64,000 nucleotides of DNA from Allomyces arbusculus. Lineage: Eukaryota; Blastocladiomycota; Blastocladiomycetes; Blastocladiales; Blastocladiaceae. The stretch spans positions 620,001 to 684,000 of the forward strand of contig JADHYV010000002.1 in NCBI GenBank assembly GCA_027604705.1, in the 5' to 3' direction. Below the pieces are notes generated by a model. That model did no database searches. It was not told where the DNA came from and saw nothing but the letters and a program-made list of their open reading frames with translations. Positions 1 to 64,000 of the stretch are shown one piece after another. Each line of letters opens with the position of its first letter. The stretch's first letter is position 1. The position numbers and the translations under genes were made by a program.

Positions 1-1918
1 GTCAAACGAGTTGTCGATAAACTGCTGCAAGTCGCCCTCGAGGTCGGCAATCTGCTTCTTGAAGGCATTGTAGTCGAGGTCGTACTCCATCTTGCGGTGG
101 TCGAGAATGTCGTATGGCTTGCGCTGCATCGACGTGACGATGTTGTTGAACCGCTTCAGAATGTTGTCCATGCCCTCGACGCCGAGCGACTCGAGCTTGG
201 CAAACTTGTCGATGACCGAAAACATGTCGACGACCTTTTGGATGCGCTTGCAAAACGCGTCAAACTTGCCGAAAATATACATTTCCGAAAAGTCGAATTG
301 CTTTTCCGACTTGGTCTCTTGCAGCTTGCGCTTCGTCTCGTGGAAGTGCTTTTGGTAGGCCTCGTTGAGCTGAATGCACTCGGTCAGCTTGCGCAGCAGT
401 GTCGGCCGGTCCTGCTCCCAGAGCTTAGCGCCGCCGTCGCGGTAAATGTACTCCTTGGACGACGTGATCATTTGGTTCGTGATCTTGACAAACAGCGACG
501 TCATGCGCTCCGACGTGTTGTAGTAGCGCGAGATGCTGTAGATCATCTTGATCGCGTTGATCAGGCCCGGGATCGCCGGGATCATGCCCACGGGGTCCGA
601 CCGGTAGAGCGGCTCGCAGAAGCGCTCGAGCGCGTAGAGGTACTTGACGTTGTCCTATTGTGGCAAAGTAGGATGGGAAGTGAGCGACTGAGCGAAGGGC
701 GCAGATGCCGCGGGCCAGGGAGACAGGAAGACACACCTTGGACTCGTTGGCCGCATCGGTCACACGGTTATCGAGGTCCTTCCACGCCCTCAGCAGCGCG
801 CGCGACTTGACGGCGTTCAAGATGCCAATCACCTTCTTGCACATGGGCGTCTTGAGCTGGTCGGTGATCGAATTGAACTTGACCATGCGCGCCTTCCAGT
901 GCGCGAGCTCGGCGTTTGGTCCAATATCGTCGGCCTCCTTGCGCATCTGCTCCGACTCGGCAAGCACCTGCTCAATCTGCTTGCACCACTCGGTCACGAC
1001 CGCCTCAAGGGCATTGATCAGGGCCGGGTCGTGAATCGCGTTCAAGTAGTCGGCGGGCGAGGCGTAGGCGTCGAGCGAGACCGAGACGGGCGTGAGTTGC
1101 ACCGAGTCCTTGAGATTGACCATGGCCACCTCCACCTCGGACACAAACTGCTGCAGCGACTCGATGAAGTCGGCCGTGCCCTCGCCCTTGTTCTGCTTGC
1201 TCAACTCGCCCCAGTTCTCCTACGTGATGGGCATCGCAGGAATGCGTGGTTCGAGTGAGTGTAAGGGTTGCGGGAGGCGAAGACAGAGGGCAAAGAGAGC
1301 CAGCGTACCTGCGCCCGTAGTGTTGGCAAAATAACATGCTTGACCACGGTCGCGAGCGAAGGCAGAATCGAGTTGTTGATGACGCCAAATGCGACATCGG
1401 TGGCCAAGTTGGCGACGGTGATGGCCTTGGTCGAGGTGCGCACAAAGAAGCAGCCCATGCCGCCAATCGCGTCGCGCACGCCGTCGGTGACGATCAGCTG
1501 GTACTTAGATGCTGCCGTCGACTTGGAGGGCTCGTCCTATCGGGATAATTCCGCACGGACGAGTGAGCGTCGTGCCCATATATGTCCCCACACTCGATGC
1601 GCGCAACGGCCGTACCTTCTTCCAGAAGAAGAGGACGCGGCGAATTCCACCCTCGCGGAAAAACTCGTTGACGACCTCAATCTTGGTCCCGAGCAGAAAA
1701 CTCGCCTCGAGCGTCGCCGACTTTTCGCCGACCAGTTCGGCAAACTTGTCGAGCAAGGCGCGGTGCCGTGCGTCGAGACTTGCGCGCCGCTTTTCAATGG
1801 CGTTGGCCTGTGCGGCCGCGGCCGCCGCCTTTTTCTTGGCCTGCTCGTCGCCGCCAAGGGCCAGGTTATTGGTCGAGCCGCGCTCAGCGCCGCTGCGTAA
1901 TGGTACTGCGTCGGACAT
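1..1918 (-). CDS. Axonemal outer-arm dynein heavy chain (DNAH5/DNAH8 type), N-terminal part
   Basis: This is the 5' end of a flagellar dynein heavy chain, the motor that slides axonemal doublets; the gene runs off the window at base 1. Four exons (1918-1616, 1536-1309, 1219-737, 654-1), all joined in phase 0, give about 556 residues. Donors are GTACGG, GTACGC and GTGTGT. The N-terminus (DARHR.., then EFFREGGIRRVLFFWKKV) and the segment GGMGCFFVRTSTKAIT match the head of the gamma/DNAH5-DNAH8 outer-arm class. Exons 3 and 4 carry the DHC_N1 tail region (NWGELSK, AHWKARMVKFNSI). None of the AAA motor domain lies inside the window. ATG 1918 is the first Met in frame and precedes a charged, Ala-rich stretch. 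The assignment as a dynein heavy chain is firm; the DNAH5-versus-DNAH8 subclass is from remembered family pattern. Confidence 0.93.
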
Positions 1919-2718
1919 GGTGGTGGAAGACGGAGGCAGGGGCAGGACGGAGGGCTGACGTGCAGATCGGCGGCGCGCTTCGCGTCGATCACAGAGCGGG
2001 GGGTGGATCAAAAAACGGCTGAGTGATAGTGCAATTGAGGGAACGGCGCCGGCGAGCGTGAATGCAGCGGCGGAACGGCAAACGCTGTGCGCCCTGGCCA
2101 GCAGGGGGCGGGGTATGGGGAGAGCGGACGGGTCCTGTCGGTCGAGAGATTCCCCGACGGCCGCGGCGAGCGGTAAGCGGCAGGTGAAGAGGGGGCGGCG
2201 GGGTGGTGCGCCAGATCGTCGGCAGGACGAGCTCGGTCGCGGCCAGCGCGACAGAGCGGGGTGGAGGGTGCGGAGGCCGCAGGGACGGCGGGGAAGACGG
2301 CCAGGATAGAGGAGGGGCGCTTCCCGCACAAATGCGCAGAGTGGCGGGCACAACGAGGTGGGGGTGGGGGTGGAATGGAGAGCGGGGGCTCACGCGGCAG
2401 CGGCGGTCTCCTGGCGAGCGCTGGCTTCGTTCGCTGCCTCCCTTGCGCGTCGACCCGCCAACCGCGAACGTTACACGTCTCGCATTTGCACGTGCAAATC
2501 ATTAACTGGTCTCTCACGGCCGCGAGACGCGGGTTGCGGCGTCGCTCTTTGCTGGCGCGGCGCTTGCTCGAGCGCGCCTGCACGTCTGTCTTACTGCTGC
2601 TGGTCATGCTGTCCATCAAAGCATGCGATCCTTCAAGCGAAGCTGCATTTCCAGACCCAAACCGTTTTAACTGCGCAGCTCACTCCGTGTTGAACTCTTT
2701 CTCCCCTACAAGTCTTCC
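1919..2718. other. Intergenic, dynein 5' side
   Basis: This 800 bp stretch holds the presumed dynein promoter and the 3' flank of the first 7TM gene. It is GC-rich in its first 500 bp. The open frames in it have no recognisable protein content. No gene or RNA recognised. Confidence 0.5.
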
Positions 2719-4033
2719 TCAGAGCGGCTTCTTGACGTCCGCCGCCATAAGCGACCCGCCCGCGACCTTACCGTGCTGAGGGTGGGCCGCGGCCACGCGC
2801 ACGTTAGCCATAGGCATGGTACTGACCGACGCGGAGGCCGAGGCGTTCATGCTCGCCCTCGTGCCGCCAGATTGCGCCAGCGCCGACTGCGACTGCGACG
2901 TGCCCGACCCCGATTTCACGTCTTTTGATCGCACGAGCTTGCGCGTCTGCTTGATAGAAAAGACAAAGAAAATGACGGCCTCGACAGTCGGCGCAAACCG
3001 GTTCAGCGTCACGACCATGTGCGTGATCCCCGCCGCGTTGGCGCTGATCATGGAGAAAATGAGCGCGATCAGGTAAGCAATGTCAACGGCGACGGGCGGC
3101 AGGAACGACAGAATCACTTCGCGGCGCCTGGTCGAGAAAGCGAACATCAACGTCAGTCATCGTCGCGATTTCGGTCTTGCAAGAACCAAACGCACGCTTT
3201 CTCCGATGCCGAAACGCCAGTTTTCGAGCTCTTTGCGGTCACAGACGCGCCCGTCCCCGCCGCCATCCCGCCGGTACCACCCGTCGTGCTCGCGCTCGCC
3301 AACTCGGTCCCGCCGTCCTGTGTCCACTGCTGCGTCGACCCATGCAGCATGTCGAGGTTCTTGGCAATAATTTGGTAGAAGAGCACGTCGACAGCCAAGT
3401 TGAAGAGCTGCACGATCAAAAACGCGATAAAACTCAACACCTGCTCGCCCTGCCGAGCGTCCACCAGGTCCTCGGGCACGGGCATGCGGTTTCCGTACTT
3501 TTGCTCGAGCACTCGCACGGCTGAGACGCACCCGAGCGAGACGAGCAATACGATCCACACAATGGCCGTCGCGTAAGGGAAGTACTTTTGCCGGTGGAAC
3601 GAGCTGATCGCGCGCAGTCGCCAGAACCGGACGGTCGTGAGGATCGCGTAGCCTACAATGCGGGCGGAGCACATGGCGGAGTGAGTCCTGGCCGGCTGCC
3701 GAGTCTCCGCGTCCAGCACAATGGGCCTGTGCCGACTCCGCCCATACCCAACCGCACGGTAATATCGCCGCCAATTGACGTGATCTTTGGCCAAGGGAAC
3801 CACGTAAACTGCGAGATGCGCGTGAGCGTGTAGACAATCTCGAGCAGCGAGGTCGCGAGCAAGAACAGGCACGCAATGGTCGACGCGATCCAAAACACTT
3901 GCCGCCCCTTGACGGCCTGCGGCACGCACTCCTTGAGCGACACGAAAATCGCAATGATCCCGCAGCAGTGCAGGAACAAGCTGAGCGCGCGCAGCTGGTC
4001 GCTGAGGTTGTTGGGGTCGTAGAACCAGCCCAT
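2719..4033 (-). CDS. 7TM membrane protein, tandem family member A
   Basis: Predicted seven-transmembrane protein of 383 residues and unknown function. Exons are 4033-3748, 3652-3196 and 3127-2719, with introns in phase 1 and phase 2, exactly as in the other family members. Hydrophobic segments: TM1 near residues 14-32 (LSLFLHCCGIIAIFVSL), TM2 starting at QVFWIASTIACLFLLATS, TM3 across the first intron, TM4 (ATAIVWIVLLVSLGCV), TM5 (FIAFLIVQLFNLAVDVLFY), TM6 (PPVAVDIAYLIALIFSMI) and TM7 (APTVEAVIFFVFSIKQT). The loop between TM5 and TM6 is long and Ser/Thr/Gly-rich, and the C-tail is Ser/Ala-rich. Shared signatures are RxFWIAS in TM2 and NRFxxxxE...QTRKL at the end of TM7. The topology is receptor-like, but I see no GPCR DRY or NPxxY motif. 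It is the most divergent of the minus-strand array members. Confidence 0.8.
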
Positions 4034-5475
4034 CGTGGCGAACTCGCGGCAAAGGCGGAGGGGTTGGAGGGCGAGAATCGACAGAAGCGGGTGATGCTGC
4101 AGCGCGCGAGTGACAGATCAAGACGAGCCGTGAGCTCAAGCTTTCGCGATGGTGTTGGCGGGGCGGAACGGCCAGATCGCGGAATTTGGGACAGGGTCGT
4201 CGACACGCGAAACCGTGGCAATGGCCTTGTCGTGGGCAGCTGGTGCGGGTTCGGTGCGTGAATCTGGCTGAATCGCGCCGAGAGCTGGGGTGGCGGTTAG
4301 ATCAGGATGAGAAGCGGGGAGTATGGGTCGCAGCGATCGAAGCGACCGTTGCATCGCGGCAGCGTGTGGCAGTCAATCCAGGCTGCCAGTGCAGCGGTGC
4401 CTGGTCGCCAGAGTGCACAGAGAAGCTCCATCCAGCACCGACCCGATCAGCCTCCCGCCGTCCGCGCACTTTCCCACGATAGTCCCTTGCCTCCCAGGCT
4501 CCCTTGCATTTTTTGTTGGCAACAAAATGTCCTCGACCATAAACTCTTTGTTGTCGTGTCATTCCTTGCACCATGAGAGCCCGCCAATGTGTCGTGCCAA
4601 AGAGTCTCACTGGTTCGGAACATGTCCCATGCACGAGAACAGCACAACAAATAATTGTCTCCTCGTGATGGGTCCGCCACTGTGGATGACCACTTCAGCA
4701 GGTACTCGAGAAGCGTTACGCTCGGAATCTTGAGATGGTGGTCGGCGAGAGCAACCAGTCGTCGATAGCCATATCTAAGACCGGGGTTACCAGGGTGCCT
4801 GACTTGCTCCTTGCTCACGATGAAATTGGGCAACCTGCAGAACAGGGACATTGGCTAAGAGCAGCAGGAAGATCCGACCATTCCCGAGCTGCGGCGCGCG
4901 CTATTTGAGCCTAGCCGTAGCAGTCAGTGTACCGATGGAATCAGTTGGCCAACCCAGGAACTGAAACTTAATCATGAGCGGCGACATGGCCACTCTTCGC
5001 AGCTTCGTGTGAAAATCCAAGCGGTGGTTTCAGCGCTGCCAATACGCAGTATCATGAACAATCTCTTTGCCATTTTTCTGAAATTGCTATGACCGTTTCA
5101 ATGTATCCATGAGCGCGGAAGCGGCTGCTCCGTGCTCGCAGACGGCGCACACAATCGAGAGCATGGAGCCAGGATATGGATTCCATCACGAGTCCCGACC
5201 GAAAGGCTTTTGTCAGGAAATCGGGCGGCGCCATCAAATGACAGACGTCTGACCAGAGCTGAGGACCAAGCAGTGCTGTTGCATTGCCGCGGCCTGCACC
5301 GTCGAAGCATGGACAAGGAGAAAAAAATCAGGAAATATGTTTTCGGCTGGCATTCTCGATCATCATCGGCCAGATGCATATATGGGACATACTGGGGATT
5401 AAAGACCGTGGATGGTTCAAGATCACATCAAACCAATCCGTTTGCAAGTGTCGTGCGAATGAACGGAGCAATTCC
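4034..5475. other. Intergenic, lower GC
   Basis: About 1.4 kb between 7TM gene A and the first decayed family fragment. Base composition from about 4450 onward is visibly less GC-rich than the surrounding genes, as expected of DNA not under coding constraint. A 134-codon minus-strand frame at 4447-4851 has no recognisable domain. I see no gene, RNA or mobile element. Confidence 0.45.
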
Positions 5476-5575
5476 TCACGCCCTGACGCGCGCCAACGCC
5501 GCGATTGCACCCGTCGACATGACAGACACTCCAGTTCGCGCCAACTACTGTCAATTTTCACGCGACTCAGTGGTA
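5476..5575 (-). pseudogene. Tail fragment of a 7TM family gene
   Basis: This stretch resembles at DNA level the 3' coding tail of gene C (about 8378-8465) and gene D (about 10132-10210), including the shared tract CGACGCGCGCC...CGCC and a TTCGCGCCAAC/TTCGCGCCGAC block. Nothing of the TM6-TM7 exon remains next to it. It is probably the residue of a further copy removed by deletion. The match is short and was found by eye. Confidence 0.45.
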
Positions 5576-5749
5576 TGGATTTGGACAACACTGTGAGCCG
5601 CTGCACGAGACTGACACCCTCAATAACTTGTATCAACCGAGAAGTCCAAGGCGAGGAAGTGCTGAGCGGGGCCTTGGTCGGTGGGTAAGTATACCCTTTG
5701 TCGGTTTGCCGCGCCGCACCGTCCTCGTAGTTGTGCTACATGTTCGGCT

Positions 5750-6815
5750 CTTGGGTTTCCGTCCATCTCTTTCTGTCCGCTTCAAGTCACTCCAAAAGCC
5801 GCCGCGCTCCTCGGGCTAGAGTCGCTCCCAACACAAGCACCGCGAGCCATGACGACGCGATGACCCCTCCCGTCGGCGGCTAGCGATCGGATGGACAACT
5901 TAGGTAACAGCACAGAAAAGCATACCGCAGAACGCTGGGGGGGGGGGGGGGGACACACTAGCACCTGCACCAATGTTGTTCTGCGCGGGTTGTTTGCTCG
6001 AACATCGACATGGATGCCTTCTTGCCACCTAACTCACCTCGCCGCGCAGGATGCAAATCTGTTGACGCCGCGGTCTCGAAGCCTGGCGTACCGTCACCGG
6101 AAACGACCACAAGCGATTTGCGTGCCGACGCTGGACGCGTCGACATGGGCGGTTGCATCGAGTGCGTATTCTTCAAAGCGATGGCCATAAATGCCACGTC
6201 GATGACGAGTGTTGCGAGATTGGTGATGAGAAAGGCGGCAAACGTGACTCTCGACTCGAGGTGCCGCGCTGCCGCAAAACTTGGTGTTGCGATGAGCGTA
6301 CGATAGAATTGGATCTCAAGCTATACGGACTTGCGCGACGCACGCGAGCGGAAACAGGGGCATGAACCAAACCACGGCCGTGAAGGGCACGACATGGCAC
6401 TGGAGTTTGCGTAGGCCAATACTCATAAGCCGTTAAAAGCGGAACGCAAAGAAAATTGCCAGCCCTGTGTATGGAGTGAGTGTGAGCACTTGTTTCATTG
6501 TTGCAATCTTCCTCCGACTGTACCGAGTCGCAGAGAATAGTCGCCAATGAGCAAATTTCATGGCTCCCACGTATTGAAGTAGGAGAGGATGAAGAGGCCA
6601 AATAAGAACTCGACGGGCTCGGCTGGCGCCAAGCATAAGCAGCCGACCAGCGACGCAATCCAGAATCGCGTACGCGACCGACGAAGTGCCTTGACAATCG
6701 AGAGAACCGAGAACTACAAGAGAGAGATGCCGATAATATGACTGACGAGGAACACAACGACGGGCTGATGCATTAAGTCTGCAGGATTTAACTGAAGCTA
6801 CGTCTACGGGTGTTG
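5750..6815 (-). pseudogene. Decayed 7TM family copy (psi-1)
   Basis: Clear relic of a 7TM gene on the minus strand. The exon 1 region (about 6800-6560) reads LQLNPADLMHQPVVV, then HIIGISLL, a TAG stop, then FSVLSIVKALRRSRTRFWIA and CLCLAPAEPVEF. Its start codon is gone and the TM2-TM3 loop is scrambled after LFGLFIL. The exon 2 region (about 6460-6020) keeps GLAIFFAFRF followed by a stop, FTAVVWFMPLFPLACVAQVR, and ESRVTFAAFLITNLATLVID with a frame change between blocks. The TM6-TM7 exon is missing; 5750-5820 resembles the 3' flank of gene D instead. With at least three independent lesions it cannot encode a 7TM protein. A run of 16 G lies inside it (5937-5952). Confidence 0.8.
5937..5952 (+). 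repeat. G16 homopolymer
   Basis: Uninterrupted run of sixteen G residues inside decayed 7TM copy psi-1. Runs this long are replication and sequencing slippage sites. Confidence 0.9.
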
Positions 6816-6928
6816 GGTAATATCCCTTCATCTGCTAATTGTCTGTATACATTGGCAACATTGACAGACAATAGTCGATCACATCAAGTCGAAAAGTGAT
6901 GCTAGCTGCTTGGATCAACATACTGGCT

Positions 6929-6950
6929 GATTACAACGCAGGGTGTTAAA
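6929..6950 (-). promoter_or_regulatory. Conserved element upstream of psi-1
   Basis: Plus-strand GATTACAACGCAGGGTGTTA matches two other sites (8093-8112 and 9829-9849) with the core GATTGCAACGCGGGGTGTTA. Each lies about 80-130 bp before a 7TM first exon. It may be a promoter element, or only flanking DNA copied with the gene. Confidence 0.4.
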
Positions 6951-7139
6951 GGTGTTGTGGAGTGAGGACGGGGTAAGCTGAACGAAGATGCGACCTTAGA
7001 TAAAACAAGCAAGGACTCGACGCGAACATGTGGGGTGCTTGACGTTCACGAACAGCCCGGTTCACGGTCGATCCACCTTCTATGCTCCACCTCTGCTGAA
7101 CGCATGGACAGGAGAAATGGGACGAACAAGCTCCTCCGC

Positions 7140-7997
7140 CACTGAACGACACTAGACTCGTCAAACGCCGGCACAGCCTTCTTGCCGCCTTCTTGCCGCT
7201 CGATTCGCGCACAAACCGCGGGGATGACGCTGCCGTCGCCTCCACTGCCTTGCCCTCAGCCCCGACCACCTCGTTGCGCGCAGATGATGGCCGCGTCGAC
7301 ACGGACGTTTGCATCGACTGCGCATTTTTCAGAATGATGGCAGCAAACGCCACATCCATCGCCAACGTCGAGCCATTGGTCACAATAAACGAGACGAACG
7401 TGACGCTCGATTCGAGGTGACGCGTCGTCGTAATGCCCAGTGGGGCCACGTGCGTGCGAATGTACTCGGACTCGAGTCAACGGACTTCAACAACACAAGC
7501 GAGCGAGAAAAGGGCCATGAGCCAGACCACGGCCGTGACCGGAAAAAAGCAGCGCTGCATTTCGACCGGGCCGGAGATTTTGAGCCGGTACAAACGGCAA
7601 ACGAAGAGAATTGCAACACCTAGGTCGACGTGAAAATTGGAGGTCGTGAGAAGAGTTTTTGTTCCTCGTCCTGGACAACATGGACGCAAACAGCAGCAAC
7701 AACTCACCGATCCGCAAGGACAGGTCCCCGAAAAAACGAGTGCCATCGTGTCCATGTGAACAACGTGTAGTTGGAGAGCGTAAAGAGGCCAAAGCAGATC
7801 TCGACGGGTTCGGCGGGTGCCAAGCACAGACACCCAGCCAAGGACGCGATCCAGAATTTTGTGCGCGAGCGTCGGAGGGCCTTGACAATCGAGAGAACTG
7901 ATAGCCACAAGAGAGTAATGCCAAAAATATGAACGACGAGGAACAGGACGACAAGTTCGTGCAACGGGTCCGTGGGGTTGAACTGCAGCCCGGCCAT
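7140..7997 (-). pseudogene. Decayed 7TM family copy (psi-2)
   Basis: Young pseudogene closely related to genes C and D. Exon 1 starts at ATG 7997 (MAGLQFNPTDP) and would end at 7708; exon 2 would start at 7619. Three defects are visible. A run of six T on the coding strand near 7731-7736 shifts the frame after TRWHSF; five T would restore the family sequence GDLSLRIG. Exon 2 carries an in-frame TGA after SLACVVEVR, where paralogs have an Ala codon. The third exon with TM6, TM7 and tail is absent: after about 7140 the sequence passes into the 5' flank of psi-1. TM1-TM5 are otherwise well conserved, so inactivation is recent. The T-run alone could be a sequencing error, but the stop and the lost exon could not. 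Confidence 0.85.
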
Positions 7998-8092
7998 GCT
8001 TGTGCTTCGCGCCTGCAGGTGGCGAAGATCGCTTGCAGTCAAGAGCTGTCTGCCGGCTCTTGGTTTCGGCAATTGAATGGATCAGCACGGTC

Positions 8093-8112
8093 GATTGCAA
8101 CGCGGGTGTTGA
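8093..8112 (-). promoter_or_regulatory. Conserved element upstream of psi-2
   Basis: GATTGCAACGCGGGTGTTGA on the plus strand, about 95 bp before the psi-2 start codon. It is one G shorter than the copy upstream of gene C. Confidence 0.4.
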
Positions 8113-8439
8113 GCATGATGAACGGAACAGACGCGGGCTGGCTGTTTGACGTCGGGGTGGGAAGACACGCATCACATCCAACACAGGTTTTTGATGTGTG
8201 ACGCATGGCCGTCACCCGGCTGTCACCATGGCCGTGGGTTGCACCGATCCATGCGCAAAAGAGCAAAGGGAAAACAAACTGGTTCGATTGAGCGACATAC
8301 GTGTTGTCTGCCCACTGTCACCTCGCCGCTACGAGTCATTCCTAATGCCGTCAGTCACTCCCAGACACCGTCCGCCCTTTCACGCCCCGACGCGCGCCGA
8401 CGCCGTGGTTGCGCTCGTCGACGTCGCGGACACTTCACC

Positions 8440-9749
8440 CTATTGCTTGACCAGTTCGCGCCGACTATTGGCACCGGCAGTCGGCGACGCTGCACTCGCA
8501 GCGCGCGACCGCGGCCCACCTGCACTACTCGAATCGTGCGACCCAGTACCCACGCCGCGGCTTGGCACCTGCGTGGTGCGTCCGCCGCCGGAACTATGTC
8601 TCTTGACGAGGTGCTTGGTCATCGGAATCGACACGAGGTAGAGCGTGAACACCTCGAGCGTGGCCCCGAACCGGCACAGCGTGATGTTCACGTACATGCC
8701 CGGTCCGCCAGTAAGTGGTTCGGTGAGTGCATAGAAGAGCGAGACGAGGTAGATGACTTGGATGAACAGGGACGGGGCCAGCGAGACCAGGGCGCGAAGT
8801 TGGCTAGAAGGTCGTCAGGTGCGGGTGGAGAAGTGAGCTGGAAGCTTAAGACAATACGTCGAGGATCCAGGCAGCGATGGCAGAACGCACAAGCTTTTGC
8901 GCCGTTGCTGCGCGACGCTCGTCTCGTCACTGGTCGACATGGCCTTCTTGCCCTCCGATTCGCCACCGCGCACGGTCCGGAAGACCCATGATGCCGTGGA
9001 CACGGCTGGCGTGCCCTCGTTGCTCACGGCCGAGTTCCGCGCCAACGACGAGCGCGTCGACATGGTGGACTGCACCTGCACGTTGTTCAAAATGATGGCC
9101 GTGAAAGCCACGTCAATGGCGATCGTCGCTAGATTGGTGATGAGAAACGCGGCAAACGTGACGCTCGACTCGAGGCGCCGCGCCGTTGCAAATCCTAGCG
9201 GCAAAATGAACGAGCGGAAGTACTCGGTTTCGAGCGCGCGAACTTGGCCGACACACGCGAGCGAGAAGAGGAGCATGAACCAGACCAGGGCCGTGACAGG
9301 CAGAAAGTACCGCTGGATCTTGCGCGGGCCAATGATCTTGAGCCGGAAAAAGCGGCACGCAAACAAAATCGCGAGCCCTAGGCGAAGAGACCGGACGTTA
9401 GGTATCGCTCATTCCGGCTCCTTGCTGGCCGCTCTTGTGCAAGCAACAGCAGCAACGTACCTAGCCGCACGGACAGATCACCAACGAACGAGTGCCACCG
9501 CGTCCATGTGAACAGCGTGTAGTTCGAGAGTGTAAAGAGACCAAAACAAATCTCGACGGGTTCGGCGGGAGCCAAGCACAGGCACCCAATCAGCGACGCG
9601 AGCCAGAACCGCGTGCGGGATTGGCGAAGCGCCTTGACAATCGAGAGCACCGACAGCGCCAGGAGAATGATCCCGACAATGTGAATAATGAGGAACACGA
9701 CAACGAGCTGATGCGTCGGATCCGCAGGGTTGAATTGCAGTCCACCCAT
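8440..9749 (-). CDS. 7TM membrane protein, tandem family member C
   Basis: Intact seven-transmembrane protein of 379 residues, function unknown. Exons are 9749-9461, 9377-8891 and 8803-8440. Intron 1 is phase 1 (RL-G-LAI) and intron 2 is phase 2 (RKSF-QLRA), identical to genes A, D and E. Segments: TM1 VVVFLIIHIVGIILLALSV, TM2 FWLASLIGCLCLAPAEPVEI, TM3 RLGLAILFACRFFRLKII, TM4 VTALVWFMLLFSLACVGQV, TM5 TFAAFLITNLATIAIDVAFT, TM6 SLFIQVIYLVSLFYALTE, TM7 LCRFGATLEVFTLYLVSIPM. The TM5-TM6 loop is about 80 residues and Ser/Arg-rich, and the C-tail is Gly/Ser-rich. It is very close to gene D. A conserved DNA element sits about 80 bp upstream of ATG 9749. Both splice junctions preserve the paralog reading frame, which makes the model secure. 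Confidence 0.85.
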
Positions 9750-9828
9750 GCTCTCGTTGCTGGCCGGTTGCCGACAAACGACTTGTAGCTGGGTGTCGAG
9801 GTCGCCGTGTTGGCGGCGACGCGTAAAT

Positions 9829-9849
9829 GATTGCAACGCGGGGTGTTAA
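9829..9849 (-). promoter_or_regulatory. Conserved element upstream of gene C
   Basis: GATTGCAACGCGGGGTGTTA on the plus strand, 80-100 bp before the gene C start codon. It is shared with psi-1 and psi-2 and not found upstream of genes A, D or E. Confidence 0.4.
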
Positions 9850-10136
9850 GGAAAACGGACAAGCAGGGCTTGCGGGCTTCGGCAAGGTTGGAGACTTGGG
9901 GGTGCGCCCTTTGCTTGAGTTCACTTCGTTATCTCCCAAGGGGCGAACAACAACCCGTACAACTGCGCTACAAGCACAACCACAACGACCCTCATCATTC
10001 GAAAAGAAGCTGATATGATCATATCAACGACCTGCTGTCAGAGTCGCTCTATGGGGAGTGCTTCCATCTCTATCTATCCGCCGCAAGTCACTTCCATAGC
10101 CGCAAGTCTCGTCCCAACAACCCCAGGTCAACCAGC

Positions 10137-11459
10137 TCACGCCCCAACGCGCGCGGTCGCCGTGACCCCGCCCGCCAATGCCGCCGAGTCGGGCTTGCTA
10201 AGTTCGCGCCGACTCGCACCTGTTGACGGCGCCGTGCTCGACGTGCGCGACCGCACACCCCCACCGGTCGACTCTACCTGCGACCCTGTCCCACCGCCGC
10301 GGCTCGACCCACGCGTGCCAGCGCCGCCACCGCCACCACCACTTGCATTCTGCCGCGTGACGAGGTGCTTGGTCATGGGGATCGACACATAGTAGAGCGT
10401 GAAGGCCTCGAGCGTCGCCGCAAACCGACACAGCGTGATGTTGGCGTACATGCCCGGCCCGCCGAAATCGCCCTCGGTCAGGGCGTAGAAGAGCGTGATC
10501 AGATAGATGATTTGGATGAGCATGGCGGGCGCGAGCGAGGCGAGGACGCGCATTTGGCTGGACGTGGAAGCAGGTGGAGAAGGTCAGCAGGATCGCGAGT
10601 CGTTGGAAAATCGGGATATAGAACGCGTACAAGCGTCTACGCCGTCTCTGCACTGTGGCCAGCTCGTCTGGTGCCGCCAGCTTCTTCTTCCCACTCACCG
10701 TGCGCGCGGGCCGCATCGTCGGCGCCGACTCGACCGTCCCTTCAGCAGCAACGACGGAACTGCGCACCGACAACGAGCGCGTCGGCATGGAATGTTGCAT
10801 CGACTGCGCATTGCTCAGAATAATGGCCGCAAATGCCGCGTCGATGGCCAGCGTCGAGATGTTGGTGATGAGAAACGCCGCGAACGTGACACTTGACTCG
10901 AGGTGCCGCGCCGTCGAGAGTCCAGGTGGGGCCGTGCTGGTGCGCAGCAGTTCAACTTCCAGTGCGCGGACTTGCGCGACGCACGCGAGCGAGAATAGGA
11001 GCATGAACCAGACCAGGGCCGTGACGGGCACGAAATAGCGTTGGATCTTGAGCGGACCAATGATCTTGAGCCGGTAAAATCGGCACGCAAACAAAATCGC
11101 AAGCCCTACGATGAGTTGACCGTCACATCTCAGTCACCAACGACGTGGCGGTAATGCACGAGCATCAGCGTACCGAGCCGCACCGACAAATCGCCGATGA
11201 ACGAGTGCCACCGCGTCCATGCAAACAGCGTGTAGCTGGAGAGATAGAACAGGCCAAAGCAGATTTCGATGGGCTCGGCGGGGCCCAAGCACAAACACCC
11301 GATCAACGATGCGAGCCAGAAGCGCGTGCGCGAGCGACGAAGCGCTTTGACAATGGAAGCAACGGAGAGCCACAAGAGCATGATGCCGAGGACATGAAGC
11401 ACGAGGAACGCGACGACCAGCTGACTGGTCGGGTCGGTCGGATCAAACTGTATCCCCAT
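10137..11459 (-). CDS. 7TM membrane protein, tandem family member D
   Basis: Intact seven-transmembrane protein of 393 residues, function unknown. Exons are 11459-11174, 11105-10631 and 10557-10137; donors GTACGC and GTACGC; phases 1 and 2 as in its paralogs. It opens MGIQFDPTDPTSQLVV and keeps the family blocks SIVKALRRSRTRFWLASL, CLCLGPAEPIEICFGLF, SLACVAQVRALE and LCRFAATLEAFTLYYVSIPM. The N-terminus is very short with no signal peptide, so TM1 probably acts as signal anchor. The C-tail has a six-Gly run followed by Ser/Thr/Arg-rich sequence that could be phosphorylated. It is divergently arranged with NOP53 across 588 bp. A receptor or sensor role would fit the topology, but nothing in the sequence identifies a ligand. 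Confidence 0.85.
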
Positions 11460-12047
11460 CCTGCTGGATTTGGTGCAGCGCAGTCGGTGGGCACTGTGTT
11501 GCTGGACAATTCAGAGCGGACTCGCGCAGTTCATCGGAATGCGTGGCGGCGCGGACTGGGCAGAGGCTGGGTCTTGAACGAGGGATGCAAGGAGGAGCGG
11601 AGTGTTCGCTATTGTTGCTTGTTGTTGTGACACTTGACAGGGACGGCGGACGTCGTTGTCGCGATTTCTGCGAAATCGCGGGGTGGCCACACGATCGCGA
11701 ACTGGCAGGGAGAGTGCACGACTGGAGCAACGAGGAGACGAGGGCACGAGCAAAACGAACGCAAGCGACCGCGAGCCGGGCAGTTCAGGACAATTTGGAG
11801 CAAATGGCAAGAATGAACAGAGCAAACGCGGTCAGATCAGATCAGTTCAAGTTGAGCAGTTGCCCTGCTGCAACAGCGCACGTGGGCCAGTGTGACCGCG
11901 TCAACAACCGTGTTGCCCGTCCAGCACCGAACACACCACGTTGCAGCGCATCCGCCGTCAAGCTTGCAGCCGCGGCTGGACATCAGCGAAACGGCACCCA
12001 ACGACACGATCATTGAACAAAGTATCAGCACCAGCAGCAGCACCACC
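11460..12047. promoter_or_regulatory. Divergent intergenic region, 7TM gene D / NOP53
   Basis: 588 bp between two start codons on opposite strands, so it must hold both promoters. I recognise no core motif. An in-frame ATG at 11892 would extend NOP53 by 52 residues of unconserved sequence. Confidence 0.5.
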
Positions 12048-13492
12048 ATGAAAACCATCGCGCCGCCATCCGCCAAGACGGCACCCGTCGCGCCGCGCAC
12101 TAAGCAGACCTCGCGCAAGGGCAAGAAGGCATGGCGCCGCAACGTCGACATTACGGGCGAGGAGGAGGTCATGGACGACATTCGCGAGCAGGAACGCCTC
12201 GGGTATGGCCCGTTTTCATGCATTGCGCCCTACCGCGCTTGCAAACGCGTGCGCCATTGTGGACTCACGGCGCTAACGCATCATCATTTGCGTGTATAGC
12301 CTCGGCCGCGTCGAGGACAAGACCGACGATGCGCTTTTCGAGACCGACACCAAGGGTGACGACCAGAGTGTGTATTCATCCCATTCTCACCCTTCAAAGG
12401 CACCACACGACCTGGCGCTGATCGTTATCCTTGCCCCATTCCGCAGTCCGCAAAAAGGAGTTTAACAACAAGAAGCTCCGCATCGACGAGATCTTGACGC
12501 CCAAGTCCGGCATCCCGGCGCTCTCGAGCAGGCCGCGCAAGACCGAGCCTACCAAGCCTAAACGCGAGTTTTCGCTTGCTGAGCAGGCGCGCATCGCCAA
12601 GGCTGGGAACGGCCTGCACGCGACTAAGAAGCAGAAGAAGGATGCCGCGACCGCCGTGTACGACGTCTGGGCCGAGCCGCCATCTGCGCCGGCGCCCGAG
12701 GACGAGCCGTGGGCCGAGCAGTACACGACGCCCAAGGTGCCGGCGACGCTGCGGAAAAAGCCCAAGGCTGCGATCGTCGTGCCCGCGGTCGTAACCGCGC
12801 CTGCCGGTGCGTCGTACAACCCGCGGTTCGAGGACCACCAGCAGTTGCTGCGCGCCGCGATTGCTGAGGAGGAGAAGCGCATTGAGCAGCTGCGCAAGCT
12901 CAACGAAAACGCACCCGAAAAGAAGCCGCGGCACGAGGTTGTGCAGGAGGCTGGGATGGCGCTCGACGCGCCGTCGGCAGGCGCAGCAAACGACGAGGAG
13001 AGCGAGGACGAGAGTGACGACGATGACGAGGAGGCGTTTGCACCGGCACCAACGCGCAAGCTAACCAAGACCGAGCGTAACCGGCAACAGCGGCGCAAGG
13101 AGCAGGAGGCGCAGGCCGCTGCCAAGCGGCGCGAAAAAGAGCTGATCAAGAGCATGGCGCGGCTTGACGCTTTGATGGCCGAGCTCGAGTTGCTCAAGGA
13201 CGAGCATGAGGTAAAGGTGTCGCGCAAACGCAAGGCGCGCGAGGAAAAGGAGCTGGGTGTGCAGCGGCTGTCCAAGTTTAAGTTCGAAAAGCCCTCGATG
13301 GTGCACGACGTGCAACTGACCGAGGACCTGCCGGACTCGCTCTTGCACCTCAAGCCCGAGGGCAACGTCATGAAGGATCGGTTCCTGAGTTTGCAGCAGC
13401 GCAACTTGATTGAGCACCGCCAGCGCAGCGCAAAGTCGCGCAAGTACGCGGAGAAGGTCTACGAGAAGCGGGATTACAAGGAGTTTCAGTAA
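12048..13492 (+). CDS. NOP53: Ribosome biogenesis protein NOP53
   Basis: Nucleolar 60S assembly factor (Nop53/GLTSCR2 family), which in yeast brings the exosome adaptor Mtr4 to pre-60S particles to trim the 7S pre-rRNA. Exons 12048-12202, 12300-12367 and 12447-13492 give 422 residues, close to yeast (455) and human (478). The family signature near the N-terminus is present (SRKGKKAWRRNVDI), followed by DDALFETDTKGDD and RKKEFNNKKLRIDEIL. The body is highly charged with Lys/Glu-rich coiled stretches, and the C-terminus has the conserved block after LPDSLLHLKPEGNVMKDRF. I chose ATG 12048 (caccaccATG); the upstream in-frame ATG at 11892 would add unconserved sequence. The gene converges on ISY1. 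Confidence 0.92.
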
Positions 13493-13669
13493 ATATGGCG
13501 TGTGTTTTTTGTCTTCTTGCCTTTCCTGGGTTTGTGCCATCATCAGTTTAGATACACCGTTGCTTCTTCCCTGCTTGCGGTTCATCAAGCTGCCACTGGC
13601 TGCGTCGTGGGTCGCCGATATGGATTCAAACAGCCGTTTCTATTTACAATGCCGTTGCGAACCTCTCCG

Positions 13670-14648
13670 TCATCCATCGGCATACTTGGCGAGCAGCTCC
13701 TGCTTTCGCCGCTCCACCATCCACTCCTCCACGTCGTGCGCTGTTGGCAAAAACGGGAGGTCCGCAAGGTGCGCCGACTCCATGAGCAGCTCGCCCAATC
13801 GGTCATCAGCGTACAGGTCGTCGGGTTTTGGACCGAGTGATGCGAGGTACTGCTGCGTCTGTTGCGCCTGCAGTTCCTCTTCAAACGCGACCACGTCGGG
13901 ATCCTCAATGAAACCAAAGTACTCGGCGTCAAGTCGGGTCCGGTCGAATTTCGGGAGCTCGTCTTTTGGAACCTCCTCTTTGACTACATTCGCATGAGAA
14001 CGGGGATCAGTTTGCAAAGGTCGCTTCGATCGGGCAAGGCAGTCAGGACATAGGAATGAACGAACCCTGGGCAGCGAAAAACTCCTTGACACCGGGGAGA
14101 TCACGCGCGCGGCCAAAGTACTTGTACCCACGCATGCCAGCAATCTCCTTGCCCTCCTTGTCCATCCGGTTCGGAGCTTTCCTCTGGGTCAACGCAATGA
14201 CGTTGTCAGGAAACCGGCTTTCGAGCAAATGCGACGACGGCACGGCAACGTACCGTGTAGTCTGGTCCACCCAGCTCCTGGATCCGGCGCTCCCACATCC
14301 ACTTTTCCTTGAACAGCTTGTTGATATCGTCGTTGAGGTCGCGAATCTGCGCGTCCGTCAAAACCGCTACATGATTGATCGCGGCGTCGTTCGGTCAACA
14401 ACCGTGCTCTAGTGGGCATTTCGCGGCAGTTCATGTTCACGTGCGCAGGACATACGATCGTGGATGCGCGTCACCTTGCGCGTGATCTCGCCAATCACTT
14501 GTCCTCGCCACCGCTCGGCGTCGTGCACGTTCTCGACCATGCGCGTGTGCGGCGGGCGCTTGTCGCGGCCCGACAGACCGAGCTCGGCCATTTCGGCCTC
14601 GCGGAACCGGTAGAGCATCGATTGCGCCTTTTCTTGGTTGCGCGCCAT
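13670..14648 (-). CDS. ISY1: Pre-mRNA-splicing factor ISY1
   Basis: Component of the Prp19/NTC complex of the spliceosome. Exons 14648-14456, 14366-14254, 14183-14066 and 13983-13670 give 245 residues (yeast 235, human 285). The start [19 protein letters not shown] and the blocks [41 protein letters not shown] and [19 protein letters not shown] follow the ISY1 family in order. The second half is acidic and poorly conserved, as in relatives. The third exon joins in phase 0 at AG-AGGAAA, so acceptor choice there could move by a few bases. It is divergent from UTP13 across 297 bp. Confidence 0.94.
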
Positions 14649-14945
14649 GGTGGGAAGTGGTCGCTGTCGGTGGTCGGGTGGTCGCGCTTGGAAATTCTTG
14701 CCGGGGCAAATGCAGCTTATTGCAGAAAGTCGTTGGGTCGTGGTCGTTGGATTTGCACGGCGCAGTGGGTCGCGCACTGCAGGGTGTGGCCGGAGAAGCG
14801 TGATCAAGGACGACGACAGCTGGAACAGACGAAAAGCACGGCAACGGTGCGGGTTGCAGTCACGCGACCATGTCAACAGGCTCGCTGCTCGCAGCCGTCG
14901 TGATCGCGCCGCGGCGGCGGCGGCCATCCACCACCATCATCCACC
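14649..14945. promoter_or_regulatory. Bidirectional promoter, ISY1 / UTP13
   Basis: Only 297 bp separate the ISY1 and UTP13 start codons, so both genes must be driven from this GC-rich segment. I recognise no TATA box. Confidence 0.6.
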
Positions 14946-17900
14946 ATGACGTCGACCGTGAGCAAGCCGAAACTCAAGGAGAGGTGGGACCCCTCGCATG
15001 ATGAACTAGCAGCAGAAAAAATGTTCGCGCATCAGCGTCAGGCAAACTGACCGACTGCTCAAATGATCATGATCCGATTCCAGCTACAAGAAGGAGCGCA
15101 CGCTCGGCCCCATCTTCACGGGCGGCACCGTCCGCATTTCTCGCGATGGCCAGACCCTCTACTCGACGCTCGACGAGGAGGTCATGGTGCTCGACGTGCC
15201 CTCGAGCAAACCCATCCATCGCTTGAATGGGGTCAGTATTGTGACGTCGAATTTTCGTCTGCTCGCCCTTGCGGAGCTGTTCGTCTTGATGGCTGCGAAG
15301 TTGATCAGCGTCCCCACTGCATGTACAGGAAGCCGACACCGTGACCGCGATTGCCGTGCAGCCCGACGGCAAAGTCTTGATTTCGGCTCATCGGAGTTTG
15401 CAAATCATCGCATGGGACCTGGAAAAGGGCACCAAGCTGCGCAACTGGAAGGTGCGCAACCTCTCCACCACGTCGTCTCCCCGTGTGCCAGTTTGTTCGC
15501 GCCGAGATTGGACACCAATGCTTTCCGCAACCTCGTGTAGGGTCACGAAGCCCCCGCGCTCGTGATGGACGTGGACGAGACGTCAACCGTGGTGGCCACC
15601 GGCTCGGCCGACTCGACGGTCAAAGTCTGGGACATTGCCGGTGCCTACTGCACGCACAACTTCAAGGGCCACCGCGGCGTCGTCTCGGCCATCAAGTTTT
15701 TGAGACTGACGCTGTTCAGTGGTGGCGAGGACGGCACGATTCGCATTTGGGATTTGCATAAGCGTGCGTGCGTGGCAGTGCTCAACAACCACGTCTCGGT
15801 CGTGCGCGGGCTCGACTTTGCCGACGAGCGCACGCTCTTGTCGGCGTCGCGCGACAAGGTCGTGTGCGTTTGGGACATCCCATCGCGCAAGACAAAGCGT
15901 ATTATTCCCGTTTTCGAGGTACGAATCAAGTTGGGTTGTTTTTGGTTGGTGAAGTTTTTTTAGTTCAGTGATCTCACCCATTTTGGAATTGCCCACAGAC
16001 CTTGGAAGCCGTCCAGTACATCGGCAACCGCAAATTCGCGACCGCTGGCGAAAAGGGTACGCGTCTTGTTGACCTCTCCACCCGGAACGACGTTGCAAAC
16101 GCTCACCGCTTCTACCTCCAGGTAGCATCAAGGTCTACGACCTCGATGGCGAAAAGCCCGAGAGCGACCTGCAAGTGGCCTCCAAGGGCCACGCCATCTC
16201 GGACCTCCTCTATGCGCGCGACTGCGGTATTCTCTCGGCCGTCACGTCCGATCAAAACATCATCATGTACGACCCTGACAACGACTGGGCCAAGACCAAG
16301 CAGATTGTCGGCCACAATGACGAAATCATTGACGTGTGCTTTGCCGGCCCCGACGAGCGGTTCCTGGCCGTGGCGACCAACAGCGCCGAGATCAAGTTGT
16401 TCAACACGGAAACGTTTGACTGCGAACTCGTGACGGGCCACGAGGGTGTCGTCTTCTGCTTGGCCGCGTCCAAGGACGGCCAGTTGCTTGCGACCGGCAG
16501 CAAGGATAACACGGCGCGGGTATGGCGCGTCGATGTGGACGACGAGGGCCGGCCCGCACCAAGGTGTTTGGCGTCGCTCGTGGGTCACGCACAGGCTGTC
16601 GGTGCCGTCGCCGTGTCGCGCCGGACCAACTCGTTCGTCGTGACCGGGTCGCAGGACCGCACCGTCAAGTTGTGGGATGTGGCCAAGGTGGCTGCGAGCA
16701 GCGACGAGGTCAATGACGACGCTGCACCCGTGACCCTGCGTGCCAAGTTCACCGTGAAGGCGCACGACAAGGACATCAACGCCGTCGCGATTGCGCCCAA
16801 CGACCGGCTGTTTGCGACGGCGTCGCAGGACAAGACGGCCAAGGTGTGGTCGGCCGAGGACGGGTCCTTGGTCGGTACGTGCAAGGGCCACAAGCGCGGT
16901 GTCTGGCGTTGCGCGTTCTCGAGCGTCGACCAGGTGTTGGCCACTTCGTCGGGCGACAAGACGGTGCGGCTGTGGAACCTCAAGGACTTCACGTGTCTGC
17001 GCACGTTTGAGGGCCACACCCACTCGGCCCTCAACGTGTCGTTTGTCTCGTTTGGCACACAGCTGCTCAGCTCCGGGTCGGACGGGCTCGTCAAGCTGTG
17101 GACGATCAAGACCAACGAGTGTGTGGAAACGCTCGATGCGCACGAGGACCGTGTTTGGGCGCTCACGTCGAACAAGTCGGAGAACATGCTGATCACGGGC
17201 GGCGCCGACTCTGTCATCAACTTCTGGCGCGACTCGACGGTCGAGGAGCAGGAAGAGCGGCTCAAGAAGGAGCAGGACCTGATTCTCAAGGAGCAGGATC
17301 TCGCCAACTACCTCGTGAAAAGGGACTACAAGAACGCGGTTTTGCTGGCCCTGTCGCTCAACAAGCCCTTCCGATTGCTCAACATTGTTCGTGAGACGAT
17401 GCGCGACCGGACGGATGGTACTTTTCGCTTGCTTGTTTGCATCTTGGCTCTCCGCACTTTTCCGTGTCTGCACTCTAACATCCTGATTTTTCTTTTCAAT
17501 ATTAGCCGATAGCGCAACAGGTTCGGCTGCCGTCGACGCCGTCCTCGCTGCCCTTCCCCTTGACCAAGTTGAAATTCTCCTCGGGTACGTGCGCGACTGG
17601 AACACGCACGCCAAGTCGGCCATGGCCGCGCACGCAGTCTTGCAAGCCGTGCTCCGCGGACACTCTCTGGACTCGCTGCTGCAAGTGGCCGAGATCAAGC
17701 CCATGGCCGAGGCCCTGCTCGCCTACTCGGAGCGGCACGTGGCGCGGCTCGACGATCTCCTGACACAGTCGTACCTGCTCGAGTACACGCTGCACGCCAT
17801 GGATTTGCTCGCGCCGTTTGGCGATGACGGTGACGCAGGCGATGTTGCAATGAACGACGAAGCATACAGCGACAGCAGCGATCACGAGGCAGAAGATCGC

Positions 17901-17966
17901 GCGGTCGCGGCAGACGATGAGACCATGGTCGTGACAGCCAACGGCAAGCGGAAAAAGGCGGCATGA
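14946..17966 (+). CDS. UTP13: U3 snoRNP protein UTP13 (TBL3), WD40 repeat
   Basis: Subunit of the UTP-B complex of the small-subunit processome, needed for 18S rRNA maturation. Seven exons (14946-14983, 15084-15231, 15329-15451, 15541-15918, 15999-16056, 16122-17417, 17506-17966) give 833 residues, close to yeast (817) and human TBL3 (808). Residues from about 15 to 640 form two WD40 propellers; repeats such as [43 protein letters not shown] and [10 protein letters not shown] are plain. The C-terminus has the Utp13 domain ([37 protein letters not shown]) and ends in an acidic stretch plus a KRKK patch that may be a nuclear signal. Exon 1 is only 38 nt. Exon junctions were fixed by WD40 frame continuity. 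Confidence 0.95.
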
Positions 17967-19048
17967 GCTCCGTCGGCTCGGTGATGTGGTTTGTGCTTTT
18001 GGGCGTGTTTTTTTGAAGTCGTGTTCCTTGGATACAATGCACGTTTGCCTATTTGGTGCCGACAGATGGACGGCCGGAGAGATCAAAACATCATTTCAGG
18101 CCATGCGCATCGGCAGATTACGCCCGAAAAAGACCAACGAGCACGCCTGCACGCTCGCGCGCACCCTCCTCGCTTCCAAATCGATGCGAGCACGGCGAGC
18201 AGCGCGACCGTACACTGCTGAGACTTGAGAAGGGAAATTTGGCGCTTTGGTGATGCCATCTCTTATGTTGTGGGGGCCTCCATCGCAGATTGGTGCTTTA
18301 TTGATCAACCTTTTGTTGCCTCGGGGAGCGCCACCGCGTGCACGCCGAACCTGCCGAACCATTGACCCCGCTCACGATGGTTGAAGTTGCACCCATCGAC
18401 GCCCACCACGAGATTGACATGCTGCCGGTCGCTTGAATCGGAGCAAGTGCATTACGCGTTTTTTCCTTGCAGAACCACGATTCTAAAGGAAATCGCCTGC
18501 CAAGACGCGATCAAGCCGGCAGTGACCGACGCGACCAACGACGCGGGTGTGGGCTGGTGGCCCTGCCGGTGCCAACGACGAACGGTGCCAAAAAAAAATA
18601 TTCGTTGCTTCCGTGCAGCGGCACCTGAAATGAACGTGCAAATTGAAGGTGGATGGTTGCTGCCATCATGGGTTTTGATCAGCGAACACGTACTGTTCCT
18701 ATCATCTCTAGTCGTGGTGACAGCTGTTCTTTTTGGAGGCGCTAGCAGCACGGCGAGCACGCAACGGCTTGTACCAAATTGGTCCGTCCGCTGTCGACAA
18801 CGACAAATACCGGCCTGCCCTGCACCAGTCAAGGTCCAGCACGCTGGCTCTCGCTGCCCATATCCCCAGCTCATTTCGTCGTCCTCTACTGCAACGAAAC
18901 CGACTTGGCGCGGTGATCAAGGTCCCAGCGCGAATCAACCTGCCGACCGCCCAGCTTCATTTCAGGATTGATCCTGTTGTCGACCACGTCCTCCACCTCT
19001 CACGACGATCACGACGCGAGCAAGCCCTGCTTGCCACCCTTTGTCTAA
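17967..19048. other. Intergenic, UTP13 to 7TM gene E
   Basis: About 1.1 kb between two plus-strand genes. Open frames on both strands have no recognisable product. It must hold the promoter of gene E. No RNA gene or repeat recognised. Confidence 0.45.
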
Positions 19049-20697
19049 ATGTCCGATACGGCGCTCCAGTATCCGTCGTCTGATCTGTTTCTCGACGCGG
19101 TGCCATCCAGTCCCTGGCATGTCGATTGGCATCGCGCGCTCGACGTGGCCGTGGTGACGGCGCTCGCGATGCATTTGGCGGCAACAGTCATGCTCGGTGT
19201 TGCGCTTCGCCAGTGCATACGCGGGTATTGGCGATCACACGCCGTGTTTTGGATTGCCTCCATGATGGGCGTGATTCTCTTGATGCCAGCGCCACTGTGC
19301 GAGGTCATGCTGGCCGTGGCCAAGCTCTCGGGCGGGAGGTGGTGGCGGCCGATTCCATTCTTTGCCATGCTTGGCGATTTATGTGTGCGCATGGGTGCGT
19401 CCATAGTTTTCCGTTGTTCGTGCATGTCTGGCAGTCGCTGACAAGATGTCGTCTCCACAATAGGTTACGCGACGGTGACATGCTGTCGAATCTTCCGCGT
19501 GATGGTCGTGTCCAAGCGGCGGACACGGAGCCGGTTCTTACTTGCATCGGGCGCGATTTGGCTCGCGCAGGTCGTGTCGATGGGGTTCACGACCCACGCG
19601 CACATCCACGAGGCCGAGGAGAACGCAGACAGCGCCGACGTGGCCATCAATGACCCAAATTTGGTCACGCTCCGGCGCGACGAGCGAATCGTGACGGCGG
19701 TCGTGTTTGTCGCGACGTACCTCGTCAGCCTGCTCACCGATTTCCTCCTATATCGCGTTATTGTGCAAAACTTCCCGGATACAGCGCCTGTCTGGCATCG
19801 GTACGTGCATTCGCGCACTTTCGCTCAGCTGTCACCGAGTTTTTGAACACGTCTCTGATCGCCATCTGCGTCGCGGTATACAGGGTCCAAATCTATCTCC
19901 CGTATATTCCGCTCCTGGCCACGACCATCGCGTACATGGCCGCGCTCCTAACGTCATTCGCCAACCCGTCCTCCATGGCCGCCGCCTTCCTTGTCGTCAC
20001 GTTCAACCGATTCACGCCCGCGATCGAAGGGTGCATCTTCTATCTCTTCCTCATCCCACAAACGCGCAAGCTCATCAAGAAGGTGTGCTCGCCGCGCACC
20101 TCGGCCGAATCCGAATCGGCAGTCCCGTGCGACGGGAAAAACTGTCCCTACGCTGCGGACCGCGCGCACGGGCCAAACGCATGGGCCGCGGCCGTAAAAG
20201 CGTCCATAGACATGGACAAGATGCCGGCACCGCGCGCGTCGTCGCTCATGGCCATTGACGAGGTGACGGGCGTGCCGCGCCCGAGTCGCGCATTGTCGCC
20301 GGGTGGGCCGCGGCGGGTGCCCGTGTCGTCTGTTGACGCGACGGGCGCGACGCGCGCGCCGAGCAGCGACGATTGGGTGTCGAGTTTGGCGGGGTCGCCG
20401 CCGGTTGCCATGTATATGTCATCGAGCACGATGGATATTTCCGCTGATGCACGACGAGCGCCAGCGACGCTGTTGGGGTCAGTTGGGGTGGAGGAGAGCG
20501 GGTCCTCGCTTTCAGACGCGACGCGGCGGCCGTCGAGCCCGCTCGCATCGCTGAGAGCAAACGCGTCAAGCTCGTTTGGCTCGCAGCCGATCGCGGCTGG
20601 ATCAGCGCGCCGCAGTTTGCATGGCGAAATCCGGAGGCAGATGCATGGCCGGGTCAATCCCGAGATCGCATTCCAGCTGCAGGCAACGCGGTTCTAG
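19049..20697 (+). CDS. 7TM membrane protein, divergent family member E
   Basis: Intact 498-residue relative of the 2.7-11.5 kb array on the opposite strand. Exons 19049-19394, 19464-19800 and 19884-20697 have the same phase 1 and phase 2 introns at matching points, which proves common ancestry despite low sequence identity. It keeps SHAVFWIASMMGVILLMPAP in TM2, FVATYLVSLLTDFLLYRVIV in TM5 and FTPAIEGCIFYLFLIPQTRK in TM7. The TM7 end is closest to gene A (APTVEAVIFFVFSIKQTRK). The N-terminus has about 24 extra hydrophilic residues, and the C-tail of roughly 200 residues is Ser/Pro/Ala-rich and acidic in places, suited to regulation or scaffolding. Function unknown. Confidence 0.82.
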
Positions 20698-21009
20698 ATT
20701 GGGTGTCGTCGGATTTTGGATTTGGTGATTGTGCTGTTATGATACCATGCCCGTTTTGGTCTTCTTTCTGGGTGGAGAGATCATTGAATCCGCTCGTTAT
20801 GCATATTTTTGACTCAAGCCGCGCACCCGTTTCGCGCACCCGTTGTCTGGAAGGCGAGAATATGCACAGCGCCTCCACGGGAACGGATGATGCGGCACAC
20901 AACTCAACGACCAGTACAAAAACGCTTTTATCAGGCCTCAACGCTGGCCATTAGTACAGAGCATTTGATGGTGCAAACGACTTGAAAAGGGCCAACTGAT
21001 CATGGAAAG
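20698..21009. other. Convergent 3' intergenic region
   Basis: 312 bp between the stop codons of gene E (+) and the first lipase (-). It is visibly more AT-rich and should hold both polyadenylation sites. No gene seen. Confidence 0.5.
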
Positions 21010-23193
21010 CTAAAGCGTGTATTTCCGCAAGACCGCGATATAGTCGGACGGGAAATGGTCGTTCACAAAAAACGGCAGCGTCATTCGGTAGACGAGCCGC
21101 AAAAACGACTCGTTGCGCATCTGCACGATTACCGACGGTGAGAGCAGGCCCGCCGGCACGAGGAAATCAATCGACCGGATCACAGTGCCTGGTGGGCGGA
21201 AGACCATCTTGCCTAGCGGTGAGAGGCTCACGAGATGACCCGGCAGCTCCGCGTACTTGTTCTCGCGGATCGGGATGACGCGTGGCACCATGTCCTTGTT
21301 GTAGACGACGCGGAACATGGACGAGTGATGCTCATGCATGAATTGCTGGAACGTTGCGTCGCCGACGCGCGGAGAGCCAAAAGTGTAGAGGCCGGCAAAG
21401 TACTCGAGAAATGGCGAGCGGGATTCGGTGAACTTGGCGAGAAATATGTGCGCAATCGCGCCTCCGAGCGAGTGACCAGCAATAAACAGCCGGATCGGCT
21501 CTTTCTGGCAAGAGTCGCTGTGAGAATCGCCGGTCATGTCCTCGACAGCGGAATCTACACCGATGTCCCGCGGTGAAATGCACTGCGACACAGGCGGCGA
21601 TGCAGACCCGCGGGTGCGGGCCATCAGCGTGTCCATGCGCCGGATCTTCACGACACAAGCGGCGATCCCGTGGTGCGCCTGCACGTACGCCGACTCTTCG
21701 CGGTTCTCGAGAGCCGTGTAGGGCTCAATCGGGTCGCGCACGGCGCGCCGAAATGCGTTCGCGAGCAGTTCCAAAATAATCGCAAACGCTCGCGTGCTCG
21801 ACACGACGGCCTGGATCAGATTTTGCATGTCTAGCTCGACCCAGACCATGCGCGGAGCCGGCTCGATCGTGACCATGGCGGAGCGGTGAGACGATGCGTG
21901 GACGCGGCGATGGGACTGGTGCTCTTTGGCCGTGGACCCGCGCCTGGACAGAGCTGACGGTCGCCGACTATGCTGAGGCGGCAGGTCCGCGTTGGCGAGG
22001 TCATGCAAGTCGGTGTCGTCGTCGATGACAGTTGCGTCAGGCCCATGCATCTCCACTGGTCCAAGCGCGTCCAAGAAGCCCTCGTGCACCATGCCCAGGT
22101 CGGCATTTGAGCCGGCATTGGCACCCGGCACCAGCTTGTAACTCATGTCCGTGATCACGTTCGAAAGATTCATAGGGTGCGTGCCGCGGAAGACGACAAC
22201 GATGGTGCCGCCCTTGGCCACCACAAAACCGCACGTATTGCGATAATGGATCGGCGTGAATGTGTCCATTTCGTAGCCAGCCTGCTCCAGCTCGGCCTCG
22301 ACAATCCCCAGGTCCTCATACGCCAGCTTGGCAGCGACAGCGAGCGAGTAGGCCGTCTTGAGATGGTATGGGATGCCCTGTGCACGGAGTGCGGCTGACG
22401 CAGATGCCGACAAATGATTTCTGGCGCGCGAGGTGGAGGGTGCCGATACGGACGACAGATCACGCTCCAATTCCGATTCATCGAGAGGATCAGCGTCGTT
22501 GTCGTCAAAGAGTCCAGCAGGTTGAAAGCACGGTTCGGCGGCGTTGACGAGCGAGTACGTGCACGACGTAGCCTCGTGCTTGCCTGACAGCGTTGCCAGC
22601 ATGCGCCGCAGAATGCGATCGCCTGCGAGAAGCACAACAAACCACTGGAAAAACAACAGTTGCGACGTCCAAGCCGCGAGCGCTGCGACAGGCGGCCAGT
22701 TCGAGATGGCGCGCGTCACGGGCGTCACGACGCTGCTAATGGCGAGCAGAACGCGCAAGAGAGCGTCGAGCGAGTGTGCGACAGGGCCGTGAATCGAGTT
22801 ACCTGAGATGGCCATGGCAATAAACAGCGGAGTGCCAACAGCGAGCACAGCAACAACGGCCGCCGAGACACGCATGCCGCGCCAGACCAAGATTGCAAAA
22901 GCGGCAAGCAACAACGACCAAAAGAGCGCAAGCATCGCAATGGTGCGAAATGGAACGCGCGGACGCGGTGGATCGGTAGGATGAATGTGCACTTTGACCA
23001 TCGAGTTGGCCACGACAATACTGTGCCGTTTCCGAGCATGGACGTGACTGCTGGCATTTCTTGCTTGCGGAACGTCGGCTGCATTTGACGTCGCGATGGA
23101 GCGCGTCGTGGCTGGACGGGGACGCACCGTGGACATGTTGTTGTTGGGTACGGCTGTAAGCCTCGACACAGCGGGAGCCGAGTCGCTACTCAT
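21010..23193 (-). CDS. Four-TM class-3 lipase, paralog 1
   Basis: Membrane-embedded serine lipase of 727 residues in one exon. An N-terminal hydrophilic region of about 80 residues is followed by hydrophobic segments: AMLALFWSLLLAAFAILVW, VVAVLAVGTPLFIAMAISG, LDALLRVLLAISSVVTPV and LAAWTSQLLFFQWFVVLLAG. The Lipase_3 domain then begins (IPYHLKTAYSLAVAAKLAYE, VVVFRGTHPMNLSNV). The nucleophile elbow is AGHSLGGAIAH with Ser near residue 575. The block FGSPRVGD, the acid in YNKDMVPR and the likely His in ELPGHLVSL follow in canonical order. A long charged insert separates the oxyanion strand from the elbow. The substrate is unknown; the architecture recalls diacylglycerol lipases, but the catalytic domain looks like the classical fungal type. 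A paralog lies directly upstream. Confidence 0.88.
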   Translation of the reverse strand: MSSDSAPAVSRLTAVPNNNMSTVRPRPATTRSIATSNAADVPQARNASSHVHARKRHSIVVANSMVKVHIHPTDPPRPRVPFRTIAMLALFWSLLLAAFAILVWRGMRVSAAVVAVLAVGTPLFIAMAISGNSIHGPVAHSLDALLRVLLAISSVVTPVTRAISNWPPVAALAAWTSQLLFFQWFVVLLAGDRILRRMLATLSGKHEATSCTYSLVNAAEPCFQPAGLFDDNDADPLDESELERDLSSVSAPSTSRARNHLSASASAALRAQGIPYHLKTAYSLAVAAKLAYEDLGIVEAELEQAGYEMDTFTPIHYRNTCGFVVAKGGTIVVVFRGTHPMNLSNVITDMSYKLVPGANAGSNADLGMVHEGFLDALGPVEMHGPDATVIDDDTDLHDLANADLPPQHSRRPSALSRRGSTAKEHQSHRRVHASSHRSAMVTIEPAPRMVWVELDMQNLIQAVVSSTRAFAIILELLANAFRRAVRDPIEPYTALENREESAYVQAHHGIAACVVKIRRMDTLMARTRGSASPPVSQCISPRDIGVDSAVEDMTGDSHSDSCQKEPIRLFIAGHSLGGAIAHIFLAKFTESRSPFLEYFAGLYTFGSPRVGDATFQQFMHEHHSSMFRVVYNKDMVPRVIPIRENKYAELPGHLVSLSPLGKMVFRPPGTVIRSIDFLVPAGLLSPSVIVQMRNESFLRLVYRMTLPFFVNDHFPSDYIAVLRKYTL

Positions 23194-23921
23194 GATGCTG
23201 GAAGTTGTTGGTATCGTTGCCGTCTACACTACGGTGAGCAGCAGGAAGCGGGGCCTTGTGTGTGAAGAGTGTGCAGGCGGTCGTATCAAGCTCATCGAGG
23301 TCGTGCCCAGCATGCGCATTTCGGCGTGCGTGTTGGTGGCGGTGCGGAGGTTGGCAAGCTGCCACATCAATGGCCAGCGTCGTCCTCAGTCTCGCGCATG
23401 GGATATATCTCCAGAATATGTACTGCTACGCATCGGCTATACCGCTGCCGCCAATGCTTGGGGGCCCCCAAGCTGTCACGGCCACTCGCCATGTTCGACA
23501 GAGCGCTTGGCAGCACAACACCAGAGCCACAGTGATGGTTGAAGTGATCTTCCAAAATCTTGCCGTGACACAGGGAGTTCGCTAATACACCTCGTCTTGT
23601 ACCACGATGGCGAGACGGGCATCGGAGGTGAGCCGCCGCTGACCTTTCAGGACTTGCTGTACATTTTGCACTGGTGGCACATATTGCGACTGAATGTCAG
23701 AGCTTCCTTCTTTCAACGACAGTTTTGTGCCAGACAGAACATCAAACAACGCCAAAAGCGACAGACCAAAAAAAAGATGGCATGTCATAACCGGCCACGC
23801 GGGCCGAAATGTGGTATGGACACAAATACATGAGACAAAACACGAGCTCAAAACTGTTCCGAAGAGGACTCATCCGTCAAGAAAGCAATCCAAAACCCGG
23901 GAGGGGCAGCACGAGACGACA
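23194..23921. other. Intergenic between the two four-TM lipases
   Basis: 728 bp between two minus-strand paralogs, so it holds the promoter of paralog 1 and the 3' end of paralog 2. Short frames only, nothing recognised. Confidence 0.45.
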
Positions 23922-26249
23922 CTAGTACGCGTACTTTTGCAACGCAGCAACATAATCGCACGGGAAGTGGTCGTTCACAAAGAACGGTAGCAGCAACCGG
24001 TAGACCAGACGCAGGAACGACTCATTGCGCAGCTGGAAAATGACCGTCGGAGACAGCAACCCCGCTGGTGCCAGGAAGTTGACCGGCCGCGTAATCGTGC
24101 CCGGTGGGCGGAACACCATCTTACCGAGCGGCGACAAGCTCACGAGATGGCCCGGCAGTTCGGCGTAGGGGTCGATGGGCGGCACGCGCGGGACCATGTC
24201 CTTGTTATACACGACGCGGAACATGGACGAGTGGTGCGCGTGCATGAACTGCTGGAACACGGCGTCGCCGACGCGCGGGGACCCAAAAGTGTACAGACCG
24301 TCGAAAAACTCCAAGAACGACGAGTGGCATTCCGTGAGCTTGGCGAGGAAGACGTGGGCGATGGCGCCGCCGAGACTGTGGCCGCAAATGTACAGCCGGA
24401 TCGGCTCCTCCTTTTCAGGCACGTCCAGATCGTCGTCGTCATCGGGCACCACGCCCTCAAGCGCCGTGTCCCAGTCGGTCTCGCTCGGCGTCGATGGCGG
24501 CGATGCGAGCCCGAGGGGCAACCCGCGTACGCGACGCGCCGCGGTCGGGTCAGCCGCGAGCAACGGGTCGGCGAGTGCCGGCGGGACCGCGTACAGCAGA
24601 TCGCGTTCCTCGGCCTCTTCATCGATGTCGTCGAGCGGCGGCACGTCCACCATCACGGGTACCGGCAATGGCCGCGGGGACGGCGCGACCGTCGCCTCGC
24701 CATCACTCGTGGCATTTGCGCGTCGACGACGGCGCTGCGCGAGCGCGCGCTGGTGCGCCGTGAAGACGCCCGCGAGACTCTCACGCAACCGCATTTTTTG
24801 AACGCACGCGGCGATTCCGCGGTGCGCCTGCACGTACGCCGACTCTTCGCGGTTCTCAACGGTCGTGTAGGGCTCAATCGGGTCGCGCACGGCGCGCGTC
24901 AATGTGCTCGCCAGCAGTTCCATGATCGTCCAAATGGCGCGAATACTCGAGATCAGCGCCTGGGCGACGTTGTGCATTTTCAGCTCGAGCCGGATCGTGC
25001 GCGGCGCCGGCGAAATTGTGACGACGGCAGCACGGCGTGACGAGACGTGCGACCGGCGCTGCCGCCGCCGCTTGAGTGTAGAGGTGCGCTTCGAGTGCAC
25101 CGACCGGCGCCGCGTCAGGTCCATGTGCGGCGAGAGCGGGTCAATATCGGGTTCGCCATCGTCGTCGGTCTCGTCGTCGCCCGGACCGTGTGCCTCGACA
25201 GGACCCAATGCGTCGAGAAAGCCTTCATGCACCATGCCAATCTCTGCGTCCGAGTTAGGTTCCGCAGCGGGGACCATTTCGTGGCGAATGTCGGTGACCA
25301 CATTGGCCAGGTTGAGCGGGCGCGTGCCGCGGAAGACAACAATGATGGTGCGCCCTTTGGCCACGACAAAACCGCACGTGTTGTTGTAGTGGATCGGCGT
25401 GAATGTGTCCATGTCATACCCGGCCTGTTCGAGCTCGGCCTCGACAATGGGCAGGTCCTCGTAGGCGAGTTTCGCGGCTACGGCGAGCGAGTAGGCCGTC
25501 TTGGGCCGGAACGGAATGCCCTGTGCGCGGAGTGCGGCCGATGCTGACGCCGACGACGGGTCCTGCGCGGGATCGTCGACGATATCGTCGACGTCGTCGG
25601 TGAAGAGGCCCGCAGGTTGGAATGTCGGGTCGGCCGCGTTGACGACCGAATATGTGAGCTGCGTCGCGACGTGCTTGCCCGACAGCGCTGCAAACACGCG
25701 CCGCAGGATGCGGTCGGCGGCCATGAGCACGACAAACCATGAGAAGAACAAGGCCTGCGTCGAGAGCGTGGCGAGTGCCGAAATGGGCGGCCAGTTGGAG
25801 ATGCGGCGCGCAACGGGGGTCACGACGGCGCTGACGGCGAGCAGCACGCGCACCAACGCGTCGAGCGAGTGCGCGACGCGGCGATGAATGAACCTGCCCG
25901 ACAGGGCGATGGAGGTGAAGAGGGGCACGCCAACGGCGAGTACGGCAGCAATGGCAGCAGGCGCGAGCATGCCATACCACACAAGCACCGGGAAGGCAAC
26001 GAGCGCGACCATGAACAGCAGCGCCAGGATGACGAGAACAGGAGCCGAGACGAGCGCGCTTTGCGGTGCGTCGGGATGCACGTGCACCTTGATCATCGAG
26101 TTGGCCATGACCATGCTCTGCCGGTTCTTGGAGGTGCCGGCATTGGACGCGCGCGGGACGGTCAGGCCCGAGACGGTGCCCGAGAGCGCCGTGCCCAGAA
26201 CACTGCCATTGGCCGTCCTGATCAGCGACGGTACGGGGCCGCCGTCCAT
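23922..26249 (-). CDS. Four-TM class-3 lipase, paralog 2
   Basis: Tandem paralog of the preceding gene, 775 residues from ATG 26249. The open frame continues upstream to 26747, but that part has no similarity to paralog 1 and approaches the neighbouring gene, so I take MDGGPVPSLIRTANGS as the start. Both proteins share ANSM(V/I)KVH(I/V)HP before TM1, the four hydrophobic segments, KTAYSLAVAAKLAYEDL, HYNNTCGFVVAKG and NKDMVPRV. The nucleophile lies in ICGHSLGGAIAHVF, Ser near residue 625. The charged insert before the elbow is about 60 residues longer than in paralog 1 and is rich in Asp, Pro and Arg. The lumenal or cytosolic side of the catalytic domain cannot be told from sequence alone. Confidence 0.87.
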   Translation of the reverse strand: MDGGPVPSLIRTANGSVLGTALSGTVSGLTVPRASNAGTSKNRQSMVMANSMIKVHVHPDAPQSALVSAPVLVILALLFMVALVAFPVLVWYGMLAPAAIAAVLAVGVPLFTSIALSGRFIHRRVAHSLDALVRVLLAVSAVVTPVARRISNWPPISALATLSTQALFFSWFVVLMAADRILRRVFAALSGKHVATQLTYSVVNAADPTFQPAGLFTDDVDDIVDDPAQDPSSASASAALRAQGIPFRPKTAYSLAVAAKLAYEDLPIVEAELEQAGYDMDTFTPIHYNNTCGFVVAKGRTIIVVFRGTRPLNLANVVTDIRHEMVPAAEPNSDAEIGMVHEGFLDALGPVEAHGPGDDETDDDGEPDIDPLSPHMDLTRRRSVHSKRTSTLKRRRQRRSHVSSRRAAVVTISPAPRTIRLELKMHNVAQALISSIRAIWTIMELLASTLTRAVRDPIEPYTTVENREESAYVQAHRGIAACVQKMRLRESLAGVFTAHQRALAQRRRRRANATSDGEATVAPSPRPLPVPVMVDVPPLDDIDEEAEERDLLYAVPPALADPLLAADPTAARRVRGLPLGLASPPSTPSETDWDTALEGVVPDDDDDLDVPEKEEPIRLYICGHSLGGAIAHVFLAKLTECHSSFLEFFDGLYTFGSPRVGDAVFQQFMHAHHSSMFRVVYNKDMVPRVPPIDPYAELPGHLVSLSPLGKMVFRPPGTITRPVNFLAPAGLLSPTVIFQLRNESFLRLVYRLLLPFFVNDHFPCDYVAALQKYAY

Positions 26250-26765
26250 GCTGGCGTCGTCGTTATCACTGTCTTCGTTGGGCAGTGGGTGGGCAAGTGC
26301 GGCAGTAGTTGTGCGAGCTTCTTGGTCGAAATCAGTTGGCCGATCGAAAGCGGCAGACGGCGGGGTTGGCCGATATTGGCTGGAGCAAATGCAATGAGTC
26401 GTAGTGCGCAAGAGAGTGTGGAGAGAGCGTCGTTTGCTGGCGTGCTGCTGCTGGCTCGAAGGCGACGGTCGCCACGACGTGGAGCGGAAGAGCGGGAGGA
26501 GCGAAGGCAGGGCAAGGACTTCGATGTCAACCGCCGAACACAACCAAGTGTGGCGAGCGGTCAGCCAGGTCCAGCCAAGCGGGTCCTTTGCGTGCCACCA
26601 GCGGCCTGAAAGTCGTCGTGAACACAGTGAACTACATATTGCTGACATGTTTTTTAAATACAAAGCGGCGCCGTCGCGCCCACATACGGACTGGCACGGC
26701 ACTCGCGCACAACGTCCACCCTGTCGCCACCCCCGCTGCGGCCCCATCCGCGCGCAAGTCGCGCC
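26250..26765. other. Intergenic, lipase paralog 2 promoter
   Basis: 516 bp between the lipase start and the INPP4-like stop. An open frame continues through most of it from the lipase, but without conservation to paralog 1. Confidence 0.45.
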
Positions 26766-29700
26766 CTACGTCTGCACCGCGTCGCTGATCGTGTACCGCG
26801 GCGGTCGGTAGAGCCGCGGCAACAACGTCCACTGCACCGCGTGGAACGCATACGCCCCCTCGCGCCCGCCGATATTCCGGCGCACATTCGTCCGACGCGG
26901 CCCACACGCTCGCATCGCTGTCAACAGCCCCTCGAGATCGCCTGGCGAAAGCATGTGCGCGGCCTGCAACACCAAACACTCTTCGAGCGTGACCGCCATA
27001 CCTGTGCGGTCCTTGGCCGACTTGCACGTCGTCGCGCGCGTCGCGAGCGCCGGGTGCGCGCCAAATGCCGGTAACCGGTCGTGCACGTGCGCGTGCTCGA
27101 GCTTGAGTGTCGGGACGTGTGCGGCCGACGCGATCACGCGCGTAATGTGCGCGGCCATGGCGAGAATGTCGGTGTTCTTGCCGCGGCCCGCGCCCGTTGC
27201 GGCGGCTGCGGCGGAACCCGTCACGGCGCCCAACATGCGCCGCAATCCAGAGGCAACGGGGGTACTCGACGACCCGCTGCCGGCACCGGCGCCGCTGCCG
27301 ACGCCCGTGAGCCCGGGACCCGCGAGCGACGAACCGCCCGACAAAGCCGACTCGTCCACGACTGTCGACATGTACCCGGCCAGCTTGATTTCGGACCCGC
27401 GCAAAATCGGGTCGAGGTGGCCCACGAGCATCCCGAGGTAGTCGTTGTAGGCGCGCACGGCGTTCGCGTGCGAGTCGCCATACAGCTGGGCCACGTGCGT
27501 CTTGAGCGCTTCCACGTACAGCTGCAGCTTGTCGTAACTCTGCCGGTTGATCGCGTCCTGTGCCTTGGCCGCAGCGGTCGCACCGCCAAACACGGTCGCG
27601 AGCGAAGGCTGGTCGTTGATGCCTTGCGTGAACAGGACTGGACGGACCTTGGCGCGCGTGTCGCGACGCGGCACCTTCGCCAGGAACGCGGCGGGGACAC
27701 CGAGCGAGACCGTCACGTCGCCGCGCTCGCCCGAAATCACGACGCGGTCCGTGGCCACGGGGCCGAGCGAGGTCGGCATCGTCTCGCCATTCTCGGCGAG
27801 CGCATGCAGCGCGAGCGAGACGGACCGCTCCATATCGAGCAACGCGGCCTTCATGTCGACGAGCATAGCCAACTCGTCGCCCTGCGGCGTCAGCAACGAC
27901 TCGAACTGGAACAGCCACCCGATCGCGACCCACGTGCCCCACAAGTCGGCGCGATCATGGTCGACCCACCCTTGCACCGTCTCCTCAAACGCCGTGACCA
28001 GCGCGCCCAACGCTTGCGCAAACACCCAGTCCTGCCGGCGCCGCGTTGCCTGCCACGTCGTCGGCGCCGAGTACTTGGCATCAATCAGCAGCCGGTGATG
28101 GTCGAGCAACGCAATCGCGCCGTCGTGCGCAAGCCCTATCCGGTCAGCGAGCGTCGCGACTGTCTCGGCAAACTGCGCCATAGACGTGGCGTCGTTCGGC
28201 ATCAGCACGACCTGCTGCCCACGTACTGCGGCGAGCGGCACCCACTCTTCCAGCAACTGGCACCCGACTTCGTTCACGTGCGCCTGGTACCCGCCCAACG
28301 CGTCCTCGTCCAAGTCGCGCAACGACTGCGCGACCATGACCACCTTGGCAGCCAAGTCCTTGGCGACACGCGTGACAGTATCCAAAATGCGCGGGAAAGC
28401 GTCAGCGTCGGCCGCACCCGACGGGACCAAGTCGGCCACCCGTTGCAATTCCTTGACGGCCGTCACAAACGCGTCGTACTGGCTGCGCAATTCGGCTTTC
28501 CGCCGGTTCGACACGGTGGTCGCATGGTACGCGACCAGCTTATCCGTCTCGGCCTCGGGCGGCGGCGCGCCCGAACCTGCGAGCGCGTGTGCCGTGGGCG
28601 CGCCGACCGTGATCACCGAATAGGTTGTGGCCGAATCGCACGCCGTGTCGGGCGACTCGGACGCGGGCATCACGCGCAGCCGCTGCACAGTGCAGTTGAG
28701 CGCGACCATTTGCAGGTGCTGCGGGGTTTTCTCGACCGACCGGCGCAGTCGGTGCGCACCGTCCTTGGCAGCGAGTACGTCGAGTGCGCGCAACTCGTCC
28801 TCGAAATAGCACAGCAGCTGCTTGTGAATGTCGAGCTGCCGCAGCCGGGTGACGTGAATGTCGGGCGCGTGTGGGACCAGTTCGGAAAAGTCGCGGATCA
28901 CACGTTGTTCCTGTGCGATCCAGCACCGCAGCAGTTGCCGCGGCACGTCCAAGACCCACGGAGACTCGCACGTTTCTTCGCGGACGAGCGTCGCGCCGTT
29001 GTACTGGTACCACTGCGCGTAGGCTGTGGCCACGATTGCGGAAGGGTCTGCGGGGCGCGGCCACCGCGCCGGCAACGTCGGGGTCGGAATACAGCTCCAC
29101 AGCAACGTGCCAATCGCCAAGTCGACGCCGTCAAACGGCAGAACCAGCCGGTACTGCGCGAGTTCGCGCGGGTGCACGGTGAACGACGCGAGTGCATGCT
29201 CGCGAAACTCGGGCGTGACGAGCATGATGCGCACGTCCATCGGGTGGTTGACGAAAATACCTGGGGTCGTGAAAAACGACATCGATGTGAACTGCTTGAT
29301 CGGGACCCATTCGGTGACCGTCGCCTGGCCAGTCCGCGCCTGCTGAACGGACAGGTACATGAACGCGTCCTTAGTCATGGTCACGTTGGGCAAACTCGGC
29401 AGCGACACGGGCAAGCTCGCGGTGATCCGCAGCGCAAACGCCAAGACGTGGTCGCATGGCGTCGTCGGCGTGTAGACCATGGATTTCGCATCGGGAGCCG
29501 CCTGGCCATCACCCGACGCCAGCAGTGCGCGGTCAGCTGCATCGAGGGGCGCATAGTCTTCGTCCTCGACATCGTCCACCAGGGCCTCGTCAAGCTCCTC
29601 GACAATCTCGGGCGTGCTCGTACTGGACCCGTTCTGCGCGCTGGCGCCCTTGGTCGCAGCAAACGGGCTCAAGCTCTGCAACGACGGCAAAATCGCCGAC

Positions 29701-30299
29701 GCTGGGACGACGGGCAACCCGGTCGCAACAAACGACATGGGCCGTGCTCCACCGCGTGTCGCCGCCAGTGCACCGCTATTTGGCCGCTGCCGCGGCGACC
29801 CGTTCGACGCGCCTGCCGTCTCGAGCGCACGCAGTCGGCGGCGCAGGTACTTGAGTTCATTCAGCATGTACTCGACGTTGCACGACGCAATCAGCTGGAT
29901 CCACTGCACGCGCTCCGAGTCGGACGGCGCTGCGAGCTCGTAGTCGCGGTGTGACGACTCGGACAGGAATGAAATGCGGAAATGGTACGGCGGGATATCG
30001 CACTTGCCCATTTCCATGCCCGCGGGAATCGGCGTCGTGCGTACTTGGCAGTGCTCGAGCAGGATCACGCCAATCGGGCGCTTGGCTTCCGGGTCGGTAA
30101 AGTAGAAGAGCAGGTTGCCTTTGAGCACGAAATACCGCTTCTTGTAGAACTGTGCCAGTGAGGGAGGGCCAAAAGTGGGCACAGACGAGATCTGGATGGC
30201 GCCGCGCTTCCACATCCACCCGCGCAGCAAGATGCCCGTCGGCGACGTGGCAAAGTAGGCCACGTCGGCCTCGTTGATCTTGATGCCCGACGTGGTCAT
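26766..30299 (-). CDS. PH-domain INPP4-type inositol polyphosphate 4-phosphatase
   Basis: Single-exon gene for 1,177 residues. The C-terminus carries the INPP4 active site CKSAKDRTGMAVTLEECLVL; the CX5R motif is Cys1092 to Arg1098 and matches the family sequence closely. INPP4 enzymes remove the 4-phosphate from phosphatidylinositol 3,4-bisphosphate. The preceding block HANAVRAYNDYLGMLVGHLD is also family-like. Residues about 17-140 form a PH domain (GWMWKRGA, KKRYFVLKGNLLFYFTD, RVQWIQLIASCN), and residues about 290-400 resemble the C2 domain found in animal INPP4. Animal enzymes lack the PH domain. The open frame of 957 codons on the other strand is a codon-bias shadow. Confidence 0.9.
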   Translation of the reverse strand: MTTSGIKINEADVAYFATSPTGILLRGWMWKRGAIQISSVPTFGPPSLAQFYKKRYFVLKGNLLFYFTDPEAKRPIGVILLEHCQVRTTPIPAGMEMGKCDIPPYHFRISFLSESSHRDYELAAPSDSERVQWIQLIASCNVEYMLNELKYLRRRLRALETAGASNGSPRQRPNSGALAATRGGARPMSFVATGLPVVPASAILPSLQSLSPFAATKGASAQNGSSTSTPEIVEELDEALVDDVEDEDYAPLDAADRALLASGDGQAAPDAKSMVYTPTTPCDHVLAFALRITASLPVSLPSLPNVTMTKDAFMYLSVQQARTGQATVTEWVPIKQFTSMSFFTTPGIFVNHPMDVRIMLVTPEFREHALASFTVHPRELAQYRLVLPFDGVDLAIGTLLWSCIPTPTLPARWPRPADPSAIVATAYAQWYQYNGATLVREETCESPWVLDVPRQLLRCWIAQEQRVIRDFSELVPHAPDIHVTRLRQLDIHKQLLCYFEDELRALDVLAAKDGAHRLRRSVEKTPQHLQMVALNCTVQRLRVMPASESPDTACDSATTYSVITVGAPTAHALAGSGAPPPEAETDKLVAYHATTVSNRRKAELRSQYDAFVTAVKELQRVADLVPSGAADADAFPRILDTVTRVAKDLAAKVVMVAQSLRDLDEDALGGYQAHVNEVGCQLLEEWVPLAAVRGQQVVLMPNDATSMAQFAETVATLADRIGLAHDGAIALLDHHRLLIDAKYSAPTTWQATRRRQDWVFAQALGALVTAFEETVQGWVDHDRADLWGTWVAIGWLFQFESLLTPQGDELAMLVDMKAALLDMERSVSLALHALAENGETMPTSLGPVATDRVVISGERGDVTVSLGVPAAFLAKVPRRDTRAKVRPVLFTQGINDQPSLATVFGGATAAAKAQDAINRQSYDKLQLYVEALKTHVAQLYGDSHANAVRAYNDYLGMLVGHLDPILRGSEIKLAGYMSTVVDESALSGGSSLAGPGLTGVGSGAGAGSGSSSTPVASGLRRMLGAVTGSAAAAATGAGRGKNTDILAMAAHITRVIASAAHVPTLKLEHAHVHDRLPAFGAHPALATRATTCKSAKDRTGMAVTLEECLVLQAAHMLSPGDLEGLLTAMRACGPRRTNVRRNIGGREGAYAFHAVQWTLLPRLYRPPRYTISDAVQT

Positions 30300-32385
30300 C
30301 GTTGGCTTGCTTGGCTGGTATATTGCTTGCGGTTGGTTGAAGTACTCCGAGAACGCGTCGCGCTTGCAGAATGGGGGTCGACGTCAAGCAAAGGCGCGTC
30401 GGGCCGTTGACAAGCTGGCAGCGTGCGCCCAGGTCAGTTGCGCGCAGTGGTCGCGTTGGATACTGGTCGATTTCGAGAGGAGAAGCCGGGGTGGACGGTG
30501 CGTGCGGTCAAGTTACGGTTGGTGCGCGCGTCGATGGTGTTGTTCAACAACTCAACCGGGGCAAGAGAGAGCGGTTGCGCGCCACCCGTCCCGCATTCTT
30601 TCGCAAACATCTCGATTTGGCCCGGCTGCCGTTCTGATTTCGCGGCCATCTTGCCCGTTTTGATCGCTTGGATGTGGAGTGTGGACCGCGTTCTTGCCGC
30701 TGCTCAAGCTGTATCGACCAGGAAGACAGGCACGTCCGCCGGTCACATTGCAGGCGAAGTCCGGAATCGCGACGATGTCGATCCTGTATTGCTCTTCCTA
30801 GCTCGGCCACGGCCAATAAACTGCACGACGCCACCCACAATGCCGCCGACCATAATCTCCACCAGACCTTCAAGGAGCCAACTAATCAAACCAACCCGCC
30901 AAGGGTCATAAAGCCAGCAAAAGTACATGGGTATCCTGGATTCAGTCGAGTTTGCCTAGAAGGCGTTTTCGTCATCTACGTTCAGTAGACCGTCGTGATA
31001 ATGTGATCATCATTTTCCAGGCAGCCATAAACTAGCAGTTCTAAAAGCGAGCAGAAGCGAGAGCCATCTGTCGACACTGATGTCTTCACGAGGGTCCGAC
31101 ATATGCTTGTCTAAATTTTTACGTGGATCGTCCTCTGGCCGCGCTGCCTGCTCGCTCGCAAAAGACATAAAAAACAGCAACAGAAAGCATCGCGCGTAGA
31201 GCGAAGAGGGGTCGGTCAAAAAAATTGCCAAATGATAAGTGTGTCCTCATGTTGGTCGGACTCGTCATCAAAATTGAATCGTCAACCCCCTCTTGCGCGC
31301 AGAGCGGAAATGGAGAAAAGGGAGAAGCGAAAGGTAGCAGTTGAGATGCGGTGCGCAAGTGTCCACGAAAGAACGACGCCAAGAACGGATCAGTCCGCCT
31401 CCGAGAATGTCGTGGAGACGGTTGATTCCATACAGGGTCCTCGACATGGTTGCGATTCGGTACCCAGTGCTAAAAGACATCAGGTCCCGTTCGAAAGGGC
31501 GTCGTCGTCGTGGAGCACAGCGCACCGGGAAATAAGCACACAACCGCAGCGGAAAGAAAGGTAGCAACAGAGAAAAACGGAGGGAGTGGCGTACGAAACA
31601 CAGGAACTGATCGCGTCGCGCTCGCTCGCTCATTATCGTGGTGCGTCAGTAAGCCATGCATGCAAACAAATGTCCGTCATCTCTTGCTCGGACGGTAATT
31701 CCAGCTATGTTGTTTGGTTGTATCATCAGATGCAAACCACGATTGCGAGCGCGAGCGAGCGAGCGAGCATCGACGCGATCTTGGAGTGTCCTGCTTCGTG
31801 GTGCGAAAAACGAGCGGCCGCGCAACGAATACGGGAGGATCCAGGGCGGGTCGGCATCGTTGTTGTCGTGGAGGGGTGAACGGGTGGCAGCAGAAAGCGA
31901 GCAGTTGGGGTGCACGTCCGTTGGGCGCCGGTCGGGTGCTGTCGGTGAGCGCGAAATGCGGACAGATGCGTCGTGGCGAATGAGAGCGTCGTGAACGTTG
32001 GCCGGTTGGCCCGATTTATCGCAATCAAGTGTGTTTACTTTGGTCAGGTGAGTGGTTGTCGGGGTTTGGAAAGGCTTGAATTCACGGTCCATGATGGAGC
32101 TGACAGGCATGAGCAAACTGGTCGCACAAGTCGGTGATTCTCCACAAGGAGAAAGCACCGAAGCAACGATTCACCTCGACAACGAGTGCACTTACCGACG
32201 AAGTTGATGCTTGGGGACTGTGATTCCGACCACCGCGGCGATCAATCCTGGTCGACCAGCGACGGTTGAGAAATAGATCAGGAAAAAATGGACATGGATA
32301 CATTGAAGGTCCTCACTAGAAACGAATGCGTTGACACAAAAACAGAGCTCTCCACCCCGGCACGACCCGCGCTGTTGACGCGGTT
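30300..32385. other. Intergenic, about 2.1 kb
   Basis: The longest gene-poor stretch in the window. It holds the INPP4-like promoter at its left end and an AT-richer middle (about 30950-31250). A GAGC-rich simple tract lies near 31745-31775. A hydrophobic 61-codon minus-strand frame at 30743-30928 has no homology I recognise. No gene, tRNA or mobile element could be supported. Confidence 0.45.
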
Positions 32386-34001
32386 TTAGTGCCCGCTCCA
32401 CTGAATCGACTTGAGGTCGATCCCCTCCTGCACCATCTCCCACAACGGCGACATATCGCGCAGCTTGGTCACTGCGCCGACCACCTTCTCGACAACCGCA
32501 TCCACCTCAGCCTCGGTCGTGAACCGGCCAATCCCGAACCGAATCGATGAATGGGCCATATCGTCCTCGGCGCCCAGGGCGCGCAGCACATACGACGGCT
32601 CGAGCGACGCCGACGTGCAGGCGGAACCCGACGAGAGCGCCACGTCCTTGAGCGCCATGAGCAGACTCTCGCCCTCAACAAACGCAAACGACAGGTTCAC
32701 GCACCCCGGGTAAGTATGTTCGGCCGACCCATTGCGCGCGACGTGCGTCAATTGCGACGTGATCCCATCGACCAAGCGCTGCGAGAGCCGCTCGACGTGC
32801 GCGCGGTCGTGCGCCATTTCGGCCTCGGCCAGGCGGCAGGCTTCGCCGAGACCAACGACGAGGGGCGTCGGGACGGTGCCGGAACGCAGACCGCGTTCTT
32901 GGCCACCGCCGGAAATGAGCGGTTCCAAGCGCACGCGCGGCCGACGACGCACGTAGAGCGCGCCAATACCCTTGGGGCCGTAGACCTTATGCCCGGAAAT
33001 GGAGAGCAGGTCAATGTTCATGGCGTTGACGTCAATAGGGATCTTACCGACGGCCTGCGCCGCGTCAGTATGGAAGAAAACCTTGTGCTTGCGGCAGAGG
33101 GCGCCTGTAGTGGGAAAATGCGCCGTTCTGGTCAGCCAAAATGGTACCACGAGCCTTGCAAACAGTAGATCGTACCAATCTCGGCAATTGGCTGAATGAC
33201 ACCAATCTCGTTGTTGACCATCATGACCGACACGATCGCCGTCTCCGGACGAATCGCGGCCTCGACATCCTCGAGCCGCACGCGACCGTCCTTTTGCACG
33301 GGCAGATACGTGACATCGAACCCGTCCTCTTGCAGGTACCGGCACGAGTCGAGCACGCACTTGTGTTCCGTCTGCGTCGTGATTACATGCGTCTTGCCGC
33401 GGCCTTTCCGATAAAACCGCGCGACGCCCTTGAGCGCCAAATTGTTCGACTCGGTCGCGCCGGACGTAAACACGACTTCCTTGGCATCAGCGCCGATCAA
33501 GTGCGCGACCTGCGCGCGCGCCGTTTCAACCGCCTCCTCCGACTCCCATCCGTAGGCGTGCGTGCGCGAGTGCGGGTTACCAAACATGGTGCTGAAATAC
33601 GGCAGCATTTTCGCGACCACGCGCGTATCGGTCGGCGTCGTTGCTTGATAGTCGAGGTAGATGGGCTTGCCTGCGTTGGTGGCCACCGTGTCGGGCGAGC
33701 CTTGCGGCCGTGCGGAAATGTCGAACCCGGCGGCTTGTGGCGGACGCAGCTCCTCGTGCGTCATGGCCGGGTCGCCCATGGGGGAGCCCACGCGCGGGCC
33801 CGACGCGGCGGTCGCGTGCGTGCGGCGCGCGACTGAGAATGGTCGGTTCAACCGTGTTGGGTCAGCAATCGCGCTGGATGCTGAGGTGGAGAGGATTGCG
33901 TGTGGGTCGAGCGTACCCATCGCGGTGGCCGTGGCCGCTTGGCGCGGTGCTGCGGGTGTGCTGGCGCATCGCAGGGTACGGAGCAGGACTGACTTAAGCA
34001 T
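32386..34001 (-). CDS. NFS1: Mitochondrial cysteine desulfurase NFS1
   Basis: PLP enzyme that takes sulfur from cysteine for Fe-S cluster assembly and tRNA thiolation, in the mitochondrial matrix with ISD11 and the ISCU scaffold. Exons 34001-33176 and 33104-32386 give 514 residues (yeast 497). The first 100 or so residues are Arg/Ala/Ser-rich, as in a mitochondrial presequence. Core motifs: [46 protein letters not shown], the PLP lysine in [12 protein letters not shown] (Lys315) and the mobile-loop cysteine in [15 protein letters not shown] (Cys438). It ends in WSGH, like other NFS1 proteins. The intron is phase 1 inside the Gly of [11 protein letters not shown]. Confidence 0.96.
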
Positions 34002-34576
34002 GGTCGTTGGGTGGATTCGGCGTGGAGGAGAGAGCTGGAGCGCCGAGTACTTGGCGACCGGCAGGTAAACAACCAGGGCTGCAGCTCGTTTTTGGTTGAT
34101 CCAAACAGGTTGCAGGGTTCGCGGCGGGTGTATCGGGTGCAGATCCGAATTGATTGCTGGCCGTGTTAGTGGTGGTTGCTGCTGGCCGGCCGAGTGCAAG
34201 TTGGAGAGGAGAGAGCATCGGGTCCGACGCGGCGGTCCCTGCCCGTCAGTCCCTGCCCTGGAGATGGTGCAGGGTTGCATCGATGGGCCGTGTGTCAGCT
34301 AGCAGTCCACCGCACGTGCCTTCACGCGTCCCTGCCAATTGCGCGATTGGAGGGCGTCCAACCATCACACGACAGCGACAACCAGGCCAGAAGTATGAGC
34401 ACCACAGACTTGCATACGTGAAACTGAACAGACATCATAAAAGGAGACAACAACGAAAGGGACCCGCACTCGTCCTGGCGCGGCCCGAGGGCTTCACGAC
34501 GCAGTGAGGTCGTCAGCCTTCCTTCATGCAAATTTGCGACAAACGGTTTTTTGGGCAAGGACGCGTGTGCGTCGCC
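34002..34576. other. Intergenic, NFS1 promoter and ACAD8-like 3' end
   Basis: 575 bp between two minus-strand mitochondrial protein genes. Nothing further recognised. Confidence 0.45.
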
Positions 34577-36315
34577 TTACTCCTTGAGCAGCTCGCGGCT
34601 CACAATCACGCGCATGATCTCGTTGGTGCCTAGTCCGATGCACAACGTGTCACTCCAACGGACAATCCAACTTATCCACCACTGCGATGCAAACAACGTA
34701 CCCTCGAGAATCTGATGCACGCGCAGGTCGCGCACAAACTGCTGCACCTTGTAGTCCTTGAGGTACCCGTACCCGCCGTGCATCTGCAGCGCCTGGTCGG
34801 CAATGTGCGACGCCTTTTCCGTCGCGGCGATCTTGGCCATGGCGCAGTAAGCCGTGGCCTGTGGCGCTTTTGCATCGAGCAGCGATGCGGCTTGGCGCAC
34901 GAGGAGACGAGCCGACGCGAGCTCCGTCGCCATGTCGGCCAGCTTGAATTGCGCGTTCTGCGTTGAATCGATCAAGGTGTCAGCCAAGTAGTCCACCGGC
35001 TGGTGACACCAAGCCGCGCCCAAAAAAATAATCAGGATTCCGTACCTGGAACGCGGCAATCGGCTTGCCAAACTGCTTGCGCACCGTGACATGCTCCATC
35101 CCCGCCTCGACCGCGGCCAGCGCCCCACCAAGCGAGCACGACGCAATGTTGATGCGCCCGCCATCCAGACCCTTCATAGCATACCGGAACCCGTGGCCCT
35201 CGGTCCCAATCATATGACTTGCGGGCACGCGCACGTCCTCCATGATCACGGCGCGCGTCGGCTGCGAGTTCCACCCCATCTTCTGCTCCTTCTTGCCAAA
35301 CGAGAGACCCGACTTGACCTCGCGCCGGTCAATCAGGAACGTGGAAATGCCGCTCGCGCCGGACCCGGGCGCACCAGTGCGCGCCATGACAATGTAAATG
35401 TCGGACTGGCCGCCGCCAGAGATGAAAGCCTTGGTCCCGTTGAGAATGTAGTCGTCGCCGTCGCGCTTGGCGGTGGTCATGAGCGACGCCGCGTCGGACC
35501 CGGCACCGGGTTCGGTCAGGCAGTACGACGCGAGCAGGTCCATCGAGGTCATTGCGGGGAGGTACTTGGCTTTGAGTTCTGGAAGTGGGGTGTAGTGCGG
35601 GTTGGTGAGCAATGGTTGTCGGCGGTGCAGCGGGAACAGAAACGAACCCTGCGAGCCAAATGAGTCGAGCATCCACGCGCACATGCTACACGCGCATCAA
35701 ACGCCATGGATTGTCAGGATCACGGTGCAGACAACCACGAGTACGAGCGAGTGCGGACTTATGGATCGTGATGTAGGCCGTCGTCGAGATATCGCCGGTA
35801 CTGAGCGCCTCGAAAATGAGCGATGCATCAAGACGGGTCAGGCCGCTCCCCTGGTCGCGAAGCCGGGCATCGTGAGTCACATCTGTTATTTTTCCGAGGG
35901 CCTTGTCCCCATCGTCGTGGGCGTACATACCCCAAACTCCGGGTCGACGTAGATACCGCCAAACCCGAGCTCGGCCGCCTTCTTGAGCGTGTCGCGCGGC
36001 AGGTCAGTCTCGAGGATGTCGAGCTCCTGCATGCGCGGCGCCAGCTCGGCATTCGCAAATGCGCGCGACATTTCAAAGAATTGCTTCTGGTCCTCATTCA
36101 AACCGACCGTGGCTGTAGGTGCGGCAGCAAACCGTGGTCAGGCTCACGCGTGGAGAGTTGATCTGTTTCTGGAACATTCGAGACGCCGCACGGTCGAGAA
36201 TAGCCGAGGTCATAGTACGCGCGGCCGGCGCCGTCGCGACGACGCGGGTCGCGGCAACAGCACAGGCATGGCGCACAGCGGTGCGAGCAGTCGTGGTCAG
36301 GGCCGAGGCAAGCAT
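34577..36315 (-). CDS. Isobutyryl-CoA dehydrogenase (ACAD8 type), mitochondrial
   Basis: FAD-dependent acyl-CoA dehydrogenase that oxidises isobutyryl-CoA in valine breakdown. Seven exons (36315-36219, 36112-35931, 35850-35759, 35685-35648, 35578-35046, 34957-34702, 34629-34577) give 416 residues, against 415 in human ACAD8. The N-terminus [17 protein letters not shown] is a mitochondrial presequence. Landmarks: [88 protein letters not shown] and the catalytic Glu in HQILEGTNEIMR. The very short fourth exon (38 nt) is needed for [11 protein letters not shown]. The exon 1 donor (GTACTATG) was chosen by phase; a stronger-looking GTGAGC further on would break the frame. Confidence 0.94.
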
Positions 36316-36663
36316 GTCGTCGAGCTGGAACTGGGCTGGTCGGTCGGTTGGGGAGACGGGATCGTGCTCGACGGAGATGGACGGGTCCCTTGCGACGGGT
36401 TGGCGGCCCACAGCGATCAAGTCCGATCAGACGGACCGGTTGTTCAAGTTGGGGCGCGGTCTGGTGAGCCACGTGCATTGCGGTGAGCCTCACCTGCGGC
36501 CGGCAATTCCGTTAGGTTTAGGAATGACGGAAGGAGGTTTTGCTGAAGAGCGGCGAGCAGATGGGGAGACGAAAGCGACAGACATCGACATGGAAGTAGA
36601 CATGAATATTGCACACCCGCCATTGAAAAATACATTGTCTATGGTACAAAATGGATGCTGTGC
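36316..36663. other. Intergenic, ACAD8-like promoter
   Basis: 348 bp between the dehydrogenase start and the 3' end of the small basic protein gene. No feature recognised. Confidence 0.45.
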
Positions 36664-37132
36664 TCACGACAGGTCCATGGCGTCGGTGGCCGCCGCCTTG
36701 GCCGCCTTCTTGCTCTGCGTCTTAGCAGCGTGCTCGGCCGCACGGCGGACAGCCCTCGACTGAGCCTCTAATGGTAAAAAAAAGGTGGATAAGTGTTCTG
36801 AACAACATCTTGTCCGTTTCTTATCTCGTGGGTCGCCTAAGCGAGAGCCTTGGATACGCACCGCTCATGTCGACATCGCCGCTTGCAGCCTTGGCCTCTA
36901 GCGCGGCCTCCTTGACCTTGGCAACGTTGCGGATCGTGAGCTTCTTCTTGCCATTGTGGTTAATCTTCTTGAGCTTCTTCTTGGACAACTCCACGTTGGA
37001 CCGAATAATCGCGGGCGCAACGGTCGTCGACGACTTCTCGGTAGCGCGCCGCTTGGCCTTGCGCTGCAGCATGCGCAGAGAGCTGCGCTTGTAGGGATGC
37101 GTCTTATTGTGTGCGTGTACTCCTCCGGACAT
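36664..37132 (-). CDS. Small basic protein, probable ALB1-like ribosome biogenesis factor
   Basis: Exons 37132-36862 and 36767-36664 give 124 residues, strongly basic with an Ala/Lys-rich tail. The central block LSKKKLKKINHNGKKKL followed by a short spacer and an acidic DVDMS lines up with yeast Alb1 (LSKKRAKKIERN, then DEMDID), a nucleocytoplasmic 60S shuttling factor. The composition fits a nucleolar protein. The intron is phase 1 and the acceptor follows a run of eight T. The assignment rests on one motif by eye; another small nucleolar family is possible. Confidence 0.6.
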
Positions 37133-37588
37133 GCTTGCTGGTTGTGGTTAATGGTTCTGGTTTGCGAATCCTTCTGCAGGTCGCGCACTCGACTCGGCGC
37201 CGGTGAGAGTTCATCGCGATGCTGTGAGGTGCGGGACAGTGCGCGCTGGTCACGCTCAAGCAGGTGGCTCGTCGCACATTCAGCTCATCACGTCTCGCAC
37301 TGCACAGTCGTTGATCATGATCTCTCTCAGATCGCTTGTTCTCTTCACCGCCAACCGCGGCGCTCTTCTCGCCGGATTGGCCATCACGACCAACCAACTC
37401 CCCGCATTTTGCTCTGCGGTCCTTCTCCACCTGTTCCCCGACCCGACTGGATGCCATTTGGACCACATTGACTGCACAGCAGCTGGACTGCTGGACCGTT
37501 GCATCACCGTAAGGATCTCGCCCTCTTTGCCCGCCGCTCTTGGTCGTGCCCCTCGTTGGTAACATCAAGCCGCATCCATTGATATAGA
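37133..37588. promoter_or_regulatory. Divergent promoter region, ALB1-like / coiled-coil gene
   Basis: 456 bp between two start codons on opposite strands. No core motif recognised. Confidence 0.5.
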
Positions 37589-40500
37589 ATGGACCTGCCA
37601 ACCCGGCCCGGTGCCGCGGCGACGGCCGGTCCGTCTTTTGCAACATCAACTTCATCGCACACTCGGCGCGCTTCCACCCCGTCGCAAGCCGATGCCACAA
37701 CTCCACGCCACCTCTATGCGGCCGCTCACTCGGTTGCCACGTCTCTCGGCGCGCCGGCAGGACCGGCCGCTTACTCGCGGTTCGACCCGTCACTGAACGC
37801 CAGCAACGTTGGCAGCACCTCGCCGATACGTCGCCTGTCAGAGCTCGCGCGGGCAAGTTCCGCATCATCCCAAACTGCTGCGACGGGCGATGCGTCCGCC
37901 TCCTCACCACCAGCAGCACCGATGCTTCTGAACCGCCGCACGAGCGACCTTGGCGGCGCGCCGGCGTACATGTGGTCGTCGTCCACGTCCTACGGCCTGT
38001 CCGCAACACCGCTCGGGATGGGTCTCGGCATGTCGTGGCGCGGTCCGCGTCGTCTGCCATCATCGAGTCCACCCGCGGCATTGCAGGCGTCGCTCTCGAC
38101 GATCGCCGGGTCCCTGTCGAACGCGTCGGGCGAACTCGCCGACGACACCGTCGACGAATGCAGATTTGACCCAGACTCGCCATACGCCGTCTCCCCCGCC
38201 GTCTCGGGCCACCACCTCTCCACCCGCGCGCACTCGCCCGCACAGACCCCGACCCCGGGCAAACTCTTTGGGTCTATGGACCTGATTGCCGGCGCTGAGA
38301 CGGCGCACGCGGGCCATCGCCGGTCCATATCCGAGGCGAGCCACCGGCTCAATCTGTCGGGTCCTGTCCGAGCCGCCGCCGCGACCCCACTCTCGGCGGC
38401 GTTCCGCTTGCCGTCGCCCGTGGAACTCGAACTCGTCGACTTGCAGGGCATGTTCTTGCGGCAACAGTTTCGCGCGACGCAGCTCGAGCGACAGCTCAAT
38501 GAGTGCCGCGCGATGATTGGGACGGTCGTGCAGTACGCGGAACAGCGCGCGCAGTCGGCGTCGGCGGCGCCGTCGCCAGCCACGTCGCCGAGCAAGCCCG
38601 TCCCCGCGGCGGTCATCGCGGATCCTGCGGACGCGTCTACCGCCGGCGGAAACGCGCGCCGCATGACCGTCGAGCAGCAGGAACTCGCGCTGCTGCGCAA
38701 CATCTACCAGCACTTGTTTGCACACGTGCCGCACCGCGACGAGAATGTGGTCTTGCAGGACCAGGTTGCGAATCTCGAGCGGCAAGTCGAATGGCTCGAG
38801 TCAGCGCTCGCACAAGAACAATACTTGCGTGTCGCCGCGCAGATGCAGAATGCCGAAGGAGCGGCATGGCAGATCGAGGGAGCCGCTGAGCAGACGCCTG
38901 CCAACCCACTCGTCAAGCTCGAGCTCGAGGTGGATCGTTTGAGCCGCGAGAACCGGGCCCTGGTGGCCGCGTTCCAGACGCAGCAGCAGACGGCGAGCCC
39001 GAATGGTGGAAAGCAGTGGGAGCTTGTGCCGGCGGGGGCCGAGGGCGTTGTCGGGTTGGGTTTTGTGAACGGGCAAGAGTCGGAGAAGAAACGGTCGGAA
39101 GAGGAGCTGGCCATGGTCCTCCACGAGGTCGAAAAGGCCCTGGGCATCGACGTACGATTTGAACTCACGCTTATCTCTCTCGTACCCCATCTCATTTGCG
39201 CTTCATCCTCTAGGGTCTCCTCGACTGCCCCGCGCACCATATCACCGACAAGTTGACGGCATGGAAAGAGGCACATGACCACGCGCTCGTCGATCCGCTC
39301 AAGGCCCTCGTACCCGCCGCGTCCACCGACAACGACGACCCGCCCATGTCCCCCACCGCCATCACCGCCGCCGCCGCATCTCGGCTCAAGCAACTGCACC
39401 AATCGTCGCAGACGATGACCATCGACCTCGCCCGTTTACGCGAGCACCTGCACCGCACCCGGACCTCATCACGCGTCGAAATTGAATCCCTGCAGCGCAC
39501 CGTCTCGGCGCACGAAGAAGGGCTCGTCTCCGAGGACGAGCGCCGCCGCGTGCTCACCAACCAGATTGACGCACTGACGCGCACGCGTGACGATTTGACG
39601 CAGCAGCTCGATCGCGCGAATGAACAGGTGGCACTGCAGGCGATGAAGTTGGCCCGGCTCGAGGCGACGGTCGCGCATACGAACGATACGGTCGCGCAGG
39701 CGCAGGACGCGCTTACACTCCAGACGCTGGCCGCGGCGAATGTCCAGCAGGAGCTGGATCGGGTCGTGGCGATGCGGGCCGATGTTGAGGGCCGGTTGCA
39801 GGCGCAGGCGGCTGAGTGGGACGCGCAGCGCGCGGTCATGGTTGCGGCGGTCAAGGACGCGGAGCGCAAGGCGACCGAAGCAGCACGCGAACTGGAAGCT
39901 GCGCAGGCGCAGCTCACTCAACATGCTGTCGACGGGTCGGCGCACGAGGAGCTTCTGAGCCGGATTCGCGATTTGGAGGATCAGGTCAGAGAGATCACGG
40001 CTGCGAATATGCATTTCCAAACGGCCGCGGATCAGCGATCGCGCGATCTCGCTACCGCACAGGCCGAGCTCCAGGCGCTGCGCGACCAGCTGACGGCGGC
40101 AATGAAGAAGGCTGACGAGCAGGACGCGCGGCTTGTCGAAGCCCAGGTGCACGGCCGCACTCGTGCTGAACGTATCGCTGTGCTGGAAAACGAGCTCCAG
40201 ACGGCTCAGGCGTGCCTCATGTCGGCACGCGACGAAGGTGCCGCGGAGTGCGCGCGGCTCTCTGCCGAGTTCGAGTCGATGAGCCGCATGCACGCCGCGC
40301 AGGCCGATGAATTGCGGGCCAAGGCCGAGGCGATCGCGGTCCGCGAGCACGAGCGTGCTGAGCTCCTCGCGCAGGTCGCGACGAGCACGGAGTCCGTGCG
40401 CCGCACCGAGACCGAATTGGTCAGTGCCCGCGCTGCTGTCGCCCGCCTCGAGTCGGAACAACGTGCCGCGTCGGACCACATTCGTGATCTCGAATCGCAG

Positions 40501-43500
40501 CTCACCGCGGCCGTGTCGGAACGCGAGACGGTTATTCGGCGGGCGGGGGAGCGGCAAATGGAGTTTTTACACAAGCTCGACGCCGAGGTCCGGCAGCGGT
40601 CGCGCGCCGAAGCGCAAGTCGCTGAACTTGAGCAGGAGCTCGGTCAAGCCCAGGCCGAGTTGCGCCGGCTCCTGGCGCAGTCGGAGATGGATGCCAACCG
40701 GGAATCCGCACAGGTGGCGACGTTGAGCGCGACGATTGCAGACCTGCACGCGCAGTGCTTCTCGCTGCATGCGCGCATCGACGAGCTCGAGCACGACCGC
40801 GCGGAGTTGGACACGCGCCGCACCGACATGGAGCAGCGGTACCAGTCGGAAATCGAAGACTTGACCGCACAGCTAGCGGCGGCGCGGCAGGACCGACACC
40901 GGCTCGAGACGGACCTGACGGCCAAAAAGGACGAGCTCGCCGAGTCGCAACAGGCCGCGCGCGACGCGGCGTCCCGCGCCGGCGACTTTGAGCTCGTGCT
41001 CGACCAGGCGAATGCCGACCTCGAAGCTGCACAGACCGCCCGCGACGAAGCACGCGCTGAAGTGCAGCGGCTCTCCGAGCAGTGGGCGCAGGCGTGCGAG
41101 CGCGAGGCCGACGACAAGTCCAGTTCCGAGTCGGCGTTCCAGGAGGCGTGGTCCGTGGCGGAACGCGCGACGAAGCTGGTGCGCGACCGTGAAGCCCAGC
41201 TCAAGGCCATGCAGACCGATCTCGACCATTCGCTTGCGGTGGGCGCAGCACTGCGCGAGCAGACGGCAGCGCTTCGCGTCGAACTGGATACCAAGGTTGA
41301 GGAACTGGTCGAGCGTGACTCGCGCGTGCGCGACCTGAAAGAGCAGTTGGGTGCCGTGCAGGCCAAGACCAAGACGGCCGCGATCGAGCTGGCCGAGCGT
41401 GACGCGCGCGTCCGGTACTTGGAAGAGCAGTTGGGCGCCATGCAGGCTGAGACGAAGACAGCCGCACTCGAGCTGGCGCAGGTGCGTGAGCTGCTTCACG
41501 CCAAGTCGTGCGAGTACCAGGAGACCGTGGGCGAGTTGCGGCTCGAGCTCGAGGGGTCGGAAACAAAGAGCTACGAGGCGCATGCCGCAATCGAGGAATT
41601 GCACCAGGCGCTGGACGCGGCGCGCACGCAGGTCGCCGAGATGGAGGCACATGTAGCCGACCTAGAAACCCAACTGATCAACTTGGACGCTCAGGTGGCC
41701 CTCAAGTCAGAAATCATTGCCACAAGCGGGCTCGAAATCCAGGAGCTTCGCTCTCGTGTCGCCACTCTGGAGCAGCAGCACGTCGACACGAGTCAGGCCC
41801 ACCAAGCGGCTCTTTTCGAAATGGAGCAGCAGCACGCCGACGCCATCCAGATCCACAAAGCGGCTCTCGCAGCCGAGCGCGATGCCGCAACCAAGAACCT
41901 GGCCGAGATGCGGGCCGAATTGTCTCGCAAAACGACGCAGAGTGCCGAGGCAACGCAGTCGCTCGCGCAACTGACCGCCGAGTGCGAAATGGCCATTCAG
42001 CGGCATGCCGAGGCCCAGGTGCAGCTCGAGGAGCACGCCAAGAAGATTACTGGGCTCACGAACGCGCTGGACCGCATGCGTGGCCACGCCAAGCGGCTGT
42101 CGTCGGACGTGGAGTCTCTCGAGGCCGGGAAGCAGCAGATTACCGAAGACTTTAACCGTCAGCTCGAGACAATCGAGGCCGAAAAGCAGCAGATTGCAGA
42201 CGACTTGAGCCAGCAGCTCAAGACGCTCGAGTCGGTCAATAAGGAGTGCCGCGAGCAGCGCGATGCTCTCGAGGCCGAGCTGACAACGCTCCGGATCCAG
42301 CTTGACGAGGCGGGTAACGACGCCGCGCGAGCTCAGCGCACGATTAGCGAGCTCGAGGTGGCCAACAAGGAGTGCCGCGAGCAGCGCGACGCTCTTGAGG
42401 CCGAGGTCACGACGCTCCGGATCCAGTTGGACGAGGCGCGTGACGGCGCCGTGTGCACTCAGCGCACGACCGCCGAGCTGCGGCACCAGGTCAAGGAACT
42501 GCAGACGACCAAGTGCACCTTGGCCAATGAAGTCGATGCGATCACGAGCGAGCTCGAGTGCGTGTCGCAGGCGCGCGACGAGGCACGTCGCAACGTCGAG
42601 CAGCTGCAGGCACGGCTCAGCGAGACGCGGCGCACGATCGAGGCCGAGTATGCCCAGCAGCTGAAGCAGGCGCACGACGAACTCGCGGCCGTGATCGAGG
42701 CGCGGAACCAGTCATGGACTGATCTCAATGCGGCACGGGCTGAATTGCACCGCAAGGACGAAGCCGTCAACATGTTGCGCGAGCAGCTTGAGGCCGTTTC
42801 GGCGCAGACCGACACGCTCGCCAAGCAGGTCGAGGCTCTGACGGAGGAAGAGCACCGGTGTGATTCGACCATGTCGCAACATGCCACGCTCGCACATGAG
42901 TTGTCTGAGCAGCTCGCGGAGAAGAATGCCCAACTCGCGGCGGCAGCGACCATCGAACGGGACTTGCGCGAGCAGCTGGCGGTTGCCAAGGCCGATGCGG
43001 CGCAGTTTGTCAAGAAGGTGGCATCCACGCAGCGTCAGAACCAGGAGGCGCAGAGTCGGCTAGATACGCTTGAGGAGCAGGTCGAGCGCCTCGAGGCCAA
43101 GTTGGGCGACTCGCAGCTTGCACTTCAGGAGGCGCAGTACCGCGCAACGGCCCTCGAGTCGATGCTGGCCGACAAGGCGGGTGTTGCCGACAAGGCGACA
43201 GCACTCGAGGCAGAACTCGGCGTCTCCCAGCTTGCGCTCCAAGAGGCCCAGTACCGCGCGACAGCATTTGAGTCAATGCTGGCCGAAAAGACACGCGCGG
43301 CCGACATGGCGACGGCGCGCAACGACAAGCTCCAGGCCATGATCCAAACGGCCGCCGGAATGCTGGGCGTGCCGGGTACCAGCGACCTCGTCGACGTGCT
43401 CGCGTTTCTCCGTGACCTGCTCGCTGCGGGCAACGGCTCGATCCTGTCGCAGGCCGAGTCGATTGCGGGATTCCTGCAGTTTGTGCGGCTCAACCTGGAA

Positions 43501-45852
43501 ATGCCCGAGACGGCGTCGCTGCACGAAATCAAAACGAGTCTCGTCACCGCGCTCGAGTGTGCCGACAAGGCGCACATTCTCGACGTCGTGCAAAGGCGGC
43601 TGTTTGCGACGCATTTCCCGGTCGATCAGTTTACCGACTGGATTTGCTGTGCTGTGAGCGATGGCGTCGGGCTCGCCGACGAACTGCAGAAAATGGAGCA
43701 CCGGTGCCGATTTGCCGAGAAGCAGCTTCGTGCGACCTCGTCGGCACTCGAGGGCGAGCGGGCGTCGTTGGAGGAATTCAAGTCGCAGATCGCGGCTCTT
43801 TCTGCGGTGTTTGGTTGCGACACAGTCGACGGGAACCCCAAGTCCGTTTCTGACGCGCTCACCAAAGTGCGGCACCAGGATCTGCAGCACATTGAGGACC
43901 TGAAGCGACGCGTCGCGGACCTGACCACCGAGGTCTGTGCGCGGCAAGCTGCCGCCGAGAGCAACAAGCGGTGCGCGAGTCTTCTCGGGCTCAATGACGA
44001 CGTGGATGGCGCCGTGGTGTGCCGCGAGCTCGCTCGATTCCAGGAAGACTACGACGCCGTTGTCAAGGAGGCCGATGATTTGGCTGAGGACGTCAAGGTG
44101 TGGCGCGACGCGTGGTCGACTCTGGTCAACGGCATGGCACAGATTCCCGGCTTGAGCAGCCCGCGCGACACGGACCCGGGCAAGGTTGCGGTCGCGGTGC
44201 TCGACGCTCTTCGCAGCCGCCAGGACGACCGCGGGTCGCAGGACGAGGAGCTTGCCGTAGCAGGTCAGGTGTGGCATCGGGAAATGACTCGTCTTGCGCA
44301 CTTGATCGACTCTACCGCGTCCAGCCCGCTCGCAGTGGCTCAAGTGGTTCACGATGCACTCGCATCAGCTCGGCACGTCCAGGAGCGGATTCGTGCGTGC
44401 TGTCAGTCCACGTGGGTCGCCGACGCCGCACAGGCGAACACGTCTGTCCCAGACGGTGACGTCCAAGCGCACCTGACCGAGCTCGAGCAGTTTATTCGCA
44501 ACGCTGTCAAGCACCGCGCCGCGATCCGGCAACTTCTCGCCGACTTCCCTGATCTCGAGACCGACGACTTGACGACGGCCGTGATCCAACTCGCACAGCG
44601 TGCTCGTCACGATCTCGTAGCGGCGATCCGCGACGACGAGTCGGAAACGGACATGTTCAACCGCACGCTCGAAGCACGGTTCGATCACCTGTTCGAATCC
44701 ATGTCGCCCGTCCTGTCGCGATCGGGCCGCGCAAAGAGCCCCGATGCCCCAATCCCGTGCCGCGACTGCCAGACCAGCCGGATGAGGCTCGCGCAAATCG
44801 AGAACCAGGTGCAGCGGCAAGCAGCCGAGCTTGAGAAGGTGGTCGCGTTTGCGCACCGGCTCGAGACGCGGTACGTCAAGGCCAGCGCCGAGTTTGACCA
44901 GGCCAAGGTCGCCGTGCAGGACGTGTACGAGCGGCTGCAGCACTTTTCGAAGGCACACCAGGACGCGCAGCGCGCGCACCGGCAAACATTGGACGAGGAT
45001 TTGCACAAGGCCCGTGCGGCGCTCGACGAACGCTTGGACCGTCCCGAGCGTGACTCGGTCTCGCCGTCCACACAACATCCAAGGTGCTGTGTTGAGCGCG
45101 ACCGGTTGCGCCGCCAGTTGCAAGAGCAGGCCACGAGTTTCCAAGAGTACCGCGCCAAGTACCAAGCCGCCGACGCGGCCGCGTGGAACACGCTCGCAGC
45201 GCGGATCTGCGATCTCGGCGCGACCGTCACCAAGGCGACTAAGCTCGACCAGACCGCGCTCAACACGCTGCTCGCCGAAGAGTCCCGCGTGCGCAAGGAC
45301 GCGGAGCACTTGCGCGACGCCCTCGCCAAGACGCAGCGGCTCCTGATCCAGGTCGAGACCGAGACCAAGGCCGCGACGGCGGATTTGGTTGCGGACCATC
45401 AGCGGCAAGTGGAACGCTCTGATCACGCGTGGGAGCAGCGGCTCGCGGAAATGATCCGGCTCAAGGACCAGTTGATTGCCGAGAAGAACGACCAGGTCCG
45501 GCATCTGCGCAAGGAGGCACTGCGCGCGCACGACAAGCTACAGCGCAAGGTGCGTGAGTGCAGGTGTGCGGCGGCAGCAGGACCGGACGCGGTGTCGCCG
45601 AGCGAGTCGGTCGCGGCGGCGAATGGGAGCCATTCCTTGTCGAGCTCGACGGCGCCCAGGTCGTCGCATGGCCTGAGTTTGTCGCGGCATCACACAGCTG
45701 AAAGGGATCGGGCGCCGACGCCAGAACGTTTGACCCAGGCAACGACGGGAAGGAGGAGGACAATGGTCGTGCCGCAATCGGCCCTGTCGTCGACGGCATC
45801 GTTGACATCGTCCATTAGCAAGACGCTGGAGACTCTCGAGCGCCTTGGGTAG
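37589..45852 (+). CDS. Giant coiled-coil protein, 2,733 residues
   Basis: Exons 37589-39151 and 39214-45852 join in phase 0. Residues 1 to about 250 are disordered and rich in Ser, Ala, Pro and Thr; residues from about 285 to 520 contain short coiled segments. From about 560 to 2600 nearly the whole protein is heptad coiled coil with high Glu, Ala, Gln and Arg. Internal duplications are visible: the block KEQLGAVQAKTKTAAIELAE recurs as EEQLGAMQAETKTAALELAQ; NKECREQRDALEAELTTLRI recurs as NKECREQRDALEAEVTTLRI; SQLALQEAQYRATALESMLA occurs twice. A less helical stretch near residues 1880-2180 interrupts the rod, and the tail is basic and Ser/Thr-rich. No motor, GRIP or kinase domain is seen. A centrosomal, rootlet or Golgi tether role is possible; I cannot decide. 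Confidence 0.85.
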
Positions 45853-46008
45853 ACTCTGTGGGGTGGGCGTATGACTTGGGCACAAGATGGGAGAAGACAT
45901 AGAAGCATCAATGGTTTGTTGCTCACCATAACAGACCAGTTCGTGGGTACCCAATAGCAAGTCTTTCGTTAATATCAAGGCACACCAACGATTCACAACC
46001 CCTGCAAA

Positions 46009-48808
<2,800 letters not shown>

Positions 48809-49221
48809 CTTGGGTGCGGTCGGCGCACTGACCGGAAAGTCGTGTTGAATGGAATCGGCCGCGGACGGCGGCGCTACAGCCAGTTGCTTTTCTCGCAGCG
48901 GCGAATCGTTATTGTAATCTTCTGGCCGGACTTGCTGTCAGTTGCAACCGAAGGGGATTGGTGTTGCGTTCCCTTGCCTGTTGCGCGCGGCCAGCAGTGA
49001 TCAAGCGAGACGATGGAGCGACGGTGTTGATGGCATCAGGTGAGGCAGCATGACCCGTCGCGGTTGCTGGCTGGCCAGACCGGTAACTGAACTGCACGCA
49101 GGTGGGCACATGTTCGAACCCGTGCACAGCCGCGCGCTTCCACCACCGCCAAGACTGTCGACACTGGGCGCACTACCCGGGACCACCGACCGCCACCACG
49201 CTCGCACATACCATCCCGGGG
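48809..49221. other. Intergenic, RIX7 promoter to tRNA
   Basis: 413 bp with no recognised gene. It holds the RIX7 promoter and the 5' flank of the tRNA. Confidence 0.45.
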
Positions 49222-49303
49222 GGCGGCGTGCCCGAGCGGTCAAGGGGGCCGACTTGCCATCGGCTGGGTTGATCCCGCACAGGTTCGAATCCTGTCGCCG
49301 TCG
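49222..49303 (+). tRNA. Class II tRNA with serine-type body and UGC anticodon
   Basis: An 82-nt cloverleaf with every stem intact. The acceptor GGCGGCG pairs CGCCGTC (one G-U), followed by discriminator G. The D arm is CCC-GAGCGGTCAA-GGG. The anticodon stem is GCCGA/TCGGC with a seven-base loop CTTGCCA, so positions 34-36 (49255-49257) are TGC, which would read the alanine codon GCA. The long 14-base variable arm (TGGGTTGATCCCGC) and the ACAGG/CCTGT T arm follow the eukaryotic tRNA-Ser pattern almost base for base. Cytosine at position 37 is unusual. No intron is seen. Identity is therefore ambiguous: body and G73 say Ser, anticodon says Ala. Confidence 0.85.
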
Positions 49304-49311
49304 GCATGGTG

Positions 49312-49317
49312 TTTTTT
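49312..49317 (+). terminator. RNA polymerase III terminator of the tRNA
   Basis: Six consecutive T residues nine bases after the tRNA 3' end, a standard Pol III stop signal. Confidence 0.8.
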
Positions 49318-50322
49318 CCTTCTTTTTGGCGTGCACGCACTCGATTTTTTGTTGTGGAGGTCCAAAAAGTGGAGCTGGGCGCAACAAGGGCCGGTGGTTT
49401 CGGTGTTGTGTGGCCTGAAACGGTCCGTCTCAGGCCGGGCAGGTTTGAAACCGGAGTCGTGCGCTTTGGCAGGACCTGGACAATTTCACGACAAGGGGCA
49501 ATGTGCCGCACGGCGTCGCGGGTGCAAGATGTTCCGCGACATCGCGACCGTCGCCGCGGTGCTGGTGGTTGACATCGAGAGGCATGGGCACGGGCGACGA
49601 CGATGGGGTGATGATGGTGCGAGACGCGCCGGTGGGCCGTGAGACGCCCGCCGCCAACCATTGCCGGCCCATGGTGGCCAGGCCGCTGCCGCGGACGTCC
49701 CCGACGGACGGCACCAATACAACTGTGAGCAGACGTGGAGCACGCTTGCTGCGAGATCCGGCGGCTGCCGCCCTGCCCCACGCCGCCCGCCAAGACGAGG
49801 CGGCCCGGCAGCGCTGCCGCCGACACCGGCCCCGCGCCCCGTCCTCCAAAGAGCAACTTGCTGCATCTTGCTGGGCCGCGGCGTTCAGGACCGTGCGTGA
49901 TGCCTTGGTGGGCGCAATGGAAATGGGCGAGGTCGACCTGGCGCCGCGACAGGGTGGGGCGGCCAGGGCCGAGAACACTCTCCATGCAACAACGCACAGA
50001 CTCTGGCTCAAACTCGCTCCAGTTGCGCGACGTTATTGCAACTTTGGGCGCTCTGCAGGTGCGTACCCTCCTCTTTGTGACCATGCTGGGGTGGCGGAGA
50101 AACGGGCAAGAAGAAGTCAACGAACGTTGTTGCTCGGTTGTGGCGACGGTTGGGCGACCAGCAGAGCGGCACCAAAAGGTCCCCTGTAGCGGCAGAGTTG
50201 CTTGCAACAGGTGGGTGGCGACAAGTGACGATCCCTTTTACGCTTCCAGTCTCCTCCATCCATTCTCTTCAAGTCGTCCTCGAGGGCTCCAAGTGGCCAT
50301 TTCTACCGGCTTTACCACAACA
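49318..50322. other. Intergenic, about 1 kb
   Basis: Stretch between the tRNA and the thioredoxin-like gene. Several long open frames on both strands (for example 49430-50011 on the minus strand) are Arg/Ala/Pro-rich and unconvincing. It holds the promoter of the next gene. Confidence 0.45.
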
Positions 50323-51372
50323 ATGGATCCAGAACGCTCGACCGCCGCCGAGAGGCCACCACCGACACGCCCGACCACGGCGAGCTCAGCGCTGATGCCT
50401 CCACGCGCGCCGAAATTATCGATTCCCGTCCCGCGCAGCCCGCCATCAAACACGCACGAGTCGCCCACGACGCCGACGACGCCGCGCACGCCGCGCACGC
50501 CCAGGACACCAAGGACACCCAGGACACCCACGTCCCCAACGACGCCCAAGACGCCAACGTTGCCACGCACGCCCACGACCCCAAGAACACCAAGAACCCC
50601 CACTACGCCGCGGTCGCTCTCGGAGCCCGACATTTGCATCGCCATCGCCGACGACAACGGCACGAAAGACGGTGCGCGGCTGCCAACGGCGCTGCGAGAA
50701 CATTTACCATGGGATGCGCTTGTCGACGGGTACGGCACGCCTGTGACCAAAGCCGTCTTACTCACGTCACGGCCGATTCTCGTGTTTGTGTTTACCGCGC
50801 AATGGTGTGACGGGTGCCGCGACCTGATGCCCGTCCTCGACGCACTCGCGGACCGGCACGGCGCGGAGGACGTGGCCATGGTCTTTGTCGGGTGCGAAGC
50901 GACGCGCAACGAGTACGCGCACGTCGTGACCACCAAGGCGAACTACTTCCGGTTCGCGTGGGGCGACGGGGACATGACGAACCCGCACCGCGACGCGATC
51001 CGGCAGGCGTTGCGCGCGCTCGGCAAGTCGACGCTGCCGTCGGTCGTAGTCGTGGACCCGAGGATGAAGGGGGCGATTCTGGATGATTCTGCAGAACTGG
51101 TCTTGCGGCCGTTGGCGCCGACCGACACGAATGCGCTTGCACAGATTGTCAAGACGTGGCGGTCGGGTCGTGGCGCCGTCACGGGGTGGACCAAGTCCAA
51201 GTTTTGGCTCGAGTTGGGGATGGTCGTCACCTGGACGGCACTGACGCTGCCAATCGTGATGCTGTTCCAGTGGACGACATGTGGTGCCGGGTTGCGCAGG
51301 GGGTCGACGGCGAGTAAGGAGGAGCAGGATGCGGCACGACGACCGGTTGGCGAACCGGCTGTGGCCGCATAG
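50323..51372 (+). CDS. Membrane-anchored thioredoxin-like protein with Thr-Pro-Arg repeats
   Basis: Single-exon protein of 349 residues. Residues 48-98 are a low-complexity array of about 17 triplets of the form TPR/TPT/TPK. Residues about 130-275 form a thioredoxin fold of the nucleoredoxin/tryparedoxin kind: strand ILVFVFTAQ, redox site WCDGC (Cys162 and Cys165), and the cis-proline loop STLPSVVVVDP. Residues 298-317 are one hydrophobic segment (GMVVTWTALTLPIVMLFQW) followed by a charged tail of about 30 residues. With no signal peptide, the redox domain probably faces the cytosol. Its substrate is unknown. I chose ATG 50323 because the open frame upstream (to 49735) is not protein-like and the ACAACAATGG context is good. 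Confidence 0.78.
   Translation: MDPERSTAAERPPPTRPTTASSALMPPRAPKLSIPVPRSPPSNTHESPTTPTTPRTPRTPRTPRTPRTPTSPTTPKTPTLPRTPTTPRTPRTPTTPRSLSEPDICIAIADDNGTKDGARLPTALREHLPWDALVDGYGTPVTKAVLLTSRPILVFVFTAQWCDGCRDLMPVLDALADRHGAEDVAMVFVGCEATRNEYAHVVTTKANYFRFAWGDGDMTNPHRDAIRQALRALGKSTLPSVVVVDPRMKGAILDDSAELVLRPLAPTDTNALAQIVKTWRSGRGAVTGWTKSKFWLELGMVVTWTALTLPIVMLFQWTTCGAGLRRGSTASKEEQDAARRPVGEPAVAA
50464..50630 (+). repeat. Minisatellite coding for TPR/TPT triplets
   Basis: Degenerate 9-bp units of the form ACG/ACA-CCN-CGC/AGG inside the thioredoxin-like gene. The frame is kept throughout. Confidence 0.7.
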
Positions 51373-51641
51373 AATGGCGTGCCGGCCTTGTGGAAAGGGC
51401 ATCTGGTAGACTGATCCAGCCGATGAGTGCCCCTCGCCATGTCGTGCGCTGTGGTTTTTGATCAAGCGTGGCCGAGCGGCACAAGGACGGGCCGGTCGTG
51501 CCCGCGACGCGGCGCTCACGGCGGCACACCTCGAGCTCCAGCGCGAGCACCCGCGCGTACAAGGCCAGTGCACGCGAGCGAACATGGAGGAGGGGTTGGT
51601 GAGCCGCTCAAAGGAACAGATGCGGGTGATTTGAATAGATT

Positions 51642-55234
<3,593 letters not shown>

Positions 55235-55256
55235 ACGGGTCGGATTCGGATGGAGG

Positions 55257-55285
55257 CATGCCGCTCACCGCGGGTGAGCGGCATG
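55257..55285 (+). other. Perfect 13-bp inverted repeat in RSP5 3' UTR
   Basis: Arms CATGCCGCTCACC and GGTGAGCGGCATG are exact reverse complements around a three-base GCG loop, beginning 22 bp after the RSP5 stop codon. In RNA this would be a very stable hairpin. A G13 run (55313-55325) follows. Confidence 0.85.
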
Positions 55286-55312
55286 TGGTCGGACGTTGTC
55301 GGACGAGCGGGT

Positions 55313-55325
55313 GGGGGGGGGGGGG
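55313..55325 (+). repeat. G13 homopolymer
   Basis: Run of thirteen G residues 28 bp after the inverted repeat. Confidence 0.9.
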
Positions 55326-55825
55326 TCCGCTGTGGTGCGGGCGTATCGTTTTGTGTTTATTGTGTTTTTAGTGCCCCCTGTGTCGTAGCAACATGTTTTC
55401 TCGTGCTTGTCCACCGTGTCTCTGGCTGGATGGCGAAGCATTTGCGCGTCACGAACCGCATACGCCAGGGTTGGTTGGCGATAGTTGGATTGGGTGCGAT
55501 GCCTTTGGCCGCACCGCCTCTGCTGCTCTCTTGCAAGGGGACCCAGGAGTCAGGACCTTGAACACCATAGTGATGGTGGTCCACGCTCTTGCGACCATCA
55601 CTTGCTGCATTGCTTTCCACCCTGCCAAGCGCCGACAGCGCGCCGTGACTTCCTGCAAGTCGACTGTCGTGCCGAGCTAAGCTGCACCGAATCCCAAGCG
55701 GCGGCGGCGTGATTACAGTTTGATCCCTCGTTCCAGCGACTTGCCACGAACGAACGACAACGGCCAGCCAGTCAAGCGACGATCGCGCGTATTACTCGAG
55801 CCGCGCCAGCTACCCTAGACGGAAA

Positions 55826-58800
55826 ATGCAACCAGGCGGCGGTGGTGGGTCGACGCCCGACCCGGACCCATTCCCGGGCCCGACCGCGCTTGGCGCCAGG
55901 TTCTACTCGCCATCCAACTCGGCCAGTGCCGCCCCGGTTCGCTCGTCCCGCGCGCGGCCTGAATCCATTGCCTCAACCGCAAGCGACGAGGGTCTCCTCT
56001 TTGCGACCGCGCCGACGACCATGAATTCGACCCCGGTCGACGCGGCGATGCCGTCGTCGAGCGCGGTGGCCTCACCCGTGCGCGCAGAGACGCGGCCGCC
56101 GCCGCGGCCAGCCTCGACCGCGTCGGCTGCAACGGACCATCCCGTCACGTCGAGCCTCGAGTCGATTCGCGCGCCCGTCGTACATATTGCGCCTCCGGAC
56201 CAGACTTCCGATTCGAACAGTGTTCACGCATCAAGCAGTATTCTCTCGCCAAGCAGCGTTCTCGCGCCAAGTACCGGTCAGGCGCCGTCGGCCAACGACA
56301 TGCACCTGTCGGCGCTCCCGACCCCGTCGCTCGTGCGGCGCCGGTCACAGCGCGCCCAGGCCGACGGCCACAAGCCCGTCGAGACGCTGCATCGCCGTCG
56401 CCGTGTCACGGCAACGCTCATTCTCGATGCGTATTTCGGTCAGCAGATTGGGCCCGCCGAGGTGCAACGGTTCCACCGCGCGCGCGGTTGGCGCCGCGTG
56501 ATGCACCTGCTCGCGACACTGTCTCTCGTGGGCGGAATCGTGCTGCTCATTTGCATTTTGTTTTGCACGGGCGTCGCTCTCTCGTACCTCGCCTACCAAG
56601 TGGACGTGAAAGAGTACACGGCGATCGTCGTTTGCGGTGTGGTTTTTTACGTCATGGTGATTGCGGGACTCACGCGCACGTTCTTGCGCACGGCGATTCG
56701 CATGGTTTTGTGGATTTGGACCATGCGCCAAGGGCCTGCGGTCGATCCGGCGCTGATGGTCGGCGAGAGTGGTACCGTGCCGACGGTCGATGCGAATGGA
56801 CGCAATATCACGCTCGCGCGCACGCTCGTGCCTGGCCGTGAACGTGACTGGGTCGCGACGTTTGTGTTCTTCCTCGCAACCCCTGGGCGCGTAATTGTGG
56901 CATGGGGCGAGCGGTTGGTCGAAGGGATCGCAGATATGTTGCTGAGCCTGCAGTTGTGGTGGACCAAGCGCTCGGCGCCCGCGCACTCGACCGCGCTGGA
57001 TACAACTGCCGACGAGACGGGACATCACGACAATGTGGCGAATGACGAGGACCAAGAGGAAATGCGCGAGGCGATGCTGAACCGCGTGCGGATCGTGTTC
57101 TATATCTTGGCCGTGCTCTTGCTGTTTGCCGTGCCATGTCTCGTGATTGCGTCCAAGTACGGGTACTATGCGATCGTGTCGGTGATTTCGGTGCTCTACG
57201 TTGCGGGTACGAAGGCTGTCTTGGTTACAGCTGGTCAAAGAATGCGAGAAATTTATTTTTTGCTCTGTCGCACATAGGTTCGGCCATTTTGATAATTTTC
57301 GTCAACGCCATCAACCGCCTATTCCGCACATTTTCGTTTTTGCTCGTCTTGTGGAAGGACTTGGCGTCGCCGGAGCGCCGGCGCGCCATGTACGTGGCTT
57401 CGTCGGGCTACGACACCAAGCAGAACATTGTCGACCAGCTCTTGGACCAGGCGCTGCGCTTGGCCGCGGCGCTCTTGTTCCTCGGCTTGGTGTTCCAGTC
57501 GGTACATATCCTTATTTTCCCCCCTTCTCAACGCAGTGCGTCGTCTTGGATACACTGCTGACCATGGCATGCCATCCCTACCACAGAAAATCAATGGACC
57601 ATACGGACTTCCGGGCACACTCCTCTTGGTCATTTTTGTCCTACTCATCCTGCGCGCGCGCCACCTGCTCTTGTTGTGCTGCTGCTGCTGTTGTTGCTGC
57701 CGGTCCCGGCGCAAGTCGTCAAAATCGGCCGACGAGCTCATGTCCGAGTACTACGACGGCCGCGGGTGGAAAGTGCCGATCATCGTATTCCTTGCGCGCG
57801 TCGCCCTTGTGGCCTTCGGCCTGACCGCGCTTGTCATCACGGATCTCGGGCAAGTGACCGACCCGGGCGTCGACTCGGCCACGACACTCGCCGACCTCTT
57901 TAATAAGAGCAAAGCCAGGTCGGGCGACACAGCTGCATCGACCGTCGACCGGCAAACGCTGATCGTGTGCGTCGCGCTCTACGCGGTCGCCTATTTCGGC
58001 AAGGAAGTGGCACTGCTCGTGACCCAGATCCCGGGCTGGATCGCGTCGCTCGTCCTCGCCGTCTCGTTCGTGGGCCAAGTCACCGTCGCGGCCGTGGCCG
58101 TGACCCGGTACGTCGGACTCTCGGCGTCGGCGCTCGTCACGCTCACCTACCTCGCCTACGATATTCGCGACGGCCGCGCCTTCTGGACCCGTCGCGGCGC
58201 CGACGGGAAACCGCTCGGCGCAGCGACGCTCGCGCGGAGGAGGAAGCGGAAATCGACCGACCACGTGAACGCCATGGCCACGGTCGTCTTGATTCTCGGG
58301 TCGATTGTCGTCTCGGTCGTGATTGGGTACCTGGTCGGGTCCGACCAGCCGGGTGTCTCGTCGGCGTCGTCGGCGAGCGAATTGGTCTACCATAACGCGA
58401 CGCGCATGTACCCGATGTGCACGATGAAGTATGCCGATCGGTTCACGCTCGTGGATTTCACGACGATGAGTGCCGCCGCGTACGGGGAGTCGGTCGAGGA
58501 CGCGCTGGCCTACCTGCGCGGGAACCCAAATTTGCAGGATGCGTATGTATATTTCACGAAACCGAATACGACCCAGGGGGTCAATTTCTGGGAAGTGCGG
58601 TTTGAACAGTCGCCGGAGGTGAGTGTGGTCGTGGTGCGTGGCACGTCGACGGTCGAGGATATCGTGCAGGTACGCTTTTTCTAGGCAGCGTGACGGCAGT
58701 CGGATCCGGGGCTCACAATCGTGCTCTTTCCCGTGTAGGACGCACAACTGTGGAGCACGTCGCTGATCTTGCAAGGCTCGAGCATGTTCGGCACCTGGAT

Positions 58801-59398
58801 CGACTTGTGGCCACGTCCCGTCGTGGCTCGCCTCGTGCAATTCGTCACATCCTACGTGGCCTTTTCCAACTTTATCTACTCGCAGGAAGTCGAGCGGTAC
58901 ACCAAAGCATTGCTGTCGAGCGGTAAGCGCACCGTGTTTGTCGCCGGCCACTCGCTCGGGTCGGGCATTGCGCAAATCGTCGGTTCGCGGCTCGAAGTGC
59001 CGGCCATTGGCGTGTCGGGCCCCGGTCTCGGGCTCACGTACTTGAATTTCGGAACCACCGTCGAGGCCGTCACGCACTGGGCGCTGAATATCGTGCCGTT
59101 CACGGACCCGGTGCCCATGACGGACGTTCAGGTCGCAACCGTCGTCCATTTACCGTGCTACCAGTCGGTCCCGTCCAAGTGCCACTCGGTGCTCAATACG
59201 CTCCAGACGATGATTGATGTGTGTGCAGGCGTCAAGGTGTCGGGGAGCGACCGCGCATTGGCAGGCGAGAACGCGTTTGGGTCGCTGACGAGCGCCAAGC
59301 AGAGTCGCGACGATGGAGAAGCTGCGGCGCCGTCGGCGCCGGCTGGCGTCGCGGCGGGGATGGGAGCGGGGAGTGCGAATTACTTTTTGTCGTATTGA
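55826..59398 (+). CDS. Polytopic membrane protein with C-terminal class-3 lipase domain, paralog 1
   Basis: Exons 55826-57206, 57278-57501, 57587-58669 and 58739-59398 give 1,115 residues. About 195 disordered residues come first, then roughly 12 hydrophobic segments between residues 225 and 790, for example LATLSLVGGIVLLICILFC, VVCGVVFYVMVIAGLT, YILAVLLLFAVPCLVIAS, IIVFLARVALVAFGLTAL and VVLILGSIVVSVVIGYLV. Eight consecutive Cys follow LLLL at about 566-573. The lipase domain is at the C-terminus: VVVVRGTSTVEDI, elbow GHSLGSGIAQIVG with Ser968, then SGPGLGL, likely acid in PFTDPVPM and HLPCYQSVPSKCHSV with conserved Cys and His. I know no named family with this many segments before a Lipase_3 domain. 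The catalytic part is probably lumenal or extracellular. A tandem paralog follows. Confidence 0.85.
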
Positions 59399-60986
59399 AT
59401 GTAGTAGCAGGCTTTAGATGTTGTGCCGCCTTTTCATGGCGGCGTCAACGCCATTTTGTCACCACTGTCTTCACTCCAATTTTCTATCATCCTCTTCTCC
59501 GCTGTTGCTTGACCAGCTCGTGGCCAACTTTTCGGCGGGATCCGCGCGTGCGCACGGTCGAAGACAGGGCCTGGGTCGAAGGCGTGATCTGGTTTCTGTT
59601 TGTTCAATAGCTAAACCGTTGTTGTGTGCAACGCTGCACGTGACATGTTGTCAACAAAGAACTCGCGTCGTTGAAAGCAGCCACATGCCGTTCCCTTGAT
59701 TCGTTCTCCTGCAACTCTGCATCGACTAGTGACCTCTCCGCAAATGGTACGCGGCGTCTTCTCGATGCAGCTCGCGCTCGCTGCCCCCTTCCCTCCCTTC
59801 TCTTCCCACTCCCTCACATGGCTTCGTGGAAGAGACAACTTGCCGCCCCAGGCGGAATGATTTCAATGTCGATATTCGCAAGGTTTTTTACCCATCTTTG
59901 TCCGAGAAGCCATGCTCGCACCCCGTTCTCTCTCCGCTCCAAAGTCGCGCTGTCTTGTGAACCGCTCGCTCACTTGTTTCTCTTCACCACCAGATAGATG
60001 TCGTGCTGCTGCCCGCTCGCGTGTCCCAATTGCTCGATTTATATCCTTCCCCGCTCCCTCTCCACACGCTCCGCTCTCGCCGCCCATTGGGGTGGAAAAT
60101 GACCAATGACGATTTCAAGAAGAAGTTTACCTTCTTTCCCTTGCAGATCGCCCTTGCTGACTGTGTTCTTTGATCGCCCGCTTGCCTTCGGGCCTGTGGG
60201 GTTCAAGCCAGTATTGCCTACCGAGGTCATCTTTTCCGCTCCATTTCCGTTGCTACGTTATGCCATCCCCTCTCTTCGCTCGCTCGCTCTCTGGCATCGC
60301 ACACGCACGAAAGGAGTTGAAAAAATTGGTACTATCAAATCCTGAACACACCGTGATGGGTTTTATTCACACTGGACGATCGTGCTTGCGCAAAATGCTG
60401 TTCTCGTGTTGCTGCTTTATGTTTGGGGAGGCGGTTCTGGTCGACGACGATGAGACTCAAGACATAAAATATTCCATGCTAAGTCGGAACGAGGGTGACG
60501 ACAAGTCCGGTTCTGAGTCGACCACTGATTGCTGGCTTTATGGAAGCGGTTTGCAGTCGAACGGGAGCGGGCTGATCAATACGGGCCGACCTGACGCTCG
60601 TTTTTGGGCTCACGGCGCGCTACCTGGCGAGGTCTCACCGGCACTGTGCTGTACAACATGGCCAGTCTCCTGAGCGATTTGGTCGGCGTTTGGCTCGTTT
60701 GGGGATGGCTTGATCAGATCGAGAAATGAAGCGACAGCATGCGTTGCGTGCCTCTCTTCCATGGTGCGAGACGTAAAGTGGAGCGGTGCGGTGCGGTCAG
60801 ATGCGGTCACCGACTCTCCAGCATTGAGCGGACCGCGACCGCGCGGCCGGCCGTACTCTCGACGATCATCTCTTGCGTACCAGAGCGCCAACTCGCTGCA
60901 ATAGACGGAACGCTCGGCGTCACTCGTGCCCGCTCTTCACTGCCAATTTCCCGCCGCCAGCAGCTTCCTTGCCAGTTTCGATCAGA
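59399..60986. other. Intergenic between the polytopic lipases
   Basis: 1.6 kb between two plus-strand paralogs, AT-richer than the genes. A 167-codon frame at 60170-60673 shows no domain. No RNA gene or mobile element recognised. Confidence 0.45.
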
Positions 60987-63841
60987 ATGACCCAGTCCGA
61001 CCCAGCACCAACATCAACGACGAGCACCGAGCATGATCGACCCGTTCCATTACACACGTTGCCACCCGCGCTGCCCGCTATTCGCGCCGTGCGCCCAACG
61101 CGCCGTATCGGCCCACATTCGGCGACCAAGTTGCACAAGGCACAATCGTGGACGAGGTCGCTTCACGCCGTCGCGACGCTCGCACTCGCCGGCGGCGTGT
61201 CCATGATCCTAGCGCTCATGCTCTGCGTACAGCTCGCGCTCGCCTATATTCTCTACAGCGTCAACGTGACCGACCTGACGGCGCCCGTAGCCGCTGGGAT
61301 TGTGTTCTACGCGGTGGTCGTGTGGCGGTGCACCGCGACGCTCCTGCGCACCGCTGTGCGGATTGGCATTTGGATCTGGTCGCCGCTCGACGACGTGCAA
61401 GAGCATGATATGGAAGCGGCGGATGCAAAGTCGCCAGCAACAGCACCAGCAGGGGACGAGGAAGACGACGAGTCCACGTCGGCGCTACCTATCACGCTGA
61501 TCGTGCTCGCGCCGGGCCAGCTTCTCGCCAAGTTGCGCGTCTGGCTCATCTTCCGCATCTCCACCTGGCTCGTGTATCGGCAGTGGCGGAAAACAATGGT
61601 TGACGCGACGGGTCCGCCGTCTGGTGAGCTCGAAGTGCCCGAGAGCCCGTTCAGCAACGCGCCGCGGGATGACGACGACTTGCACTGGCAGATTGAACTG
61701 GAGCGGCACCGCATGGCGCATCGCGTCCAACATGTGCTCGATGCGTTCGTCGTTGTGCTTGTGTTCGTGCTCCCGAGCATCGTGATCTCAGCTGTCTTTG
61801 GCTTCTATGGGATCCTGTCGTTTTTGACGGCTTTCTACGTTCTGGGTACCAATGATGTCGTTGTTTCTCAGCATTGGAAATATGCTTGCTCACGATTTGT
61901 TCCCTAGATAGGCACCACGCTCGTGATTATGGTGTTCAACGTGGCCCGGCGCACTGCGCGCACCCTCGGGTTTCTCGCTGTGCTGGCCAAGGGATACCTC
62001 TCCGTGGAACGACGCCGCGCCCTCTACGTTGCCTCGGCAGGCCAGGACAACCCGAACCACATTGTCGACGCCCTGCTCGGCCAGGCCACGACCATCACAT
62101 TCTGGACGTTGTTCTTTGGGCTCTTGTTTGTCCATTCGGTATCGATTGCGCAATATTTCACCCGGAAGTCGTTTGTCGCTGACGCTCCTCGATGCGCGCA
62201 CATAGGGTCGCACCGTCATCTTGTGGTCGTTTGGCCTCATTCTCGCAGTGCTCTTGATCCTTCGCCAACACCGACTTTGGCACCGTGTCTGGCACCAGTT
62301 CCGCGGTCGCTCCGTATCGGCATCTGCGCGGCCACTCCCTGACCAGCGGTACGACGGCACCGACCCGCGCGTCGTGTGGATTGTTTTCACTGTCCGCTTC
62401 CTCGTCATTGGGTTTGGACTCGCAATGGTCGGCCTCGTCGACCTGACCAACGTCGCGAATGGGACTGCAAGGACAACCACGTCGATTGCTGAACTGCTCG
62501 CGACGGTTGGCGCGCCGCGGTGGGGGCCACTCGCAGGCGCCTACATCGGGTTCTTTGCGCTGTTTGTGTTGCAGGACTTGGCGCTCGCGCTGACGCTCCC
62601 ACCCGTTGTTGCAGCTGCTGGCGTGGTCGTTGCGATCGTTGGCAAGCTGGCCGTGGCGGGCTATGTGTGCAGCCAAATCGCCGTCGGGCTCGGACCATCA
62701 ACCATGGTCGCGCTTGCGTGCCTCGGGATTGACCTGCGTGACGGACGCGCATGGTGGACGCATCGGCCGCGCGCACCCGTTGGCGAATTCACCCTGCAGC
62801 GACACGGTCTTGTCCGACGACACGCACGCCGCAGCGCAATCATCACGGTCGTGCTCGTTAGTTTGGCCGTGGTCGGGTCCGTGGCAATCGGTTTCGCAGT
62901 CGGAACGCAGAGCGCAAGCACTGTGACTACGACGACATTCCGCAACACGACCCTCGGGACGGGCCGGTTCCCGCTATGCACGGCCACGTACGGTGTCGAC
63001 CGCATGGGCACCGCGCGACTCAACCTGGCCGATCTCACCGCATTATCTGCGGTCGCGTACAGTTCCACGAGCGACGACGCGACGACCTACCTGCACGGCA
63101 ACCCGCGGCTTGCCGACGTGCAAGTCGCGCACGCTAACCTCAACGACACGACGGGCGTACGGTTCTGGGAGTTCCGGTTCCCGTCCACCGCGCCGGGGCT
63201 CAGCGTTGTGGCGATCCGCGGCACATCGACGCTCGAGGACGTGCTCGAGGACGCACGGCTCTGGTCGACACCTCTGCTCCTACAAGGATCGAGCTATTTC
63301 GGCACGTTCTTTGTGCTGTGGCCGCGCACGGCTATGGCTGCGGTCGTGCGCGTTGTTGCGCAGTACCTGGCGTTTTCAAGGTTCCTGTACTCGGTCGAGG
63401 TCGAGGCGTATACGCGCACGCTCGTGCAGAGCGGGCAGAAAGTGCTGGTCACGGGGCACTCGCTGGGCGGTGGGCTCGCGCAGGTCGTGGGGTCGCGCGT
63501 GCAGGTGCCGGCGGTTGCGATCTCTGGTCCGGGGCTCGGCATGTCGTATTTGGCCTACGACACAACGGTCGAGGCGATTGCCAAGTGGACCGTGAACGTT
63601 GTACCGTTTTCAGATCCCGGTGCGTTGGGGGAGTATCATCCGCGGCACGCGAGTTAGTGCCTTCTAACGTGCATTCAACTTCGTCCTGATGTCGTTCGGG
63701 CTAGTCCCTATGGCCGACGATCAAGTGGCCGCACAGATCCACATCCCTTGCCACCAAGCTATCCCGTCCAACTGCCACTCGATCAAGAACACGCTCCAGA
63801 CGATCGAGGATATGTGCGCTGGGATCGGTGTCGATGCGTGA
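60987..63841 (+). CDS. Polytopic membrane protein with C-terminal class-3 lipase domain, paralog 2
   Basis: Exons 60987-61845, 61912-62138, 62206-63619 and 63705-63841 give 878 residues. It shares the first two introns with paralog 1 (phase 1 at VLG-, phase 0 at VHS-). It lacks the paralog 1 intron at VQ-DAQLW, where it reads through EDVLEDARLWSTPLL, and has instead a phase 1 intron inside the block DP-VPM. That last intron is needed: without it the frame ends at GEYHPRHAS, whereas splicing restores PMADDQVAAQIHIPCHQAIP and CHSIKNTLQTI. The elbow is TGHSLGGGLAQVVG with Ser781. Its N-terminus is shorter, the cysteine run is absent, and the C-terminus ends soon after the CHS block. Membrane segments match paralog 1 one for one as far as I can see. 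Confidence 0.85.
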
Positions 63842-64000
63842 AAGGCATGGAATTCATTCGCGAACTTTTGAAGACTTCACTGGGACGGAACAAGAACAGT
63901 AGATTCTGACCAAAGACGTATTCGATAAAATGCGCCTGCTGTCCACCCAGTGCGACCCGCTCCAACCGTCCCAGTCTCAAAACACCAACGCCTATGCTTG
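63842..64000. other. Window end, 3' flank
   Basis: 159 bp after the last stop codon. No feature recognised. Confidence 0.5.

What the first reader, a model, noticed from the sequence alone, without database searches (positions are those of the whole stretch)
49222..49303. Serine-bodied class II tRNA carrying an alanine (UGC) anticodon
The cloverleaf is perfect and has the serine long variable arm and discriminator G73, yet the seven-base anticodon loop is CUUGCCA, anticodon UGC. SerRS recognises the variable arm and not the anticodon; AlaRS needs G3-U70, which is absent (pair 3-70 is C-G). If expressed and charged with Ser, it would put Ser at GCA codons. Class II tRNAs with mismatched anticodons (nev-tRNAs) are known in nematodes. 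C37 is also odd, so it may be a silenced copy, but a T6 terminator follows it.
Basis: partly seen in the sequence, partly recalled or inferred. Interest (0 to 1): 0.7.

Follow-up and report, generated by a model that had tools for sequence, protein, structure and literature searches.

The report
Serine tRNA gene with alanine anticodon
A perfectly folded serine-type tRNA gene in what looks like a fungal genome carries an alanine anticodon, and it has one sister gene with an arginine anticodon; the pair is probably silent or weak rather than a sign of a changed genetic code, but this can be tested directly.

Summary
Window 49222-49303 (+) is an 82-nt class II tRNA gene: 23 of 23 stem pairs form, G73, C3-G70, loop CUUGCCA (anticodon UGC, C37), intact B box, T6 nine bases downstream. 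Its body is tRNA-Ser. One copy was found, with unique flanks, and one sister at C156, Ser-bodied with anticodon UCU (Arg); only these two among the catalogued Ser genes have C10-G25. They differ at 8 of 46 stem bases yet keep every pair, so the body was selected until recently. Seven normal class I Ala(UGC) genes exist. Against efficient decoding: C37 (70 of 72 ARAGORN calls have a purine) and GC-rich upstream flanks (3 of 68 normal genes reach 0.70). In yeast tRNA-Ser(UCU) is toxic unless weakened. Best reading: an anticodon-isotype-conflict tRNA-Ser paralogue, silent or weak; a product would be charged with Ser and read GCA poorly. Expression is untested. Side lead: eight Ser(ACU) genes, and no standard Ser(GCU) arm in the assembly.

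The parts
49222..49303 (+). class II (Ser-bodied) tRNA gene, anticodon UGC
   Evidence: ARAGORN; Rfam RF00005; 23 of 23 pairs
49229..49239 (+). A box TGCCCGAGCGG, with C10 (partner G25) where eukaryotic A boxes usually have G10 (consensus recalled)
   Evidence: sequence; in the class II genes of this genome position 10 is G, T, A or C with a matching partner
49253..49259 (+). anticodon loop CTTGCCA: anticodon TGC at 49255-49257, C37 at 49258
49266..49276 (+). variable-arm stem-loop (GGG, 5-nt loop, CCC)
   Evidence: pairs 46-56, 47-55 and 48-54 of alignment A1
49282..49292 (+). B box GGTTCGAATCC
   Evidence: sequence; matched by the pattern
49312..49317 (+). T6 run, possible Pol III terminator

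Best explanation
A genuine tRNA-Ser paralogue whose anticodon loop has changed to UGC with C37: an anticodon-isotype conflict gene. It belongs to a two-member sublineage with C10-G25 whose other member carries UCU. Shown: the fold, one copy found, unique flanks, a sister with intact stems, and normal Ala(UGC) genes in the genome. Inferred: the gene is silent or weakly expressed and so tolerated; any mature RNA would be charged by SerRS and not by AlaRS, would read GCA poorly because of C37, and would be outcompeted by the normal Ala tRNAs.
For: Perfect class II fold and Ser features. One copy found, flanks without another match. Seven class I Ala(UGC) genes with G3:U70. C37, against a purine in 70 of 72 ARAGORN calls; the other exception is a damaged Ala-type copy. 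GC of the 40 nt upstream is 0.70 in both odd genes, against a median of 0.45 in 68 normal genes, of which 3 reach 0.70. In S. cerevisiae a plasmid with tRNA-Ser(UCU) gave no transformants unless weakened by G9A (PMC6827378 section 14), so a fully active sister would be expected to be harmful. A human conflict gene in print is of very low abundance (PMC8450103 section 25).
Against: The B box is intact and a T6 lies at +9, so transcription is possible. GC downstream is ordinary for the window gene (0.50; normal median 0.45) and high only for the sister (0.60; 2 of 68 normal genes reach this). Missing CAA upstream says little: 42 of 68 normal genes lack it too. Both odd genes have intact stems: 2 of 200,000 trials with 8 random stem substitutions kept all pairs, so a long-dead pseudogene is unlikely. 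The sister has a purine at 37. GCA is not rare in seven Pfam-supported ORFs (79 of 552 Ala codons). No expression data were available.
Confidence: 0.62

Rival explanations
1. Active mistranslating tRNA: expressed, charged with Ser, inserts Ser at some GCA codons (and the sister inserts Ser at AGA/AGG), giving low-level code ambiguity.
For: Intact fold, B box and T6; the anticodon does not specify Ser charging (PMC6827378); a sister with another non-Ser anticodon; the codons of the sister are scarce (AGA 15 and AGG 21 of 388 Arg codons).
Against: C37; GC-rich upstream flanks; seven competing Ala(UGC) genes; the UCU form is toxic in yeast; GCA faces Ala in 2 of 2 aligned cases.
Confidence: 0.13
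2. Structured RNA kept for a non-decoding role (tRNA fragments, a TFIIIC-bound site, SerRS binding), which would explain intact stems with free anticodon loops.
For: The two genes keep 23 of 23 pairs over 8 stem differences, while their anticodon loops differ from each of the four Ser loops in the catalogue.
Against: No positive evidence for such a role; the two loci share nothing beyond 3 nt of trailer; the window gene was picked for its odd anticodon, so the contrast is biased.
Confidence: 0.15
3. Sequence or assembly error in the anticodon loop of an ordinary Ser gene.
For: A single assembly; no reads available.
Against: Two adjacent loop bases differ from Ser(UGA), in a 980-kb contig, and the sister on another contig is odd as well.
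Confidence: 0.05
4. tRNA-derived repeat (SINE) or an import from a virus or bacterium.
For: Internal Pol III boxes.
Against: No other match to the 901-nt neighbourhood apart from the tRNA part; no exact match to an internal stretch of 26-27 nt in viral contigs or in the bacterial and archaeal genome contigs (exact matching only, so a weak test); the body fits the other Ser genes.
Confidence: 0.03

Closest known systems
Anticodon-isotype conflict tRNA genes (tRNAscan-SE 2.0 'IPD'; [quoted passage not shown] PMC8450103, sections 24 and 25 read
   Same: Good tRNA body of one isotype with the anticodon of another, single locus
   Different: Class II Ser body with an Ala anticodon, plus an intact sister with an Arg anticodon
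Human tRNA-Ser(AGA) variant G35A with a Phe anticodon (AAA); PMC9956149, seen only in the start of the abstract
   Same: Natural Ser-bodied tRNA with a non-Ser anticodon
   Different: A population variant of one base; here a gene in an assembly, with its own sublineage and C37
Nematode nev-tRNAs; PMC4300185, passages and section 7 read
   Same: Long variable arm with the anticodon of a class I isotype
   Different: nev-tRNAs take Leu and occur in nematodes; this gene has Ser features in a fungus-like genome
Engineered mistranslating tRNA-Ser variants of yeast; PMC6827378, passages and section 14 read
   Same: Ser body with a non-Ser anticodon, UCU among them
   Different: Natural genes here; activity unknown
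Anticodon shifts in eukaryotic tRNA genes; PMC3923123, passages read
   Same: Anticodon substitution in an otherwise intact gene
   Different: That study reports only one shift involving a Ser/SeC anticodon

Membership tests
cytosolic tRNA-Ser (body) | class II cloverleaf with long variable arm | tested here: met
   23 of 23 pairs, 3-bp variable-arm stem
cytosolic tRNA-Ser (body) | discriminator G73 rather than the A73 of Leu | tested here: met
   G73; the five Leu genes of the catalogue have A73
cytosolic tRNA-Ser (body) | a Ser anticodon | tested here: not met
   UGC
cytosolic tRNA-Ser (body) | aminoacylation by SerRS | not testable with these tools
   needs biochemistry
tRNA-Ala(UGC) | G3:U70 and a class I body | tested here: not met
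   3:70 is C-G and the body is class II; 7 of 7 true Ala(UGC) genes have G3:U70
nev-tRNA | V-arm tRNA with the anticodon of another isotype | tested here: met
nev-tRNA | Leu identity in a nematode | tested here: not met
   G73 and Ser-like body; the genome is fungus-like by its HECT ligase, which is an inference
anticodon-isotype conflict tRNA gene | body isotype and anticodon isotype disagree | tested here: met
   nearest normal relative is a Ser(UGA) gene (63 of 82) while the anticodon is Ala; tRNAscan-SE itself was not run
tRNA pseudogene | degraded stems | tested here: not met
   no broken pair
tRNA pseudogene | no mature product | not testable with these tools
   no RNA data

The most novel reading that the evidence does not exclude
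The C10-G25 Ser sublineage is a conserved pair of SerRS-charged tRNAs whose anticodons have been freed from Ser codons, giving regulated Ala-to-Ser (GCA) and Arg-to-Ser (AGA/AGG) ambiguity, with C37 and weak promoters holding the level to a tolerable one.
Probability: 0.08. Interest if true: 0.8.

Novelty: new member of a known kind. Interest (0 to 1): 0.37.

Why it matters
If the pair is expressed, it would be a natural counterpart of the engineered mistranslating tRNA-Ser variants and would make sense-codon ambiguity testable in one organism. If silent, it shows how annotation by anticodon alone mislabels a gene. The same genome also seems to serve the Ser AGY codons mainly with A34 tRNAs, against the rule that A34 is avoided in two-codon boxes.

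Tried and rejected
SINE or repeat: disfavoured, the neighbourhood has no other match. Mixed assembly: no sign by GC alone; the odd loci (0.63, 0.62) lie inside the range of the other loci listed. Bacterial or viral origin: no exact match, a weak test. Hidden intron that would restore a Ser anticodon: no spare nucleotides, same length as the Ser(UGA) gene L002. tRNA-Sec: the acceptor stem is 7 bp and the gene 82 nt (the Sec features are recalled). Descent from Ser(CGA), the decoder of the commonest Ser codon (UCG, 160 of 368): not shown; none of the 18 places with the exact arm GACTCGAAATC gave a Ser tRNA, and the A-box patterns gave only genes already known. Genome-wide change of GCA to Ser: not supported. 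Organism: an 18S 3' motif was not found, the Rfam SSU search got no answer, and protein similarity is the only hint. A full tRNA catalogue was not obtained: one search scored 63 of 477 candidates and its list lacks the window gene, so all gene counts are lower bounds.

Full report
What is there. The window lies at C2:620001-684000 of a 25.9-Mb, 197-contig genome. ARAGORN and Rfam (gathering scores) each find one tRNA gene in the 64 kb, at 49222-49303 on the + strand. ARAGORN names it Ala(tgc), which follows the anticodon. The fold is class II: 7-bp acceptor, 3-bp D stem, 5-bp anticodon stem, 3-bp variable-arm stem, 5-bp T stem, and all 23 pairs form. G73 and C3-G70 are present, the loop is CUUGCCA, and a T6 run starts 9 nt downstream. 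The window gene, its sister and seven other Ser genes aligned on this fold pair in 205 of 205 cells, with 13 pairs changed on both sides against a shuffle mean of 7.2. The energy of the single strand is not special.

Body. The closest relatives found in the genome are a Ser(UGA) gene (L002) and the sister, each identical at 63 of 82 aligned positions. The seven normal Ala(UGC) genes are 72-73 nt, class I, with G3:U70 in 7 of 7.

The sister. A DNA search with the window gene (E up to 0.001) returns three places: itself, the Ser(UGA) gene on C52, and C156:6184-6264. The last is also Ser-bodied with G73 and C3-G70, but with loop CUUCUAU, anticodon UCU. The pair shares C10-G25; the other Ser genes of the catalogue have G-C or U-A there and the Leu genes A-U or G-C. 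Between the two, 8 of 46 stem bases differ, in five pairs, three of them changed on both sides, and none is broken. In 2 of 200,000 trials 8 random stem substitutions kept all pairs. The simulation is crude (uniform substitutions), but it speaks against long unconstrained drift. With one stem substitution 17% of trials stay perfect, with two 4% (50,000 trials each), so a recent loss of function remains possible. The match between the two loci ends 3 nt after the gene, and a 901-nt query around the window gene finds only itself and two tRNA genes, so this is not a dispersed repeat as far as that search reaches.

Likely function. Published yeast work states that the anticodon does not specify tRNA-Ser charging, and names the variable arm as main determinant for Ser and G3:U70 for Ala (PMC6827378, passages). 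The expected product is therefore Ser-tRNA(UGC); this is inference. Three things speak against efficient decoding. C37: 70 of 72 ARAGORN calls have a purine there; the other exception is an Ala-type copy with a damaged anticodon arm beside L004. Flanks: after dropping one chance call and that damaged copy, 68 normal genes have a median GC of 0.45 in the 40 nt upstream and 3 of 68 reach 0.70; both odd genes are at 0.70, while the wider loci are alike (0.52-0.66 GC over about 3 kb). Competition: at least seven Ala(UGC) genes. The other way: the B box is intact and T6 is close; downstream GC of the window gene is ordinary (0.50); the lack of CAA upstream is shared by 42 of 68 normal genes; the sister has A37.

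Codons. Seven of the eight ORFs with Pfam matches (17 ORFs scanned; the lipase-like ORF at 62221 was not used) were read mechanically and may hold non-coding ends: GCA makes up 79 of 552 Ala codons and AGA 15 of 388 Arg codons. In segments of three conserved proteins aligned to their best solved structure (cysteine desulfurase, an NVL-like ATPase, an Rsp5-like ligase) GCA occurs 2 times in 67 Ala codons and faces Ala both times; AGA does not occur. This is too small to exclude low-level ambiguity, but it gives no support to a general change of GCA.

Comparison with print. Genes whose body and anticodon disagree are a recognised category: tRNAscan-SE 2.0 marks them as unusual and probably not functional, and the human example, tRNA-Leu-CAA-5-1, is of very low abundance (PMC8450103 sections 24 and 25). 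A natural human tRNA-Ser variant with a Phe anticodon is mentioned in an abstract that I saw only in a listing (PMC9956149). nev-tRNAs share the idea but take Leu and are nematode-specific; they are weakly expressed and no misincorporated peptide was detected (PMC4300185, passages and section 7). Yeast tRNA-Ser with UCU, the anticodon of the sister, gave no transformants unless weakened (PMC6827378 section 14). Among the titles and abstract starts listed (20, 20, 15 and 8 papers) I saw none on a natural Ser-bodied tRNA with an Ala anticodon; these are capped lists, and most subscription papers are not in that library.

Verdict. A real conflict gene of the tRNA-Ser family with one odd sister, most likely silent or weak. 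The HECT ligase ORF matches budding-yeast Rsp5 (E 2.1e-132) better than NEDD4-like (1.1e-105), although fission-yeast pub2 scores lower (1.2e-98; the species of these names is recalled), so a fungus is probable but not shown.

Side lead. The AGY serine box seems to be served mainly by A34. Eight Ser genes of two body types carry ACU, the exact arm GACTGCTAATC does not occur in the assembly, and the one Ser(GCU) gene seen has a different body and lies 2 nt before an Arg(UCU) gene. A review holds that A34 should be avoided in two-codon boxes because inosine would misread neighbouring codons, while listing predicted exceptions in the cow; it also says that yeast ADAT modifies A34 efficiently if position 35 is a purine, with Arg(ACG) as an exception (PMC5372738, passages). 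Ser(ACU) has C35, so its A34 may stay unmodified. One search listed 30 of 50 papers that hold one of six strings such as Ser-ACT or SerACT; many are chance matches, but tRNA-fragment papers and a schistosome ncRNA paper are among them. I opened none of them, so Ser(ACU) genes may well be known elsewhere. Searches listed no title on this point.

Noticed in passing
G000:C16, C27 and C41, loci L034-L036, L038-L042: Eight Ser genes of two body types carry anticodon ACU (A34 in the AGY two-codon box); the exact Ser(GCU) arm GACTGCTAATC is absent from the assembly. If deaminated to inosine they could misread AGA (Arg).
   Followed up: partly
L053:17-172 (G000:C22): The only Ser(GCU) gene seen, with a different body, sits 2 nt upstream of an Arg(UCU) gene, followed by an AT-rich hairpin (TTCAAGCAAT / ATTGCTTGAA); possibly one transcript.
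   Followed up: partly
whole genome: UCG is the commonest Ser codon (160 of 368 in seven ORFs), yet no Ser(CGA) gene was found; it may have another body or be missing from the assembly.
   Followed up: partly
L004:1664-1732 (- strand): Ala-type copy with a shortened anticodon arm, called Val(CAC) by ARAGORN, beside an intact Ala(UGC) gene: a decayed tRNA for contrast.
   Followed up: partly
upstream of the tRNA genes in loci L034, L036, L038, L039, L063, L064: Short palindrome-like motifs (such as GTCAAAAATGAC) just upstream of Ser(ACU) and Ser(AGA) genes; possible upstream Pol III element.
   Followed up: no
catalogued tRNA loci: The 40 nt on either side of 68 normal tRNA genes have a median of 0.45 GC, while the wider loci are 0.52-0.66 GC: perhaps a usable marker of active tRNA genes here.
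   Followed up: partly
window 21010-23193 (-), 23922-26747 (-) and 62221-63657 (+): Three class 3 lipase ORFs in one 64-kb window.
   Followed up: no
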